Notes under the pieces: model-generated | Seen by the model: only the letters and a program-made list of their open reading frames with translations | What the model was told of the DNA's origin: nothing | Databases searched by the model: none | Assembly: GCF_021021475.1 (NCBI RefSeq) | Contig: NZ_JAINWL010000001.1 | Location: forward strand, 434,001-498,000 | Reading direction: 5' to 3' | DNA: 64,000 bases | From: Citromicrobium bathyomarinum | GTDB taxonomy: Bacteria; Pseudomonadota; Alphaproteobacteria; Sphingomonadales; Sphingomonadaceae | Shown: positions 1 through 64,000 of the stretch, in pieces | Numbering within the stretch: position 1 is the stretch's first letter | Layout of the letters: each line of letters begins with the position of its first letter | Made by a program: the position numbers and the translations under genes

Positions 1-179
1 GCCGCCTCCAGTGCCTCGTTCCGGCGCACCAGCGCGTCATATTCCTGGTCGGTAATCTCCGGCGCGTCTTCCGCATGATACAGGCGGTTGTGTTTGCGGA
101 TGGTCCGCGCGAGCCGCATCAGCTCGTTCGCGGCCTCGGCTTCGGAGAGGGTTTGGGCAAGGTCCTTGGGGTCGTCCAT
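1..179 (-). CDS. ligA: NAD-dependent DNA ligase LigA, N-terminal fragment (runs off the left edge)
   Basis: LigA seals nicks in duplex DNA using NAD+ during replication and repair. Only about the first 59 codons are inside the window; the rest lies left of base 1. The reading frame opens with MDDPKDLAQTLSEAEAANEL, and residues 34-51 read YHAEDAPEITDQEYDALV. This is the conserved domain Ia signature (Tyr plus D-x-E-Y-D) that binds the nicotinamide half of NAD+. The start is the ATG at 177-179. It is the last gene of a minus-strand run bamD - recN - DUF4396 gene - ligA. The bamD-recN-ligA order is common in Alphaproteobacteria, which supports the call. The fragment is too short to judge whether the enzyme is intact. 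Confidence 0.87.
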   Translation of the reverse strand, partial: MDDPKDLAQTLSEAEAANELMRLARTIRKHNRLYHAEDAPEITDQEYDALVRRNEALEA

Positions 180-245
180 AAGGCGCTGCGATAGGGCACA
201 CCGGCAAGCTTACGGAAGCGATTTTCTGCCCGCTGCAACTGCCCG

Positions 246-962
246 CTACATCTTCTCCTTGAGGCCCTTGCGGATCAGAAGCCAGTTGGTCGGAAAAGCG
301 GTCGCGAACCCGGCGAGCATCGCGATCTGCATCGCGAACCAGAACTCGGGCGTGTTCACCGGCGCCAGCCCGCCATAGCTGGGCGCGAACCAGGCGAACT
401 GGATCAGCGCCATCAGCCCGTACATGCCCACCTGCCACGATGTGATCGAGAGGAAATCCGCCTTCACCGCAGCCGCGATTCCCTCCCCGACCGAAACGTC
501 GCGCATCGGCTTGATCGTGAAATACTGGAAGGCGATGCCCAGCGCGAAAGCGACGATATAATCGACAATCCACACTGCGAAGATCTTTTCGCCAAACAGG
601 GTGTGCCAACCGAACCACACCGCGACCTGCGGGAAAGCAAAGGCAGACCATTCGGCGATGATGTCCCCCAAAGTGCACCCCGCCCCGCAATGCGACGCGC
701 CCTTGGCGACCGAGGCCCAGAAGGGCAGCTCTTCGTCCGGAGCATGGACATCCCGCCCCTTGCGCCGCCCGAAAGCCCGATAGAGCCAAACCCACAGCAC
801 GCTGCCGAACAGCGCGGCGAGCGGCCAGACGAAATTCATCACCGCCATCTTCTGCGGATGCCGGATAACGTCGATGGCGATCCACAGCGCACACGCTGCA
901 GCAATCAGTAAAGAGATCGTCGAGAGTGCGTGGAGCCAGTCGGGAAAGGTCGGGGCGTGCAT
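246..962 (-). CDS. DUF4396 domain-containing membrane protein
   Basis: This 238-residue integral membrane protein has about five to six hydrophobic segments: near 13-33, 42-60, 118-140, 150-165, 178-195 and 210-228. Residues 89-100 carry SHCGAGCTLGD, the cysteine-histidine motif by which the DUF4396 family is recognised. The function is not established. The conserved Cys/His pair inside a membrane protein suggests metal or redox chemistry, which is inference only. The gene sits between recN and ligA, which are usually adjacent in this group, so it looks like a lineage-specific insertion. The gap to recN is 41 bases and to ligA 66 bases, so all three may be cotranscribed. Confidence 0.78.
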   Translation of the reverse strand: MHAPTFPDWLHALSTISLLIAAACALWIAIDVIRHPQKMAVMNFVWPLAALFGSVLWVWLYRAFGRRKGRDVHAPDEELPFWASVAKGASHCGAGCTLGDIIAEWSAFAFPQVAVWFGWHTLFGEKIFAVWIVDYIVAFALGIAFQYFTIKPMRDVSVGEGIAAAVKADFLSITSWQVGMYGLMALIQFAWFAPSYGGLAPVNTPEFWFAMQIAMLAGFATAFPTNWLLIRKGLKEKM

Positions 963-1003
963 GCAGGCCTAAGGCCGGATGGAGGCCCGAGGTTCCGCCC
1001 GCA

Positions 1004-2668
1004 TCATACCCCCTCCAGCAACCGATCCGCCTGCGCGCGCGCCTCCGGGGTAATTTCCGCGCCCGAGAGCATACGCGCGATCTCTTCCTGCCGGCCCCCG
1101 GCGTCGAGCAGCTCCACCGATGTCTTGGTGACCGTGCCGCTGCTCGCCTTGGCGATCTGGTAATGGACCCGCCCGCGTGCCGCGACCTGCGGGCTATGCG
1201 TCACCACCAGCACCTGCCCGTCGCTGGCGAGGCGCGCCAGCCGTTCGCCGATGGCCGAGGCGACCGCCCCGCCCACGCCGCGGTCGATTTCGTCGAAGAT
1301 CATCGTCGCCGCGCCGCCCTGCTCCGCCAACGCGACTTTCAGCGCGAGGATGAAGCGCGACAGCTCGCCGCCGCTGGCGATCTTGTTGAGCGGTGCGAAG
1401 TCCGCGCCCGGGTTGGTGGCGATCAGGAATTCGACCGCGTCCATGCCCGTTGGGCCCCACTTTTCCTGCGGCAGCGGCTGCACGTCCGTCTGGAAACGCG
1501 CTGCGTCCAGCTTCAGCGGCGCAAGCTCGGCGGCGACCGCCTTGTCGAGCGTCTTGGCGGCGGCCTTGCGCGCCTTGCGCAGCCGCACCGCTGCACCCTC
1601 ATAGGCATCGAACGCCTCGCGCTCGGCGATCCGCAGCGCATCGAGTTGCGCCTCACCGCCTTCGATCGCGTCGAGTTGGCTGCGCATCTCGCGCATCTTG
1701 TCCGGCAGTTCGTCGACCTCGCAGCGGTGCTTGCGGGCGAGCGCGCGCAGGTCGAACAGGCGGGTCTCCGCAGCATCGAGTGCGGCGGGATCGTGGACCA
1801 GCGCCTCGGCCGCCTCCTCCAGCTTCTCCTCCGCCTCGGTCCCTTCGAGGATCGCCCGGTCGAGCGCCGCCAGCGCCTCGGCCAGCAGCTTGTGCTCTCC
1901 GGCAATCCGGTCGAGCCGCCGCGCGGCGGTGCGCAGTTCGCTCAGCGGCGATTCCGACCCTTCCCAGATATGGCGAAGCTCCTCCAGGTCGCCCGCCAGC
2001 CGCTCACCCTTCTGCATCGCGGCGCGCTGCTCCGCCAGCCGGGCTTCCTCGCCCGCCTGCGGGGCAATCTCGGTCAGCTCGGCGAGGTGCGCGAGCAAAA
2101 GGTCCTGTTCCGCACTGGCGGCGTCGATCGCCGCGCGCGCTTCTTCCAGCGCTTCCGACGCCTTCTGCCATTCGCGCCAGTTGCGCGCGACCTTGGCGGT
2201 ATCGGCCCCGGCGAACCGGTCGAGCAGCTGGCGGTGGCCGCGCGGGTTCACCAGCCCGCGATCGTCGTGCTGACCGTGCAGCTCGACCAGAATCGGCGCG
2301 AGATTGCGGAGCAGTCCGACGCTGGCCGACTGGTCGTTGACGAAGGCCTTGGAGCCCCCGTCCGCCTTGACCTGGCGGCGGATGATCAGCGGTTCGCCCG
2401 GCTCGATTTCGACCCCCGCATCCTCCAGCGCCTCTGCCAGCGCGGGCGGGAGCGTGGCGAATTCGAAACTGGCGGTGACGCTGGCCTGCTTGGCGCCGCT
2501 GCGCACCAGCGCGGTTTCCGCGCGGTTGCCCAGCACCAACCCCAAAGCGTCGAGCAAGATCGACTTGCCGGCCCCCGTCTCGCCGGTAAGCACGCCGAGA
2601 CCGCGCCCGAAATCGAGATCGAGCGCTTCGATAAGAACGACATTGCGGACGGCGAGTTGAGTCAGCAT
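1004..2668 (-). CDS. recN: DNA repair protein RecN
   Basis: RecN is an SMC-like ATPase that acts in recombinational repair of double-strand breaks. The 554-residue product has the N-terminal Walker A (GETGAGKS, near residues 29-36), a long charged alpha-helical coiled-coil middle, then the ABC signature ASGGELSR and Walker B IFDEIDRGVGG in the C-terminal third, and ends with an H-loop region (VTHSPQVAARG). The start is taken at 2668, giving MLTQLAVRNVVLIEALDLDF, because family members begin there; an upstream ATG at 2716 would add 16 atypical residues. It follows bamD by 115 bases on the same strand, the usual alphaproteobacterial arrangement. Length and motifs are normal, so the protein is probably functional. 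Confidence 0.96.
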   Translation of the reverse strand: MLTQLAVRNVVLIEALDLDFGRGLGVLTGETGAGKSILLDALGLVLGNRAETALVRSGAKQASVTASFEFATLPPALAEALEDAGVEIEPGEPLIIRRQVKADGGSKAFVNDQSASVGLLRNLAPILVELHGQHDDRGLVNPRGHRQLLDRFAGADTAKVARNWREWQKASEALEEARAAIDAASAEQDLLLAHLAELTEIAPQAGEEARLAEQRAAMQKGERLAGDLEELRHIWEGSESPLSELRTAARRLDRIAGEHKLLAEALAALDRAILEGTEAEEKLEEAAEALVHDPAALDAAETRLFDLRALARKHRCEVDELPDKMREMRSQLDAIEGGEAQLDALRIAEREAFDAYEGAAVRLRKARKAAAKTLDKAVAAELAPLKLDAARFQTDVQPLPQEKWGPTGMDAVEFLIATNPGADFAPLNKIASGGELSRFILALKVALAEQGGAATMIFDEIDRGVGGAVASAIGERLARLASDGQVLVVTHSPQVAARGRVHYQIAKASSGTVTKTSVELLDAGGRQEEIARMLSGAEITPEARAQADRLLEGV

Positions 2669-2783
2669 CGCGGAGGCAGGATAGCGTGCGCGTGCGGGCA
2701 CGTCACCGGCAGGCACGCATCCTCACAGCTCATGGATGTGCATAAGCGGCCCGATCTAACGCCGCCCCGGGATAGAAGCGCGA

Positions 2784-3590
2784 TCAGTTGGCCAGCGCAA
2801 CCTGCGTGTCGGCCGCGTGATCCTCGACCAGCGCATAGGCCTTGTCGTACCATTCGCTGCCGGGATAGTTAGCGCCGAGAACGGCGGCGTACTTCTTCGC
2901 TTCCTGCGGGATGCCCAGCGCCAGGCTGGTTTCGGTCAGCCGATAGAGCGCTTCGGCAGCGTGGCTGGTGGTCTGATAGTTCTCGACCACGTTCTGGAAG
3001 CGAATCTGCGCGGCAGTCCACTTGCCCGACTTCTCGTAGAAGCGGCCAATATCCATTTCCTTGCCCGCGAGGTGATCGCGCACGAGGTCGATCTTGAGCC
3101 GCGCGTCGGCGGCATATTCCGATTGCGGGAAGCGGCGCTCAACCTCGCGCAGCGCGACCAGCGCCTGCTCGGTAATCTTCTGGTCACGCTGAACGTCGCT
3201 GATCTGCTCGTAATAGCTGAGCGCGATCAGGTAATAGGCGTAAGGCGCATCCTTGTTACCCGGGTGGATCGACAGGAAGCGCTGCGCGCTCTGGATCGCC
3301 TTCGAATAGTCGCGCGACACATAATAGCTGAAAGCGCTCATCAACTGTGCGCGGCGTGCCCACGGCGAGTAGGGATGCTGGCGCTCAACCTCGTCGAACA
3401 GCGCAGCGGCCAGCTGAGGATTGCCGCGGTCCAGCCGCTGCTTGGCGGTCGCGTAAAGCGTTTCCACGTCGCGCGCGACATAGGCGGTATCACCCGGGCC
3501 GCCGCTGCCGCTGCCGGCACAACCGGACACGAGAGTGGCAATGGTACCGAGGGCGAGCGCGGCGGCGATGGTCTTGGCGTTGGCTGTCAT
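2784..3590 (-). CDS. bamD: Outer membrane assembly lipoprotein BamD
   Basis: BamD is the essential lipoprotein of the BAM complex that folds beta-barrel proteins into the outer membrane. The 268-residue product has a lipoprotein signal peptide ending in the lipobox LVSGC (Cys24), followed by a Gly/Ser-rich linker and tetratricopeptide-like helix pairs, including the typical stretch YSPWARRAQLMSAFSYYVSR. Length and layout match BamD (formerly ComL/YfiO). The gene is followed by recN on the same strand, as in other Alphaproteobacteria. The upstream start at 3590 precedes a normal signal peptide (basic Lys then a hydrophobic stretch). Nothing unusual is seen. Confidence 0.94.
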   Translation of the reverse strand: MTANAKTIAAALALGTIATLVSGCAGSGSGGPGDTAYVARDVETLYATAKQRLDRGNPQLAAALFDEVERQHPYSPWARRAQLMSAFSYYVSRDYSKAIQSAQRFLSIHPGNKDAPYAYYLIALSYYEQISDVQRDQKITEQALVALREVERRFPQSEYAADARLKIDLVRDHLAGKEMDIGRFYEKSGKWTAAQIRFQNVVENYQTTSHAAEALYRLTETSLALGIPQEAKKYAAVLGANYPGSEWYDKAYALVEDHAADTQVALAN

Positions 3591-3650
3591 GGTCGCGCGG
3601 TATAGCGACCACCGCCATGAACGCCAAGTGAAAGGCTGGGCCAGTCTTGC

Positions 3651-4823
3651 TCAGCTCGCAGGGCGTTCCCCGTGACCAGACAATTCGCCACTCTCGGGCG
3701 CGTCCCACAGCAGGTGGCGCCCTTCAAGCGCGACAAGGTTCTTGTTCCGGACGACCTCGCCCTTGGTCTTGTAGCCAAGCAGCTGTTCGGCATCGAGATG
3801 CGGGTTCACCGCCAGCACGCGCAGTTCTTCGGAGGTGAAGTCGGACAGGCCGCGGGCCCGCTCCTGCCCCTGCTGGTCGTAGATGTGGAGCACGTCGCCG
3901 CGGCTGAAATCGCCCTCGATCGAGAGGATGTCCTCGCGCCGGATCGCGCGGTTGCCGTCGGCGATCTCGTCCGCCAGCTCGTCCGAAATGCCGATGCTGC
4001 CCGCCATCTGAAGCCGGTTGGCGATCCACCGCTCCCACCCCGTAGTCGGCGTGTCGTGGGCGATGAACTTGGTGGCGCGACGCTCCCCGTCGAGCACCGA
4101 GCTGAGTGGATTGTCGTGCTCACCATGCGCGATATAGGTAGTGACGCCTGCTTCCTGCGCGATGTTGGCGGCCATCAGCTTGGTCGTCATGCCGCCGGTA
4201 CCCAGCGTGCTCTTGCCCTTGGTCGCCTCCATGAAGGGCGCGACATCGGTGACTTCCGAGATGAACTCGGCACCTTCCTCGTCCGGGTGGCGATCGTACA
4301 GGCCGTCGACCTCGGTCAGGATGATGAAGTTCTTCGCATCGACCATCTGCGCGACCTTGGCCGCCAGCCGGTCGTTGTCGCCGACACGGATTTCCTCGGT
4401 GGTGATCGAATCGTTTTCGTTGATGATCGGCATCACCCCGGCTTCCAGCAGGCGGAACACGGTGTTGCGGGTGTTGAGGAAGCGCCGGTGATCCTCGAAA
4501 TCGCCCAGCGTCAGCAGCACCTGCGCGATCTCGAAATCGAATTCGTGGCCGATCTGCTTGTAGGCATTGGTCAGGATCGGCATCCCGCACGCGGCGGCCG
4601 CCTGCTTGTCGCTGACCCCGGCAGTCTCGGGCCGCTCACCCACGATCTTGAGGCCCAGCGCCACCGCGCCGGAACTGCACAAGATGACATTGGTGCCGCG
4701 CTCGCGCAGCTTGGCAACGTCTTCCAGCATCCGCTGGATGAACCCGAAACGCGGCGTCAGGCGTTCGGTGTTCGCAACCAGGGTGGAACCGATCTTGACG
4801 ACAACGGTGTTCGATTGCGGCAT
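3651..4823 (-). CDS. proB: Glutamate 5-kinase ProB
   Basis: ProB phosphorylates L-glutamate to gamma-glutamyl phosphate, the first and usually feedback-inhibited step of proline synthesis. The 390-residue product begins MPQSNTVVVKIGSTLVAN, with the amino-acid-kinase nucleotide loop, and contains NENDSITTEE and GTGGMTTKLMAA motifs of the kinase domain (about 1-260). A C-terminal PUA domain follows (about 285-375). The start at 4823 is chosen because the frame continues upstream only as non-homologous sequence to 4958. It diverges from proC, which with proA completes the pathway within 3.5 kb. The roughly 180-base AT-rich interval between proB and proC must hold both promoters. Confidence 0.95.
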   Translation of the reverse strand: MPQSNTVVVKIGSTLVANTERLTPRFGFIQRMLEDVAKLRERGTNVILCSSGAVALGLKIVGERPETAGVSDKQAAAACGMPILTNAYKQIGHEFDFEIAQVLLTLGDFEDHRRFLNTRNTVFRLLEAGVMPIINENDSITTEEIRVGDNDRLAAKVAQMVDAKNFIILTEVDGLYDRHPDEEGAEFISEVTDVAPFMEATKGKSTLGTGGMTTKLMAANIAQEAGVTTYIAHGEHDNPLSSVLDGERRATKFIAHDTPTTGWERWIANRLQMAGSIGISDELADEIADGNRAIRREDILSIEGDFSRGDVLHIYDQQGQERARGLSDFTSEELRVLAVNPHLDAEQLLGYKTKGEVVRNKNLVALEGRHLLWDAPESGELSGHGERPAS

Positions 4824-5002
4824 GTTTGATCCATCTTGGCGGCCAAAAGAGTGGCGCGGACATAGGCAAGGGTGTTGCATCGCACAACCCACTGGAAAAA
4901 ATTGCACGACTGTGTTATAAAAGAATAAACACATTGAAAAGGCACGATCGAGCGCCATAAAGCACGCGCGCCCCGATCGCCTCGGAAAACAGATGGAGAG
5001 AT

Positions 5003-5803
5003 ATTATCTTTCAAGACATACTTTTGATCGGCTGCGGAAAAATGGGCGGAGCGCTGCTCGAATACTGGAAGCGGGGTAGCGAAAGCTTCACCATCGTCGA
5101 CCCGTTTCTGGATAAAGCGCCAGAGGGTGTTACGCTCGTCAAGGAGCGCAGCGAACTCGGCGACAAGCGCTTCGACGTGATCATCGTCGCGATCAAGCCG
5201 CAGATGATCGACGACATCCTGCCCGACTATGCGCCGGTGCTGTCGGATAACGGCTACGTCATCTCGATGGCCGCAGGCGCAGGGATCGCGCGCATTTCCA
5301 AGGTTATGGCCAAGGGAGAACAGCCCGCTCCGGTCATCCGCATCATGCCCAACCTGCCCGCCTTCGTGGGCAAGGCGACCAATGGGCTGGTTGCAGGCCC
5401 TGGCGTCACCGAAGACCAGCGCAAGCACGCGCATGCGATGATGGAGCGGACCGGCACCGTGGTCGAAGTCGACGACGAGGACCAGCTCGACCGCGTCACC
5501 GCAGTCGCAGGTTCGGGCCCCGGCTATGTCTTCGAACTCGCCCGCGCCTACGTCGCGGCGGCCGAAGGCATCGGCTTCTCGCACGAACAGGCCCGCGCAC
5601 TGGTGCTCGGCACGCTCGAAGGCACGATCGCGATGGCGATCGACCAGGACGGCCAGACGCTGGAGGAACTGCGCAATTCGGTGACCAGCAAGGGCGGGAC
5701 GACCGCTGCCGGGCTCGACGCGCTGAACGGCGACGGCGCCGTATCGCGCAAGTTCGAACAAACGCTGGAGGCGGCCTACAAGCGCGCCGTCGAGCTGAGG
5801 TAG
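5003..5803 (+). CDS. proC: Pyrroline-5-carboxylate reductase ProC (start codon uncertain, probably non-canonical)
   Basis: ProC reduces 1-pyrroline-5-carboxylate to proline with NAD(P)H, the last step of the pathway. The Rossmann loop [13 protein letters not shown] and the C-terminal signature [13 protein letters not shown]-type segment ([16 protein letters not shown]) are clear. The start is the odd point. The frame opens after a TAA at 4958-4960 and has no ATG or GTG before the Rossmann strand. The first standard start is TTG at 5024, but it removes part of the first beta strand and lies 25 bases from the only purine-rich site (GGAGAG, 4995-5000). ATT at 5003 or ATC at 5006 would place that site at usable distance and restore the full strand ([12 protein letters not shown]). 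I use 5003 as the provisional start. The gene is followed by proA. Confidence 0.85.
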
Positions 5804-5882
5804 CGGTCGTTCGGAACCCGGGGCACGTCTTGCCCGTCTATCAAGCAGAGCTTCAAAAATAACAGATCCGAAGAGGACCACC

Positions 5883-7148
5883 ATGAACGACCAGACACTC
5901 GATCCGGCGATCCACATCCACGAACTCGGCAGCAACGCGCGCGCCGCGGCCAAAGGGCTGCTCACCGCAAGCACCGAGGCCAAGAACACCGCCCTCACCG
6001 CAGCGGCCAAGGCGCTGCGCGACCACCAGGACGAGTTGCTCGAAGCCAATGCGAAGGATGTCGAGAGCGTTGCGGGCAAGAAGCCCGAGAGTTTCGTCGA
6101 CCGGCTCAAGCTCACGCCCGACCGGATCGAAGGCATGGCTAGCGCGCTCGAACAGATCGCCGAACTGCCCGATCCGGTGGGCCGCAAGCTTGCCGAAATC
6201 GACCGGCCCAATGGCCTCAAGATCGAACGCGTCGCCGTGCCCATCGGCGTGATCGGCATGATCTACGAATCGCGGCCCAATGTGGGTGCGGACGCCTCGG
6301 CGCTGTGCCTCAAGTCGGGCAACGCGGTGATCCTGCGCGGCGGTTCTGAAAGCCGCAACTCGACCCGCGTGATCGTGCGCTGCATGCAGGAAGGCCTCAA
6401 GGCTGCCGGCCTGCCCGAAAACGCGGTGCAGACCGTTGGCACGACCGACCGCGCCGCGGTGGCCGAGCTGCTCAAGGCGGACCAGTTCGTGGATCTCGTG
6501 ATCCCGCGTGGCGGGCGTGGCCTTGTCGAGCTGGTGCGTGACCAGGCCTCCGTGCCCACGCTCCTCCACCTCGATGGCAACTGCCACACCTATGTCCATG
6601 AAAAGGCAGACCTCGACAAGGCAGCCGAAGTCATCCGCAACGCCAAGCTGCGCCGCACCGGCGTGTGCGGGGCGACCGAGAGCATCGTGGTCGACAAGGC
6701 GGTCGCCGAAAAGGCGATCCCCAAGATCGCGGCGATCTTCGGCGATGATTGCGAGCTTCGCGGCGACGAAACCGCCGTCTCCATCGCGCCGAGCATCAAG
6801 CCCGCAACGGATGAAGACTGGGGCACCGAATATCTCGACCCAATCGCGAGCGTAAAGGTGGTCGACGGCCTCGACGAGGCGATCGACTGGGTCGACACCT
6901 ATTCGAGCCACCACACCGACGCGATCATCACCGAGGATGACGACGCGGCGCGCAAGTTCATGACCAGCATCGACAGCGCGATCCTGATGCATAACGCTTC
7001 CACCCAGTTTGCCGACGGCGGCGAGTTCGGGATGGGCGCGGAAATCGGCATCGCGACCGGCAAGATGCACGCACGCGGTCCGGTCGGCCTCGAACAGCTG
7101 ACCAGCTTCAAGTACCTCGTCCACGGTAACGGCCAGACGCGGCCGTAA
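5883..7148 (+). CDS. proA: Gamma-glutamyl phosphate reductase ProA
   Basis: ProA reduces gamma-glutamyl phosphate to glutamate-5-semialdehyde with NADPH, the second step of proline synthesis. The 421-residue product is of normal length. It shows the aldehyde-dehydrogenase fold, with [15 protein letters not shown] near residue 120, the nucleotide-binding [11 protein letters not shown], and [10 protein letters not shown], whose Cys is the expected catalytic nucleophile. The gene begins 79 bases after proC with GAGGACCACC upstream of the ATG, so the two are probably one transcript. A strong hairpin with T-runs on both sides follows at 7172-7206. Confidence 0.96.
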
Positions 7149-7171
7149 GCCACGCGACCTACGCTAAAAGA

Positions 7172-7206
7172 GCCGCCGATGCCTCCCGGGGCGTCGGCGG
7201 CTTTTT
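7172..7206. terminator. Bidirectional intrinsic terminator between proA and the lipoxygenase gene
   Basis: The stem pairs AGCCGCCGATGCC with GGCGTCGGCGGCT, with a single G-T wobble and a short loop. TTTTT follows on the plus strand and TCTTTT on the minus strand. The position between two convergent genes fits a shared terminator. Confidence 0.88.
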
Positions 7207-7214
7207 CGTGCGCG

Positions 7215-9155
7215 TCAGATATTGGTGCTGCACGGGATCAGGCTCGGCAGCAGGAAGGTGTAGGGCCGCATCCGTTCGGAATTGCGCGCGACGATCTGCT
7301 CTTCCACGTCCTGTAGTGCCGCACGGAAGCGCGACAGCGGGCCGCCCTTCCCCGTGATCTGCGGGTCCTGGAACCACTGCGGATAGGGAAAGTCGGGCGA
7401 GAGATAGGTGCCCAGCGGACGGTAATAGAGCGAGCCCAGCAGGAAGAGCACTTTGAGCTGCTGCAACGCCAGAACCTCGGGCGGCATCATCGCCAGCCAG
7501 CCCGTCTTGGTTCCGCCTTTCTGCGTGTCGGGGGCCGGTTGCCAGAACGCGCCCGTCACTGCCGGTGCATATTCCATGATCGCCTTTTGCGGGAAGTTGA
7601 CCGAGGCATGCTGCGCGCTGGCGGTGAAGATCGTCATCGTGCAGATATCGACCAGCTCCTGAATGGTGCTCGGCGCGGAGAAGCCCTTCAGCTTGCCGCT
7701 GTCGGAGATTGCTGCGGCCCAGGCCTGCAACTCGGTATCGCCGGTCACATCCTTGTCCGATGAGTAGTAGGTGCGCACGTAAGCCTTCGCCCAGCTCTCG
7801 ATCGCGTTCCACACCAGCAGACCGTCGTCGCGATAGGGGTAATCGCCCAGCGCGGAGTCCGCGCCCACGCCGCGCGCGACGATATCCTGCGGCAGCATCC
7901 CCTTGGCGAAATCGAAGGTGAGCCGCGCCTGCACGGCGGCCTGCTGGCTGCTCTCGATCGTGCCTGCGAAGATGTGGTCGATCGGGCCACCCGCGACGAT
8001 CAGGCTGTTCGCGGCGGCATCATTGATGAACAGCGTGCCTTCGAAATGGCGCACCAGCAGAGCGTTGATCGGGTGCGCATCGGGAAGCTGGCGATGCGTG
8101 GCGATGGCAATCGCCTCGATCACCAGATGCGTGCGCGCCAAATGGGCGAACAGCTCGTGATAATTGCCGTCGGCCACCTGCACGACCAGCTTGGCCATTT
8201 CCCAGCCCCACTGCTTTTCCGTGCTCATGCTCGGCGTCATCACCGGGCTCGCCGCGTTGGACGGATCGCAGTTGATCGCGACCGGGACGAGGCTCTGCGC
8301 ACCGGGCGGCACCGCGAACAGCGCCACCGGGCAGGTCAGGTACTTGGCCGACCCATCCCACTCGCCCGGCTCGATGATCGAGAGCGGCGAATAGTCGCAC
8401 TGGAACAGGCGCCCCTCCTCCAGTGCGGCATCCAGTGTGTCGCCGGGCACGACCGCCGCATACTGCTTGGCCGTCACAGCGCATTTCTTCGGGATTTTGG
8501 TCACCGCTTCGATCAGCATGCAGTTCGGGCCAGCGACACGCAGGTTGGCGAATTCGAGATCGTCCTGGAATGTATAGGCGATCGGCGGGACGGAGATCGT
8601 CTTGAAGTTGTCGAGATAGGTCTGGAGCGTGCGCGGGCGTTCCTTGCCGAGCGCCGCCTTGGTCGCGCCGCGCAGTTCGATGACGCCCTTCAGCTTGGTC
8701 GCGTGGTTCTTCAGGTCCGCGATGGCGACTTCGGCGTCGAACATGTGAACGCAGTCGGTCGCCAGAGCGACGATGCCCTTGCCCCCCGTGACATCGCCCG
8801 CGATCTTCGCCTCCAGCGCGGCGACATCCTTCTCGATCGCGGCGACCACCACGCGGTCCGCCGCGACCAGCGCGGGGTCGAGCGCGGAGAGGCCCTGTTC
8901 GATCAGCGATTGCTCGACCTCGATCTGGTTGATCGCCACTTCGATCAGGATCTTCACCAGCTTCAGCCACCATTCGAGCGTCGGCATCTCTGCCGTGGGC
9001 AGCGTCTTCACCACCGGCACGCCTTCGAGCGACGGAACCGCGTCGGTCCACTCGTAGGTCGCCTGACTGGCGGCGAGCTGCGCCTCGCGGGCCTTGCGCT
9101 GCGCGGGCGTAACGTTCTGGGGAAGCGTGGGATCAGCCGGTGCCTGGTGAGCCAT
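7215..9155 (-). CDS. Bacterial lipoxygenase
   Basis: Lipoxygenases insert O2 into polyunsaturated fatty acids at a non-haem iron centre. In a 651-residue numbering from the possible start at 9170, the helix with HLARTH (His343, His348), the motif QHASVN (His521, Asn525) and the C-terminal Ile651 (ending STNI) supply all five expected iron ligands. The stretch ATHRQLPDAHPINALL (357-372) is also family-typical. The start is set at 9155 (MAHQAPADP), because GGA lies at normal distance upstream; the ATG at 9170 adds five residues. No signal peptide or PLAT domain is evident; the N-terminal 180 residues are helical and charged. The gene diverges from a GGDEF gene and has no pathway partner nearby. 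Family membership is firm, but the physiological substrate is unknown, since most bacteria lack polyunsaturated fatty acids. Confidence 0.92.
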   Translation of the reverse strand: MAHQAPADPTLPQNVTPAQRKAREAQLAASQATYEWTDAVPSLEGVPVVKTLPTAEMPTLEWWLKLVKILIEVAINQIEVEQSLIEQGLSALDPALVAADRVVVAAIEKDVAALEAKIAGDVTGGKGIVALATDCVHMFDAEVAIADLKNHATKLKGVIELRGATKAALGKERPRTLQTYLDNFKTISVPPIAYTFQDDLEFANLRVAGPNCMLIEAVTKIPKKCAVTAKQYAAVVPGDTLDAALEEGRLFQCDYSPLSIIEPGEWDGSAKYLTCPVALFAVPPGAQSLVPVAINCDPSNAASPVMTPSMSTEKQWGWEMAKLVVQVADGNYHELFAHLARTHLVIEAIAIATHRQLPDAHPINALLVRHFEGTLFINDAAANSLIVAGGPIDHIFAGTIESSQQAAVQARLTFDFAKGMLPQDIVARGVGADSALGDYPYRDDGLLVWNAIESWAKAYVRTYYSSDKDVTGDTELQAWAAAISDSGKLKGFSAPSTIQELVDICTMTIFTASAQHASVNFPQKAIMEYAPAVTGAFWQPAPDTQKGGTKTGWLAMMPPEVLALQQLKVLFLLGSLYYRPLGTYLSPDFPYPQWFQDPQITGKGGPLSRFRAALQDVEEQIVARNSERMRPYTFLLPSLIPCSTNI

Positions 9156-9160
9156 TGTAT

Positions 9161-9190
9161 TTCCGTCCATTTCCGTCGATTTCCGTTGAG
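9161..9190. repeat. Three 10-bp tandem copies of TTCCGTCSAT upstream of the lipoxygenase gene
   Basis: Copies are TTCCGTCCAT (9161-9170), TTCCGTCGAT (9171-9180) and TTCCGTTGAG (9181-9190, decayed). A 10-base period puts the copies on one face of the helix. They overlap the alternative lipoxygenase start and its ribosome-binding region. They could be a regulatory site or simple slippage. Confidence 0.6.
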
Positions 9191-9293
9191 ACCGCAGAAA
9201 TGCTACGTCACAATGGTTAATAGGGGGATTACGGCGGACGGGCCGGGCACCCCGCTTAATTTTTGTTTAGACGTTGCTGGTTATCTGGGGGCC

Positions 9294-10478
9294 ATGGACG
9301 GGGTGAAAACGATACTGCGCAATGCCGCGATTCCCGATCTTCCGCAGGAGGTTCGGACCGATTTCGTCGTGGCCAGCGCGACCACTGTCCAGAAGCAGGG
9401 GCGCTGGCTGTTCGTCGGGCTGCTGCTGACCTGCCCCTTCGCCGCGCTCGCCACGCCCGAGGCTGCCGGATGGTTCGTGCGCTGGGGCCTGCCCACCCTG
9501 ATGGCGCTCTATTGCCTGATGGGCCTGAAGGATCTCTTCAAGGAAAACCATTTCCCGCAGAAGCCCTGGCGGGCCGAGCGTTTCATGGTCCAGAGCTGGG
9601 CGTCGTCGCTGATCGGCGCGGTGATCTCCACCACTTGGGCGGTCGCCTGCTGGTCCGCCGCAGACCCGGGCGTGCGGCTGCATTTCCCCGTCATCCTGGT
9701 GATGGGCGCGCTCGCCACCGCGTATTGCATGGCGAGCATTCGCGCAGCCGCAGTGACCCATCTGGTGATCGACATCGGGGCCATCGCAACGCTGATGCTG
9801 CTGACCGGATCGACCCTCGACATCGCGACCGCGGTGAGCCTGTGCGTCGCCGGGGTGTTCCAGTGGCGCATGATCACCGCGCACCACAATCAGGTGATCG
9901 AGTTGCTGATGCTCGAACGCAAGAGCCAGCAGCTTGCCCTGACCGATCCGCTGACCGGACTTCTCAACCGCCGCGCCCTGCTCGATTTCGCCGAGGATCT
10001 GGGCGAGCAGAGCGGGCAGTCGCGGCTGCTGCTGATCGACATCGACTGTTTCAAGGTGATCAACGACACGCATGGCCACGATGTTGGCGATAGTGTGCTG
10101 CAGGAGGTCGCGCGGCTGATTCAGGCGCATGCCGGTGACGGGGTCAGCGCGGCGCGGCTGGGGGGCGAGGAGTTCGCCCTGCTCGGCACGAGCGAGGCGC
10201 TGCCGCCGGGCATGGCGATGCAGCTGCTCGCGGAGATCCGCGAGGCGGAGATGCCGCATGGCGGGCGATGCACGATCAGCATCGGCGTTGCCGAAGGCGC
10301 GCTGCATGACGATTCCACCTGGCGCGAACTCTACCACCGCGCGGACAAGGCGCTCTACGCGGCCAAGAGCCAGGGCCGCGATAGGACGGTGCACGAGCAC
10401 GAGCTGGAAACCCTCACCGTGCCGCCGGTCGAATGCGCCGTCTCGCCGGATGGCGTGCCGGAGCGCAAGGTCGCCTAG
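9294..10478 (+). CDS. Membrane-bound GGDEF-domain protein (predicted diguanylate cyclase)
   Basis: The predicted enzyme makes cyclic-di-GMP from GTP. The 394-residue protein has an N-terminal region with about five to six transmembrane helices (roughly residues 38-200), a short helical linker, and a C-terminal GGDEF domain from DPLTGLLNRRALLDF onward. The signature is RLGGEEF, an active-type variant of GGDEF, and IDIDCFKVINDTHGHDVGD supplies the metal-binding Asp. No RxxD inhibitory site is visible at its usual place five residues upstream. The start at 9294 gives a protein with a short cytoplasmic N-terminus. The same frame is open far upstream, but only antisense to the lipoxygenase gene. 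The external signal sensed is unknown. Confidence 0.9.
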   Translation: MDGVKTILRNAAIPDLPQEVRTDFVVASATTVQKQGRWLFVGLLLTCPFAALATPEAAGWFVRWGLPTLMALYCLMGLKDLFKENHFPQKPWRAERFMVQSWASSLIGAVISTTWAVACWSAADPGVRLHFPVILVMGALATAYCMASIRAAAVTHLVIDIGAIATLMLLTGSTLDIATAVSLCVAGVFQWRMITAHHNQVIELLMLERKSQQLALTDPLTGLLNRRALLDFAEDLGEQSGQSRLLLIDIDCFKVINDTHGHDVGDSVLQEVARLIQAHAGDGVSAARLGGEEFALLGTSEALPPGMAMQLLAEIREAEMPHGGRCTISIGVAEGALHDDSTWRELYHRADKALYAAKSQGRDRTVHEHELETLTVPPVECAVSPDGVPERKVA

Positions 10479-10807
10479 GCCCTACCCGGCAAGCACCTTC
10501 CTGCCGGGCAACGCGCAAACGCGCGTGCAGGCTACCTGACACACCTGACACACAGTCCTAGGGGCAAAACCAGTCCCTCCCCATGCGCCACGAAGATGGC
10601 CGGTTGGTTGCGCGCGATCGTCCAACGGGCAGGCGCGCGCGAAACACGCAGATCGACGATTTGAAAGAGCGGCGGGCAACCTAGGCAAAGACAGCCGTGT
10701 AGGACAGCGCGGCGTGCGAAGCGAAGCACGCACGGTCCTCGATTGAAATACCCCGTGGGGGTATATATAGACTTCGCCTCAGGCTCACTCTTTCGCAGGC
10801 CCCACCA
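10479..10807. other. Intergenic region between the GGDEF gene and copA
   Basis: No convincing gene is seen. A hairpin without a T-run (CCCGGCA at 10485-10491 with TGCCGGG at 10502-10508) may be the end of the GGDEF transcript. Two copies of CCTGACACA lie near 10535-10553. The right part holds the copA promoter and the palindrome at 10748-10764. Confidence 0.6.
10748..10764 (+). promoter_or_regulatory. CsoR/RcnR-like operator within the copA promoter
   Basis: The palindrome ATACCCC-GTG-GGGGTAT has perfect 7-bp arms. It overlaps a plausible sigma-70 promoter: TTGAAA at 10743-10748 and TATAGA at 10766-10771, separated by 17 bases. Flanking A/T around G/C tracts is the known operator style of the CsoR/RcnR family of copper and nickel repressors. 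Copper induction of copAB is inferred. No csoR-like gene is in the window. Confidence 0.6.
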
Positions 10808-12499
10808 ATGGCATCCCTTTCCCGCCGCCACCTTATCCGCAGCACCGTCGCGCTCGCCGCCGCAAGCGCCCTGCCCGTGCCCGCCTGGGCACGCGGTGCC
10901 TCGCTGAGCCGCGCGCAGAACGGCTTCGGCGAGCTTTCGGGTGAGGACATCGACCTTACCATCGGCGATCATCACTTCATGACCGGCGGCCGCTCGGGCC
11001 ACGCGGTCGCGGTCAATGGCAGCGTGCCCGGGCCGCTGATCCGCCTGCGCGAAGGCCAGAACGTGCGCCTTCACGTGACCAACAATCTGGCCGAGGACAG
11101 CTCGATCCACTGGCACGGCCTGCTGGTGCCGTTCCAGTTCGACGGCGTGCCCGGCGTCAGCTTCCCCGGTATCCGCCCGGGCGAGCGCTTCACCTACGAA
11201 TTCCCGATCCGCCAGAGCGGCACCTACTGGTGGCACTCGCACTCGGGCCTGCAGGAGCAGGCGGGGCACTACGGCCCGATCGTGGTCGAAAGCGCCGATC
11301 CGGACCCGCGCTACGACCGCGATTACGTCGTGCTGCTGAGCGAGTTCACCCCGATCCATCCGCACGAGATCATGCGCAAGCTCAAGGTGGGCGAGCACTA
11401 CTTCAACTACCAGATGCAGACCGCGACCGAGGGCGAAATGTCCGGGGAAATGCGCCGCATGTGGGGCCGGATGCGGATGAACCCGCGCGACATCTCCGAT
11501 GTGACGGGCAGCACCTATACCTTCCTCATCAACGGCCACGGGCCGGCGGACGATCTGCAATTCGCGTTCCGTGCGGGCGAGCGGGTGCGCCTGCGGGTCA
11601 TCAACGGATCGGCGATGACGTTCTTCAACGTGCGCATTCCCGGCGTGCCGATGACGGTGATCGCCGCCGACGGGCAGGACGTCGCCGAGGTCGAGGTGGA
11701 CGAGTTCCAGATCGGCGTCGCGGAAACCTACGACGTGATCGTCAGCCCGCCCGACGGCAGCCACGCGATCGTGGCCGAGGCGATGGACCGCAGCGGCATG
11801 GGCGTCGCCAGCCTGACCAGCCACGCGGGGCACAGGGCCACGCCGCCCGCGCTGCGTGAGCCGGTAACGCTGACCATGGCCGACATGGGCATGATGGACC
11901 ACGGCGGCATGGCCGGGATGGAAGACATGGACCACTCCATGCGCGATACCTCCACCCTGCCGGCCGACGTGAAGGTCGGCCCGGGGCTCGACATGGTCTC
12001 GCCCATGCCGATGGACCGGATGGACTTCCCCGGCCTCGGCCTCGACAAGCTCAAGCACCGCGTGCTGCGCTACACCGACCTCAAGGCCAAGCGGATGAAT
12101 CCGCATCGCGAGGTGGACCGGGAGATGCAGATCCATCTCACCGGCAACATGGAACGCTACATGTGGAGCTTCGACGGCAAGAAGTTCACCGCCGTCACCG
12201 ACGATCCGATCCGCTTCGGGTTCGACGAACGGGTGCGCGTGACGCTGGTCAACGACACGATGATGGCGCACCCCATCCACCTGCACGGCCATTTCTTCGA
12301 ACTGGTCAACGGCGCGGACCATATGCACCAGCCGCTGAAGCACACGGTGATCGTCCAGCCGGGCGGCACCGCGACCTTCGACCTGACCGCCAACGAGCCG
12401 GGCGACTGGGCCTTCCACTGCCACCTGCTCTACCACATGCACGCCGGCATGATGCAGGTGGTCACGGTGCGCCCGTTCCCCACAGGAGACGGCGCATGA
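10808..12499 (+). CDS. copA: Copper-resistance multicopper oxidase CopA
   Basis: This is a periplasmic multicopper oxidase of the CopA/PcoA class, thought to oxidise Cu(I) and bind surplus copper. The 563-residue product starts with a twin-arginine signal (SRRHLIR then a hydrophobic stretch ending in PAWA). Cupredoxin copper ligands are visible: IHWHGLL, YWWHSHSG, HPIHLHGHFF and, near the C-terminus, HCHLLYHMHAGM. A Met/His-rich segment (MGMMDHGGMAGMEDMDHSM) in the middle is typical of copper-handling CopA. The ATG at 10808 lies 44 bases after the operator palindrome. Its stop overlaps the copB start (ATGA), so translation is coupled. Confidence 0.95.
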   Translation: MASLSRRHLIRSTVALAAASALPVPAWARGASLSRAQNGFGELSGEDIDLTIGDHHFMTGGRSGHAVAVNGSVPGPLIRLREGQNVRLHVTNNLAEDSSIHWHGLLVPFQFDGVPGVSFPGIRPGERFTYEFPIRQSGTYWWHSHSGLQEQAGHYGPIVVESADPDPRYDRDYVVLLSEFTPIHPHEIMRKLKVGEHYFNYQMQTATEGEMSGEMRRMWGRMRMNPRDISDVTGSTYTFLINGHGPADDLQFAFRAGERVRLRVINGSAMTFFNVRIPGVPMTVIAADGQDVAEVEVDEFQIGVAETYDVIVSPPDGSHAIVAEAMDRSGMGVASLTSHAGHRATPPALREPVTLTMADMGMMDHGGMAGMEDMDHSMRDTSTLPADVKVGPGLDMVSPMPMDRMDFPGLGLDKLKHRVLRYTDLKAKRMNPHREVDREMQIHLTGNMERYMWSFDGKKFTAVTDDPIRFGFDERVRVTLVNDTMMAHPIHLHGHFFELVNGADHMHQPLKHTVIVQPGGTATFDLTANEPGDWAFHCHLLYHMHAGMMQVVTVRPFPTGDGA

Positions 12500-13497
12500 T
12501 CCGCGCGATGCTTCTCGCCGGGGCCGTGCTGCTGCCCGCTCCGCTCGCCGCGCAGGACCATTCGGGCCATGGCAGCAAGAGCGAGCCCGCGCCCGAGATG
12601 GATCACTGCGCGATGGGCCATCTGCCGCCCGAACAGTGCGGCAAGCAGGAAGAGAGCGAACCGACCCCGGCGATGGACGATGGCATGGCGGGCATGGACC
12701 ATGGCTCTCACGGAGCGATGACCGACAAGTCCGCGCCGGGCGCGGCCCCCGAAAGCGCCATCCCCGCGCGTGCGCTGGAGGGGCCGCGCCATGCCGCCGA
12801 TGCGATCTGGGGCGAGGACGCAATGGCGCCCGCGCGCAGGGAACTCGCCCGCGGGAATGGCGGCATGACCACCGGCATGGTGCTGGTCGAGCGGCTCGAG
12901 GCACGCATTCCCACCGACGGGGGCGAGAGCGGCTACCTGTGGGACGCACAAGCCTGGTACGGCGGCGACCTCAACCGCTTCGTGCTCAAGACCGAGGGCG
13001 AAGGCGAGTTCGGCGGCGCGGTGGAGGATGCCGAGATCCAGGCGCTCTACAGCCGCGCGATCGGGCCGTTCTTCGATCTGCAGGCGGGTGTGCGCTTCGA
13101 TCCCGAGCCGGACAGCCGCACGCACCTGGTGCTCGGCGTGGCGGGGCTGGCGCCCTACATGTTCCACGTCGACGGCGCGCTGTTCCTTTCCGACCGGGGC
13201 GACCTGACCGCGCGGATCGAGGCGGAATACGACCAGAAGATCACGCAACGCCTGATCCTCCAGCCCCGGATCGAGGCGGAGTTCGCCGCGCAGGACATTC
13301 CCGAGCGCGACATCGGCGCAGGCGTCACCAAGGTCGAGCCGGGGCTGCGCCTGCGCTACGAGATCGCCCGCGAATTCGCGCCCTATATCGGCGTCGAATA
13401 CGAGGCCAAGCTGGGCGAGACGGCGGACCTCGCGCGCGCGGGGGGCGAGGATCCGGACGGTTTCAAGGTCCTCCTCGGCGTGCGCGCCTGGTTCTAG
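12496..13497 (+). CDS. copB: Outer membrane copper-resistance protein CopB
   Basis: CopB is an outer membrane beta-barrel partner of CopA. The 333-residue protein has a signal peptide (MIRAMLLAGAVLLPAPLAAQ), then about 70 residues rich in Met, His, Asp and Glu (for example MDDGMAGMDHGSHGAM) likely to bind copper, and then a CopB-type barrel (from about residue 90) ending in the aromatic terminus RAWF. Such a Phe end is typical for BAM substrates. The ATG at 12496 overlaps the copA stop by four bases and follows ACAGGAGACG. A larger reading frame opens upstream, but only as a shadow of copA. Confidence 0.94.
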   Translation: MIRAMLLAGAVLLPAPLAAQDHSGHGSKSEPAPEMDHCAMGHLPPEQCGKQEESEPTPAMDDGMAGMDHGSHGAMTDKSAPGAAPESAIPARALEGPRHAADAIWGEDAMAPARRELARGNGGMTTGMVLVERLEARIPTDGGESGYLWDAQAWYGGDLNRFVLKTEGEGEFGGAVEDAEIQALYSRAIGPFFDLQAGVRFDPEPDSRTHLVLGVAGLAPYMFHVDGALFLSDRGDLTARIEAEYDQKITQRLILQPRIEAEFAAQDIPERDIGAGVTKVEPGLRLRYEIAREFAPYIGVEYEAKLGETADLARAGGEDPDGFKVLLGVRAWF

Positions 13498-13636
13498 GCG
13501 GACGCGGCCAGCCCGCTCCCCCCCGCCACGCAGCACCCGCGCGGCGCGGAAAATCGCTGTCCTACAGCCGCGCGGCCGGGGCATAGCCTTGCGCCCGCCC
13601 CGCCGCGCAAGGACCGCCGCCCATGAGCTTCCGGCC

Positions 13637-14476
13637 ATGACCCGCAAAGCCGACAACCGCGAGCAGCGCCTGCCCGTGCCTGCTGGCGAGCTGCCCGACT
13701 TCACCCCCGTCCCCCGCCAGACCGACCGCCACGATGGCTGGACCGAAGATCGCCAGCGCCGCTTCATCGCCGCGCTCGCCGATACGGGCTCCGTCCACGC
13801 CGCGTGCAAGGCGGTCAACATGAGCCAGGCCGGCGCCTACCACCTGCGCCGCCAGCGGGGCGCGGAGAGCTTTCGCGCGGCATGGCAGGCGGCGATCGAC
13901 CTCGGCGTGCAGCGGATCGAGGATGTGGCGATGGACCGCGCGCTCAACGGTGTCGACGTGCCCGTCTACTCCTACGGCAAGCTGGTCGGCACGCGGACCA
14001 CCTATAACGACCGCCTGCTGATGTTCATGCTCCGCAACCGCGCGCCCGATCGCTTTACGGAGGGGCGCGCAAAAGGCCTCAACGCGGTCGGCCAGATGGA
14101 GCTGAAGCGGCTCAAGAAGCAATGGCGCGAGGAGTACGAACGCGAGCGCGCGCAGGGCGGCGAGGCCCGCGTGTACGAAGCGCTCGAGACCAAGCTGCAA
14201 GCGCTCCACCAGCGCCGCCTCGACTCCATGAGCCCCCGCGCCCGCGCGGCCTGGGACGCCTTCAAGGCCATCGAGGCCGAGGACGAGGCCGCAGGCTACC
14301 GCTGGTGGGAGGACCCGGAGCATCCGAAGTACGATGCGGGAGAGGATGAGGACGACGGGGATGACTGGGAGGAGCGGGCGCTGCCTCCGTTGGGGTGGCG
14401 GTGCCGTGTGCCCGAGGAAGAAAAGCCGGAGGAGAACCCCAAGTGGCGCGGGTTGAAGGATGAGGGGTGGGAGTGA
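13637..14476 (+). CDS. Hypothetical protein with a terminase-small-subunit-like N-terminus
   Basis: The 279-residue protein has a helix-turn-helix-like region at about 35-70 (RRFIAALADTGSVHAACKAV then NMSQAGAYHLRR). This resembles DNA-binding ends of phage terminase small subunits. A conserved-looking block follows (RIEDVAMDRALNGVDVPVYS), then a charged coiled-coil-like stretch and an acidic tail (DAGEDEDDGDDWEER). No large terminase, portal or capsid gene is nearby, so it is not an intact prophage. It may be a phage remnant or a domesticated DNA-binding protein. The start at 13637 is chosen because the upstream extension to 13589 is basic and low in complexity. It lies immediately downstream of the AT-richer retron island. 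The function is unknown. Confidence 0.72.
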   Translation: MTRKADNREQRLPVPAGELPDFTPVPRQTDRHDGWTEDRQRRFIAALADTGSVHAACKAVNMSQAGAYHLRRQRGAESFRAAWQAAIDLGVQRIEDVAMDRALNGVDVPVYSYGKLVGTRTTYNDRLLMFMLRNRAPDRFTEGRAKGLNAVGQMELKRLKKQWREEYERERAQGGEARVYEALETKLQALHQRRLDSMSPRARAAWDAFKAIEAEDEAAGYRWWEDPEHPKYDAGEDEDDGDDWEERALPPLGWRCRVPEEEKPEENPKWRGLKDEGWE

Positions 14477-14556
14477 GGAAGCGTCGAATTCGGCGTACTT
14501 CGGACCGCTAGACCAGTACCAATAACTCGCCAAGGCGACCAAGCATCAAAGCAACC

Positions 14557-15489
14557 TCAGTTCTGTTTGCATCTATAGAGCCTCCTGACGACCTCCGGAC
14601 CATACTTTTTTTCAAGCCTGTCCTTAAAATCATGTTCTATAGAGGATACAAAAGCAATCAAACCAAGAACCTCTTCGATCTGCTCGTCATTGAGCCTGCC
14701 GTTGAGAGCATGGTGAACCGCTGCGAATAAATTCCGCTTCCTATCTCTTCCAACTGAGATTTGACCGTCGTTGGTGAGTACTAGGCCAGTTACCTGCCGG
14801 CGGAACTTCGACGTCGCATAGACCGTTTTTTCGGAATTTATTTTTAGCGCCGGGTACTCTATTTCTCTAAGTATCATCCTGAGGTGCCGCTCTAATCCAT
14901 TGAAATATCCAGTTCTCGGGGCTGAAAATGTTATGTCATCCGCATAACGCGTGTAAGACACCTCATCACTCGCTATTTCCGCCGAAATCCTCTCATCAAT
15001 TCCAAACATAAGGATGTTAGAAAGAATTGGCGAAGAAGGCGCACCTATAGATAGCCTAAGCAGACTCCTGTTAAACTCTTTCTTAAAAAATATCTTCGTC
15101 GATATCTCAATATCTAATTCCGCAATACCCCGCCCCTCCGCGTACTTCCTCCAATCGTTTTCAGTTATTGAGGGAAAAAAGTCCTTGAAATCGAATTTCA
15201 ATATGGGCCCTCGCCCGACATGAGCGGCCGCATTGTCCCTGATTGATGAGCCAGATTTGTATGCGGTAGCCGCCTTGTGTATTGGAAAATTACTTAGAAA
15301 TTCACGCATCAGAACGCGCTGCATCAATTTTACTTCTTTAGCAGGCTGCGAGATAACTCGCATTTTTTCGCTGTTCCTCTTAGGAATTTTGTATGTTTTG
15401 TATCGCGCCGGCGCAGTGGCAATGATCTTTTGCAAATCCCGGTCAGGAAGCGCCGTCTCACGCTTCAATAAGTCGTATAGGCTACCCAT
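14557..15489 (-). CDS. Retron reverse transcriptase
   Basis: This 310-residue enzyme should reverse-transcribe the retron RNA into msDNA. Visible motifs in order: NAAAH (86-90), the retron NAxxH mark; FDFKDFFPSI (99-108), motif A; SIGAPSSPILSN (147-158), motif B; YADD (182-185), the catalytic aspartates; and VTGL (233-236), the retron VTG mark. There is no group II intron maturase or endonuclease domain. The start at 15489 (MGSLYDLLKR) overlaps the effector stop by eight bases, implying translational coupling. The upstream alternative at 15537 would overlap the effector further and look unlike the family. The gene is visibly AT-richer than its surroundings. Which retron subtype it belongs to needs a phylogeny. 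Confidence 0.94.
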   Translation of the reverse strand: MGSLYDLLKRETALPDRDLQKIIATAPARYKTYKIPKRNSEKMRVISQPAKEVKLMQRVLMREFLSNFPIHKAATAYKSGSSIRDNAAAHVGRGPILKFDFKDFFPSITENDWRKYAEGRGIAELDIEISTKIFFKKEFNRSLLRLSIGAPSSPILSNILMFGIDERISAEIASDEVSYTRYADDITFSAPRTGYFNGLERHLRMILREIEYPALKINSEKTVYATSKFRRQVTGLVLTNDGQISVGRDRKRNLFAAVHHALNGRLNDEQIEEVLGLIAFVSSIEHDFKDRLEKKYGPEVVRRLYRCKQN

Positions 15490-16429
15490 GTGCGATTCCC
15501 ATACCGTCGAGGATTGCAGCGAATCTCTCAGGATCACTGTCTTTCAGCATTGACCTCCTCGCCGCCCTACGCCGTGAAGCGGTACGATCAGTCGTCTCTG
15601 GCTTAAAACGAAAATTCGCAGAATCTCGCGGAAGATCTCGAGCAGCTGCAAAATTCCGAAATCCTTTCCGTTTCCGGACCACCCAACCAACCGCCTCAGC
15701 ACAAAGGAGATAGCGGTCAATTTCCCGCGGCGAAACGTCCAGCTCGAAAGCTAACAGCAGGGTCGATATTTCCTCTGGGGTTAGCGCACCGAATTCCTGA
15801 ATGAGGCCAACGACAAGCTTAATTCGATGTCCAGCAAGCTCAGCATTGAATGTGGTTGGATTTTCAATCTCTGAAATTCTCAACGTCACTGGATTGGAGA
15901 GCATTTTCTGCAATTCGTTGACCGTTACCTCCGTAACGCTCGAGCCTGATAGAGAGAGGCCAGCCTTATCCATTACAAAATGGCTAAGCTCTCCATATTT
16001 CTCATTCATAAAATCAACAATTCCAAGCCTGATAAAAGACGATTCTTCGTAATGGTCACTCCTAATCAAAACGAGCATTCTCTTAGCGATTTCGGGAATC
16101 AGGCAAAATGCTCCAAGCTCAGCCAAGCTTCCATGACTCTCCGAGAATATTACGGTCAATTTCGCTAATTGAGCGAGATCTAATTCGAAGGATAATAGGT
16201 CAGAATAATTGGCGCGCGCTATATGAAGAGCTTCTATATCTTCAGCACGAACGACGCCCGCCCCCTTGAGTGGTTCAAACTCAACGATCTTATAGAAAGC
16301 GTCACGGAGCGAAACTGGCGGCTGAACCCCCAAGTCCGTCATTCTTCCTCCGCAGAGGAATACGAATTGCGTCGGACTCAACACGTGGACCTTTGATGGA
16401 TCCAGAGCGTCCGCGAACTCGTCTATCAT
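15482..16429 (-). CDS. Retron effector: nucleoside deoxyribosyltransferase-like domain plus winged-helix-like region
   Basis: This 315-residue protein resembles the effectors of Ec86/Eco1-type (type II-A) retrons, which are held inactive by msDNA and reverse transcriptase and released upon phage infection. The N-terminal half (about 14-140) has the nucleoside deoxyribosyltransferase-like pattern FVFLCGG (22-28), LSFELDLAQLAKLTVIFSES (79-98) and GSLAELGAF (100-108), with Glu104 the best catalytic candidate. The C-terminal part (about 200-260) fits a winged helix (LTPEEISTLLLAF, then VGWVVRKRKGF). A basic tail follows (ASRRRAARRSM). The ATG at 16429 touches the predicted a2 end of the msr-msd RNA, so RNA and protein share one transcript. 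Identification rests on motif pattern and context, not on alignment. Confidence 0.88.
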   Translation of the reverse strand: MIDEFADALDPSKVHVLSPTQFVFLCGGRMTDLGVQPPVSLRDAFYKIVEFEPLKGAGVVRAEDIEALHIARANYSDLLSFELDLAQLAKLTVIFSESHGSLAELGAFCLIPEIAKRMLVLIRSDHYEESSFIRLGIVDFMNEKYGELSHFVMDKAGLSLSGSSVTEVTVNELQKMLSNPVTLRISEIENPTTFNAELAGHRIKLVVGLIQEFGALTPEEISTLLLAFELDVSPREIDRYLLCAEAVGWVVRKRKGFRNFAAARDLPRDSANFRFKPETTDRTASRRRAARRSMLKDSDPERFAAILDGMGIAHG

Positions 16430-16604
16430 AAATAAGGGCTTACCTAAGCACCGAAAGACAGCAGCGCGCTGTCTAGCGGAGCGACCGGCTTGCCGGGAGA
16501 CAGCGCGCTGCTGTCTTTCGGTGCCATAAAACCGGCCAATCTAGTGAGGTCCGGCGAAGCGCCAGACCGAGCAGGCCATTGCTCAATCGCGTAAGCAGTA
16601 TTCA
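16429..16604 (-). ncRNA. Retron msr-msd RNA
   Basis: This is the template RNA for msDNA, placed directly upstream of the effector. On the minus strand the order is a1 (16604-16591, TGAATACTGCTTAC), then GCGA with the likely branching G (16590 or 16588), then an msr hairpin GAGCA/TGCTC (16584-16569). Next comes a 9-bp hairpin GGTCTGGCG-CTT-CGCCGGACC with one G-U pair (16568-16548), then a linker. The msd stem-loop (16524-16448) follows, then a2 (16443-16429, GTAAGCCCTTATTTA). a1 and a2 pair over 6 bp, an internal loop, and 6 more pairs with one G-U. Size (about 176 nt) and order resemble Ec86. The exact RNA ends and branch site are predictions. Confidence 0.85.
16448..16524 (-). repeat. msd stem-loop: perfect 27-bp inverted repeat
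   Basis: The arms at 16448-16474 and 16498-16524 are exact reverse complements over 27 bases, with a 23-base loop (16475-16497) that itself folds as CCGGC-TT-GCCGG. This is the strongest inverted repeat noticed in the window. It is interpreted as the msDNA stem, so the reverse-transcribed DNA would be a long hairpin. Confidence 0.95.
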
Positions 16605-16632
16605 ATCTAGCTCCAGAGTGAAATGAATTCAA
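16604..16632 (-). promoter_or_regulatory. Putative promoter of the retron operon
   Basis: On the minus strand, TTGAAT (16632-16627) and TAGATT (16609-16604) are separated by exactly 17 bases. Each matches the sigma-70 consensus at four of six positions. Transcription would start near 16597, inside the predicted a1 segment. Support is positional, and motif quality is moderate. Confidence 0.4.
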
Positions 16633-17015
16633 TCGCAATCGTTGAGATGAGATATATCGCCGAACGAGCGCGAAATGGAAGTTCTCTGAATTTCCGTATG
16701 CACAGAATGATTATGCCTCCACACACCCGCGAAGGCTAAGCGCCTGATCAATCAAGTACAGTGGCTGTGAGACGAAATCCTCATAAAATTATCGACAACG
16801 CGGCCCCTTCCTTGCTTCCCCCGTCCCGCGCCGTTCCGCGTTTGCTGACGCAAACGCTCCATGCGCCGCGTGACGTCAGTCGGGTTCCGCCCTTCGACAA
16901 GCTCAGGACGGACCCACTGGCCGGAATGCGCGATGCGCTGCGCGCACCGGCTTCTAACTTGTCGCTTTCTACGAAAGCGCCTGCGTTAGGCGCGTAGGGG
17001 CTTCGCCCCGCCTAT
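16633..17015. other. Gene-free spacer between the retron and the lepA-side repeat
   Basis: No gene is supported. The left part (to about 16760) remains AT-rich like the retron. From about 16800 the composition returns to the genomic norm. The interval contains a dispersed repeat-like segment (CCCTTCGACAAGCTCAGGAC near 16890-16909). Confidence 0.6.
16884..16914. repeat. Short dispersed repeat-like sequence (CCCTTCGACAAGCTCAGGAC type)
   Basis: The sequence resembles a short intergenic repeat I know from Sphingomonadales and other proteobacterial genomes. Only one copy is seen in this window, so the call rests on recall. Related elements in the window are treated separately. Confidence 0.4.
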
Positions 17016-17127
17016 TCCTCCCCCCCCTTTTCAAAGGAGGGGATTGAGGGGTGGTTGCGAGCCGGCAGGCTCGATCTGTGCCAAGGCACCACCCCCAACC
17101 CCCTCCTCTGAAAAGGAGGGGGCTTTA
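17016..17127. repeat. Double-hairpin repeat, copy 1 (3' of lepA)
   Basis: Two G/C-tract hairpins flank a variable centre. The left hairpin is a C-run, TTTTCAAA, then GGAGGGG; the right is CCCCCTCCT-CTGAAA-AGGAGGGGG. Inside are GGAGGGGATTGAGGGGTGG, shared exactly with the trmD copy, and CCACCCCCAACCCCCTCC. The element ends about five bases before the lepA stop, so it may also serve as the transcript's 3' structure. Confidence 0.8.
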
Positions 17128-17131
17128 GGGA

Positions 17132-18967
<1,836 letters not shown>

Positions 18968-19063
18968 TACCGCGTCGCAATAGACACGCGCGCCGCGCCT
19001 GTCAGCATGTTTGAGGGCATGCACGATCTGTCCCGTGTAGGACAGCGGCAATTGAGTGCGCCC

Positions 19064-21751
19064 TCAGGCCGAGCGCCGCTGTTCGCGCTGGATCGAGCGC
19101 TCGACCTCGGGAGCCGGAAGATCGAACTGGCCGCGCTGGTCGCGCCGCAGACGCTGGGCGAAGCGCACACCGATGCGGTTCTCCGCACACCAGCGCACCT
19201 CCGCATCGACCGCCAGCCGCTCGCTCAGCGCGACACGGAAAACCGTGCCCTCGGGCACGTTCCACAGACCTTCGATCAGCGCGCCCTGCGACGAGATATT
19301 GCGGATCGTGCCATTGTAGAAATCCTCGCCGTGCTGCAGCACCACCCGGCGCAGCATCGCCTGGCGCGGCTCGCGCGCGGCGCGCGGGCCGCTGGGGCGG
19401 GCCTTCAGCCCTTCTTCCAGCCGCGCATCGGCCTCTGCAGTGGAGAGCGGCTTGGAATAGATATAGCCCTGGATGTGGCTGCATCCGTGCATCCTGATCA
19501 GCTCTAGCTCGTCGAGCGTTTCGACCCCTTCGGCGGTGGTGTCCATTCCCAGCGCATTGGCAAGGCTGGAGATCGCCGCGATGATCGCGCCATTGCGGCT
19601 GCCCGGCATGGTCGCCCCGCGCACGAAGCCCTGATCGATCTTGATCTTGTCGAACGGCGCGTTCTTCAGATAGCCGAGCGAGGAATAGCCGGTTCCGAAA
19701 TCGTCGAGCGCCAGCCGCACGCCGACCGCCTTGAGCGCGGCGAAGGTCGCATCGGTACCCTCGCTGTCGTCGAGGAACACGCTCTCGGTAATCTCCAGCT
19801 CCAAACGCGAGGGGCAGATGCCCGCCTTCGCAATGGCGTCGGCAATCACCCCGGGCAGCGCCGGATCGGCAAACTGCAGCGGCGACACGTTGACCGCGCA
19901 GCGCACCGATTTCGGCCAGCGAGCCAGATCGCTGCAGGCCTGGCGGATGGCCCATTCGCCCATCGCCACGATCAGCCCCGCATCTTCGGCCACGGGGACG
20001 AATTTTTCCGGGCTGATCCAGCCCTGCTTGGGATGGTTCCAGCGCATCAGCGCCTCGAACCCGCTGATCTCTTCGGTCGCCGTGTTGACCACCGGCTGGT
20101 AATGCAATTGCAGGCCGCCGGTGTCGATCGCCAGCCGCAGCTCTTCTTCCAGCTGGTTACGCTCGCGCGCGGCGACGTGGAGATCGTCGGAGAACACACG
20201 ATAGCGCCCGCGGCCAGCGTCCTTTGCCGCATACAGCGCAAGATCCGCGCTGCGGACCAGCCGCTCGCTGGTGCCGCCATGCTCCGGCGCGATTGCAATC
20301 CCGACCGACGCGCCGATGACGGCACGGTTGCCATCGATCGAATAGGGCTGCGAGAGCGAGTGGATGATATCGTTGCCCAGCTGTTCGAGGCGCGCCTTTT
20401 CGCAGCGCTTCGGGATCAGCACCTGGAACTCGTCACCGCCGATCCGGCCGACCGTGCCGAGATCGCCGACCACCTTTTCCAGCCGCCGCGCGACCTGGTT
20501 GAGCAGGGCATCGCCTGTCGGATGGCCGAAGGTGTCGTTGACGTGCTTGAACCGGTCGAGGTCGAGCATCAGGATCGAGCAGACCCGCTGGGCCGGATTG
20601 CGGTGGGTCAGCAGCTTGGACAGCGCCTGGCTGAGCGCGTGGCGGTTGGCGAGCCCGGTCAGCGAATCGTAAAGCGCCAGGCGAGAGGCGTGCTCGGCGC
20701 TACGCCGACGCTCGGTCAGATCGGTGCCCGAGCCGCGGAAGCCGCAGAAATTCTCGAACGAATCGAAGATCGGCCGACCATTGACCGACCACCACACCGT
20801 GCCATCGCCAGCGCGCCCCTCGCCCCTGACCGGCAGTTCGTGGAACGGGGAGTGGGCCGTGAAGTGGAACTTGATCGTGCGTTCGGCGTCGCGGTCGCTG
20901 GGATCGACCTCGAACACGCTGGTAAACACCTTACCCAGCAGATCTTCGTGATCGAAGCCATAGCGCTCGGCAAAGACTTCGGAGATGTAGACGATCCGCC
21001 CATGCTTGTCGGTTTCCCAGAACCAGCCCTGCCCGGTCGCCTCATAATCGCGCAGGATGTCGATCGAGCGATTGCGGCTGCGCTCTTCCGCCTGCCGCTC
21101 TTCCTCGCTGCGCCGGTCGTAGCGTTCCTGAAACAGGGCGATGCCCACCGCGACAAGGATCGCGAGCGGAAGCGCAACCACGGCCATGTAATCGTCATAG
21201 GCGACGGAGTGAACCGCGATCGGTAGCCAGATCCCGATCTTGACGAACAGCATCGGGAACGGCCGCCCCGCAAGGAACACCGCGGCCATACTTCCCGCAA
21301 GGATCAGCGTAGCGATCCCGAAGCCCAGCGGCAGGCCTCCATGGAACATCCATTCGGCATAGGCATAGCCGACCAGCAGGTGCGGGATCAGGCCGAAGGC
21401 GGTGGTCACCGACAGGCGCCGAACCCTGCCTGTGTCGCGAACGAGCCGGGAGAGGGAGAAAAGCAACGCCGAAAGAAGCACTGCGACCAGCGAGGTGATC
21501 GGCGGATAGGATTGGGCAATCAATCCGTTGCCCAGCGCGCCTGCCAGAGCCATTGCGCCCAGCACGGGCCATTGCGAGGGCAGCGCGGGTGCGTCGTCGC
21601 TCAGGCTCAGCCCTCGCGCGCGCGCGAAAGCATCGGCTTCGTTGCTTTTGGTGGGCAGGCCGCTGCGACGGCGCTCGCTAGCGGTCGCGTCGCCTTCAGG
21701 CGATCGCACCGCTGCCAATGCCCGTCTTTCCGTACGCGTACCCTGCTGCAT
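19064..21751 (-). CDS. Membrane-bound PAS-GGDEF-EAL-PilZ protein (cyclic-di-GMP turnover)
   Basis: This 895-residue protein combines both cyclic-di-GMP activities with a receptor domain. Order: about six transmembrane helices (about 60-210), a PAS domain (about 235-350, with WETDKHGRIVYISE), GGDEF (about 365-525, RIGGDEFQVL intact), EAL (about 540-785, FEALMRWNHP intact plus DDFGTGYSSLGYLK), and a C-terminal PilZ (about 800-890, RAAREPR and NISSQGALI). All signature residues look present, so synthesis, degradation or regulated switching are all possible. PilZ at the end of a GGDEF-EAL protein suggests product feedback, which is inference. It ends 96 bases before lepA. Confidence 0.93.
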   Translation of the reverse strand: MQQGTRTERRALAAVRSPEGDATASERRRSGLPTKSNEADAFARARGLSLSDDAPALPSQWPVLGAMALAGALGNGLIAQSYPPITSLVAVLLSALLFSLSRLVRDTGRVRRLSVTTAFGLIPHLLVGYAYAEWMFHGGLPLGFGIATLILAGSMAAVFLAGRPFPMLFVKIGIWLPIAVHSVAYDDYMAVVALPLAILVAVGIALFQERYDRRSEEERQAEERSRNRSIDILRDYEATGQGWFWETDKHGRIVYISEVFAERYGFDHEDLLGKVFTSVFEVDPSDRDAERTIKFHFTAHSPFHELPVRGEGRAGDGTVWWSVNGRPIFDSFENFCGFRGSGTDLTERRRSAEHASRLALYDSLTGLANRHALSQALSKLLTHRNPAQRVCSILMLDLDRFKHVNDTFGHPTGDALLNQVARRLEKVVGDLGTVGRIGGDEFQVLIPKRCEKARLEQLGNDIIHSLSQPYSIDGNRAVIGASVGIAIAPEHGGTSERLVRSADLALYAAKDAGRGRYRVFSDDLHVAARERNQLEEELRLAIDTGGLQLHYQPVVNTATEEISGFEALMRWNHPKQGWISPEKFVPVAEDAGLIVAMGEWAIRQACSDLARWPKSVRCAVNVSPLQFADPALPGVIADAIAKAGICPSRLELEITESVFLDDSEGTDATFAALKAVGVRLALDDFGTGYSSLGYLKNAPFDKIKIDQGFVRGATMPGSRNGAIIAAISSLANALGMDTTAEGVETLDELELIRMHGCSHIQGYIYSKPLSTAEADARLEEGLKARPSGPRAAREPRQAMLRRVVLQHGEDFYNGTIRNISSQGALIEGLWNVPEGTVFRVALSERLAVDAEVRWCAENRIGVRFAQRLRRDQRGQFDLPAPEVERSIQREQRRSA

Positions 21752-21987
21752 CCTGAATCCTATGCCTGAAACCGGCTGGAGAAGGATTAACCATCGGGGT
21801 TAGCGGCAGGTTAAAGCCGGTTTTGGCGGCCCATGAAGGGCCAACAGACGCCGCGTGCTTGTGTTGCGGCGCAGCAAGCGCCATCACTGCGCTCCCGAGA
21901 GGGAAAAACCGCCTTTGCAGGCTGCGCGAAGCGTCGAAAAACGGCGTCTTTTTCGATTTTTGTTTATAACTTTCAAGGCCTTGAAGA

Positions 21988-22890
21988 ATGATGCGCTTTA
22001 CCGACATGGACCTGCGCCTGCCTGGCTGGGGCCTGTTTGGCGGTGCCGCGCGCAGTCAGCCGAGCAAGCACCTGCGGGGCAAGCCGGGCGGCCCGTTGAG
22101 CGCGGATGTATCGTTCGAGACGGTTGACGGGATTGAGCTGCGGGTGGCGCGCTGGCGGCTCGATGCGCCCTGCGCGCACCCCCCGCTGCTGTTCTTCAAC
22201 GGGATCGGCGCGAACATCGAAGCGGTCGCTCCCTTGGCGGAAACGCTGACCGACCGGGGTTTTATCATGTTCGACATGCCGGGCACGGGGGAATCGCCCG
22301 ATCCGGTGCTGCCGTATAATCCCTTTACCATGAGTTCGACCGCCGCAGGCGTGCTGAAGCGCTTCGGGCTTGAGACGGTCGATGTGATGGGGATGAGCTG
22401 GGGCGGCGCGATGGCGCAGCAATTTGCCCTGCAATACACCAGCCGCGTACGGCGCGTGGTGCTGGCCGCGACCTCCCCAGGCATGCTGATGATCCCGGGC
22501 GACCCGGCGATGCTGGCGCAGATGGCCGATCCCTTCTCTGGCATCAACGCCATGCTGCGCAGCGAATACCTGATGGCGCTGGAGAATGCGGACGAGACAA
22601 GGCGCGCGCGCCATTCCATCGGCAATATCACCGCGCCCAGCAGCACCGGCTATTTCTATCAGCTGATGGCGCTGGCCGGGTGGACCTCGCTGCCTGCCCT
22701 CCCCTTCCTCGACAAGCCGGTGCTGGTGATGATGGGAGAGAACGATCCGATCGTGCCACTCGCCAATGGCAGGCTGCTCGCCGGTGCGATTCCCGATGCC
22801 CGGCTGGAAGTGTTCGAAGGCGCAGGCCACCTGTTCCTGATGACCCACCCCGAGCGGGCGATAGACCTGCTGCGCGAGTTTCTGGGTTAG
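21988..22890 (+). CDS. Alpha/beta hydrolase resembling intracellular PHA depolymerase PhaZ
   Basis: The 300-residue protein has the alpha/beta hydrolase triad: Ser in GMSWGGAMAQQFA, Asp in GENDPIVPL, and His in GAGHLFLMTHPE. FNGIGANIEAV and GYFYQLMALAGWTSLPALPF closely resemble the medium-chain poly(3-hydroxyalkanoate) depolymerase PhaZ of Pseudomonas, which degrades storage granules. No PHA synthase or phasin gene is nearby. A generic esterase remains possible. The N-terminal 45 residues are extra relative to the Pseudomonas protein. Two adjacent ATG codons (21988, 21991) make the exact start uncertain by one residue. Confidence 0.82.
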   Translation: MMRFTDMDLRLPGWGLFGGAARSQPSKHLRGKPGGPLSADVSFETVDGIELRVARWRLDAPCAHPPLLFFNGIGANIEAVAPLAETLTDRGFIMFDMPGTGESPDPVLPYNPFTMSSTAAGVLKRFGLETVDVMGMSWGGAMAQQFALQYTSRVRRVVLAATSPGMLMIPGDPAMLAQMADPFSGINAMLRSEYLMALENADETRRARHSIGNITAPSSTGYFYQLMALAGWTSLPALPFLDKPVLVMMGENDPIVPLANGRLLAGAIPDARLEVFEGAGHLFLMTHPERAIDLLREFLG

Positions 22891-22926
22891 CGCAAACGGC
22901 CACCACCCCGCCGCAGCAGGACCGGA

Positions 22927-23298
22927 TCACTTCCCCGACAGCGCCTCTCCGGCGGCAATCATCGCGTCTGCCATCTGTTCGGATTCGGCCACGCAGCGGG
23001 TCTGGATGCTCTCGTAGTCCTCCGCCACCTCGGCTGCCAGTTCCTCGGTCATGACCGATCGCAGGCTGTCGACGCCCAGTTGCGAGGTCAGCTTGCCGGA
23101 GAAGTAACCGACCAGCGCATAGAGCCCGGTCGCAATCGAGTAGTCGCGGTCCTTCTCGTCCTCATATTGGCCGAGCGAGATGGAGTACACCATCAGACAC
23201 TGCGCATCGTCGCGCACGGATGCGGCGGCCGGTGCGGGCAATGCTGCGGAGGCCGCGGCCAAGGTCGCGATGGCGACGCCCGTTTTGCGAAAGGTCAT
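22927..23298 (-). CDS. Small secreted hypothetical protein
   Basis: The 123-residue protein has a clear signal peptide (basic start MTFRKTG, then an Ala-rich hydrophobic stretch ending PAAA). The mature part has two cysteines (DDAQCLMVYS and IQTRCVAES) that could form a disulfide, and looks helical. I recognise no domain. The start at 23298 is preferred because AGGA lies about six bases upstream; upstream extensions to 23433 are Arg/Ala-rich and implausible. It follows the gene at 23325-23849 by 26 bases, so the two secreted proteins probably form an operon. Confidence 0.7.
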   Translation of the reverse strand: MTFRKTGVAIATLAAASAALPAPAAASVRDDAQCLMVYSISLGQYEDEKDRDYSIATGLYALVGYFSGKLTSQLGVDSLRSVMTEELAAEVAEDYESIQTRCVAESEQMADAMIAAGEALSGK

Positions 23299-23324
23299 GA
23301 AAATCCTGCTCCCCATATGAAATT

Positions 23325-23849
23325 CTATCTGGCCAGCGCGCGCCGCCGCTCGTCTTCCTCCAGCACGCGCAGCGCGGTCCGAAATTCGAGCGCTGCGGTA
23401 CAATGCTCGGGCGGGACGGCCTTGGCGTACCACACGGCATAGCGGCGGTCCGGGATCGAGGATAGCGCGACGGCGAAGGGTGCCCGGGTTGCCTCCGCCA
23501 CCTGACGCCCGGCATCCAGATCCACCCCCAGCGGCGGCAGCGCCCTCATCCGCGCGAAGTCACTGCGCATGCTCGCCTCGATCCTGTCGGACTTGGCGTT
23601 GTCGAGATGGGAATAGCGCTCGATCCCCTTCAGGCTTTCGCGCAGATCCGACACGCCGATCATCAGTTCGATGCACCGCTCCGTGTCCTCGTACACCGTC
23701 TGGCTCATCCGCGAGGAGAGGCAGCGCACCGCATCGGGGTTGCGGTCCACGTTTTCGCTGGTGGTCGAGGCGACGATCGCCGGGCAGTCGTCGGAACCGA
23801 CCGGCGTCGCTCCCGACAGCAGCAACAAGACGAGGAAGCCGGATGGCAT
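23325..23849 (-). CDS. Secreted hypothetical protein
   Basis: The 174-residue protein begins with a short signal peptide (MPSGFLVLLLLSGATPVGS). Its mature part has four cysteines: DDCPAIV, AVRCLSS, ERCIELM and PEHCTAA. This is compatible with an exported, disulfide-bonded helical protein. I recognise no family. It is followed by a second small secreted protein on the same strand. Confidence 0.66.
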   Translation of the reverse strand: MPSGFLVLLLLSGATPVGSDDCPAIVASTTSENVDRNPDAVRCLSSRMSQTVYEDTERCIELMIGVSDLRESLKGIERYSHLDNAKSDRIEASMRSDFARMRALPPLGVDLDAGRQVAEATRAPFAVALSSIPDRRYAVWYAKAVPPEHCTAALEFRTALRVLEEDERRRALAR

Positions 23850-23921
23850 GGCGAAATTCCTTTCGCCAGCAAACCTAGCCCCGGTGCACCGGCCGGAGCC
23901 AGTGACAAGGGCGGTTAGGTT

Positions 23922-25049
23922 TTACACCCGCATCGGCATGAGGACGTACAGCGCCGGGCTGTTCTCGTCCCGACGGATCAACGTGGGAGCACCCGCATCG
24001 GCGAGGTGGAGTTCCACCGTGTCGCTGTCGATCTGGCCAAGGATGTCCTTCAGGTAATTGGCGTTGAAGCCGATCTCGAACCCTTCGGACTTGTACTCGG
24101 CGGCGATCTCTTCGGCCGCAGTGCCGTTGTCGGGACTGGTGACCGACAGCGTCACCTTGTCCTCGTCCAGCCCCATCTTGACCGCGCGGGTCTTTTCCGT
24201 GGCGATGGTCGCGACACGGTCGACGCCCTGGAAAAAGGCCTTGGGGTCGAGCCTGAGCAGCTTGTCATTACCCGTGGGGATCACGCGGCTGTAATCGGGG
24301 AAGGTGCCGTCGATCAGCTTGCTGGTCAGGACCACCCCGCCCTCGCCGCCCAGCGCGAAGCGGATCTTGCTCGCCGAAAGGTCGATCTGGACGTTCGAAT
24401 CGAGCGCTTCTTCAAGCAGCTTGCGCAGTTCGCCGACCGCTTTGCGCGGCACGATCACGTCGGGCATGCCCGCTGCACCCTCGGGCCGGTCGAGCGTGTA
24501 ACGCGCCAGCCGGTGGCCGTCGGTCGCCGCGGCCTTCAGGACCGGGCGCGCCTCGTCCGACACGTGCAGGAAGATGCCGTTCAGGTAATAGCGCGTTTCC
24601 TCGGTGCTGATCGCGAAACGGGTGCGGTCGATCATCTCGGCCAGCTCGCGCGCGGGCAGCTCGAAACTGGTCGGTAGCTCGCCCTCGACGATCACCGGGA
24701 AGTCGTCGCGCGGCAGGGTGGGCAGCTGGAAGCGGCTGCGCCCGGCCTTCACCACCATGCGGTTGTCGGCGGTTTCCAGGCTGACCTGGCTGCCATCGGG
24801 CAGCTTGCGCGCGATGTCGAACAGCAGGTGGGCGGAGACGGTGATCGCCCCGGCGCTCTCGACGCTCGCGGCGGTCATGGTTTCGACCACCTGCAGGTCG
24901 AGGTCGGTCGCCATCACCTTCACGCCGCCGCCTGCGTCGGCGTCGATCAGCACGTTGCTGAGGATCGGGATCGTGTTGCGGCGCTCCACCACGGACTGCA
25001 CGTGGGACAGGCAGCGGAGCAGCGTGGCGCGTTCGATGGTGGCCTTCAT
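23922..25049 (-). CDS. dnaN: DNA polymerase III beta subunit (sliding clamp)
   Basis: DnaN is the ring-shaped processivity clamp that tethers DNA polymerase to DNA. The 375-residue protein has the normal three-domain length. It opens MKATIERATLLRCLSHVQSV and closes with the standard C-terminal ALYVLMPMRV, which forms part of the partner-binding cleft. Family motifs include GTFPDYSRVIP and GFNANYLKDIL. The ATG at 25049 is supported by GAAGGACC upstream. It stands alone here rather than beside dnaA. Confidence 0.96.
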   Translation of the reverse strand: MKATIERATLLRCLSHVQSVVERRNTIPILSNVLIDADAGGGVKVMATDLDLQVVETMTAASVESAGAITVSAHLLFDIARKLPDGSQVSLETADNRMVVKAGRSRFQLPTLPRDDFPVIVEGELPTSFELPARELAEMIDRTRFAISTEETRYYLNGIFLHVSDEARPVLKAAATDGHRLARYTLDRPEGAAGMPDVIVPRKAVGELRKLLEEALDSNVQIDLSASKIRFALGGEGGVVLTSKLIDGTFPDYSRVIPTGNDKLLRLDPKAFFQGVDRVATIATEKTRAVKMGLDEDKVTLSVTSPDNGTAAEEIAAEYKSEGFEIGFNANYLKDILGQIDSDTVELHLADAGAPTLIRRDENSPALYVLMPMRV

Positions 25050-25264
25050 CGGTCCTTCTCTCGTCTCATAAGCGCTTGGAATGCGGCGCGACTCCCCCTC
25101 GAGTCTGCCTTGGCGCGAGAAATCTTATCCGGTTTCCTTATCGCGCCTGCACTTAGGGGCAAGCTGCAAGCGCGAGTCCACCCGGATTGCTGGGGATAAG
25201 GGGTTGAGGGCGGTAAGGCTAGCCGTTGGTGTTGTCGATGCGCGCCAGTCCCGCCCCGCAACAC

Positions 25265-26026
25265 CTAGCCGAGCATCGCCATCCCGCCATTGACGTGCAG
25301 GGTCTGCCCGGTGACGTAGGCTGCCTCGTCGCTGGCGAGGTAGGCCACGGCAGCGCCGATTTCGTCGCCCTCGCCCATGCGGCCCGCCGGAATGCGCGCT
25401 TCGATGGCCGCCTTCTGCTTGTCGTCCAGCGCATCGGTCATCGCGGTGCGGATGAAGCCGGGGGCGACGCAGTTGACGGTGATTCCCCGGGTGGCGAGTT
25501 CCTGCGCAAGGCTTTTCGACATGCCCGTCAGGCCGGCCTTGGCCGCCGAGTAGTTCATCTGCCCGGGATTGCCCGTCGCACCCACGACGCTGGTGATCGA
25601 GATAATCCGGCCATGGCGCGCCTTCATCATCGGGCGGGCGGCGGCGCGCATCAGGCGGAAGGCGGCTTCCAGATTGATCCGGATCACCTGATCCCACTCG
25701 TCGTCCTTCATCCGCATGGCGAGGTTGTCGCGCGTGATCCCGGCATTGTTCACCAGAATGTCGACCTTGCCGAGCGTGTCGATCGTCGCGGGGATCAGCT
25801 CTTCGACACTCGCCGAATTGGACAGGTCGCAGGTGATCTCGACATGCGCGCCGGCATCGTGCGCGTATTCGTCGTTGAGCTGGTCGCGAAACGCGCGCAG
25901 CTTGTCGCCGTTGGAGCCCGACAGCGCGAGGCGCGCGCCCTGCGATGCGAGGGCACGGGCGATCGCCGACCCGATCCCGCCGCTTGCGCCGGTGACCAGC
26001 GCGGTTTTTCCTTCAAGTGAGAACAT
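25265..26026 (-). CDS. fabG: 3-oxoacyl-[acyl-carrier-protein] reductase FabG
   Basis: FabG reduces 3-oxoacyl-ACP with NADPH in fatty acid elongation. The 253-residue short-chain dehydrogenase has TGASGGIG (cofactor loop), VNNAGIT, catalytic Ser in ISITSVVG and YSAAKAG (Tyr and Lys). It ends VNGGMAMLG, like typical FabG. The start overlaps the fabD stop by one base (TGATG), indicating translational coupling. The frame's continuation to 26701 is an antisense-free shadow of fabD and is ignored. Confidence 0.96.
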   Translation of the reverse strand: MFSLEGKTALVTGASGGIGSAIARALASQGARLALSGSNGDKLRAFRDQLNDEYAHDAGAHVEITCDLSNSASVEELIPATIDTLGKVDILVNNAGITRDNLAMRMKDDEWDQVIRINLEAAFRLMRAAARPMMKARHGRIISITSVVGATGNPGQMNYSAAKAGLTGMSKSLAQELATRGITVNCVAPGFIRTAMTDALDDKQKAAIEARIPAGRMGEGDEIGAAVAYLASDEAAYVTGQTLHVNGGMAMLG

Positions 26027-26964
26027 CAGGCCAGTTCCTTCGCCAGCGCTTCGAGGTCTTCCATGGTGATCGCACTGGTCACCTTCGCGTCCTTGTCGGT
26101 GCGGCTGACCATGGGGCCGAGGACCTTGCCGCCCAGCTCCACGAACTGCTCCACCCCGTCCGCGCGCATCGCCAGAACGCTCTCGCGCCAGCGCACGCGG
26201 CCGGTGATCTGATCGACCAGCAGGGCCTTTTCCTCGTCCGAGTCGGCCACCTTCGCGGCCGTCACATTGGCGTAGAGCGGCAAATCCATCGCCGAAGGAG
26301 GCGTGTTTTCCAGCGCCAGCTTCATCCGCTGCGCGGCGGGCTTCATCAGCGAGCAATGGAACGGCGCGGAAACCGCGATCTTGATCGCGCGCTTCACGCC
26401 GTGGTCCTTCGCCATGTCGAGCACCCGGTCGATCGCCTGCGCGTGGCCCGAGAGCACGACCTGCGAGGGGTCGTTGTCGTTGGCGATCTCGCACACCTGA
26501 CCTTCGGCAGCGGCTTCGGCCAGCTTTTGCGCGGTTTCGATATCGGAGCCCAGCAGCGCGGCCATGGAGCCGACGCCGATCGGCACCGCATCCTGCATCG
26601 CGATGCCGCGCAGGCGCAGCAGCTTGGCGGTTTCTGTCAGCGAGAAGGCGTTGACCGCACACAGCGCGGTATATTCGCCCAGCGAATGCCCGGCGACGCA
26701 ATCGCCCGCATCCTTCAGCTTCATGCCGAAGTCCTTCTCCAGCACGCGCAGCGCGGCGATGGCATTGGCCATGATCGCGGGCTGTGCATTGGAGGTCAGC
26801 GTGAGTTCGGCATCAGGCCCTTCGCGCATCAGCGTGAACAGCTTCTGGTTCAGCGCGTCGTCGACTTCCTGAAAGGTCTCGCGCGCGGCGGCGCTGGCTT
26901 CGGCGAGGTCGGCACCCATGCCGACCTTCTGGCTCCCCTGCCCGGGGAAGATGAAAGCTCGCAT
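26026..26964 (-). CDS. fabD: Malonyl-CoA:ACP transacylase FabD
   Basis: FabD moves malonyl groups from CoA to acyl-carrier protein for fatty acid synthesis. The 312-residue protein has FPGQGSQKVGMG at the start, the nucleophile elbow GHSLGEYTAL with the catalytic Ser, and the His in SAPFHCSLM. A strong ribosome-binding site (AAGGAGAT) precedes the ATG at 26964. fabG follows with a one-base overlap. ldcA lies 23 bases upstream on the same strand and may be cotranscribed. Confidence 0.96.
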   Translation of the reverse strand: MRAFIFPGQGSQKVGMGADLAEASAAARETFQEVDDALNQKLFTLMREGPDAELTLTSNAQPAIMANAIAALRVLEKDFGMKLKDAGDCVAGHSLGEYTALCAVNAFSLTETAKLLRLRGIAMQDAVPIGVGSMAALLGSDIETAQKLAEAAAEGQVCEIANDNDPSQVVLSGHAQAIDRVLDMAKDHGVKRAIKIAVSAPFHCSLMKPAAQRMKLALENTPPSAMDLPLYANVTAAKVADSDEEKALLVDQITGRVRWRESVLAMRADGVEQFVELGGKVLGPMVSRTDKDAKVTSAITMEDLEALAKELA

Positions 26965-26987
26965 AATATCTCCTTATCCGCTGCGGC

Positions 26988-27818
26988 CTAGGAACCGCGC
27001 GCCGGGCTGGCAAGACCGAAGGGGACGATCCGGTTGGCGGCGGTATGGCCGATTTCGGCCCGGCCGAGGTATGGAATACCTGCCCGCGCGCACCAGAACT
27101 GCGCGATTTCCTCTGCGCTCATACCGAATTCCCGGTCGTTCTCCGGCACGTTGCTGACCGCGCCGAGCCTCAGCCCCGCAACCCGCGGCAGGGTGTTGGA
27201 CAGGCTGAAGAACAGCCGATCGACCGCGTAGAGATGCTCGCTCACCTCCTCGACCATCACCACATGGCCCGAAAGATCGGGCAGCATCGGCGTGTCGACC
27301 ATCATTGCCAGAGTGATGAGGTTGAACGCGACCACCGGCGTCTTGCCATCGAGGCTCGGCTCGAGCCCGCTGCCATCGCCGGAGAACCAGCGCAGCACCC
27401 GGCGCACCGCCTCGCGCCCATGCTCGCTGCGCGCGCTGACTGGCATCGAGCCATGGACCGGCTGGCCGATCCCGGCGCGGTAGAGCGCGGCAAGCATGTA
27501 GCCCATGTCCGAAAAGCCGACATAGGTCTTCTGCCGCGCGGCATCGTTCATCTGCGTCACCGCCGCCTGTGCGATCCGGTTCGATCCGTAGCCGCCCTTG
27601 GCGAACCACACCGCGTCGAATTGCGGATCGTTCGCGCATTCGAGCAGCGCGGTCAGGCGCTGCAGATCGGTCCCGGCGAAGTGCCCCCAGCTTTCGAAGC
27701 ATTGCGGGTGCACGTAAACGCTGTGTTCGGGAAATTCGTCGGCCACCAGCTGCTCGATCGCGGCGGCATGATCGGGCGTGATGGCGGTGGCGGGCGCACA
27801 GATGGCGATGCGGGTCAT
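26988..27818 (-). CDS. ldcA: Muramoyltetrapeptide LD-carboxypeptidase (S66 family) LdcA-like
   Basis: This enzyme trims the terminal D-Ala from muropeptide tetrapeptides during cell-wall recycling. The 276-residue protein has the S66 nucleophile region AKGGYGSNRI (Ser), the Glu segment MVEEVSEHLYAVDR, and the His in AEIGHTAANR, which form the Ser-Glu-His triad of the family. The start at 27818 (MTRIAICAPATAI) is taken because the longer frame to 28199 is a shadow of the divergent mpl-like gene. Divergence from a Mur-ligase recycling gene supports the assignment. A double REP element fills the shared promoter region. Confidence 0.9.
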   Translation of the reverse strand: MTRIAICAPATAITPDHAAAIEQLVADEFPEHSVYVHPQCFESWGHFAGTDLQRLTALLECANDPQFDAVWFAKGGYGSNRIAQAAVTQMNDAARQKTYVGFSDMGYMLAALYRAGIGQPVHGSMPVSARSEHGREAVRRVLRWFSGDGSGLEPSLDGKTPVVAFNLITLAMMVDTPMLPDLSGHVVMVEEVSEHLYAVDRLFFSLSNTLPRVAGLRLGAVSNVPENDREFGMSAEEIAQFWCARAGIPYLGRAEIGHTAANRIVPFGLASPARGS

Positions 27819-27847
27819 GTTTTCGCTGTACCCGCCAAACCCACCCC

Positions 27848-27933
27848 CGTCATCCCCGCGCAGGCGGGGATCCCGCTCACCTCTTCCGCGCCTAGCCGCA
27901 AAAAGCGGGACCCCCGCCTGCGCGGGGGTGACG
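27848..27933. repeat. Inverted REP doublet (CGTCAYCCCCGCGCAGGCGG type)
   Basis: Two 30-base copies in opposite orientation (27848-27877 and 27904-27933) differ at only two positions. Each copy is itself a small hairpin (CCCCGC-GCAG-GCGGGG). This is the layout of a bacterial interspersed mosaic element. It occupies most of the 144-base interval between divergent ldcA and the mpl-like gene. Confidence 0.88.
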
Positions 27934-27962
27934 AGTTGGTCTAATGACAATAGGCAGGCCGG

Positions 27963-29393
27963 ATGACCGACCTGCCCGACCCCACCGCCGACCTGACCGC
28001 CCGCCCCTGGTTCTTCTGCGGGATCGGCGGATCGGGAATGCAGCCGCTCGCCGCGATCCTGAAGGGGCGCGGGGCGGAGGTCGCGGGATCGGACCGCAGC
28101 TTCGACCAGGGTCGCACGCCCGAGAAATTCGCCGCGTTGGAGCGCCAGGGTTTCCGGCTGTTCCCGCAGGACGGCAGCGGGATCACCCGGCCCGAACAAG
28201 TGCTTGTAGCCAGCGCGGCGGTGGAAGACACGGTTCCCGAAGTCGTCCGCGCCAAGGAACTGGGCCTACCCCGCCTCACCCGCGCCGACCTGAACGCGGC
28301 GCTGTTCAACGCTGCCGAAACGGGCGTCGCCGTCGCGGGCACCAGCGGCAAGTCGACCGTGACCGGGATGCTCGGCTGGATATTGCACCACACAGGCCGC
28401 AATCCGACGATCATGAACGGCGCGGTTATGAAGAACTTCGTCAGCGACGACCGCCCCTTCGCCAGCGCGGTGGTCGGCGATGCGGACCTCTACGTGTCGG
28501 AGGTCGATGAAAGCGATGGCTCGATCGCGCAATACAAGCCTGCCGTGGGCATCCTGTTGAACGTGTCGCTCGACCACAAGAGCATGGACGAGCTGCGCCA
28601 GCTGTTCGGAGATTTCCTCGAGGCGTCGGACCGCGGCGTGGTCAATGCCGACGACGAGGAAGCCTTCCGCCTTGTCGCTCACGCCAATGCCCCGCTTACC
28701 TTCGGTGTGACCAATGGCTGCGCCGCGCTCGGCATCGTCGAGGGCAGCATCGCCGAGGGGCCGACGCGGCAGGCGGCGATGGTTCACGACAAGCGCGACG
28801 ATAGCCAGCACCCGCTGACGCTGAACCTGCCGGGACGCCACAACCTCTCCAACGCACTTGCGGCGATTGCGGGCGCCAATGCGGCGGGCGTGCCGGTGGC
28901 CGATGCGGTCGCGGCGCTTGCCGAGTTTGCGGGGCTCGCACGGAGGTTCGACATCGTCGGCACGTCCTCCTCAGGCGTGACCGTGATCGACGATTTCGGT
29001 CACAACCCGGAGAAGGCCGCCGCGACCTTGCGCACGCTGAAATCGCACCCGGGCCGCGTGCTCGCCTTCTTCCAGCCACATGGCTACGGCCCGCTCAAGC
29101 AGATGGGCGCCGAACTCGCCGAGACCTTCGCCCGCGAACTCGGCCCCGAGGACGTCACCCTGCTGTGCGACCCGGTCTATTTCGGCGGCACGGTCGACCG
29201 CTCCGAGGGCAGCGAGAGGATCGTCGATCTGATCGCCAAGCACGGCGGCAAGGCGATCCACATCAACACCCGCGGGGGCTGTGGCGACTGGCTGGTGGCG
29301 AACGCCCAGCCCGGCGACCGCATCGCGATCATGGGCGCGCGCGACGATACGCTGAGCGCCTTCGCGCGCGATGTGCTGGAGCGGTTGGGTTGA
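27963..29393 (+). CDS. mpl: Mur ligase family protein, Mpl-like (murein tripeptide recycling) or MurC-like
   Basis: The predicted enzyme attaches L-Ala-gamma-D-Glu-meso-DAP tripeptide (Mpl) or L-Ala (MurC) to UDP-MurNAc. The 476-residue product has the N-terminal FCGIGGSGMQPLA nucleotide loop, the ATP loop VAGTSGKSTVTGML and the C-terminal domain with IDDFGHNPEKAAATL. ATP loop and C-terminal motifs fit the family. Choice of Mpl over MurC is inferred from divergence with the LD-carboxypeptidase gene, whose tripeptide product is Mpl's substrate. A dedicated murC is expected elsewhere in the dcw cluster. It overlaps the next gene by four bases. Confidence 0.8.
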   Translation: MTDLPDPTADLTARPWFFCGIGGSGMQPLAAILKGRGAEVAGSDRSFDQGRTPEKFAALERQGFRLFPQDGSGITRPEQVLVASAAVEDTVPEVVRAKELGLPRLTRADLNAALFNAAETGVAVAGTSGKSTVTGMLGWILHHTGRNPTIMNGAVMKNFVSDDRPFASAVVGDADLYVSEVDESDGSIAQYKPAVGILLNVSLDHKSMDELRQLFGDFLEASDRGVVNADDEEAFRLVAHANAPLTFGVTNGCAALGIVEGSIAEGPTRQAAMVHDKRDDSQHPLTLNLPGRHNLSNALAAIAGANAAGVPVADAVAALAEFAGLARRFDIVGTSSSGVTVIDDFGHNPEKAAATLRTLKSHPGRVLAFFQPHGYGPLKQMGAELAETFARELGPEDVTLLCDPVYFGGTVDRSEGSERIVDLIAKHGGKAIHINTRGGCGDWLVANAQPGDRIAIMGARDDTLSAFARDVLERLG

Positions 29394-29677
29394 GCGTCTA
29401 CGAACGCGCCCGCCGCCATGCGCTCAAAATGCTGCTCGGCGTTGCGATCGGCGTGGTGTTCATCATCGCGGTCGATGCGTGGATCGGCCATTCGAGCGTC
29501 GCCTTCGCGATCGTGATCTTCGGCCTGTTCATGGCCAATATCGGCATCCTCGGCTTCAATTGCCCGAACTGCCGCAAGAACCTGTTCTTCCGCGGCCTGC
29601 TGATGCTGCCATGGCCGAACAAGACCTGTAGCCGCTGCGGCACGGACCTTGCGAAGGAGCCGTGGCGCGGCGCCTAG
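29390..29677 (+). CDS. Small membrane protein with C-terminal zinc ribbon
   Basis: This 95-residue protein has two hydrophobic segments (about 13-29 and 33-52) and then a four-cysteine zinc ribbon, CPNC ... CSRC (about residues 56-83). No ATG is available near the N-terminus. The TTG at 29390 overlaps the stop of the upstream ligase gene (TTGA) and has GGAG about eight bases before it, so coupled translation from TTG is likely. The function is unknown. Its stop overlaps the convergent DUF808 gene by four bases. Confidence 0.75.
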   Translation: MSVYERARRHALKMLLGVAIGVVFIIAVDAWIGHSSVAFAIVIFGLFMANIGILGFNCPNCRKNLFFRGLLMLPWPNKTCSRCGTDLAKEPWRGA

Positions 29678-30642
29678 TGCGCGCCCTCGCCGCTTTCCTC
29701 GCCATCCTCGTGACCCACGCCGAACACCTTGTGCAGCACGACAAAGATCACCGCGCCCAATACCAGCCCGAGTAGCGCGGACGAGGTCGCATAGGCCACC
29801 CAGCCAAGCACCCCGCCCAGCGCGCCGGTGGTACTCTCCACCGCATGCTCCAGGCCGTGCGCCGCGCCGTAGAGCGGCTGGAAGCCGAGCTCGTGCGTGC
29901 CGTGCAGGATGATCCCCCCTCCGACCCACAGCATCGCCGCCGTTCCCACAACCGACAGGATCGTGAGGATATGCGGCATCGCGTTGAGCATCACCTTGCC
30001 CACCTTCTTCGCGAAATCGCCGGGCTTCTTCATCAGGTGCAGGCCGATATCGTCCAGCTTCACGATCAGCGCGACCGCGCCGTAAATGCCCACGGTCACT
30101 GCCAGCCCGACCAGTGCCAGGACCACCGCACGCGTCACGAAGGTTTCCGCCGCCACCTCGTTCAGCGCGATCGCCATGATCTCCGCCGACAGGATCAGGT
30201 CGGTGCGGATCGCGCCGTCGACGCGTTTCTTCTCGAACGCCTTCTCGTCCTTGATCGGCTCATCCACGGTCTCGCCATGCTTGTCGCCTGTCAGCTTCTC
30301 GACGATCTTCTCCGCCCCTTCGTAGGAGAGGTAGCAACCGCCCAGCATCAGGATGAAGACAATCGCCTGCGGCAGAAACTCGCTCAGCAGCAAGGCACCG
30401 GGCAACAGGATCAGCAGCTTGTTCTTGATACTGCCCAGCGCGATCTTGCCGATAATCGGCAGTTCACGCGCGGGCGAAAAGCCGGTGACGTAGCTGGGCG
30501 TGACCGCCGCATCGTCGATCACCACGCCCGCAGTCTTGGTGCCCGCCCGCCCAGCCGCCGCCGCGACATCGTCGACCGAGGCCGCCGCCGCACGTGCGAT
30601 TATCGATACGTCGTCAAGCAATGCTGCCAGGCCACCGGGCAC
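29674..30642 (-). CDS. DUF808 family inner membrane protein
   Basis: The 322-residue protein starts with the DUF808 signature region (MPGGLAALLDDVSIIARAAA, then SVDDVAAAAGRAGTKTAGVV). It has about seven transmembrane helices and a charged loop near residues 120-145. The family includes E. coli YedI, whose role is unknown. The start is GTG at 30642. The C-terminal four bases overlap the convergent zinc-ribbon gene. Confidence 0.88.
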   Translation of the reverse strand: MPGGLAALLDDVSIIARAAAASVDDVAAAAGRAGTKTAGVVIDDAAVTPSYVTGFSPARELPIIGKIALGSIKNKLLILLPGALLLSEFLPQAIVFILMLGGCYLSYEGAEKIVEKLTGDKHGETVDEPIKDEKAFEKKRVDGAIRTDLILSAEIMAIALNEVAAETFVTRAVVLALVGLAVTVGIYGAVALIVKLDDIGLHLMKKPGDFAKKVGKVMLNAMPHILTILSVVGTAAMLWVGGGIILHGTHELGFQPLYGAAHGLEHAVESTTGALGGVLGWVAYATSSALLGLVLGAVIFVVLHKVFGVGHEDGEESGEGAH

Positions 30643-30656
30643 GCTATTCTCCTAGT

Positions 30657-31013
30657 TCAGTCTATAATCTCAAGCGTATGACGGCGGCCTCGAGCGTCCG
30701 TTCCGACCGTGCTTTGAAAAACGTGCGTTGCGTCAGCACGTCGCGTCTGCCTGAACACGGCAATAAGGTTGTCGGCCTCATCGAATGTGCAGAATACCTC
30801 GAGGGCGCGATCTGCCGAGACCATCGCATTGCCGACTCTACCGAAGGTCAGGAAACCCTCAGAAAGGTGGGAGTCACGACATAACTGGACAGTTGGCAGA
30901 TCGGTTGCCTCGGCAAGGAATACCGCACTCGAAGAGGTTCGAGAGGGAGCCCCGCAAGCAACGAGCTGACATGCAGCGAGAATCGTGACTGCAAGTGTCG
31001 GAAGTTTAGACAT
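30657..31013 (-). CDS. Small lipoprotein of unknown function
   Basis: The 118-residue protein has a lipoprotein signal with the lipobox LVACG (MSKLPTLAVTILAACQLVAC). The mature part contains two further cysteines (VQLCRDS, EVFCTFD) and beta-rich sequence. No family is recognised. AGGGG sits six bases before the ATG at 31013, so that start is preferred over the ATG at 31019. The DNA here is less GC-rich than its neighbours. The stop is 14 bases before the DUF808 start on the same strand. Confidence 0.65.
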   Translation of the reverse strand: MSKLPTLAVTILAACQLVACGAPSRTSSSAVFLAEATDLPTVQLCRDSHLSEGFLTFGRVGNAMVSADRALEVFCTFDEADNLIAVFRQTRRADATHVFQSTVGTDARGRRHTLEIID

Positions 31014-31217
31014 GGACATCCCCTGAGCTTGCGACCGACACAGTGACTGCCCGCCACGGCACCATCCCGCAAGCCTTGCATTATCCCACGATCCAGCTAT
31101 GTGCCCCGCTTCCCTGCTGTGGGTGACGGCCCGCAGTGGGGAAACCAAGAAAGCCGGAGGGGCCCCGCGATCCGCGCGGACAAGCCAGCGATCGGCAGCA
31201 ATGTGAAAGGAAAAGGC

Positions 31218-31589
31218 ATGGCTCTGTACGAGCATGTATTCCTTGCGCGCCAGGATTTGAGCCAGTCGCAAGTCGACGCTCTGGCCGCGCAAGCCACCGA
31301 AATTATCGAGTCGAACGAAGGCAAGGTCACCAAGACGGAGACCTGGGGTCTGAAGAACCTCGCCTACAAGATCGACCGCAACCGCAAGGCCCACTTCGTT
31401 CTGCTGAACATCGAAGGCCCCGGTGCGATGGTCGCCGAACTCGAGCGGCAGACCCGCATCAACGAAGACGTCATCCGCTACATGACCATCCGCGTGGACG
31501 AACACGAGGAAGGCCCCTCGGCAATGATGCGCAAGAACGAACGTGATTCCAAGAAGCGCCGCGAGCGCTCCGATCGGGGAGACGACTAA
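31218..31589 (+). CDS. rpsF: 30S ribosomal protein S6
   Basis: S6 is a small-subunit platform protein that pairs with S18. The 123-residue product begins [18 protein letters not shown] and contains [19 protein letters not shown], the family core. The C-terminus is charged and ends GDD rather than the EE of E. coli. That end is of interest because a RimK-like S6 modification enzyme is encoded 4 kb away. AAAGGAAAAGG precedes the ATG at 31218. The stop overlaps the rpsR start by one base. Confidence 0.96.
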
Positions 31590-31813
31590 TGGCCCGCCCG
31601 TTTTTCCGCCGCCGCAAGACCTGCCCGTTCTCGGGCAAGAATGCTCCGGTCATCGACTACAAGGACGTGCGTCTGCTGCAGGGCTTCATGTCCGAGCGTG
31701 GCAAGATCGTGCCCAGCCGCATCACCGCCGTCAGCGCGAAGAAGCAGCGTGAACTCGCCAAGGCGATCAAGCGCGCGCGCCACATCGGCCTTCTTCCCTA
31801 CGTCGTGAAGTAA
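31589..31813 (+). CDS. rpsR: 30S ribosomal protein S18
   Basis: This 74-residue protein has the usual length and ends [14 protein letters not shown]. It binds next to S6 on the platform of the small subunit. It has the [17 protein letters not shown] start and shows one pair of adjacent-like cysteines only in part, so a zinc form is not indicated. It overlaps rpsF by one base (TAATG) and precedes rplI by 13 bases. Confidence 0.96.
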
Positions 31814-31826
31814 GAGGAGCAGAGAC

Positions 31827-32516
31827 ATGGATATCATCCTCCTCGAACGTATCGGCAATCTGGGCAGCATCGGCGACGTCGTGACCGTCAAGGACGGCTA
31901 CGCACGCAACTTCCTGCTGCCGCAGAAGAAGGCGCTGCGCGCCAACGCCGCCAACAAGAAGGTCTTCGAAGCGAACCGCGAACGCCTGGAAAAGGAAAAC
32001 GCGGAACGTCGCGGCGAAGCCGAAAAGGCTGGCGAGAAGATCGCCGGTGCCGAAATCGTCCTGATCCGTGCGTCGTCGAACGCCGGCCAGCTGTATGGTT
32101 CGGTCAACGTGCGCGACATCGTGGCAGGCCTCGAAGCCCAGGGCCACGAAGTCGACAAGCGTCAGGTCGTGATGGGCAGCCCGATCAAGACCATCGGCAT
32201 GCACGACGTCACCGTCGCGCTGCACCCCGAGGTGCACGTGATCGTGAAGGCCAACGTCGCCCGTTCGGACGACGAAGCCGAACTGCAGAGCCAGGGCGTC
32301 GACGTCCTCGCCCAGATGTTCGAAGACGAACAGCGGGAAATCGAGGAAGCGGCTTCCGAGAACAAGATCGACCCGAATCTCGAGCCGGGCGAAATCCCTG
32401 CCGAGCTGATGGAAGACGGCGTGAGCACGCCCGAAGGCCAGTCGACCACCGAAACGCTGATCGAAGCGACCGAGCCGGAAACGAGCTCGGACGAGGTTGC
32501 GCCCAAGGGCGAATAA
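31827..32516 (+). CDS. rplI: 50S ribosomal protein L9 with acidic C-terminal extension
   Basis: L9 is an elongated large-subunit protein that influences reading-frame maintenance. The first 150 residues match the family ([20 protein letters not shown], then [15 protein letters not shown]). The full product is 229 residues, about 80 longer than E. coli L9. The extra tail is acidic and low in complexity (for example [20 protein letters not shown]). Such tails are common among these Alphaproteobacteria, although their role is unclear. GAGGAG lies before the ATG. A strong terminator follows at 32544-32580. Confidence 0.95.
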
Positions 32517-32543
32517 GCCTCGCGCATCGCGCAGCTAGTAAAA

Positions 32544-32580
32544 GGGCCGCTCGCACCCCGGTGCGCAGCGGCCTTTTTCT
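32544..32580 (+). terminator. Intrinsic terminator of the rpsF-rpsR-rplI operon
   Basis: GGCCGCTCGCACC pairs with GGTGCGCAGCGGCC with one bulged C. TTTTTCTT follows. It is placed 28 bases after the rplI stop. Confidence 0.92.
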
Positions 32581-32693
32581 TGGGGATCGGTGCTGGGCGC
32601 CCCTCGCCCGGCCCGCCTGCGATCGTACCGGCCCGAGCGCGATCTCGCGCGTCGCCGCTTGACCCTTACCCCGGGAAGGTTAGACGCCGCGCC

Positions 32694-34130
32694 ATGCTAT
32701 CCATCGAACAGGCCCTCGACGCGCTTCAGGCGCATTACGACGCAAGCATCGCCGCGCTGCGCGCCGACATCATCGCCTTTGCAGAAAACGGCACGCTGCC
32801 CGCCGAAAGCGCGCGCAAGGACCGCTACACCTACCCACGCTTACTGCTCCATTACGACGGAAGCGAACCCAAGGATTCGCAGAGCCGGGCGTTCGGCCGG
32901 TTGGGGACCGAGGGCACCTATTCCACCACGGTTACGCGCCCGCAGCTGTTCCGCGCCTATCTGCGCGCGCAGCTGGAACTGATCGAGAGCGACTACACGA
33001 TCCAGCTCGATGTGCAGCCTTCCGACCAAGAGATCCCCTTCCCCTACGTGCTGGACGGGGAGGCGACCGCGCGGCTTCAGGGGATCAGCCCGCAGGATAT
33101 CGCGCGCCACTTCCCGCACACCGACCTCGCCGATATCGGCGACGAGCTGGCCGACGGGATCGAGCTGGACGAGCCCGACCAGCAGATACCGCTGTCGCTG
33201 TTCGACGGGTTGCGGACCGATTTCAGCCTCGCGCGTCTGGCGCATTATACCGGCACCGATCCGGAGCATTTCCAGCGCTTCGTGCTGTTCACCAACTACC
33301 ACCGCTATGTCGACGAATTCGTCGACTGGGCGGGTGCACGGCTGGGCGAGGACGGATGCGGCGCGCTGGCCGGCCCCGGCGGACTCTACCTGACAGAACC
33401 GACGCAGAACGCGAAGGACCAGCTGTCCGACGCGGCATGGCGGCGTCACCAGATGCCCGCCTATCACCTGATCGGCGAGGATGGCGACGGGATCACGCTG
33501 GTCAATATCGGCGTCGGCCCGAGCAATGCGAAGACCATCTGCGACCATCTGGCGGTGCTGCGACCAGAGGCGTGGCTAATGATCGGCCATTGCGGCGGCC
33601 TGCGCTCCAGCCAGAAGATCGGCGACTATGTGCTCGCCCATGCATACCTGCGCGACGATCACGTGCTCGACCCCGTGCTGCCGCCGGAAATTCCGTTGCC
33701 TGCGATCGCGGAAGTGCAGCAGGCGCTGGCAGCGGCGGCGGAAGAGGTCTCCGGCCAGCAGGGCAGCGATCTTAAACAGCGCCTGCGCACCGGCACCGTG
33801 GTCACCACCGACGACCGCAACTGGGAACTGCGCTACGCCATGTCGGCACGGCGCTTCTCGCTCAGCCGTGCGGTCGCGATCGACATGGAAAGCGCGACCA
33901 TCGCCGCGCAGGGCTTCCGCTTCCGGGTGCCCTACGGCACGCTGCTCTGCGTCAGTGACAAGCCGCTGCACGGCGAGATCAAGCTGCCCAAGCAGGCCAA
34001 CACCTTCTACGAAGAGGCAATCGCCGCGCACCTGCAGATCGGCATTGCCGCCGTGCGCCACCTGCGCGAGGAAGGCCCGCGCCTGCACAGCCGCAAGCTG
34101 CGCGCGTTCAACGAACCGCCGTTCAGATAA
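32694..34130 (+). CDS. amn: AMP nucleosidase
   Basis: Amn hydrolyses AMP to adenine and ribose-5-phosphate and helps balance adenylate pools. The 478-residue length equals that of the E. coli enzyme. The N-terminal half is the Amn-specific domain (RYTYPRLLLHYDG). The C-terminal half is a nucleoside-phosphorylase-like catalytic domain with VNIGVGPSNAKTICDHL, IGHCGGLR and DMESATIAAQGFRFRVPYG. The start at 32694 (MLSIEQALDALQ) was chosen since the longer frame to 32580 begins inside the rplI terminator. It stands alone between terminators. Confidence 0.93.
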   Translation: MLSIEQALDALQAHYDASIAALRADIIAFAENGTLPAESARKDRYTYPRLLLHYDGSEPKDSQSRAFGRLGTEGTYSTTVTRPQLFRAYLRAQLELIESDYTIQLDVQPSDQEIPFPYVLDGEATARLQGISPQDIARHFPHTDLADIGDELADGIELDEPDQQIPLSLFDGLRTDFSLARLAHYTGTDPEHFQRFVLFTNYHRYVDEFVDWAGARLGEDGCGALAGPGGLYLTEPTQNAKDQLSDAAWRRHQMPAYHLIGEDGDGITLVNIGVGPSNAKTICDHLAVLRPEAWLMIGHCGGLRSSQKIGDYVLAHAYLRDDHVLDPVLPPEIPLPAIAEVQQALAAAAEEVSGQQGSDLKQRLRTGTVVTTDDRNWELRYAMSARRFSLSRAVAIDMESATIAAQGFRFRVPYGTLLCVSDKPLHGEIKLPKQANTFYEEAIAAHLQIGIAAVRHLREEGPRLHSRKLRAFNEPPFR

Positions 34131-34162
34131 AAGGCGCCCCGCGGACGAACCGGGGGCGCCTC
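34131..34162 (-). terminator. Terminator for the minus-strand YbjN genes
   Basis: GGCGCCCC (34133-34140) pairs with GGGGCGCC (34153-34160). On the minus strand the hairpin is followed by TTTTATC. It lies between convergent amn and the YbjN gene ending at 34192, and only the minus side has a T-run. Confidence 0.75.
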
Positions 34163-34191
34163 AAGATTGCTCGACGGGTGCGGAGCGCGGC

Positions 34192-34692
34192 CTACTGGCT
34201 GATGTAGTTCTGGTAACTGCCTCCGGAGTCCCTGAAGACCTCGATCTGGGCTTTCATGTTGCCCATCATGATCCCACCATCCGAGATGATGTAGGATTGC
34301 AGGACCACGTTTCCGTCGGTCCCGCGATAGGCCTTCGCCGCCGGCGCGGTGTCGTTGAAGCCGCGCAGCTTGTCGTCCAGCGCGGCATCGCTGTCGTAGC
34401 CGGACGGACGGGAGAACTGGGCCACCAGCACCAGCCCGCGGCACTGGCCATCCTCGCACACGCGATACCAGGCATAGGCCTTCAGACCATTGGCGAAGGT
34501 GACCTGATACAGGTCGGTATCATCCTCGCGCGGGGAGCTTTCCCAGGCCGCGTCCATCGCATCGAGGACCGCTTCCAGGTCGGCATTGTCCATGGTCTTG
34601 AGCAGGCGCGTTTCCTGATAGGTCTGCGCGCTGGCGGCGACCGGAGACAGGGCGAGGCCCCCTGCGGCGATGGCAAGAAACAGTGTTTTCAA
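34192..34692 (-). CDS. Secreted YbjN domain-containing protein
   Basis: The 166-residue protein has a signal peptide (MKTLFLAIAAGGLALSPVAA, cleavage after SAQ-like residues) and a domain resembling YbjN, which has a type III chaperone-like fold. Typical stretches are LEAVLDAMDAAWE, YAWYRVCEDGQCRGLVLV and FNDTAPAAKAY. The start is TTG at 34692, supported by GAGGGGGAA six bases upstream; no better ATG lies in frame. A second YbjN-like gene lies immediately upstream, and the two appear to be tandem paralogues. The biochemical role is unknown. Confidence 0.78.
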   Translation of the reverse strand: MKTLFLAIAAGGLALSPVAASAQTYQETRLLKTMDNADLEAVLDAMDAAWESSPREDDTDLYQVTFANGLKAYAWYRVCEDGQCRGLVLVAQFSRPSGYDSDAALDDKLRGFNDTAPAAKAYRGTDGNVVLQSYIISDGGIMMGNMKAQIEVFRDSGGSYQNYISQ

Positions 34693-34768
34693 GATTTCCC
34701 CCTCTTTTCCCGAAGGTCCAGAATAGCAATTTCGTGCCGGATGCAAAGCCGCACGATTTGCAGGAAGC

Positions 34769-35260
34769 CTATTCCGTGGCCTCTTCACCGAACACCTGAT
34801 CGGCCACTTGATCGACCGTGGTCTCGTACTTGCGCAGGCCGTAGATAAATGACCCAGTAGGGATGCCCTCGAGCCCGGTCGCGACATCCCACGAGATCCA
34901 CGGATCACCCTCGTCGTCGAGCCAGGTGGAGGCGAAGCGGACGTTCCGGTTGATCGCCAGCGCGTCCTCCGGCTTCCACGGTTTTTCGCTGTCGAAGCCG
35001 GTGGTGAACATCAGCGAGGTGCAGTCCTTGCCCTCGTTGCAGCCGTAGAAGTAGATGAAGGACACCATCGATGCGAAGGCGCTGGTGATCATGGGATCGC
35101 CATTGCCGTCGGTGTCCAGCTCCGCCCGGTAGCCTGCGTTCCTAAGCGCGCTGACCACGCTTTCAGGCGCGTGCGCGCCCACCATCGGCGCGCTCGACTG
35201 CGCCGATGCCTGGCCTGCAAGGCCCGCCGCCAGCACTACCGCCGTTGCCAGTTTCCGCAT
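34769..35260 (-). CDS. Secreted YbjN domain-containing protein
   Basis: The 163-residue protein has a signal peptide (MRKLATAVVLAAGLAGQASA) and a clear YbjN pattern: NAGYRAELDTDGNGDPMITS, then FIYFYGCNEGKDCTSLMFTT, and LAINRNVRFASTWLDDEG. GAGGGGG precedes the ATG at 35260. It is followed after 76 bases by its shorter paralogue. The two cysteines in YGCNEGKDC recur in the paralogue as CEDGQC, which suggests a shared disulfide or metal site in the periplasm. Confidence 0.85.
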   Translation of the reverse strand: MRKLATAVVLAAGLAGQASAQSSAPMVGAHAPESVVSALRNAGYRAELDTDGNGDPMITSAFASMVSFIYFYGCNEGKDCTSLMFTTGFDSEKPWKPEDALAINRNVRFASTWLDDEGDPWISWDVATGLEGIPTGSFIYGLRKYETTVDQVADQVFGEEATE

Positions 35261-35299
35261 TACTTGCCCCCTCTTGTTCACGATCCCGAACGCGGCGGG

Positions 35300-36205
<906 letters not shown>

Positions 36206-36230
36206 GGCCTGATCCTCATGGGCCGGAATG

Positions 36231-36674
36231 TCATGGTTTGTGACCTTTCACTGGCTCCCGTCCGGGGGTCTGGAGCCAGGAATTGCCCGAATCGACGAGA
36301 AAGCGTCGACGCAGTGCGCTCCTCCCTATCAGCATAGGGAACTTCATGTCGCTACGATCCGCGAGGCTGATCTCCGCACGGAAGGTGATATCACCAATCG
36401 TGAGCGGGGTCTTGATCACATAGCGCAGCTGGGTCTCGCCGTTGGAGCTGGTGATCCCGCGCACATCGACGTGCACCGCCTCGCACACCTGCTGCACCTT
36501 GGTGCCGGGGAAGAGCACCTCGAAGCGGACGAATTTCTCGCCATCGCGCCGAAACTCTTCGAGCACGCTGCCGTGGAGCGAGGAGGTGCGTGCGCCGCTG
36601 TCGATCTTGGCGGGCACGCGCTTGAGGCCGAGTTCGGGCAGCCCGACCAGTTCGCGCCAGCCGACGGTGATCAT
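36231..36674 (-). CDS. Retropepsin-like 'ATP-dependent zinc protease' (RimB-type)
   Basis: The 147-residue protein belongs to the Zn_protease/RimB family, which is structurally a retropepsin. The aspartic motif is in [15 protein letters not shown], and a second conserved part is [17 protein letters not shown]. In Pseudomonas, RimB partners RimK in controlling S6 modification, and the adjacent rimK here fits that. The ATG at 36674 ([16 protein letters not shown]) is preferred over a GTG at 36692 that would add six residues. Confidence 0.85.
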
Positions 36675-36711
36675 GCGATCACCGCCAGCCACGCGATTGC
36701 CGCCGGTGCGA

Positions 36712-38562
36712 TCACCATCCGCTGGGCTTGCCCGCGTTCTGCTTGTCGAGCCATTCCTTGAGCGGGGCGAAATATTCCATCATCGCCTTGCCGCTCATCT
36801 CGCGGCTGCCGGTAAACGCTTCCAGCGCGTCGGGCCACGGCTTGCTGGCACCCATTTCGAGCATGGCGTTCAGCTTCTCGCCCACTTCCTTGTTGCCGTA
36901 GAAGGAACAGCGATGCAGCGGCCCTTCCCAGCCCGCCTGATCGCACGCCGCCTTGTAGAACTGGAACTGCAGAATGCGTGCGAGGAAGTAGCGGGTGTAG
37001 GGCGTGTTGCCCGGGATGTGATATTTCGCGCCCGGATCGAAGGCGTCGTCGGGCCGCTCGACCGGCGGGGTGATGCCCTGATATTCGCGCTTCAGATCGT
37101 GCCACGCAGTGTTGTAGGTGGCCGGGGTGATCGATCCGTCGAACACGCCCCAGCGCCACTTGTCGACCAGCAGGCCGAAGGGCAGGAACGCGACCTTGTC
37201 CATCGCCTGACGCAGCAGCAGGCCGATATCCTTGTCCGCGCTGGGCACGTCATTGCGATCGAGCAAGCCGATCTGGACCAGATATTCGGGCGTGATCGAC
37301 AGCGCGATGAAATCGCCGATCGCCTCGTGGAAGCCATCGTTCGCGCCGTTGAGGTAGAGGTAGGGCTGGTCGTTATAGGCGCGCTGGTAGTAGTTGTGGC
37401 CCAGCTCGTGGTGGATGGTGACGAAGTCGTCCGCATTCACCTTGATGCACATCTTGATGCGGATGTCGTCCTTGTTGTCCACGTCCCAGGCGGAGGCATG
37501 ACACACGACTTCGCGATCTTCCGGCTTGGTGAACATGCTGCGTTCCCAGAACGTCTCGGGCAGCGGCTTGAAGCCGAGCGAGGAATAAAAGCCCTCCCCG
37601 ATCTTCACCATGTCCATCGGGTCCTTGCCCTGCGCCGTCAGCAGGTCGCCGATGTCATAGCCCAGATCGCCCGAGCCTGCGGGTGCGACCAGCGGGTAGA
37701 TATTGCCCCATTCCTGAGCCCACATATTGCCCAGCAGATCGGCGCGGATCGGGCCGGTCGCGGGCTGGATATCGTCGCCGTATTTCTCGTTCAGCTTGGT
37801 CCGCACGTAGGTGTGCAGCGACTGGTAGAGCGGCGCGACCTCCTGCCACATACGCTCCAGCTGGTCGGAAAACTCCTCCGGCGGCATGTCGTAGCCCGAA
37901 CGCCACATCGTGCCGACATTGTCGAAGCCCAGTTCCTTCGCGCCTTCATTGGCGATCTCGACCATACGGGCATAGTCGTCCTTCATCGGTGCGCCGACAT
38001 TGGTGTGCCAGCTGGCCCACATCTCCGCGAGTTCGGCGGGCGTGCGTTCGAGATTGCCCATCTCCGCTTCGATGTCCGAACCGCTGATCTCTTCGCCGTT
38101 CAGCGTGCCCTTGCCCTTGCCGTACTGGCTGTTGAGGCTGGTCGCGATCTCGTTCAGCTCGGTCGCCGCGCCATCGGCGGTCGGCGCGGGCAGGACGATG
38201 CCGTTGCGCAGGATGTCGAGCTTGCGGGCGACTTCGGGATCGAGCCCGTCGATCTCGGCGTATTTTGCCGCCTCGAGCGCGTAGTTGACCGACTTCTCGG
38301 TCCCCTCTGCCCCGACCTTGGCGGCCAGCGCATCGGTATCATGCGTGATGTAGGTCGCGTTGACCCAGTAGATCTGGCTGGCGTGCACCGAATAGTCGAA
38401 CAGGTCCTTCTCGACCATCGCGACCCAGCTTGCGGCTCCTTCGGGCGTCATCGGATACTGCCCGGCCGCCTGCTCGGTCTGGGCGCCATGATCGTCGGCC
38501 AGCGCGGGCGTGGCGAGAGACGCGGCGGCGAGCGCGGCGAGCGAAACGGGAAGCAATTTCAT
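36712..38562 (-). CDS. Periplasmic M2 family (ACE-like) zinc dipeptidyl-carboxypeptidase
   Basis: The 616-residue protein has a signal peptide ([20 protein letters not shown]). The zinc site HHELGHNYY is the M2 HExxH form, followed by the third ligand region [13 protein letters not shown]2 enzymes remove C-terminal dipeptides and include angiotensin-converting enzyme homologues. The sequence covers the expected whole domain, with [20 protein letters not shown] near the start and ends GKPSGW. The start at 38562 follows the signal peptide logic; longer frames to 38661 are not credible. It likely acts on periplasmic peptides. Confidence 0.92.
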
Positions 38563-38636
38563 GGGCGGCATCCTGTCGTAGCGTTTGAGATTGGCCGCGA
38601 AACTACCGTCACGCGGGGTAATAGCAAGCGGGGCCG

Positions 38637-39395
38637 TCAGCGTTTTGCCGGGCCCAGCCACTGTGCCATCGCGCGGCCCAGATCGGGCTTCGTGACGCTG
38701 CTCATGTGGGTGCCCGGCACCTCGGCATAGGTTGCGTCCGGCAGCATCCCGGCCAGCTCTTGAGCAGAACCGTTGTCGCTGTCCTCATCGCCGCAGACCA
38801 CCAGCGCGGGGCAGGCGATGTTGGCCAGCTCTGCCAGATCGAGGTTTTCCATGCTCCCGAGCAACAGCCGGGCGGCGGTTCGATCGACCTTCTGCGACTT
38901 GAGGAACTGCATCGAGAAATAGGCCGGATCGCCCTTGGGGATCGCATCGAATTCGTCGATCACGCGGATGAAGAAGGCCGCGCGCTTGTCCCATTCGCGC
39001 AGGCCGTCGACGCCCATTCCGCCCAGGATCAGCCGCCGCGGGGCAAGCCTGCCGGTGGCAACGCCGTGGATCGCCGTCCGCGCGCCGAGCGAGAAGCCGG
39101 CAAGGTCGTAGTCGGTCAGCCCGAGATGCTCGACCAGCGCGACGACATCCTTGACCAGCACGCCCGCCGGATAATTCTCCGCCTCATGCGGCGCCTCGCT
39201 CTGCCCATGCACCCGGAAATCGAGCATCAGGACTTCGTAGCCCTGATCGACAATCCGCAGCGCGTGACCGAAGCGGATCCAGTTCATGTCCGCATTGGAG
39301 AACAGGCCATGCAACAGCACCGCCGGCCTGCCCTCGCCCATCCGGTGGAGAGCCAGCGTGGTGCCGTCGAAGGATTGGAAATTTTCTGTGCTCAT
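38637..39395 (-). CDS. Alpha/beta hydrolase
   Basis: The 252-residue protein shows the alpha/beta hydrolase pattern: LLHGLFSNADMNW (oxyanion region), DFRVHGQS, the nucleophile elbow AGFSLGART, Asp in CGDEDSDNG and His in PGTHMSSV. The substrate is not evident. It diverges from the marR gene, with an 18-bp palindrome between them at 39469-39486, so MarR may control it. The start at 39395 (MSTENFQSFDGTTLALHRM) is used because the frame to 39650 only extends antisense to marR. Confidence 0.88.
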   Translation of the reverse strand: MSTENFQSFDGTTLALHRMGEGRPAVLLHGLFSNADMNWIRFGHALRIVDQGYEVLMLDFRVHGQSEAPHEAENYPAGVLVKDVVALVEHLGLTDYDLAGFSLGARTAIHGVATGRLAPRRLILGGMGVDGLREWDKRAAFFIRVIDEFDAIPKGDPAYFSMQFLKSQKVDRTAARLLLGSMENLDLAELANIACPALVVCGDEDSDNGSAQELAGMLPDATYAEVPGTHMSSVTKPDLGRAMAQWLGPAKR

Positions 39396-39468
39396 TGGGG
39401 GCAAATGCTCCGGTAGATTGACCTCTCGCCTATCAAATGGCGACCTCCTCCGGCAACGGTGTTGCACG

Positions 39469-39486
39469 TAATAAGTACGCTTATTA
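39469..39486. promoter_or_regulatory. Predicted MarR operator
   Basis: TAATAAG-TACG-CTTATTA is a perfect inverted repeat with 7-bp arms in AT-rich sequence. It lies between divergent hydrolase and marR genes and 11 bases before the marR ATG. MarR regulators usually bind 16-20-bp palindromes in their own promoter, so autoregulation is likely. Confidence 0.7.
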
Positions 39487-39497
39487 TATGCGCGCGC

Positions 39498-39944
39498 ATG
39501 GACAAGAACCTGGGCTGGCTGATGGTCGACAATGCGCGCCTCTTGCGCCGTGCGTTCGACGAGCGGGTGCGCGCCATCGGCATTACCGGGCCGCAGGCGC
39601 GTCTGCTGCTCGCGCTCGAAAGGTCGCCGGGAGAGAACCAGGCCTTTCATGCCGAACTGCTGGAGGTCGAACCGATCACGCTATGCCGGATGGTCGACCG
39701 GATGGAGGAATCGGGCCTCGTCGAACGGCGCAACGACCCGCGCGACCGCCGCGCAAGACTGCTCTTCCTGACGCCGCGCGCCGCGGGCGAGGCCGCGCGC
39801 ATTCGCGATGCGCTCTCCGGGCTGCTCGACCAAATGGTCGACGGGCTCGACGAGGGCGAGCAAGCAGCGTTTTCACGAATACTTCACCGGGTTTCCGCTA
39901 ACCTCTCCACCACTCCCGAAATGCAAGAGCCCGCCCATGGCTGA
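39498..39944 (+). CDS. MarR family transcriptional regulator
   Basis: The 148-residue protein has the MarR winged helix (about 30-100: GPQARLLLALERSPGENQAF, then VDRMEESGLVERRNDPRDRRARLLFLT, the wing). MarR dimers typically repress a linked efflux or detoxification gene until a phenolic or toxic ligand binds. It overlaps emrA by eight bases, so the pump and its regulator are translated together. The start at 39498 (MDKNLGWLMV) has the family's usual short N-terminal helix; an upstream start at 39459 would run through the palindrome. Confidence 0.93.
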   Translation: MDKNLGWLMVDNARLLRRAFDERVRAIGITGPQARLLLALERSPGENQAFHAELLEVEPITLCRMVDRMEESGLVERRNDPRDRRARLLFLTPRAAGEAARIRDALSGLLDQMVDGLDEGEQAAFSRILHRVSANLSTTPEMQEPAHG

Positions 39945-41007
39945 AGCCGATCCCGTCATCGCAAGCGACACTCCCGCAACCGAGGAAGCGCCCGCAAACG
40001 CGCCCAAGAAGCGCCGCTGGCGGCGCATCGCGCTGATGGCGGTGGTGCCCCTGCTGCTGCTGATCGGCGGGTTCGTCTACTGGTCCAGCCTGCAAGGCAA
40101 GGTCGCGACCGACAATGCCTACGTCCAGCAGGACCGGGTCTCGATCTCGGCCGAGGTCGGCGGGCAGATCGTCGAGGTGCTGGTCGCCGACGGGGATCGG
40201 GTGAAGCCGGGCCAATTGCTGTTCCGGATCGACCAGCGCCCCTACAAAGTGCAGATTGCCGAGGCCAATGCCGCTATCGCGCAGGCGCAGGCCAGCCGTA
40301 CTGCGCTGACCAGCGATCCCGACCTCACCGGTGCGTCGATCTCCGCCGCGCGCGAAGATATCGCCTTCGCCGAAGCCAATTTCGCGCGCAAGGATGCGCT
40401 GTACAAGAAGGGCTTCCTGACCAAGACCGAGCACGACGCGGCCCAGCACCAGGTCAATCAGGCGCGCGAAGAGCTGCGTCTGGCGCAGGCTCGCAAGGCC
40501 TCGGCGCAGGCCAAACTGGCGGACGGCCCTGCCGTCCCGGGGCAGAACCCCGCGATCGCGGCGGGCGAGGCCAAGAAGGCGGGAGCCGAACTCAACCTTA
40601 GCCGCATGGAAGTGCGCGCGCCCACGGCGGGCACCGTGACGCAGGCCGACCGGCTGCAGATCGGCCAGCAGATCGTGCAGGGCCTGCCCGTCCTCACGCT
40701 GGTCGAGGATGGCAGTTCCTATGTGGAGGCCAATTTCAAGGAAACCGATCTCGACGACATGCGGGTGGGCCAGCGCGCGGAAATCCGTGTGGATGCCTAT
40801 CCCGGACTGGTGCTCAAGGGCGAGGTAGAGACTATCGGCGCGGGCACGGGTTCGGAATTCTCCGTCCTCCCGGCGCAGAACGCGACCGGCAACTGGGTCA
40901 AGGTGACGCAGCGCGTGCCGGTCAAGATCCGCATTACCAGCAAGAGCCCGCGACGGCTGATCGCCGGACTTTCTACCGATGTGACCGTCTTCACCGACGA
41001 CCGCTGA
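39937..41007 (+). CDS. emrA: EmrA-type HlyD family membrane fusion protein
   Basis: The 356-residue periplasmic adaptor links an inner membrane transporter with an outer membrane channel. It has one N-terminal transmembrane helix (about 29-46), then a lipoyl/biotinyl-like half (TDNAYVQQDRVSISAEVGGQ), a long alpha-helical hairpin (about 105-215), and the second half ending in the beta-barrel (VKIRITSKSPRRLIAGLSTD). TDNAYV is characteristic of EmrA. The start at 39937 is chosen for a plausible short cytoplasmic stretch. emrB follows after four bases. Confidence 0.92.
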   Translation: MAEADPVIASDTPATEEAPANAPKKRRWRRIALMAVVPLLLLIGGFVYWSSLQGKVATDNAYVQQDRVSISAEVGGQIVEVLVADGDRVKPGQLLFRIDQRPYKVQIAEANAAIAQAQASRTALTSDPDLTGASISAAREDIAFAEANFARKDALYKKGFLTKTEHDAAQHQVNQAREELRLAQARKASAQAKLADGPAVPGQNPAIAAGEAKKAGAELNLSRMEVRAPTAGTVTQADRLQIGQQIVQGLPVLTLVEDGSSYVEANFKETDLDDMRVGQRAEIRVDAYPGLVLKGEVETIGAGTGSEFSVLPAQNATGNWVKVTQRVPVKIRITSKSPRRLIAGLSTDVTVFTDDR

Positions 41008-41011
41008 AGCA

Positions 41012-42568
41012 ATGGCAAGCGCCGCCCGCCCTGCCTCACCCGCTGCCGGAGCCGCCGCGCCTCCGGCCGCCGACGAGCCTCTGCTCCAGGTCCGCAACCA
41101 GCCTCTGCTGCTGGTCGGGATCATGGCCGCGTCGCTGATCCAGGTGCTCGACACGACGATCGCCAACGTCGCGATCCCGCACATGCAAAGCGCGCTCGGC
41201 GCCAATGCGGAAAGCGTCACCTGGGTGCTGACCAGCTATATCATCGCCAGCGCGGTCGCGATGCCGGCCACCGGCTGGCTGGGCGACCGGGTCGGCGCGC
41301 GGCGGCTGTTCATCTTCTCGGTCGCGGGTTTCATCATCGCCTCGATGATGTGCGGGATGGCGCAGAACCTTGGCGAAATGGTGCTGTTCCGCGCCATGCA
41401 GGGGGTGACCGGAGCGTTCATCCCGCCGCTCAGCCAGAGCTTCATGCTCGACAGCTCCCGGCCCAGCCGCCACCCGCAGGTGATGGCGATCTGGGGTCTG
41501 GGGATCATGATCGGGCCGATCCTGGGGCCGATCCTTGGCGGCTGGCTGACCGAAAGCGCCAACTGGCGCTGGGTGTTCTACGTCAACCTGCCCGTCGGCA
41601 TACTCGCGCTGGCGCTCCTGATCACTCAGCTGCCCCACCGCGAGGGCAAGCGGCGCAAATTCGACCTGTTCGGGTTCGTGATGCTGGCGATCGCGCTCTC
41701 CTCGCTGCAATTGCTGCTCGACCGCGGGTCGCAGCTCGACTGGTTCCAGTCTTACGAGATCTGGTTCTACACCTTCCTGATGGGGAGCGCAGCGTGGATC
41801 GCGATCGTCCATTTCACGACCGCGCGCGAACCGCTGTTCGACAAGGCCATTTTCGCCGACCGCAACTTCGTGATCGCACTGCTGTTCATGGTGGTGATCG
41901 GGATGGTGCTGTTCGCCAACATGGCGCTGTTGCCGCCGATGCTGCAGCGCCTGTTCGGCTATGGCGTGATCGACACCGGCATGGTGCTGATGCCGCGCGG
42001 GGTCGGCGTGATGCTGAGCATGCAGCTGTCCGGCGTGCTGATCCGGCGGGGGCTCGACGCGCGGATCGTGGTCGCCACGGGCTTTGCCATCGCGGCCTAT
42101 TCACAGTGGATGATGGCGGGCTGGTCGCTCGCGGCGGACGAGTGGCATTTCATCGTCACCGGGCTGATCCAGGGGCTGGGCCTGGGGCTGGTGTTCATCC
42201 CGCTCAACGTGACCGCGTTCTCGACCCTGCCGGGCCACCTGCGCACCGACGGGTCGAGCCTGCTCAACCTGCTGCGCTCGATCGGCGCGTCGGTCGGCAT
42301 CTCGATCACCACCGTGCTGCTCGCAAGGAACATCCAGACCGCGCATTCGGACCTCGGCAGCCATGTGACTTCGGCGACCATCGACGCGATCGACCTTTCG
42401 ACAGTCGACCGCTACCAGCCGCTGGGCCAGACGGTGCTTTCGATGGTCGATATGGAGGTCAACCGGCAGGCGGCGATGATCGCCTATATCGACGATTTCT
42501 ACCTGATGATGTGGCTCGCGCTGGCGGCGATCCCGATGGTCTTCCTGATGCGCAAGGGCCGCACGTAG
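41012..42568 (+). CDS. emrB: EmrB-type DHA2 family MFS drug exporter
   Basis: The 518-residue protein has about 14 transmembrane helices, the DHA2 layout. Motif C-like and family motifs include QVLDTTIANVAIPHMQ (first helix), TSYIIASAVAMPATGWLGDRVG (as a split motif, helices 2-3), and GPILGPILGGWLTE in helix 5. It likely exports hydrophobic toxic compounds, driven by the proton gradient, with the EmrA adaptor encoded just before it. A hydrophilic Ala/Pro-rich N-terminus of about 30 residues precedes helix 1. Confidence 0.93.
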   Translation: MASAARPASPAAGAAAPPAADEPLLQVRNQPLLLVGIMAASLIQVLDTTIANVAIPHMQSALGANAESVTWVLTSYIIASAVAMPATGWLGDRVGARRLFIFSVAGFIIASMMCGMAQNLGEMVLFRAMQGVTGAFIPPLSQSFMLDSSRPSRHPQVMAIWGLGIMIGPILGPILGGWLTESANWRWVFYVNLPVGILALALLITQLPHREGKRRKFDLFGFVMLAIALSSLQLLLDRGSQLDWFQSYEIWFYTFLMGSAAWIAIVHFTTAREPLFDKAIFADRNFVIALLFMVVIGMVLFANMALLPPMLQRLFGYGVIDTGMVLMPRGVGVMLSMQLSGVLIRRGLDARIVVATGFAIAAYSQWMMAGWSLAADEWHFIVTGLIQGLGLGLVFIPLNVTAFSTLPGHLRTDGSSLLNLLRSIGASVGISITTVLLARNIQTAHSDLGSHVTSATIDAIDLSTVDRYQPLGQTVLSMVDMEVNRQAAMIAYIDDFYLMMWLALAAIPMVFLMRKGRT

Positions 42569-42578
42569 CGGGTGCTGG

Positions 42579-43226
42579 CTAGGCGCGCGGAGACAGTCCT
42601 TTCTGCTCCATCCGCCAGCGGACCATCTCGATCCGGTCCTGCCCGAAGAAGGGTTCACCCTCGAAAACCAGCGTCGGCACACCCCAGTGGCCCGCGTCCT
42701 CCAGCGCCTGCTGGTTGGCGGCAATCTCCGCATCGAGCGCGTTGGCCTGCGCCGCGACCTCTGCATCCAGAGCCTCGGGGTCGAGCCCGGCACGCTGCGC
42801 CGCATTGGCGAGGTGATCACCCGCGTGCCAGTTTTCCGCCCCGCCCCAGATCAGCTGCGCAGCCTCATGCGCAAACGCCACGCCCTTCCCGCGCCGCGCC
42901 GCCGCCTGCCCCAGCCGGGTGACGTAGCGGATAAAAGGCTGGTCCTGCGCAATCCGGCGCGTCGCCATATCCTGCACGATCGGGTCGGGGCGCGGCGGGC
43001 CGAAGGGAATGCCGTGGAACTGGGCCACACGCATCATGTCGCGCACGGTATAGGCAAGCCAGTTGGGATGATTGCGCTCGAAGAAATCGGGTTCGCGAAT
43101 CGCGAGCGGCCAGACGGGCCGCAGCGCAATCTCCACCGCGTGGCTCTCCATCAGCGCGCGATAGCGGCCGATCGCGAGATAGCTGTAGGGCGAGCGGAAG
43201 CTGAAATAGAGATCGGCAGTCAGCAC
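42579..43226 (-). CDS. DsbA family / 2-hydroxychromene-2-carboxylate isomerase-like protein
   Basis: The 215-residue protein has a thioredoxin-like N-terminus with YFSFRSPYSYLAIGRY, where Ser replaces a CxxC motif. The C-terminal part has GHWGVPTLVFEGEPFFGQDR. This is the pattern of glutathione-dependent 2-hydroxychromene-2-carboxylate isomerases and kappa-class glutathione transferases. The natural substrate is unknown, and no aromatic degradation genes are nearby. The start codon is GTG. It is the last of four same-strand genes after asd. Confidence 0.86.
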   Translation of the reverse strand: MLTADLYFSFRSPYSYLAIGRYRALMESHAVEIALRPVWPLAIREPDFFERNHPNWLAYTVRDMMRVAQFHGIPFGPPRPDPIVQDMATRRIAQDQPFIRYVTRLGQAAARRGKGVAFAHEAAQLIWGGAENWHAGDHLANAAQRAGLDPEALDAEVAAQANALDAEIAANQQALEDAGHWGVPTLVFEGEPFFGQDRIEMVRWRMEQKGLSPRA

Positions 43227-43239
43227 GGCCCCGCTCCGA

Positions 43240-43839
43240 TCAGCGGAAATTGCAGGCCACCCCGCCCCACAGCACCGCGACCTGATTGTCCTCGATCAGG
43301 CCCGAGACGAGCATCTCGTTGCCACCGACGGTGAATTCCTCGCCCAGCGTGCTGTCTTCAAACGCGGCATAGGTCGAGAGCTTGCGCAGGTCAGCCGCCG
43401 ACATGCCCAGTGCCACGCCATCGGGCCCGGTGAAGCTCGCGCGCTCGCTCGGGCCGTTGACCATCCAGCCGACGAAGCGGTCGTCCTGAAAATTGGCGAC
43501 GAACTGGTCGAAAGTCGCGAAGGTCATCGGGCCTGCGCCGCATTCCTCGTTGCTGCCGAATTGCGGGCCGCCGAAGACTGCGGTCAACGCTTCGACCACC
43601 TCGTCCTCATCCTCGCCGAAGTTGAGGACCACCCCATTGCCGCCTGCTTCCGGTGGAGCGATCACCAGCCCGTCCGGCAGCAGGTCGATCGACCTTTCAC
43701 CGGGCGCATTGGGCGTTTGCGCATCGATCTGCTCCTGCGTCACCGGTTCGCTGGGCTGCGGCTCCTGCGTGCCGTCGTTGCACGCCGCGAGCGAGAGCGC
43801 CGCCATCCCGGCCAAGGCCAATCCGAACCGATGTGTCAT
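43240..43839 (-). CDS. Lipoprotein of unknown function
   Basis: The 199-residue protein begins with a lipoprotein signal ending LSLAACN. It then has a Glu/Pro/Gln-rich linker (QEPQPSEPVTQEQIDAQ) and a beta-rich domain with two cysteines, NEECGAG and GVACNFR. I recognise no domain. The start at 43839 has GGGAGCG upstream; an upstream extension to 43917 is not credible. It lies 13 bases before the isomerase-like gene on the same strand. Confidence 0.78.
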   Translation of the reverse strand: MTHRFGLALAGMAALSLAACNDGTQEPQPSEPVTQEQIDAQTPNAPGERSIDLLPDGLVIAPPEAGGNGVVLNFGEDEDEVVEALTAVFGGPQFGSNEECGAGPMTFATFDQFVANFQDDRFVGWMVNGPSERASFTGPDGVALGMSAADLRKLSTYAAFEDSTLGEEFTVGGNEMLVSGLIEDNQVAVLWGGVACNFR

Positions 43840-43903
43840 GTCACGCTCCCAAGCGAGGTTGTTCCGGCGCGAGAGTGTCAGAGCCGCCCGCGTGCCACAA
43901 GCA

Positions 43904-44323
43904 CTAGTCGTCGCCATCCTCGCGCGGGCGCTGGTCGATGATCACTCCCGCGGGTTCATCGCGCGGCGAGTCCCGCCTTGCCGGGCCCGCATCGTGCCAT
44001 GATCCGTCGATCGTCTCGCCCTGCCCGCCGAACATGCCGAACTGGCCGCGAACCCGCTCCAGCCGTCTGGTCAGGAAGCGGCGGAACAGCAGCGGCACCG
44101 CCAGCGAGACGACCGCGATCGGCACCGCGATCCACCACAGCCAGTCGAGCCAGTCGACGCTTTGCGTCAGCAGGAAGATGACCGCGAAAACGACAGCCCA
44201 GCGGATCCCCCAACGCACGACCAGACGCTTCAGGACGGCGGATGTCTCACGCTCGATCTGCTCGATCGAGCGGTCCATCTCGCCCGCCATGCGGCGCTGC
44301 TGGTCGGGATCGGGGCCGAGCAT
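43904..44323 (-). CDS. Small membrane protein of unknown function
   Basis: The 139-residue protein has a short N-terminal helix (residues 8-33), two adjacent transmembrane helices (about 40-55 and 60-78) and a hydrophilic C-terminal tail of about 60 residues rich in Arg, Asp and Glu (for example DSPRDEPAGVIIDQRPREDG). No family is recognised. It begins three bases after the asd stop, so it is very likely cotranscribed with asd. Confidence 0.74.
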   Translation of the reverse strand: MLGPDPDQQRRMAGEMDRSIEQIERETSAVLKRLVVRWGIRWAVVFAVIFLLTQSVDWLDWLWWIAVPIAVVSLAVPLLFRRFLTRRLERVRGQFGMFGGQGETIDGSWHDAGPARRDSPRDEPAGVIIDQRPREDGDD

Positions 44324-44326
44324 CGC

Positions 44327-45352
44327 TCAGCCCTTCTTGAGGTGGCGGCGACCCAGCAGCTCGGCGATCTGCACGGCGTTGAGCGCCGCACCCTTGCGCA
44401 GGTTGTCGGAGACGCACCACAGGTTGAGGCCGTGCTCCACCGTCGGGTCCTCGCGCACGCGGCTGATATAGGTCGCGCCGTCGCCCACGCTTTCCACCGG
44501 GGTGATGTAGCCTTCGTCCTCGCGCTTATCGACCAGCATGATGCCGGGTGCCTCGCGCAGAATGTCCTGCGCCTGTTCGGCGGTGATCTCACGCTCGAAC
44601 TCGATGGTCACCGCCTCGGAGTGGCCGACGAACACGGGCACCCGCACGCAGGTGGCGGTCAGCTTGATCTTGGGGTCGAGGATCTTCTTGGTCTCGACCA
44701 CCATCTTCCACTCTTCCTTGGTCGATCCATCGTCGAGGAAGACGTCGATATGCGGGATCACGTTGAACGCGATCTGCTTGGTGAACTTGGCTGGCTCCAC
44801 CGGGTCGCCGACGAAGATCGCGCGGCTCTGCTGGAACAGCTCGTCCATGCCTTCCTTGCCCGCGCCCGAAACCGACTGGTAGGTGGACACGACGACCCGC
44901 TTGATCCCCGCCGCATCGTGCAGGGGCTTGAGCGCCACGACCAGCTGCGCGGTCGAGCAGTTGGGGTTCGCGATGATGTTCTTCGCGGTGTAGCCGTCGA
45001 TCGCGTCGGGGTTCACCTCGGGCACGATCAGCGGCACGTCCGGGTCCATCCGGTAGTGCGAGGAATTGTCGATCACCACGCAGCCTGCAGCGGCAGCCTT
45101 GGGCGCATATTCCTTGGCAATCGCGCCACCGGCGGAAAACAGCGCGATGTCCCACCCGGTGAAGTCGAAATGTTCGAGGTTCTTGCACTTGAGCATCTTG
45201 CCGGTGTCGCCGAATTCGATCTCGGTGCCCTGCGAACGCGAGCTGGCCAGCGCCACGATCTCGTCGATCGGGAACTCGCGCTCCGCCAACACCTGCATCA
45301 TTTCGCGCCCGACATTACCCGTCGCGCCGACAACGGCGACCTTGTAACCCAT
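44327..45352 (-). CDS. asd: Aspartate-semialdehyde dehydrogenase
   Basis: Asd reduces aspartyl phosphate to aspartate semialdehyde, the branch point to lysine, diaminopimelate, threonine and methionine. The 341-residue protein has GATGNVGREM (NADP loop), the active site NPNCSTAQLV with the catalytic Cys, and RVPVFVGHSEAV. It is normal in length. The ATG at 45352 (MGYKVAVVGATG) is preferred to a TTG one codon upstream. A small membrane protein gene follows three bases later. Confidence 0.96.
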   Translation of the reverse strand: MGYKVAVVGATGNVGREMMQVLAEREFPIDEIVALASSRSQGTEIEFGDTGKMLKCKNLEHFDFTGWDIALFSAGGAIAKEYAPKAAAAGCVVIDNSSHYRMDPDVPLIVPEVNPDAIDGYTAKNIIANPNCSTAQLVVALKPLHDAAGIKRVVVSTYQSVSGAGKEGMDELFQQSRAIFVGDPVEPAKFTKQIAFNVIPHIDVFLDDGSTKEEWKMVVETKKILDPKIKLTATCVRVPVFVGHSEAVTIEFEREITAEQAQDILREAPGIMLVDKREDEGYITPVESVGDGATYISRVREDPTVEHGLNLWCVSDNLRKGAALNAVQIAELLGRRHLKKG

Positions 45353-45420
45353 CAATCACTCCTGTGCGTGCTGCACTGCCACATGGGGCCAAGCGCCGCG
45401 CGCCGCAAGCATTAGCGGGG

Positions 45421-46608
45421 TCAAATCACTCCGAGCATGTGCAGCACCAGCACCGCCAGCGCGCCGAATGCGAGCACCGTACCGGGCAGCGTGATCCAGC
45501 GACGGCCGACATTCTCCTTCACCGCAAGCGCGTTGAGCGTGCCGAAGACGAGGAGGAAGACCACGCTCGCCCCGCTCACCAGCCCGTCGAGCCCGCCCAT
45601 CACCGCCAGCGCGAGCGCACCTGCCGCGAGCAGCAGCACCGCCCAGTAAGGCGATCCTTCCGCATTCTCCCGCCCCAGCACGCCCGGCAAGGCGCCGTCG
45701 CGCGCCACTTCGCGCGCCAGCCGGGCCGAGCTGAACAGCGTCGCGTTGATCGCACTGGCGGTGGAGAGCGCAGCCGCGATGGTCACCGCGATCAGGCCCG
45801 GGGTGCCAAGCGCGGCCTGCCCGGCGCGCGACAGCGCAACCTCGCCATCCGCAATCACCGCCTGCGTGCCGGTGAGCATCGGCACCGCCAGCGCGACGAG
45901 GACGTAGATCAGCGCCGCGCTGCCGATCGCCAGCGGCATGATCCGGCGCATCACCCGTTTGCGGTCCTTCATCTCGTCATAGTCGTAGGCGACCAGTTCG
46001 AAGCCTTCATAGGCCATGAACACCGACGCCGCGCCGATCACGATGCCGATCAGGCCCGGTTGCTGAGGGATGGAAAGCTTCTCCACCTCGAACTGCGAAA
46101 GGCCGAACGCGGCCAGCGCGGCGAGGATTGCGAGCTTGATCGCGACGATGGCGATCTCCACCCCCGCCGCCTGCCCCGCCCCGCGCAGGTTGATCGCGGT
46201 CATCGCCAGGATCACCGCGGAGGCCATCGCAGGAGGGAGCCAGCCAGGCCCCCCGATCGCCTGCCCCAGATAGGCCCCGAAGGTGTAGGCATAGACCGCG
46301 CAGGTCAGCACGTATCCCGCCAGCAGCACCCATGCGGACCAGCGGGCGAGCCGGGTGAACTTGAGGTCGCGCAGGAAGGTGTAGATGCCCCCCGCCTCGT
46401 CCTTCGCCACCGTCAGCGCGGCAAGGCTGTGTCCGGTGGCATAGGCGACCAGCCCGCCGAGCACGAAGCTGAGCGCGGCCCAGTGCCCCGCGCTGGAGAT
46501 GACCACGCCGAGCGTCGAGAAGATCCCGCCGCCGACCATCCCGCCGACCGCGATCGCCCAGACCGCTGCAAGACCGAGCTGGCCCCCGGTCGACTGCTTT
46601 TCGCTCAT
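45421..46608 (-). CDS. APC family amino acid permease
   Basis: The 395-residue protein has about 11-12 transmembrane helices. The first has the APC substrate-binding GGMVGGGIFSTLG, and FMAYEGFELVAYDYDEMKD is the family's helix 6 region. A short C-terminus suggests a compact member of the family. The substrate is unknown. Its start overlaps the stop of the S9 peptidase gene by four bases (ATGA), which suggests that the permease imports amino acids released by that peptidase. Confidence 0.87.
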   Translation of the reverse strand: MSEKQSTGGQLGLAAVWAIAVGGMVGGGIFSTLGVVISSAGHWAALSFVLGGLVAYATGHSLAALTVAKDEAGGIYTFLRDLKFTRLARWSAWVLLAGYVLTCAVYAYTFGAYLGQAIGGPGWLPPAMASAVILAMTAINLRGAGQAAGVEIAIVAIKLAILAALAAFGLSQFEVEKLSIPQQPGLIGIVIGAASVFMAYEGFELVAYDYDEMKDRKRVMRRIMPLAIGSAALIYVLVALAVPMLTGTQAVIADGEVALSRAGQAALGTPGLIAVTIAAALSTASAINATLFSSARLAREVARDGALPGVLGRENAEGSPYWAVLLLAAGALALAVMGGLDGLVSGASVVFLLVFGTLNALAVKENVGRRWITLPGTVLAFGALAVLVLHMLGVI

Positions 46609-48845
46609 TCCGGCGGTGTTACCCCGTGGCTATCCAGGAAATCGAAGATCGTGTGCCACAGGTGCACGCTGATCTTCGGACCGCTGACCCGGTGGGTGTA
46701 GCCCGGATAGAGCATCATCTCGAACGGCACCGCCGCTTCCTGCAAGGTCGAGATCAGCTCGGTCGAATTCTCGAACACCACGTTGTCGTCCGACATCCCG
46801 TGGATCAGCAGCAGCGGGTCGGTCATCTCCGTCGCTTTGGGAATCGCGCTCGCCGCTTCGTAGGCTTCGGGCACTGTGTTCGGATCGCCCATGAAGCGTT
46901 CGGTATAATGGGTGTCGTACAGCTCCCACCGGGTGACCGGAGCGCCGGACACGCCCGCGGCGTAGAGGCCGGGATCGGCCTGCAGCTGCTTGAGCGTCAT
47001 GTACCCGCCATAGGACCAGCCGTAGATCGCCAGCTTGTCAGGATCGACGAAGTCGAGCGACTTGAGAAACTCCGCGCCCGCCTTCTGGTCGCGCACCTCG
47101 ACCCCGCCCATAGCGTGGTAGATCGGCTGCTCGAACGCGACGCCCCGGTTGGCCGAGCCACGATTGTCGAGCACGAAGTAGACATAACCCTTGTCGACGA
47201 TCGCCTGCGCCAGCGCGCCCTTCCACCCGCGATCCACCATCTGCGGGCCGGGGCCGCCATAGTGCATGATGAAGACGGGGTACTTCTTGCCCGGCTCCAT
47301 CTTGGGCTTGAGCATCATGTAATGCAGCGGCGTGCCATCCTCCGCAGGCAGCGTGCCGAATTCCGGCCACACATGGCTGGCGAGATAGGGCGCATAGGGG
47401 TGATCTGCGTCGAGCGCGTTTTCCTCCACCCACGCCAGGCGTTGCCCGTCGGTATCGGCGAGGTAGCTTTGCGGCGGCTGGCTGGGGGAAGACCGGCTGA
47501 TGAGCAGCGTCTGGCCCTGCTGGTCCATGCTCGCGCTGTTGGTGAAGCCGGGGTCGGTCAGCAATGCGCCATCCGCCTGCCCGTCGAGCGAGGCACGATA
47601 GATCTGCTGCGTCAGCACATTGGTCGTCGCCTGGTAGAAGAACACGCCGGTCTCTTCGTTGAGTCCGACCAGCGAGGTCACGGGTTCGTCCCCACTGGTC
47701 AGCTGCTGCCAGTCCTTACCGTCGAAGCGGTAGAACTGCCCGTAACCGTCGCGTTCGGACCACCACAGCAGACTCCCGTCGTCGAGGAAGCGGTAATTGT
47801 CCGACAGGTTGATCCAGTAGTCGGGCCGCGCCGCTTCTTCGGTAAACCAGACCTCGCTTGCCCCGGTTGCGGGATCGACCCTGAGCATGTCGAGCCGGGT
47901 CTGCTCGCGGTTCTGGCGCTGGACATAGAGCGCGCTGCCATCGGGTGCCCAGTCGACCCGGGCGAGGTAGATGTCGGGGTTGTCCCCCAGATCGACCTTC
48001 ACCCGGTTCGCGCCGTCCGGGTCCATCACGAACAGCTCGACGATCGCGTTGTCGCTGCCCGCCACGGGGTAGCGCTGGTCGAACACCTTGGTCCCGGTCG
48101 CGCCGATCGCCGCGCGGGTGACCACGCCCACCGGGCTCTCGTCGGTCCGTTGTACCGCGATCCGGCTATCGTCGGGGTTCCACCAGAAGCCGGTCATCCG
48201 GCCCATTTCTTCCTGCGCGACGAATTCCGCCTCGCCCCAGCGGATCAGCTCGCCTTCCTTCGGCGTGATCGGCTGCGCGTCGCCACCGACCGGGCCGACC
48301 CACAGCTGCCGGTCGCGCACGAAGGAGACGAATTCGCCTTCGGGGCTGAGCTTGGGATTGAGCTCGCTTTCCTCGGTATCGGTCAGCCGGGTGACCGTTC
48401 CGTCCAGCTTCGCGAGGTAGAGATCGCCGTCCAGCGGCACCAGCACGCCCGACCCATCCGCATTCCACTGATAGGCGATGATGCCCTTGAGATTGCCGAC
48501 CCGCGCCCGCTCGCGCTGCATCTTCTCGTCTTCGGACAGCTCGCGCCCCGACCCCAGCGCTTCGCTGTCGACCAGCATGGTCCATTCGCCGCTCTGCCGG
48601 TCGTAACCCCACAGATCGTAGCGTTCGCGATCATCCGCGCGGTTGCGCAGCAGGGTGAGATAGCGACCATCGGGCGAAAGCTTCGCCTGGCGCGGGCTCG
48701 GCCCGTCGAGGCCGGGGCTGGCGAAGACGCGTTCGATGGTGAGGTCTGCGTTCTGGGTGGCCTGGCTGGTCATGGCGTCGCTCTCCTGCGCGGCAAGCGG
48801 TGTGGCAAGGGCGAGAATGGCTGCGGCGGCAAGCAGGTGGCGCAT
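46605..48845 (-). CDS. S9 family dipeptidyl-peptidase IV-like enzyme
   Basis: The 746-residue exported serine peptidase has a signal peptide (MRHLLAAAAILALATPLAAQ), an N-terminal beta-propeller (with repeated WSPDG-like strands such as SPDGRYLTLLRN and VDWAPDGSALYVQR), and a C-terminal alpha/beta hydrolase domain. The nucleophile elbow is YGWSYGGYMTLK, the Asp is in HGMSDDNVVFENS and the His in YPGYTHRVSG. DPP IV-like enzymes release X-Pro dipeptides. The EE pair expected in the propeller (EFVAQEEMGRM) is visible. It is translationally coupled to an amino acid permease. Confidence 0.94.
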   Translation of the reverse strand: MRHLLAAAAILALATPLAAQESDAMTSQATQNADLTIERVFASPGLDGPSPRQAKLSPDGRYLTLLRNRADDRERYDLWGYDRQSGEWTMLVDSEALGSGRELSEDEKMQRERARVGNLKGIIAYQWNADGSGVLVPLDGDLYLAKLDGTVTRLTDTEESELNPKLSPEGEFVSFVRDRQLWVGPVGGDAQPITPKEGELIRWGEAEFVAQEEMGRMTGFWWNPDDSRIAVQRTDESPVGVVTRAAIGATGTKVFDQRYPVAGSDNAIVELFVMDPDGANRVKVDLGDNPDIYLARVDWAPDGSALYVQRQNREQTRLDMLRVDPATGASEVWFTEEAARPDYWINLSDNYRFLDDGSLLWWSERDGYGQFYRFDGKDWQQLTSGDEPVTSLVGLNEETGVFFYQATTNVLTQQIYRASLDGQADGALLTDPGFTNSASMDQQGQTLLISRSSPSQPPQSYLADTDGQRLAWVEENALDADHPYAPYLASHVWPEFGTLPAEDGTPLHYMMLKPKMEPGKKYPVFIMHYGGPGPQMVDRGWKGALAQAIVDKGYVYFVLDNRGSANRGVAFEQPIYHAMGGVEVRDQKAGAEFLKSLDFVDPDKLAIYGWSYGGYMTLKQLQADPGLYAAGVSGAPVTRWELYDTHYTERFMGDPNTVPEAYEAASAIPKATEMTDPLLLIHGMSDDNVVFENSTELISTLQEAAVPFEMMLYPGYTHRVSGPKISVHLWHTIFDFLDSHGVTPPE

Positions 48846-48936
48846 TGATGTAAGTCCTCTCCGTCGTCACCGCGCGCAACCCGCAGGGGCGCACGGCGAT
48901 CCAGTGGCCAACCGCCCGACATGCAGGGCGATCCGC

Positions 48937-48976
48937 CGTGGATTGCTTCTTCGCTGACGCTCCTCGCAATGACGGG
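48937..48976. repeat. REP-like element (GGATTGCTTC ... GCAATGAC)
   Basis: GGATTGC (48940-48946) and GCAATGAC (48966-48973) bound a 20-base segment, an arrangement I know from dispersed repeats in Alphaproteobacteria. It lies in the 210-base space between the S9 peptidase start and rplS. Confidence 0.45.
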
Positions 48977-48998
48977 GGAGAATGACAAGCTTGCAACG

Positions 48999-49029
48999 AA
49001 AAAGGGCGGCCCTGCCGGACCGCCCTTTC
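48999..49029 (-). terminator. Intrinsic terminator after rplS
   Basis: On the minus strand GGGCGGTCC-GGCA-GGGCCGCCC is followed by TTTTTCG. It is 27 bases past the rplS stop and ends the long operon. Confidence 0.9.
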
Positions 49030-49055
49030 CTGTTTCGCTTGGGAGAAAGCCGCGC

Positions 49056-49442
49056 TTACGCGTCCTTCTTCTCGCCCTTGGCGGGGCGCACATCGCGGCG
49101 TTCGGCGATGCGCGCGCTCTTGCCGGTGCGGCCGCGCAGATAGTACAGCTTCGCACGACGCACGACGCCGCGGCGAACCACGGTGATGGAGTCGACGATC
49201 GGCGAGTAGAGCGGGAACACACGCTCCACACCTTCGCCGAAGCTCATCTTGCGAACGGTGAAGTTGGAACCCATGCCGCGGTTCGAACGCGCGATGACCA
49301 CGCCTTCGAAGTTCTGAATACGCTCACGCGTACCTTCGACGACCTTCACGCCGACGCGGACGGTATCGCCGGAGCGGAATTCCGGAATATCCTTGCCGAG
49401 ATTTTCAATCGCTTCGGCTTCGAGCTGCTGAATCAGGTTCAT
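49056..49442 (-). CDS. rplS: 50S ribosomal protein L19
   Basis: L19 sits at the subunit interface. The 128-residue product starts [20 protein letters not shown] and has [20 protein letters not shown] and [20 protein letters not shown], all family typical. The short charged tail ([12 protein letters not shown]) is unremarkable. Its start overlaps the trmD stop by four bases (ATGA). It is the final gene of a ten-gene minus-strand run that ends in a strong terminator. Confidence 0.96.
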
Positions 49443-50278
49443 TGGTCCTGGTCCTTCGTTTCTCGCTGCGCGCCAGAGGCAGACTGGACCGGAGCATCGG
49501 TGTGACGCTCCCACAAATCCGGCCTGCGTAACCGTGTCATTTCTTCGGAGCGTTGCTTTCGCCACGCCGCGATCTTCGCATGATCCCCCGATCGCAGCAC
49601 TTCGGGGATCGTGCGCCCTTCCCATTCCTGAGGTCGGGTGTAGTGCGGGTATTCCAGAAGGCCGTCCTCGAACGACTCCTCCGTCCCGCTTGAAGCCGCG
49701 CCCATTACTCCCGGCAGCAGCCGAATGCAAGCGTCGAGTATGGCGATTGCGGCAGTCTCTCCGCCCGACAGGACGATGTCGGCAAGGCTGACTTCCTCGA
49801 TAAAGGGGCGCGCCTCGAACAGCCGCTCGTCGAACCCCTCGAACCGGCCGCACAGGATGGTGACACCCGGCCCTTCCGCGATCTCGCGAATGCGCGCCTG
49901 CGTGATCGGTTTCCCGCGCGGCGTCATCGCGAGGACGGGGACTCTAGCTTCCCCTCCCTTGAGGGAGGGGATTGAGGGGTGGGTGTTCGACGCTTCGGGT
50001 GCAGCACGCCCCTCCCCAACCCCTCCCCGCACGGGGAGGGGCTTATCAGTCACACTATCCAGCGCCGCTGCCAGCACATCGCACTTGAGCACCATGCCCG
50101 CCCCGCCCCCGGCAGGCGTATCGTCCACCGTGCGATGCTTGTCGGTCGCGAAATCGCGGATCTGCACGGTGTCGAGCGACCACGCGCCCTCGCGCAACGC
50201 ACGCCCGGCGAGCGACACGCCGAGCGGGCCTGGAAACATCTCCGGGTATAGGGTCAGGACGGTGGCGGTGAAGGTCAT
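49439..50278 (-). CDS. trmD: tRNA (guanine-N1)-methyltransferase TrmD with an in-frame repeat insertion
   Basis: TrmD methylates G37 next to the anticodon using S-adenosylmethionine. The 279-residue product has [15 protein letters not shown] at the start, [18 protein letters not shown], the knot region ([25 protein letters not shown]) and [12 protein letters not shown]. Residues about 76-113 (49940-50053) do not belong to the family. They are encoded by a palindromic double hairpin like those near lepA and rimM, and read in frame. The insert falls in the loop before the strand leading into the AdoMet knot, a place that could tolerate it. The start is ATG at 50278. Enzyme activity is expected but not proven. 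Confidence 0.94.
49951..50042. repeat. Double-hairpin repeat, copy 2 (inside trmD coding sequence)
   Basis: Left hairpin CCCCTCCCTTGAGGGAGGGG (49951-49970); right hairpin CCCCTCCCCGCACGGGGAGG continues to about 50042. Between them is GGAGGGGATTGAGGGGTGG, identical to the copy after lepA, then a variable centre and CCCCTCCCCAACCCCTCC. The copy is translated on the minus strand without a stop. Confidence 0.88.
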
Positions 50279-50282
50279 GCAA

Positions 50283-50702
50283 TTACTCGAAAACATCCGG
50301 ATCGGGCACCCGGGCGCCGCCGTCTCGGGGGCGCACCAGGCGGATGGTCAGATAGGCGGCAACCAGATCGACGCCGAGGGCACTGGCGTAAAGCATCCGG
50401 CCGCGCGTGTTCATACGCAAAAAGAGATCGATCGCCTCTGCCAGGGACGGCCTGCCGAACGTCGCGATGGCGGCGATCGGCAGGGCGACCAGAAGCACAA
50501 AAGCGGGCAGCGCACCCGCGATGGTAAGGCCCAAGGTCGAACGCCGGGACATTCTGCGCCTCAGAACGAAAGCGCAGGCCGCGCTTAGCAGCGCGCCGAT
50601 CAGAAGGATCACGGCGAAGATGATAAGCAGGTGTGACGCCGGGAAAACCGAAGGCTCAGCGGTCGAAACAGTGACCGAGACAGATGCAGCGGTCGCGATC
50701 AT
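50283..50702 (-). CDS. Membrane protein of unknown function (VFE tail)
   Basis: The 139-residue protein begins with a Ser/Thr/Val-rich segment, then three to four hydrophobic helices (about 25-45, 57-78, 103-120). It ends RVPDPDVFE. The tail resembles those of two other small membrane proteins in this run (EKVFD at 53368-53700, DVSTFQ at 50699-51019). The ATG at 50702 overlaps the upstream gene's stop by four bases. The trmD start is four bases beyond its stop. The function is unknown. Confidence 0.7.
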
Positions 50703-51019
50703 TGAAAGGTGCTCACATCGAAGCGGGTCAGCTTGTCGAGACGGCGCGTCGCGAAGTGCGAAACCGGCCACCCGACGATCGCCGCGCCTGCCAGCAAAAT
50801 CGAAGCTGCGGCAAACCCGACAACCATGAATTCACGGCCATCCGCTGCCATCACCAGGATCAGGGGAGCGCAGGCCAGCCCCGGCCCCAACAGTGCTGCC
50901 CACAGCGTCCGTACGCGCGTGCTCGCTGCAGGCCTGGCGAACAGAACAAGCAGAATTGCGCCGAGCGTCGCCATGACGAGCATGACGACGAAAAAGACGA
51001 TCACCGCGATCACTTCCAT
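50699..51019 (-). CDS. Small membrane protein of unknown function (STFQ tail)
   Basis: The 106-residue protein has three hydrophobic helices (about 5-28, 38-58, 62-84) and a short basic C-terminus ending DVSTFQ. The middle (VRTLWAALLGPG) resembles VRSVWTALIAAF in the 53368-53700 protein, and both have a conserved P-V-x-[HY]-F after the last helix. They look like paralogues. Upstream Ala-rich codons to 51157 are treated as untranslated. It overlaps the next gene by four bases. Confidence 0.66.
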   Translation of the reverse strand: MEVIAVIVFFVVMLVMATLGAILLVLFARPAASTRVRTLWAALLGPGLACAPLILVMAADGREFMVVGFAAASILLAGAAIVGWPVSHFATRRLDKLTRFDVSTFQ

Positions 51020-51074
51020 CGAGATACCATTGCATTCGTGTTGCTGTTCGTTGCGCAGATGGACAAGCGCCCGC

Positions 51075-51902
51075 TCACCCCCCGCACCCGCCGCAGCCAC
51101 CGCCGCCGCAGCCCGATCCGCCCCCGTCGCCGCCACCATCTGCGGTAGAGCCTGCATCCCCGCCGCCGCCGTGGCGCATCGCGTGCAGCGGGTCGAACGG
51201 TGTGCCCGCCAGCACGGCGGTGCCGAAGATCGCGACTCCGAGCCCCATCTGGTCGCGGGTCGGCGCGCGTTTCAGCCCGACATGCTCTTGCCGCGCCTCC
51301 TTGAGCGCGCGCTCGCCCTCACGCGTGCGGCGCAGCCCGGCGATCAGGCGCCAGCCGATCACCACCACGCCCAGCGCGATCAGGATCACCAAGATGCCGA
51401 CCGGTTCCCCCTCCGCGCTCCCGGCCTGCAGGCGATAAAGCCCGAGCAGGACGATCGCGAGCATCGGCAGCGCGGCCACGATCCGCACCGGCAGCGCCTC
51501 GCCCGATCCGGTCAGCAGGCCCGCATCGACCAGCGCGTCGCGATCCGCCTGATAGGCCCCGTCGATCGCCCGCGCGAAGGTCCGCCACCCGAAACTGTCG
51601 CCGAGCGACATCAGCCGCGTTTCCGCGCCGCCGGTGGCGGCCTGCCGATCGCGCACGTGGAATTTCTTGCCCTCCAGCTCGAGCCGGCCCGAGGCGAGCA
51701 GGTCGGCCATCACCGCCTCGGCATAGCGCGTCTTGCCGCTCGCCAGCGCGGCGAACTGGCCAGCATTGCCCGGGCGGCCCGGTTCGCCTGCCGGGCGCAG
51801 AATCGCAGGCACGATCAGCGCGAGCAGCCAGCCGAGCACGATCAGCCCGGCATAGAGCATGATGAACTGTGCCGCCCCGTATTGCGCCAGATCGATATTC
51901 AT
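51075..51902 (-). CDS. TIGR04222 domain-containing membrane protein with Gly/Cys-rich tail
   Basis: The 275-residue protein has an N-terminal helix (about 10-33), a central cytoplasmic part (ETRLMSLGDSFGWRTFARAI), two helices near 148-170 and 172-192, and a C-terminal tail made almost only of Gly, Cys, Ser and Asp, ending GSGCGGGGCGGCGG. That layout fits the TIGR04222 family. The function is unknown. It lies 13 bases after its customary partner, the glycine-rich domain protein gene, on the same strand. Confidence 0.8.
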   Translation of the reverse strand: MNIDLAQYGAAQFIMLYAGLIVLGWLLALIVPAILRPAGEPGRPGNAGQFAALASGKTRYAEAVMADLLASGRLELEGKKFHVRDRQAATGGAETRLMSLGDSFGWRTFARAIDGAYQADRDALVDAGLLTGSGEALPVRIVAALPMLAIVLLGLYRLQAGSAEGEPVGILVILIALGVVVIGWRLIAGLRRTREGERALKEARQEHVGLKRAPTRDQMGLGVAIFGTAVLAGTPFDPLHAMRHGGGGDAGSTADGGGDGGGSGCGGGGCGGCGG

Positions 51903-51915
51903 TGCCCCCCACTCC

Positions 51916-52467
51916 TCACAGCAGCACCCCCAGTGCCAGCGCGGTCAGCGCTAGCCCGATCGCCGCGGCGAAACCATAGGCTTTGCCGCGCGGCACGATG
52001 AAGGCGTCCGCCGGGTTCACCCGCACCGCCTTGGGATCGACGAGGAAGCGGCGACGCGCATCGGGCCAGATATCGTCGGGCGCAGGCGCGCCGAAATGCG
52101 CTTCATAGCTGGCGAGCGTGTGCGCATACTGACCGTAGTAGTGCGTCCGTTCCACCGCCCCGCCCGCAGTCGGCCCATGGTGCAGCGGCATGCGCAGGAC
52201 CTCGGGGCAGAAGCGGTCCCAGTAATCGCGGCTGAAGGTCAGGTGCAGGTGCCACGCCTGATCGACCGCGTCCGACGGCGTGACCTCGTGACCAGCCTCG
52301 CAGGCGAGCCAGCAGAACCGCTTGTATTCCGTGAGGACGCGCGCGGCATGGTCCGCGCTCCAGCGGTTCTCCCGGGCGAGGCGCTGGGCGAAGGTAAACG
52401 CAGCATCCGCCGGGCCGATCTCGTAACCGGCCAGCCGCTGCCACAGGTCGGTTTCGAACGCGCTCAT
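51916..52467 (-). CDS. Glycine-rich-domain-protein-like (GRDP) protein
   Basis: The 183-residue protein has the pattern YKRFCWLACEAGHEVTPSD, VDQAWHLHLTFSRDYWDRFC, HHGPTAGGA and TLASYEAHFGAPAPDDIWP that marks this family (YKRFCWLA ... VDQAWHLHL). A single transmembrane helix near 163-182 closes the protein. Histidines in WHLHL and LHHGP suggest a metal site, which is inference. It precedes a TIGR04222 protein, a pairing common in Proteobacteria. Confidence 0.83.
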   Translation of the reverse strand: MSAFETDLWQRLAGYEIGPADAAFTFAQRLARENRWSADHAARVLTEYKRFCWLACEAGHEVTPSDAVDQAWHLHLTFSRDYWDRFCPEVLRMPLHHGPTAGGAVERTHYYGQYAHTLASYEAHFGAPAPDDIWPDARRRFLVDPKAVRVNPADAFIVPRGKAYGFAAAIGLALTALALGVLL

Positions 52468-52505
52468 CCGTACACTATCGGGGCACAGGCGCGCTCAGAC
52501 CAGCG

Positions 52506-53255
52506 TCAATCCGTGCATTTGACGAAGACCACGCCATCGCCATCGATGCGGTGCCCGGCAAGCGTTACCACCTCGCCATCAGCGGCAGGCATCACCGCAA
52601 GACCATCGGGCCCGCGCGTTTCGATCGGCAGCGTGGGCAGCGGTTCGTCCAATTGCAGCGCAGGTGTCGGGCCGACATCGACCACGCCGGTTTCGGGGTA
52701 GCCGTTCACCCGCGTTTCGATGATGCTCATCCCGCGCGAATTGGCGCTGACAGCGAAATCCGGCTTGGCGCAATTGGCGTTCAGCCCCTTCGCCACCCAA
52801 TTGCCCCGGACATAATCGCCCGTCACCGCAAGCCCGCCCGCTCGGGACGGGGCGCGATCGCGCGCCGGCGGGCTCCTAGCCTCGATCCGCTGCGGGATCA
52901 GCGTGCCCGTCCCCTGTTGGCAGAAGCTGGCATCGGCGACCTCGCGGGTGATCTCGACATAGTCACCCGGCCGGAAATCCGCCTCGCCCGCGTTGAACGC
53001 CCACGTCTCGCCATCAGGCGTCTTCAGCGTCAGGCATTCGACGCCTTTGCCAATCCTGCCCTCGACCGTCACCAGGTCCGGCTGCCCGGAGGGGCGAATG
53101 CCCGCTGCCGGGTTACTGGAGTTGTCACCGGGCGCAGCGATCATCTCGTCGCCCGGCGCATCGGCGCTTTCGCCATTCTCGTCCGAAGGCCCGGCGCAGG
53201 CTAGCAGGAGCAGCGGCGCGCAGAGCAGGCTCGTCATATTCCTGAATGTCGTCAT
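52506..53255 (-). CDS. Lipoprotein (possible DUF5818-like domain)
   Basis: The 249-residue protein has a lipoprotein signal with lipobox LLLACAG, then a disordered Asp/Glu/Ser/Pro stretch. A beta-rich OB-like segment (VTVEGRIGKGVECLTLKTPD, then GDYVEITREVADASFCQQG) resembles DUF5818. A second beta-rich part with ANCAKPDF and VFVKCTD follows. The function is unknown. It is one of six accessory genes between rimM and trmD. Confidence 0.74.
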   Translation of the reverse strand: MTTFRNMTSLLCAPLLLLACAGPSDENGESADAPGDEMIAAPGDNSSNPAAGIRPSGQPDLVTVEGRIGKGVECLTLKTPDGETWAFNAGEADFRPGDYVEITREVADASFCQQGTGTLIPQRIEARSPPARDRAPSRAGGLAVTGDYVRGNWVAKGLNANCAKPDFAVSANSRGMSIIETRVNGYPETGVVDVGPTPALQLDEPLPTLPIETRGPDGLAVMPAADGEVVTLAGHRIDGDGVVFVKCTD

Positions 53256-53367
53256 GTCCGATCAGTGCGCAATGCGGGGGTCGAGTTCCGAAAATCTCCG
53301 GCGATCCCGGCGCCACTTACCGATAAGCTGCGCTGCAACACGCCGTCGCAGCAACCAGCCTTCCCGG

Positions 53368-53700
53368 TCAGTCGAACACCTTTTCGGAAACCGGCTCTCG
53401 GCCAGCAGCGCGCTTCCTGGAGAAGAAATAGGCGACCGGAAAACAGACCACTACGGCAATGAACAGCGCACCGATGACGAGCGCCGCCAGCGGCGCGACC
53501 ACCTCGGATCGGAAACCGGTTTCGCTCACGAGCGTGATGATCGGCAGCGACATAGGCACGAAGGCGGCGATCAACGCCGTCCACACGGACCGCACCTTCC
53601 ACGAGGTCGAAGCGGCGATAATATCGAGCAGAAACGCGATGCCGACGGTCAGCGCGACCACAAACCCGAGAGACGCGACCAAGCCGACAATAGCGAACAT
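53368..53700 (-). CDS. Small membrane protein of unknown function (KVFD tail)
   Basis: The 110-residue protein has three to four hydrophobic helices (about 5-27, 40-58, 68-92) and a C-terminus ending PVSEKVFD. Shared elements with the gene at 50699-51019 (VRSVWTALI, PVAYFFSRKRA) suggest paralogy. It begins seven bases after the rimM stop, so it should be cotranscribed with rimM. No function is known. Confidence 0.68.
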   Translation of the reverse strand: MFAIVGLVASLGFVVALTVGIAFLLDIIAASTSWKVRSVWTALIAAFVPMSLPIITLVSETGFRSEVVAPLAALVIGALFIAVVVCFPVAYFFSRKRAAGREPVSEKVFD

Positions 53701-53706
53701 GCGTCC

Positions 53707-54276
53707 TTAATCCGCGAATTCGGCGGCGATCACAAGGCGCTTGTCATCCCATTCGGGCACGGCGGTCGGGATCATCGGGACCATGAAGGTCTTCGGGCCC
53801 TTTTCGGGCACGGGATCCTGCGCGATCTCGACAATGTCGGTCGCGCCGTAATTGGCGACGTCGATCACGCGGCCCACTGCGGCCCCATCGGTGGTCACCA
53901 CCGGCAGGCCGATCAGGTCCGCATGATAGAACTCGCCTTCTTCGAGCGGGGGCAGCGCGTCGCGCGAGACGCTCAGCAAGGTGCCGCGCAGGGCTTCGGC
54001 GGCGGTTCGGTCGGGCACCTCGGCGAAGCGGGCGATCGCCCCGCCCTTGTTGTCGGAGCGGATCTTGGAGGCGGTCAGCTGCCCGTCGTTGAAGGTCTTG
54101 TGCGCCTTGAGCGCATCGACATCATCGCCGAACAGCTTGAGCCGGACCTCGCCCGCCACCCCGTGCGCGCCGGTGACGGCGGCGAGAACAATGTCGGGGC
54201 TGGTGACGGGTTTTGCACGCGAGTCCCCCTCCCGCTCGCGGGAGGGGTTAGGGGTGGGCCTGGCAGGGCGCGTCAT
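53707..54276 (-). CDS. rimM: Ribosome maturation factor RimM, with its start inside a repeat
   Basis: RimM assists assembly of the 30S head near S19. The 189-residue product has the RimM core (LAAVTGAHGVAGEVRLKLFG) and the PRC-barrel region (EFYHADLIGLPVVTTDGAAV). The first 30 residues (MTRPARPTPNPSREREGDSR and onward) are unlike normal RimM and are encoded by a palindromic repeat. No ATG, GTG or TTG occurs in frame between 54276 and the conserved core, so the repeat supplies the start codon. It follows rpsP by 55 bases. Confidence 0.92.
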   Translation of the reverse strand: MTRPARPTPNPSREREGDSRAKPVTSPDIVLAAVTGAHGVAGEVRLKLFGDDVDALKAHKTFNDGQLTASKIRSDNKGGAIARFAEVPDRTAAEALRGTLLSVSRDALPPLEEGEFYHADLIGLPVVTTDGAAVGRVIDVANYGATDIVEIAQDPVPEKGPKTFMVPMIPTAVPEWDDKRLVIAAEFAD

Positions 54277-54320
54277 CGCGTGACGCGCCCACCCCCGGCC
54301 CCTCCCGCTAGCGGGAGGGG
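54226..54320. repeat. Double-hairpin repeat, copy 3 (rpsP-rimM junction, overlapping rimM 5' end)
   Basis: Left hairpin CCCCTCCCGCTCGCGGGAGG begins at 54227; right hairpin CCCCTCCCGCTAGCGGGAGG ends near 54320. A third palindrome, GGCGCGTCA-TCGCG-TGACGCGCC, lies in the middle and holds the rimM start codon. The segment GGAGGGGTTAGGGGTGGG is a diverged form of the core shared by copies 1 and 2. Confidence 0.85.
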
Positions 54321-54331
54321 AGCGAAGGTCA

Positions 54332-54787
54332 TCAGCCTTCGGCCTTTTCTTCGCCGGCGTCTTCAGCAGGAGCTTCGGCGGCGGTTTCTTCAGCCTTGGC
54401 TTCTTCTTCAGCCGGAGCTTCCTGGGCGGCCTTCAGCGCTTCGGCGGCTTCGGCTTCCTTGGCGGCCTTTTCCTCGGCGCGTTCCTTGGCCTTTTCGCCC
54501 GGCTCGGCCTTGTTGGGGTTGTTGCGCGCAGCACGCTCACGAATGCCGGCGGCATCGAGGAAGCGGGCGACACGGTCGCTCGGCTGCGCGCCGACGCCGA
54601 GCCAGTACTTGGCGCGGTCTTCGTTCAGCTGCACGCGCTTCTCGTCGTCCTTGGCGAGCAGCGGGTTGTAGGTGCCGATCTGCTCGAGATAGCGGCCGTC
54701 ACGCGGATAGCGCGAGTCCGCCGCCACGATGCGGTAATAGGGGCGCTTCTTGGCGCCGCCACGGGAAAGTCGGAGTGCAATAGCCAT
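54332..54787 (-). CDS. rpsP: 30S ribosomal protein S16 with Ala/Glu-rich extension
   Basis: S16 is an assembly protein of the small subunit. The first 80 residues match the family ([20 protein letters not shown], then [20 protein letters not shown]). The 151-residue product has about 70 extra residues made of Ala, Glu and Lys repeats ([20 protein letters not shown]). S16 tails of this kind are known in Alphaproteobacteria. The gene follows ffh by 38 bases and precedes rimM. Confidence 0.95.
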
Positions 54788-54825
54788 TTCGGTTCGTCCT
54801 TGGTCTTAATCTAAGTCGGTTTCGG

Positions 54826-56316
54826 TTATTTCTTCTTGGGCAGCAATTTCTGAAGATCGGGCGGCAGCTTGCTCATGTCGACATCGCCCATGCCCTGACC
54901 GTCCATGCCCGGAATCTGGGGCATACCCTTGCCCCCAATGCCGGGAAGGCCGCCCATTCCGCCGCCTCCGCCAAGCATTGCGGCAAGGCCCTTCATCCCG
55001 CCCATCTTCTTGATCTGCTTCATAGCGCGGGACATTTCCTGGTGCATTTTCAGTACCTTGTTCACGTCCTGCACCTGCGTGCCGCTGCCCGCCGCGACCC
55101 GCTTCTTGCGCTTGGCGTTGAGCAGCGCGGGGTTGGCGCGTTCCTTGGGCGTCATGGAGCCCATGATCGCATCCATGTGGACCAGCACCTTGTCGTCCAT
55201 GCCGCTGGCCTGCATCGCCTGCTTGGCCTTCTTCATGCCGGGCATCATGCCCGCCAGCATGCCGAGGCCGCCCATGTTCTGCATCTGCTGCAGCTGCATG
55301 CGCAGGTCGTTGAGGTCGAACTGGCCCTTGGCCATCCGCTTGGCGAGAAGCTCGGCTTCCTCGACCTTGATCGATTCCGCCGCCTTCTCGACCAGCGAAA
55401 CGACATCGCCCATGCCCAGGATGCGTTCGGCGACCCGGCGCGGGTGGAAGGCTTCGAGCGCGTCGAGCTTTTCGCCGACGCCCGCAAACTTGATCGGCTT
55501 GCCGGTGACCGCGCGCATCGAAAGCGCCGCACCGCCACGCGCATCGCCGTCCATCCGGGTCAGGATCACGCCGGTCAGCGGCACTTCGTCGGAGAAGCTC
55601 TGCGCAACGTTGACCGCGTCCTGGCCGGTCAGGCTGTCGACCACCAGCAACACTTCGGTCGGCGTAGCAACGCTCGCGACCGCTTTCATCTCGGCCATCA
55701 GCGCTTCGTCGACATGCAGGCGGCCTGCGGTGTCGAGCAGGACAACGTCGACATTGCGCAGCTTCGCCGATTCGAGCGCGCGGCGCGCGATGTCGACCGG
55801 CTGCTGGCCTTCGACGATCGGCAGTGTGTCGACCTGCGCCTGCTCGCCGAGTACCGCCAGCTGCTCCTGCGCAGCCGGGCGATTGACGTCGAGCGAGGCC
55901 ATCATGGCCTTCTTGCCGTGCTTCTCGCGAATCAGCTTGCCGAGCTTGGCCGTGCTGGTCGTCTTACCCGAGCCTTGCAGGCCGACCATCATGATGACGA
56001 CCGGCGGCTTGGCGTCGAGAGTCAGCGGAACGTGGCCGTCCTCGCTGTCCGACCCGCCCAGCATCGCGACCAGCTCGTCATTGACGATCTTGACGACCTG
56101 CTGGCCGGGGGTGACCGACTTGAGGACCGCTTCGCCAACGGCCTTTTGCGTGACCCTCTCGATGAAGTCGCGCGCGACGGACAGCGCCACGTCGGCTTCG
56201 AGCAGAGCGATTCGCACTTCGCGCATCGCATCGCGCACGTCCTGTTCGCGCAGGGCACCGCGCCCGCGCAGGCGGTCGAAGGTATTGCCAAGGCGATCCG
56301 ACAGTGCGTCGAACAT
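54826..56316 (-). CDS. ffh: Signal recognition particle protein Ffh (SRP54)
   Basis: Ffh binds signal peptides on nascent membrane proteins and, with SRP RNA and FtsY, targets them to the translocon. The 496-residue product has the N domain (MFDALSDRLGNTFDRLRGRG), the G domain (GLQGSGKTTSTAKLG, DVNRPAAQEQLAVL, DTAGRLHVD, TRMDGDARGGAALS), and a Met-rich M domain ending in Gly/Met-rich sequence (GGGGGMGGLPGIGGKGMPQI). It has normal motifs. The gene leads the ffh-rpsP-rimM run; tRNA-Ala lies 139 bases upstream. Confidence 0.97.
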   Translation of the reverse strand: MFDALSDRLGNTFDRLRGRGALREQDVRDAMREVRIALLEADVALSVARDFIERVTQKAVGEAVLKSVTPGQQVVKIVNDELVAMLGGSDSEDGHVPLTLDAKPPVVIMMVGLQGSGKTTSTAKLGKLIREKHGKKAMMASLDVNRPAAQEQLAVLGEQAQVDTLPIVEGQQPVDIARRALESAKLRNVDVVLLDTAGRLHVDEALMAEMKAVASVATPTEVLLVVDSLTGQDAVNVAQSFSDEVPLTGVILTRMDGDARGGAALSMRAVTGKPIKFAGVGEKLDALEAFHPRRVAERILGMGDVVSLVEKAAESIKVEEAELLAKRMAKGQFDLNDLRMQLQQMQNMGGLGMLAGMMPGMKKAKQAMQASGMDDKVLVHMDAIMGSMTPKERANPALLNAKRKKRVAAGSGTQVQDVNKVLKMHQEMSRAMKQIKKMGGMKGLAAMLGGGGGMGGLPGIGGKGMPQIPGMDGQGMGDVDMSKLPPDLQKLLPKKK

Positions 56317-56426
56317 GCTAGCCGCTTACTCCATCTCCGGCACGATACCGGATTAAACGCGAAAAACGCCGGCGGACGAAACCTCGTCGGCCAGCGTCGG
56401 GGCGGTGCCCCTTCTGAAACTCACAC

Positions 56427-56446
56427 AAGGGTAGCGAACTACCCTT
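56427..56446 (-). terminator. Hairpin after tRNA-Ala
   Basis: AAGGGTAG-TTCG-CTACCCTT on the minus strand is a perfect 8-bp stem with a UUCG loop, 9 bases after the tRNA 3' end. There is no strong T-run, so it may be a processing or termination hairpin. Confidence 0.6.
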
Positions 56447-56455
56447 TGAAACCGG

Positions 56456-56531
<76 letters not shown>

Positions 56532-56608
56532 GTGCCGGTTGTGGGAGGCGCCGTTTAGAAAGCACGGCGCCCCTTTGCAAGCGGAATATCCGCCCGCGAT
56601 ACGAAAAA

Positions 56609-56941
56609 TCAGGTGTCGTCGTTATCGTCGTCGTCACCCTTGGACTTCGCGACGCCCAGATCGTCGTCGCCGCCCAGATCGACCTCGTTATCCGGCGAAT
56701 CGTCGTCGTCATCGACGTCGATATCCTCCAGATCGTCATCGGCCAGATCGCTGTCGGCCTCCTCGTCCTTCTTCTTCTTCTCTTCCTCGAAGGGAATCGG
56801 CTGCTTCGACTTGAGCACCGGCTCGGGCGTCCAGGTGTTCTCGCACTCGATGCAGGTCACCGGGTCTTCATTGCCCAGATCGTAGAAACGCGTGCCGCAC
56901 TTGGGGCAGGTGCGCTTGGTGCCCCATTCGGGTTTGACCAT
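56609..56941 (-). CDS. TIGR02300 family (FYDLN acid) protein
   Basis: The 110-residue protein has a zinc-ribbon-like start, CPKCGTRFYDLGNEDPVTC and IECE, containing the family hallmark FYDL[NG]. A very acidic tail follows (DLADDDLEDIDVDDDDDSPD). The family is confined mainly to Alphaproteobacteria, where the gene usually lies near aroA; its role is unknown. The start at 56941 (MVKPEWGTKR) is chosen because the frame to 57022 lacks similarity. It diverges from aroA with 146 bases between. Confidence 0.92.
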   Translation of the reverse strand: MVKPEWGTKRTCPKCGTRFYDLGNEDPVTCIECENTWTPEPVLKSKQPIPFEEEKKKKDEEADSDLADDDLEDIDVDDDDDSPDNEVDLGGDDDLGVAKSKGDDDDNDDT

Positions 56942-57087
56942 GAGAGATGTCCTTGTTGCGGGCGCTGCCATCTTCGCGCGCGCCGATGTGAATTTCCGTG
57001 AGGGCTGACTTGGGGCCGCCACCGCCCCGAATCAAGAATGGCGCGCGCCTTGCCATGCACCAATGCCGGTGTCAAAGCCGCCCGCGC

Positions 57088-58428
57088 ATGAATGACACCG
57101 CCGCCTCCCATCGCTTCCGCCCTGCCGGCCCCTTGCGCGGGAGCATCACAGTGCCCGGCGACAAGTCGATCAGCCACCGCTCGCTGATCTTGGGCGCGAT
57201 GGCGGTGGGCGAAACGCGCGTTTCCGGACTGCTCGAAGGCGAGGACGTGCTGGCGACCGCCGCCGCGATGCGGGCGATGAGCGCGGAGGTCTACCGCGAC
57301 GACGATGCGACCTGGCACGTCCACGGCGTCGGCGTCGGTGGTTTGCTGCAACCCGAGGCGGCGATAGACTGCGGCAACAGCGGCACCTCGGCCCGCCTGC
57401 TGATGGGGCTGGTCGCGAGCCACGGGATCGCCGTGACCTTCACCGGCGATGCGAGCCTGTCGAAACGCCCGATGGGCCGCGTGATCGATCCGCTGAGCCA
57501 GATGGGTGCGCGCTTCACCCCCAGCCCCGGCGGCACCATGCCGCTGATGCTGGAAGGCGCGCATCCTGCCGTGCCGATCGCCTATCGCCTGCCCGTCGCG
57601 AGCGCGCAGGTGAAGAGCGCGGTGCTGCTCGCCGGGCTCAACACGCCGGGCGTCACCTCGGTGATCGAGCCGGTGCCGACCCGCGACCACTCCGAACGCA
57701 TGCTGCGCGGCTTCGGCGCCGAGCTGGAGATTGGCGAGGACAACGGCGCGCGCGTGATTCGCCTGACCGGGCAGGTCGACCTGCGCCCCCAGACGCTCAC
57801 CGTGCCGGGCGATCCTTCGTCTGCCGCATTCTTCATGGTCGCCGCCACGCTGGTCGAGGGCAGCGACCTGACGATCCGCAATGTCGGCATGAACCCGACC
57901 CGTGCCGGGCTGATCGGCGTGCTGCGCCAGATGGGCGCGAATATTGAGGAAATCGACGCGCGTGAGGTCGGCGGAGAGCCGGTCGCGGATCTGCGCGTGC
58001 GCCATGCGCCTCTGACCGGCATAGAGGTCGATCCAGCCCTCGCGCCGAGCATGATCGACGAATTCCCCGTGCTGTTCGTCGCCGCCGCGCTGGCCGAGGG
58101 GACCACGGTGACGCGGGGGTTAGACGAATTGCGGGTCAAGGAAAGCGACCGTCTCGCCACCATGGCCGCCGCGCTGGAGACGATCGGCGCGCGGGTGGAA
58201 GAGCGTGAGGACGGGCTGACGATCCACGGCACCGGCGGCGAGCCGCTGCGCGGTAGCGCGAATGCGCGGGTAAAGACGCATCTCGACCACCGCATCGCGA
58301 TGAGCATGGCCGTCGCGGGCCTCGTCACCCGCGACGGGGTGGAAGTGGACGACACCAGCCCCATTGCAACCAGCTTCCCCGGCTTTGAAAGCCTGCTCGA
58401 ACAGACTACTCCGTCGCAAACCCTGTGA
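57088..58428 (+). CDS. aroA: 3-phosphoshikimate 1-carboxyvinyltransferase (EPSP synthase)
   Basis: AroA joins phosphoenolpyruvate and shikimate-3-phosphate, the target step of glyphosate. The 446-residue protein has [48 protein letters not shown] and [16 protein letters not shown]. The overall layout resembles the class II (CP4-like) enzymes of Alphaproteobacteria. At the glyphosate-critical position it shows Gly (GNSGTS), not the Ala of the CP4 enzyme, so sensitivity is plausible but untested. The start at 57088 ([18 protein letters not shown]) is favoured over an upstream start at 56998. Confidence 0.95.
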
Positions 58429-58453
58429 TCGTATCCAGAAAAGGGATCCGCCC

Positions 58454-58900
58454 ATGATGTTCCGCCTGATCGCCCCCGCGCTGATCGCGCTGGCCGCCTG
58501 CTCGACCACGGTCCAGGCCGCCACATATGAAATGTTCCGCGATCCGAACTGCGGATGCTGCGAGATGTGGGCAGAGCATGTTCGCACAGAAAACGAAGCC
58601 GACATTGCGCAAGTGCCGACGCAGGACATGGCAGCGATCAAGACCGCCAACGGCGTGCCACAGGATCTGTGGAGCTGCCACACGATGATCGTCGATGGCT
58701 ACGTGATCGAAGGCCACGTCCCCGCCGCCGACATCTCCCGCCTGCTGGAAGAGCGTCCCGCCGGCGTGAAGGGTCTCGCGGTGCCGGGCATGCCGATGGG
58801 TTCGCCGGGCATGGATATGGGTGGTCACAAGCAGGCTTTTCAGGTGATCGCCTTTGGCGAAAAGGGCCGCTCGGTCTTCGCAAGCTACCCCGGGACATGA
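58454..58900 (+). CDS. DUF411 domain-containing periplasmic or lipid-anchored protein
   Basis: The 148-residue protein has a signal sequence with a lipobox-like end (LIALAACS), then the DUF411 pattern MFRDPNCGCCEMWAEHV, VPQDLWSCHTMIVDGYVIEG, HVPAADISRLL and the Met-rich VPGMPMGSPGM. DUF411 proteins are often encoded near copper genes and their Cys/Met motif suggests metal binding, which is inference. The start is ATG at 58454 or 58457. Its stop overlaps the next gene by four bases (ATGA). Confidence 0.88.
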   Translation: MMFRLIAPALIALAACSTTVQAATYEMFRDPNCGCCEMWAEHVRTENEADIAQVPTQDMAAIKTANGVPQDLWSCHTMIVDGYVIEGHVPAADISRLLEERPAGVKGLAVPGMPMGSPGMDMGGHKQAFQVIAFGEKGRSVFASYPGT

Positions 58901-59160
58901 CCGGGCTCGACATCTACAGCCTCGTCGGCTTCGTCGGGATGGCCTGCATCATCGGGGCCTATTTCTATCTCACCGCCAGCAAGGCGGCGAACCCCTATAT
59001 CCTGCACGGCACCAACCTTGTGGGTGCGGCGCTGCTGACGGTGAGCCTGCTGGTCCACACCAACTGGCCCAGCCTCGTACTCGAAGGCTTCTGGGCCGCG
59101 ATCGCAATCTGGGGCATCGCCAAGGCGATCCGTGAGAAGAAGGCCGCGAAGCAGCCATGA
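58897..59160 (+). CDS. CBU_0592-like small membrane protein
   Basis: The 87-residue protein has about three transmembrane helices (about 5-24, 37-54, 57-75) and a short basic tail (REKKAAKQP). It resembles the CBU_0592 family, with GFVGMACIIGAYFYL and PYILHGTNLVGAALL. The function is unknown. It overlaps both neighbours by four bases: ATGA with the DUF411 gene and again with the peptidase gene. Confidence 0.8.
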   Translation: MTGLDIYSLVGFVGMACIIGAYFYLTASKAANPYILHGTNLVGAALLTVSLLVHTNWPSLVLEGFWAAIAIWGIAKAIREKKAAKQP

Positions 59161-60167
59161 TCCGCACCATACTAGTCGCCGCCGCGCTCGCCCTGTCGGG
59201 ATGCGCTACGCTTCCTCCGCCCGAGGCAGCACCCTCCCCCGCCTCGGTTCAGACCGTTGCGCTCGAAGCCTACGCCGCGCCCGACCGCGAACTGATGGTC
59301 CCGGTAGAAGGCGGCAATGTCTACGTACGCGTCAACGGCGATCTCGACGCCGCGCCCCCGGTGGTGTTTCTCCACGGCGGCCCGGGGGGCACGCATAACG
59401 GCCTCGCCTCGATGCTGGGCTTGGCGGACGAGCGCGCGGTAGTCCTCTACGACCAGCTCGACAGCGGGAAGTCCGACCACCCGAACGATCCCGCCAACTG
59501 GCGGGTCGAGCGGTTTGTCGAGGAACTGGAGACGATCCGCCGGACGCTCGGCATCGAGCGCTGGCACGTGGTCGGCCACAGCTGGGGCTCGGCGATCGCG
59601 CTGGAATATGCCGCGAAGTACCCGCAGCACGTCGCCTCCACCGTGCTCGGCGGGACCTATATCAATACCGAGCGGTGGATCGCGGACGCCAACATCCTGC
59701 TCGAAGACCTGCCGCAGGATGTCCAGCAAACCATCGCCGCGTGCGAGACCGATGCCCCCCCGCCTGCGGAGCAATGCGCCGCCGCAACCGATGCGTTCTA
59801 CGCCGAATTCAACCGCCGCGAACCGGCGACTGCCGCGCTGCGCGCCTATTCCGAAAGGATCGGCGGACAGGGCTTTAACCCGGTGATCTACAACGCGATG
59901 TGGGGGCCGAGCGAGTTCCGCTCCAAGGGTTCGCTCAAGACCTACGACGCGGTCCCGCTGCTTGGCGAAATCGACGGTTCGCGCACGCTGTTCCTGATCG
60001 GCCAGTATGACGAGGCGCGGATCGACACCGTGCAGGACTATGTGAAGATGACGCCGGGCGCCGAATTCGGCGTGGTCCCCGGAGCCGCGCACGGCTTCTT
60101 CACCGACCGGCCGATGGAGAGCGAGGCGATCCTGCGCGCCTGGCTCGCGAGGCACGACGCACCGTGA
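59157..60167 (+). CDS. S33 family proline iminopeptidase-like lipoprotein
   Basis: The 336-residue protein has a lipoprotein signal (LALSGCAT), then an alpha/beta hydrolase domain: [10 protein letters not shown] (oxyanion loop typical of proline iminopeptidases), nucleophile elbow [12 protein letters not shown], Asp in LIGQYDEAR and His in PGAAHGFF. The family cleaves N-terminal proline or short peptides. Outer-membrane anchoring is inferred. Its last bases overlap the cmk start (GTGA). Confidence 0.87.
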
Positions 60168-60793
60168 TCGTCGCTGTCGACGGCCCCACCGCCAGCGGCA
60201 AGGGCACTCTCGCCCGGGCCATCGCTGCGCATTTCGGCCTGCCGTATCTCGATACCGGCCTGCTTTACCGCGCAGTTGGACGGCAGGTGCAGCTTGCCGG
60301 GACGGACCCCGACAGCGAAGCGGATGCTCTTGCTGCAGCGGACTTCCCCGACAGTCTGCTGTCCGATCCGGAACTACGCAGCGAGGCAATCGGCGGCTAT
60401 GCCAGTCGCGTCTCGATCCACCCGCAAGTGCGCGCGGCGCTGCTCGAACGCCAGCGGGCCTTCGCGCAGCAGGCCGGCGGCGCAGTGCTCGACGGGCGCG
60501 ATATCGGCACGGTGATCTGCCCCGATGCGGATGTGAAGCTGTTCGTCATCGCCTCGCTCGACGCGCGCGCGGACCGGCGCTTTGCCGAGATGCAGTCGCA
60601 GGGTCGCGAGATCTCGCGCGACGAAATCCACGCGCAGATCGAACGCCGCGACGAGCGCGACATGAACCGTAAGGATGCGCCGCTGAAGCCCGCGCCCGAC
60701 GCCTTCGTCCTCGATACCACCGCGCTCGGCAAGGACGCCGCCATCGCCGCCGCCATCGAAGCGGTCGAACAGGCGCGCGGGGAAATCCGCTAG
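60164..60793 (+). CDS. cmk: Cytidylate kinase
   Basis: Cmk phosphorylates CMP and dCMP. The 209-residue protein has the P-loop [15 protein letters not shown], then [33 protein letters not shown] and [16 protein letters not shown], all family typical. The start is GTG at 60164, overlapping the stop of the peptidase gene. cmk normally sits between aroA and rpsA, and here it is separated from both by inserted genes. Confidence 0.95.
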
Positions 60794-60797
60794 CCGA

Positions 60798-61571
60798 TCA
60801 GGCGACCGCGCTCTTCGAAGGCTCTTGCGGCGTCGGCCAATGCACCTCCGGCAGGGTGCGAAAGCCGGGTTTTGCGAACAGGTATCCTTGGCAATAGCGG
60901 ATGCCCAGGAGCCTGAGCGTGGTCCACTCCTCCACGGTCTCGATCCCTTCGGCAACAACCGTGATGCCCAGCCTTGTGGCAATGCGCACGATCCCCTCGA
61001 CGATCACCCGGCGCGATACAGAGGAGTCGATCGAACGGATCAGCTCCATGTCCAGCTTGAGATAGTCGGTCTGGATTTTCGCAAGCAGCCCCAGCCCCGC
61101 GTGCCCCGCGCCGAAATCGTCGATCGCAGTGCTGAAGCCCATGCTTTTGTAACTCTCGACGATGTTTCGCACGTGCTCGGTATCGTCCATCCGCTCGTTC
61201 TCGGTCAGTTCGAACAGCAGGCGATCGGTCGGCAGGTCGCACGCCCGCGCGGTCGCAAGGGTCAGCTGGATACAGGCGAGCGGCGAATAGACCGCGTTGG
61301 GCAGGAAGTTGATCGACAGCCTGGCGTCGGTCTCGAGAATGCCGGCCTTCACCGCGCCCTCGATCGCAGTCACCCGGCATTGCTGATCGAAGGCGTAGCG
61401 CGTCTCGTCAGTGACCTGCGAGAGGACCCAGGCGGCACTCTCGCCGTTCTCGCCGCGCACCAGCGCTTCGTAGGCGAACACGGCGCCCGTCTCGCAATCG
61501 ACGATCGGCTGGAACGCCATCGCGATTGCGAACTCGTGCTGCGGCGATTTGCACTGCGAACAGCCAGCCAT
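60798..61571 (-). CDS. EAL-domain protein (predicted cyclic-di-GMP phosphodiesterase)
   Basis: The 257-residue protein is a stand-alone EAL domain. It has FAYEALVRGENG (EAL), SINFLPNAVY, FELTENERM, DDFGAGHAGLGLL, TDYLKLDMELI, AEGIETVEEW and GYLFAKPGF. These supply the expected metal and catalytic residues, so activity is likely. The N-terminus MAGCSQCKSPQHEF has a CxxC pair that could bind metal. The start at 61571 follows TAGGATTACCG, which includes a ribosome-binding site. It lies convergent to cmk and divergent from rpsA, as an insertion between them. Confidence 0.9.
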   Translation of the reverse strand: MAGCSQCKSPQHEFAIAMAFQPIVDCETGAVFAYEALVRGENGESAAWVLSQVTDETRYAFDQQCRVTAIEGAVKAGILETDARLSINFLPNAVYSPLACIQLTLATARACDLPTDRLLFELTENERMDDTEHVRNIVESYKSMGFSTAIDDFGAGHAGLGLLAKIQTDYLKLDMELIRSIDSSVSRRVIVEGIVRIATRLGITVVAEGIETVEEWTTLRLLGIRYCQGYLFAKPGFRTLPEVHWPTPQEPSKSAVA

Positions 61572-61912
61572 CGGTAATCCTACTCCTTCACTGTCGAACA
61601 AATAGGGCTAAGGACATAATGAACTGTAAAAACGATACCTGTTGCTGAGCACGCGGCAAGAGATCCGCACTCAGGCGGATTGCCGCCGGCACGCAAAGCC
61701 TCCAATTTGCTTGCATTTTCCGCGGTTCGCGCGTACCTGCCCGCCGTTCTCGCATTCTCATGGATTCGACGGACCCGCGCGGTGGCATACGGCCTCGCGC
61801 GGAACACGGCCCTCTTGCCCCGTACGGCCCGCGCAATGGTGTGCAGGCAGACGGGTAAAGACCCCGGACAACCGGTGGCCGGTAGCAAAAGTGAACTAGG
61901 AACCTCATACCT
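61572..61912. other. Intergenic region between the EAL gene and rpsA
   Basis: About 340 bases divide the divergent genes and must contain both promoters and the rpsA leader. Short open frames here have no support. AGGAAC six to ten bases before the rpsA ATG is the only clear element. I see no repeat. Confidence 0.6.
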
Positions 61913-63613
<1,701 letters not shown>

Positions 63614-63647
63614 GCTTCGCCACGCTCAACGCGTGACCTTTGAAACG

Positions 63648-63680
63648 GCCCGCCCTCCCCACCGGAGCGGCGGGCTTTTT
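63648..63680 (+). terminator. Intrinsic terminator after rpsA
   Basis: GCCCGCC (63648-63654) pairs with GGCGGGC (63669-63675), followed by TTTTT. It lies 35 bases past the rpsA stop. Confidence 0.92.
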
Positions 63681-63756
63681 CGTATCCCCGGCAACCCTGC
63701 CACCATGCGCGCCAGTGCCCTTGTATCGGGCCGCGCGCACTCATAGCGTCGGGCAC

Positions 63757-64000
63757 ATGCCGACGATGAGATTCCTTACCTGTGCCGCCCTGCTACTCGC
63801 CAGCGCGGCCTGCACCAACGAAGCCGCCACCCCGCAGCCGGATGCCGACGAAGCCGCTGCCCAGCCCACCCGCGCCCCGCTCAAGCTGGCAGGGCAGTAC
63901 AAGGCGTTCCTCTACGGGCCGGACCATACCAGCGCCTCGGGCGCGCGGCTGGATCAGGCGTGGCAGGTGCTGCAACAGGACCGGGCCAACTACCACGAGC
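63757..64000 (+). CDS. Lipoprotein, N-terminal fragment (runs off the right edge)
   Basis: Translation from ATG at 63757 gives MPTMRFLTCAALLLASAACT, a lipoprotein signal with lipobox ASAAC. It continues with an Ala/Asp/Glu/Pro-rich linker and then LAGQYKAFLYGPDHTSASGA, open to the window end (about 81 codons). A second in-frame ATG at 63766 is an alternative start. No function is recognised from the fragment. Confidence 0.75.
   Translation, partial: MPTMRFLTCAALLLASAACTNEAATPQPDADEAAAQPTRAPLKLAGQYKAFLYGPDHTSASGARLDQAWQVLQQDRANYHE

What the first reader, a model, noticed from the sequence alone, without database searches (positions are those of the whole stretch)
54226..54320. rimM translation appears to start inside a repeat element
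The third copy of the element covers the rimM 5' end. No ATG, GTG or TTG lies in frame between 54276 and the conserved RimM core, so the ATG in the central palindrome is the only standard start. The repeat would thus have replaced the native start and added about 20-30 residues. Hairpins at the initiation site could also dampen translation.
Basis: partly seen in the sequence, partly recalled or inferred. Interest (0 to 1): 0.56.

Follow-up and report, generated by a model that had tools for sequence, protein, structure and literature searches.

The report
rimM start codon inside a hairpin repeat
In this marine bacterium a hairpin-forming repeat sits where the start of the ribosome-maturation gene rimM should be and supplies its only normal start codon, and comparison with relatives suggests that ribosomes reach it from the upstream ribosomal-protein gene through a tiny bridging reading frame.

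Summary
A 95-base, REPIN-like inverted pair of hairpins fills the gap between rpsP and rimM, and the ATG in its centre (54276, minus strand) is the only standard in-frame start before the RimM core. Relatives make the reading stronger and broader. Eleven genomes of several genera carry the same element at the same place, single-copy by its centre wherever that was searched. Ten keep the central ATG invariant although the six bases before it all vary. The element is 88% identical between genomes, against 51% for rimM third codon positions. In all 11 an ATG overlaps the rpsP stop and opens a small frame: in seven it ends ATGA on the rimM ATG, in three 4 nt before it, in one overlapping a retained native ATG. 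Closest relatives carry a different repeat there (read through in frame), a third family, or nothing, so the junction is a repeatedly exchanged repeat site. Best explanation: the repeat replaced the native start, and rimM is translated by termination-reinitiation relayed across the hairpin. Start use is well supported. Relay and regulation are inferred: GC-rich sequence keeps the frame open anyway, and the phylogenetic test is underpowered. New variant of a known kind.

The parts
54332..54787 (-). rpsP (ribosomal protein bS16), upstream gene; stop codon TGA at 54334-54332
   Evidence: PF00886 E 9.7e-30; ORF
54273..54332 (-). bridging small [22 protein letters not shown], 19 codons: its ATG overlaps the rpsP stop by 1 nt (TGATG) and its TGA overlaps the rimM ATG by 4 nt (ATGA)
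   Evidence: role inferred
54226..54320 (.). REPIN-like element (type 1): two 22-nt hairpins in inverted arrangement around a single-copy centre
54299..54320 (.). hairpin H1 (5' in the mRNA), stem pairs invariant in 11 of 11 genomes
54266..54290 (-). central hairpin H2; the rimM ATG lies at the 3' side of its loop; two compensatory pair changes among 11 sequences
54274..54276 (-). rimM start codon ATG
   Evidence: only standard in-frame start; invariant in 10 of 10 genomes compared, E. oryzae left out
54226..54247 (.). hairpin H3 (3' in the mRNA), translated as part of RimM; broken in G009
53707..54276 (-). rimM, 189 residues; the first 17 or so residues (MTRPARPTPNPSREREG) are repeat-encoded

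Best explanation
A REPIN-like palindromic element has replaced the native 5' end of rimM, and its central ATG (54276, minus strand) is the working start codon, giving RimM a repeat-encoded N-terminal tail (shown by sequence and comparison, not by protein data). In the mRNA this ATG lies inside a very stable hairpin system. A ribosome finishing rpsP at TGATG reinitiates on the overlapping ATG, reads 19 codons through the 5' hairpin, stops at the TGA of ATGA, and reinitiates on the rimM ATG. The small frame thus turns a 55-nt structured gap into two canonical overlaps (-1 and -4 nt), so that RimM synthesis depends on S16 synthesis and stays well below it (inferred).
For: Only standard start in frame; in G380 an in-frame TAA directly precedes the ATG, so no read-through is possible there. 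ATG invariant in 10 of 10 (E. oryzae left out), with 0 of 6 invariant columns just before it in the same loop and 0 of 8 in the spacer. Element 0.883 mean identity against 0.509 for rimM third positions and 0.507 for the flank behind it. Centre single-copy at rimM: 7 exact hits in 397 genomes, all at rimM, one per genome, plus 1 of 7 two-mismatch hits. ATG overlapping the rpsP stop in 19 of 19 type 1 and 2 junctions, 5 of 170 others. Small frame ends -4 nt on the rimM ATG in 7 of 11, 4 nt before it in 3 of 11, and -8 on a native ATG in E. oryzae. Coupling in nature needs just such -1/-4 overlaps and fades by about 20 nt (abstract of PMC10666635; abstract of PMC6728339). In E. coli ribosome density on rimM falls about ten-fold below rpsP with equal mRNA (passage of PMC4378010).
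Against: No protein, ribosome or RNA data. That the small frame stays open is expected from composition: 0.74-0.98 of shuffles in the ten genomes using the central ATG, 0.69 in E. oryzae. The phylogenetic pair test gives only 5 supported pairs, nearly always in the expected direction (4.9 of 5 on average), median p 0.0625. Two unrelated repeats at this junction (L236, L254) have the only start in the repeat centre with no ATG near the rpsP stop, so a bridge is not obligatory. Downstream of the ATG, variable columns are not concentrated at third codon positions (9, 4 and 6 of 17 at positions 1, 2 and 3), so selection on the tail peptide is not seen.
Confidence: 0.66

Rival explanations
1. The ATG is the start, but the repeat is merely a tolerated insertion: no relay and no regulatory role; it persists because its centre happens to carry an in-frame start.
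For: Repeats also occupy an in-frame site inside trmD of the same genus, where a role at initiation is not possible. Openness of the small frame is expected by composition. REPs inside ORFs, including sphingomonad ones, are known (section 15 of PMC3733652).
Against: Conservation of the element far above silent sites, invariant H1 stem, ATG kept inside a variable loop. Overlap ATG in 19 of 19 type 1 and 2 junctions against 5 of 170 others. Strong hairpins are confined to this junction: 36 in 7.3 kb against 5 in about 202 kb of neighbouring sequence in 97 loci.
Confidence: 0.24
2. The repeat is untranslated leader; RimM starts at a non-standard codon (such as ATT) in the conserved core.
For: AUU starts exist (infC of E. 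coli, recalled). REPs annotated at ORF 5' ends can be non-coding (PMC3733652 section 15).
Against: No conserved alternative codon: the ATT of G000 is shared only with G006 and reads ATC or GTC in the other type 1 genomes. All ATG-to-core distances stay multiples of three (75, 78, 90). The ATG is invariant in a variable loop.
Confidence: 0.06
3. RimM starts at the ATG overlapping the rpsP stop and reaches the rimM frame by frameshifting inside the repeat.
For: Type 2 relatives do start at that ATG and read through their repeat in frame.
Against: Needs a frameshift in two different phases in different genomes (distance 56 or 53 nt against 55 nt); no slippery site was sought; a legal ATG lies on the stop.
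Confidence: 0.04

Closest known systems
REP / REPIN elements (REP doublets of Proteobacteria)
   Same: Two GC-rich palindromes in inverted arrangement about a short centre, between co-directed genes, close behind a stop codon
   Different: Not high-copy by its centre; no Y1 transposase in 14 of 15 genomes searched; conserved at one locus across genera; supplies a start codon
Intragenic REPs and Rickettsia palindromic elements (RPE)
   Same: Repeat DNA translated as part of housekeeping proteins, some in RNA-modification genes (passages of PMC10969869; PMC3733652 section 15)
   Different: RPEs are in-frame inserts; here the repeat replaces the initiation site and the reading frame changes inside it
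Translational coupling by termination-reinitiation (TGATG / ATGA overlaps)
   Same: Exactly the -1 and -4 nt overlaps
   Different: A 16-19 codon frame made largely of repeat sequence bridges two genes about 55 nt apart
trmD operon of E. coli (rpsP-rimM-trmD-rplS)
   Same: rimM directly follows rpsP and is translated about ten-fold less (passage of PMC4378010)
   Different: E. coli has no such repeat there (recalled); the role of mRNA folding at its rimM start is recalled, not read here

Membership tests
REPIN | two palindromic REPs in inverted orientation | tested here: met
REPIN | many similar copies in the genome | tested here: not met
   centre unique in each of 9 type 1 genomes whose rimM copy matched the pattern; 9 matches to the element in G000, several being the two strands of one palindrome, only one non-self match over most of its length, 72%
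REPIN | RAYT (Y1 transposase) in the genome | tested here: not met
   PF01797 in 0 of 1 and 1 of 15 genomes (only G303)
REPIN | GTAG or CGTC terminal tag | not tested
   the consensus figures of PMC3733652 were not available as text
Translational coupling by termination-reinitiation | stop and start overlap or lie within a few nt | tested here: met
   -1 at rpsP and -4 at rimM in 7 of 11; -1 and +4 in 3 of 11; -1 and -8 in 1 of 11
Translational coupling by termination-reinitiation | downstream expression depends on upstream translation | not testable with these tools
   needs a reporter assay
Rickettsia palindromic element-like intragenic insert | repeat read in frame inside a host protein | tested here: met
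   about 17 residues of RimM here; whole repeat in type 2 relatives and in TrmD

The most novel reading that the evidence does not exclude
The rpsP-rimM junction of Erythrobacteraceae is a modular translation relay. Unrelated repeat families are repeatedly swapped into one site and domesticated so that ribosomes are passed from rpsP to rimM through a strong hairpin, either by a small bridging frame made of the repeat (type 1, some type 3 and others) or by in-frame read-through (type 2), setting the S16:RimM ratio.
Probability: 0.27. Interest if true: 0.76.

Novelty: new variant of a known kind. Interest (0 to 1): 0.55.

Why it matters
It would show selfish palindromic DNA supplying the initiation site of a conserved ribosome-assembly gene, kept for long enough to be found across genera while its start codon and stems stayed fixed. 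It gives a natural set of sister strains with swapped junctions in which the effect of repeats on operon stoichiometry can be measured. It also warns that start-site annotation in sphingomonads cannot treat repeat-encoded N-termini as spurious by default.

Tried and rejected
Fresh mobile insertion: rejected as the whole story, because the exact centre was found only at rimM and no Y1 transposase was found in G000. A chance frame was examined for the bridge: openness alone proves nothing, so the weight rests on the stop-overlapping ATG. A single long hairpin (1 compensatory pair, 82 of 500 shuffles as good) is less supported by covariation than three local hairpins (3 compensatory pairs, 1 of 500; slid versions reach 2). 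Terminator or promoter in the repeat: no promoter-like site; the one terminator-like site is on the other strand and at chance level. Vertical descent: parsimony needs 11 changes for 11 type 1 rows, so simple inheritance is unlikely; whether gain, loss or exchange cannot be told. Paper searches for repeat-supplied starts, REPIN with Sphingomonas, and rimM with Erythrobacter repeats gave nothing on this junction in their listings (open-licence library only).

Full report
What is there. On the minus strand rpsP (54787-54332) is followed by rimM (ORF 54276-53707). Between them lies a 95-base palindromic element, 54226-54320: two 22-nt GC-rich hairpins in inverted arrangement around a centre that holds the rimM ATG. 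NCBIfam and Pfam identify RimM with alignment beginning only at residues 29-31, beyond the repeat-encoded part. No other ATG, GTG or TTG lies in frame between the rpsP stop and the core.

The same junction in relatives. The window's genome (G000) belongs to a genus whose named records in the collection include Alteriqipengyuania abyssalis and several Citromicrobium. In the ten genomes of the genus searched, all ten junctions carry a repeat, but not the same one: type 1 (as here) in G000, G005, G006, G009; a different GC-rich hairpin pair (type 2) in G001, G002, G004, G007, G008; a third family in G003. Type 2 is read in frame from an ATG overlapping the rpsP stop (TGATG). G002 is labelled same species as G000 and yet differs; its flanks are 92-99% identical per 100-base block over the kilobase before the rpsP stop and the first 800 bases from the RimM core.

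Census. I tried 219 loci: 14 could not be resolved, 16 were identical to others, 189 distinct junctions remain. The sample leans to near relatives of the query. Of the 189, 143 are short and repeat-free by my length rule (at least two of these, L227 and L265, hold a short hairpin all the same), 11 are type 1 (10 by the rule plus L029), 8 are type 2 (L024 a variant), and 27 are other long junctions, including nine with CTTCGACAGGCTCAG-like repeats and seven with other GC-rich repeats. Empty relatives commonly have about 33-42 nt between the rpsP stop and the RimM core, often with an ATG just before the KPVTLAA stretch (83 of 143 have an in-frame ATG). In type 1 genomes the native ATG is gone, except in Erythrobacter oryzae, where a native-like ATG survives behind the repeat.

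Single locus, conserved. In 12 genomes a loose pattern for such elements found many with other centres, but the rimM centre occurred once per type 1 genome, at rimM; it matched in nine, while G009's altered right arm escaped the pattern. Across 397 family genomes the tighter pattern gave 7 exact hits, all at rimM, and 7 hits with 2 mismatches, of which one (G380) is at rimM and six are not. Among 11 type 1 sequences the element averages 0.883 identity, against 0.696 for the rimM core, 0.509 for its third codon positions, 0.507 for the stretch behind the element and 0.818 for rpsP. Without E. oryzae, invariant columns are 0 of 8 in the spacer before the element, 21 of 23 in the H1 region, 0 of 6 in the loop before the ATG, and 3 of 3 in the ATG. 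H1 pairs never vary (10 of 10); H2, whose loop carries the ATG, has two compensatory changes and H3 one; 97.7% of cells pair. This points to selection on the start codon and on the stems, though H3 is broken in G009.

How ribosomes may get there. In 11 of 11 type 1 junctions an ATG overlaps the rpsP stop by one base (TGATG or TAATG). In seven the frame it opens is 18-19 codons and ends with TGA overlapping the rimM ATG (ATGA). In G380, one of the seven, the spacer is three bases shorter and the frame is kept. In three the frame is 16 codons and ends 4 nt before the rimM ATG. In E. oryzae it runs 38 codons through the whole element and ends overlapping the surviving native ATG. Overlap ATGs occur in 19 of 19 type 1 and 2 junctions and in 5 of the other 170. 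Some unrelated repeats show a similar layout: ATG-started frames ending ATGA on rimM in L030, L093, L097, L112 and L250. Against this: shuffles show that such frames stay open anyway (0.69-0.98 for type 1); the tree-based pair test has only five supported pairs, nearly always in the expected direction, median p 0.0625; and 17 of the 46 long junctions have no ATG near the stop, among them L236 and L254, whose only in-frame start is still in the repeat centre. The abstract of PMC10666635 reports that reinitiation needs short overlaps and is almost abolished at about 20 nt; the abstract of PMC6728339 reports strict coupling in 13 of 14 tested pairs. A relay by the small frame would meet that need. 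The element folds at -81.5 kcal/mol as one long hairpin with the ATG near its tip, so unaided initiation should be poor.

Possible use. In E. coli ribosome density drops about ten-fold from rpsP to rimM on the same mRNA (passage of PMC4378010). REPs within 15 nt of a stop codon are reported to stall ribosomes and lower translation, and REP structures can protect mRNA from exoribonucleases (passages of PMC12306157). Here 11 nt separate the rpsP stop from the first hairpin. A role in holding RimM low, or in protecting rpsP mRNA, is therefore plausible but untested.

A hot site. Strong hairpins (stem 9 or more) in 97 loci: 36 in 7.3 kb of junction, in 20 loci, against 5 in about 202 kb of ffh-side, rpsP, rimM and downstream sequence. 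Nearest relatives often differ: G005 type 1 against G004 type 2; G106 type 1 against G215 and L111 type 2; G380 type 1 against a third family in L100. On a tree of 189 rows type 1 needs 11 changes for 11 rows and types 1 and 2 together 11 for 19 (short alignment, quick tree). Exchange of junction segments, repeated insertion and many losses all remain open.

Membership. The layout is that of a REPIN, but the high copy number and the Y1 transposase were tested and not met, so I call it REPIN-like. Repeats read as protein are known in Rickettsia and, for REPs, in genes that PMC3733652 lists for E. lithoralis and S. alaskensis (PMC10969869 passages; PMC3733652 section 15); that paper also warns that many N-terminal cases may be non-coding. 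What I did not find described in the listings of the searches made is a repeat that supplies the start of rimM with a bridging frame.

Noticed in passing
49951-50041 in trmD (49439-50296, minus strand): A second, different hairpin pair lies in frame inside trmD and encodes about 30 extra residues. In the genus the same spot holds four states: this element in G000, G005, G008 (and by alignment length G006), another in G001 and G007, a CTTCGACAGGCTCAG-type repeat in G003, and no insert in G002; G009 matched in two pieces with only a few bases between them, as G002 did.
   Followed up: partly
17017-17122: A third, degenerate hairpin pair of the same general kind.
   Followed up: no
L236 (G245) and L254 (G175): Two other unrelated GC-rich repeats at the rpsP-rimM junction whose centre holds the only in-frame start (GTG at +54, ATG at +53), with no ATG near the rpsP stop.
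   Followed up: partly
L001 against L002 downstream of rimM: G000 and G008 are 89-97% identical through the first 500 bases from the RimM core but then fall to 33-71%, suggesting recombination or gene replacement next to rimM.
   Followed up: no
L030, L088, L093, L097, L112: ATG-started small frames also run through other long junctions (a CTTCGACAGGCTCAG-like repeat family in four of the five) and end -4 to +2 nt from the rimM start.
   Followed up: partly
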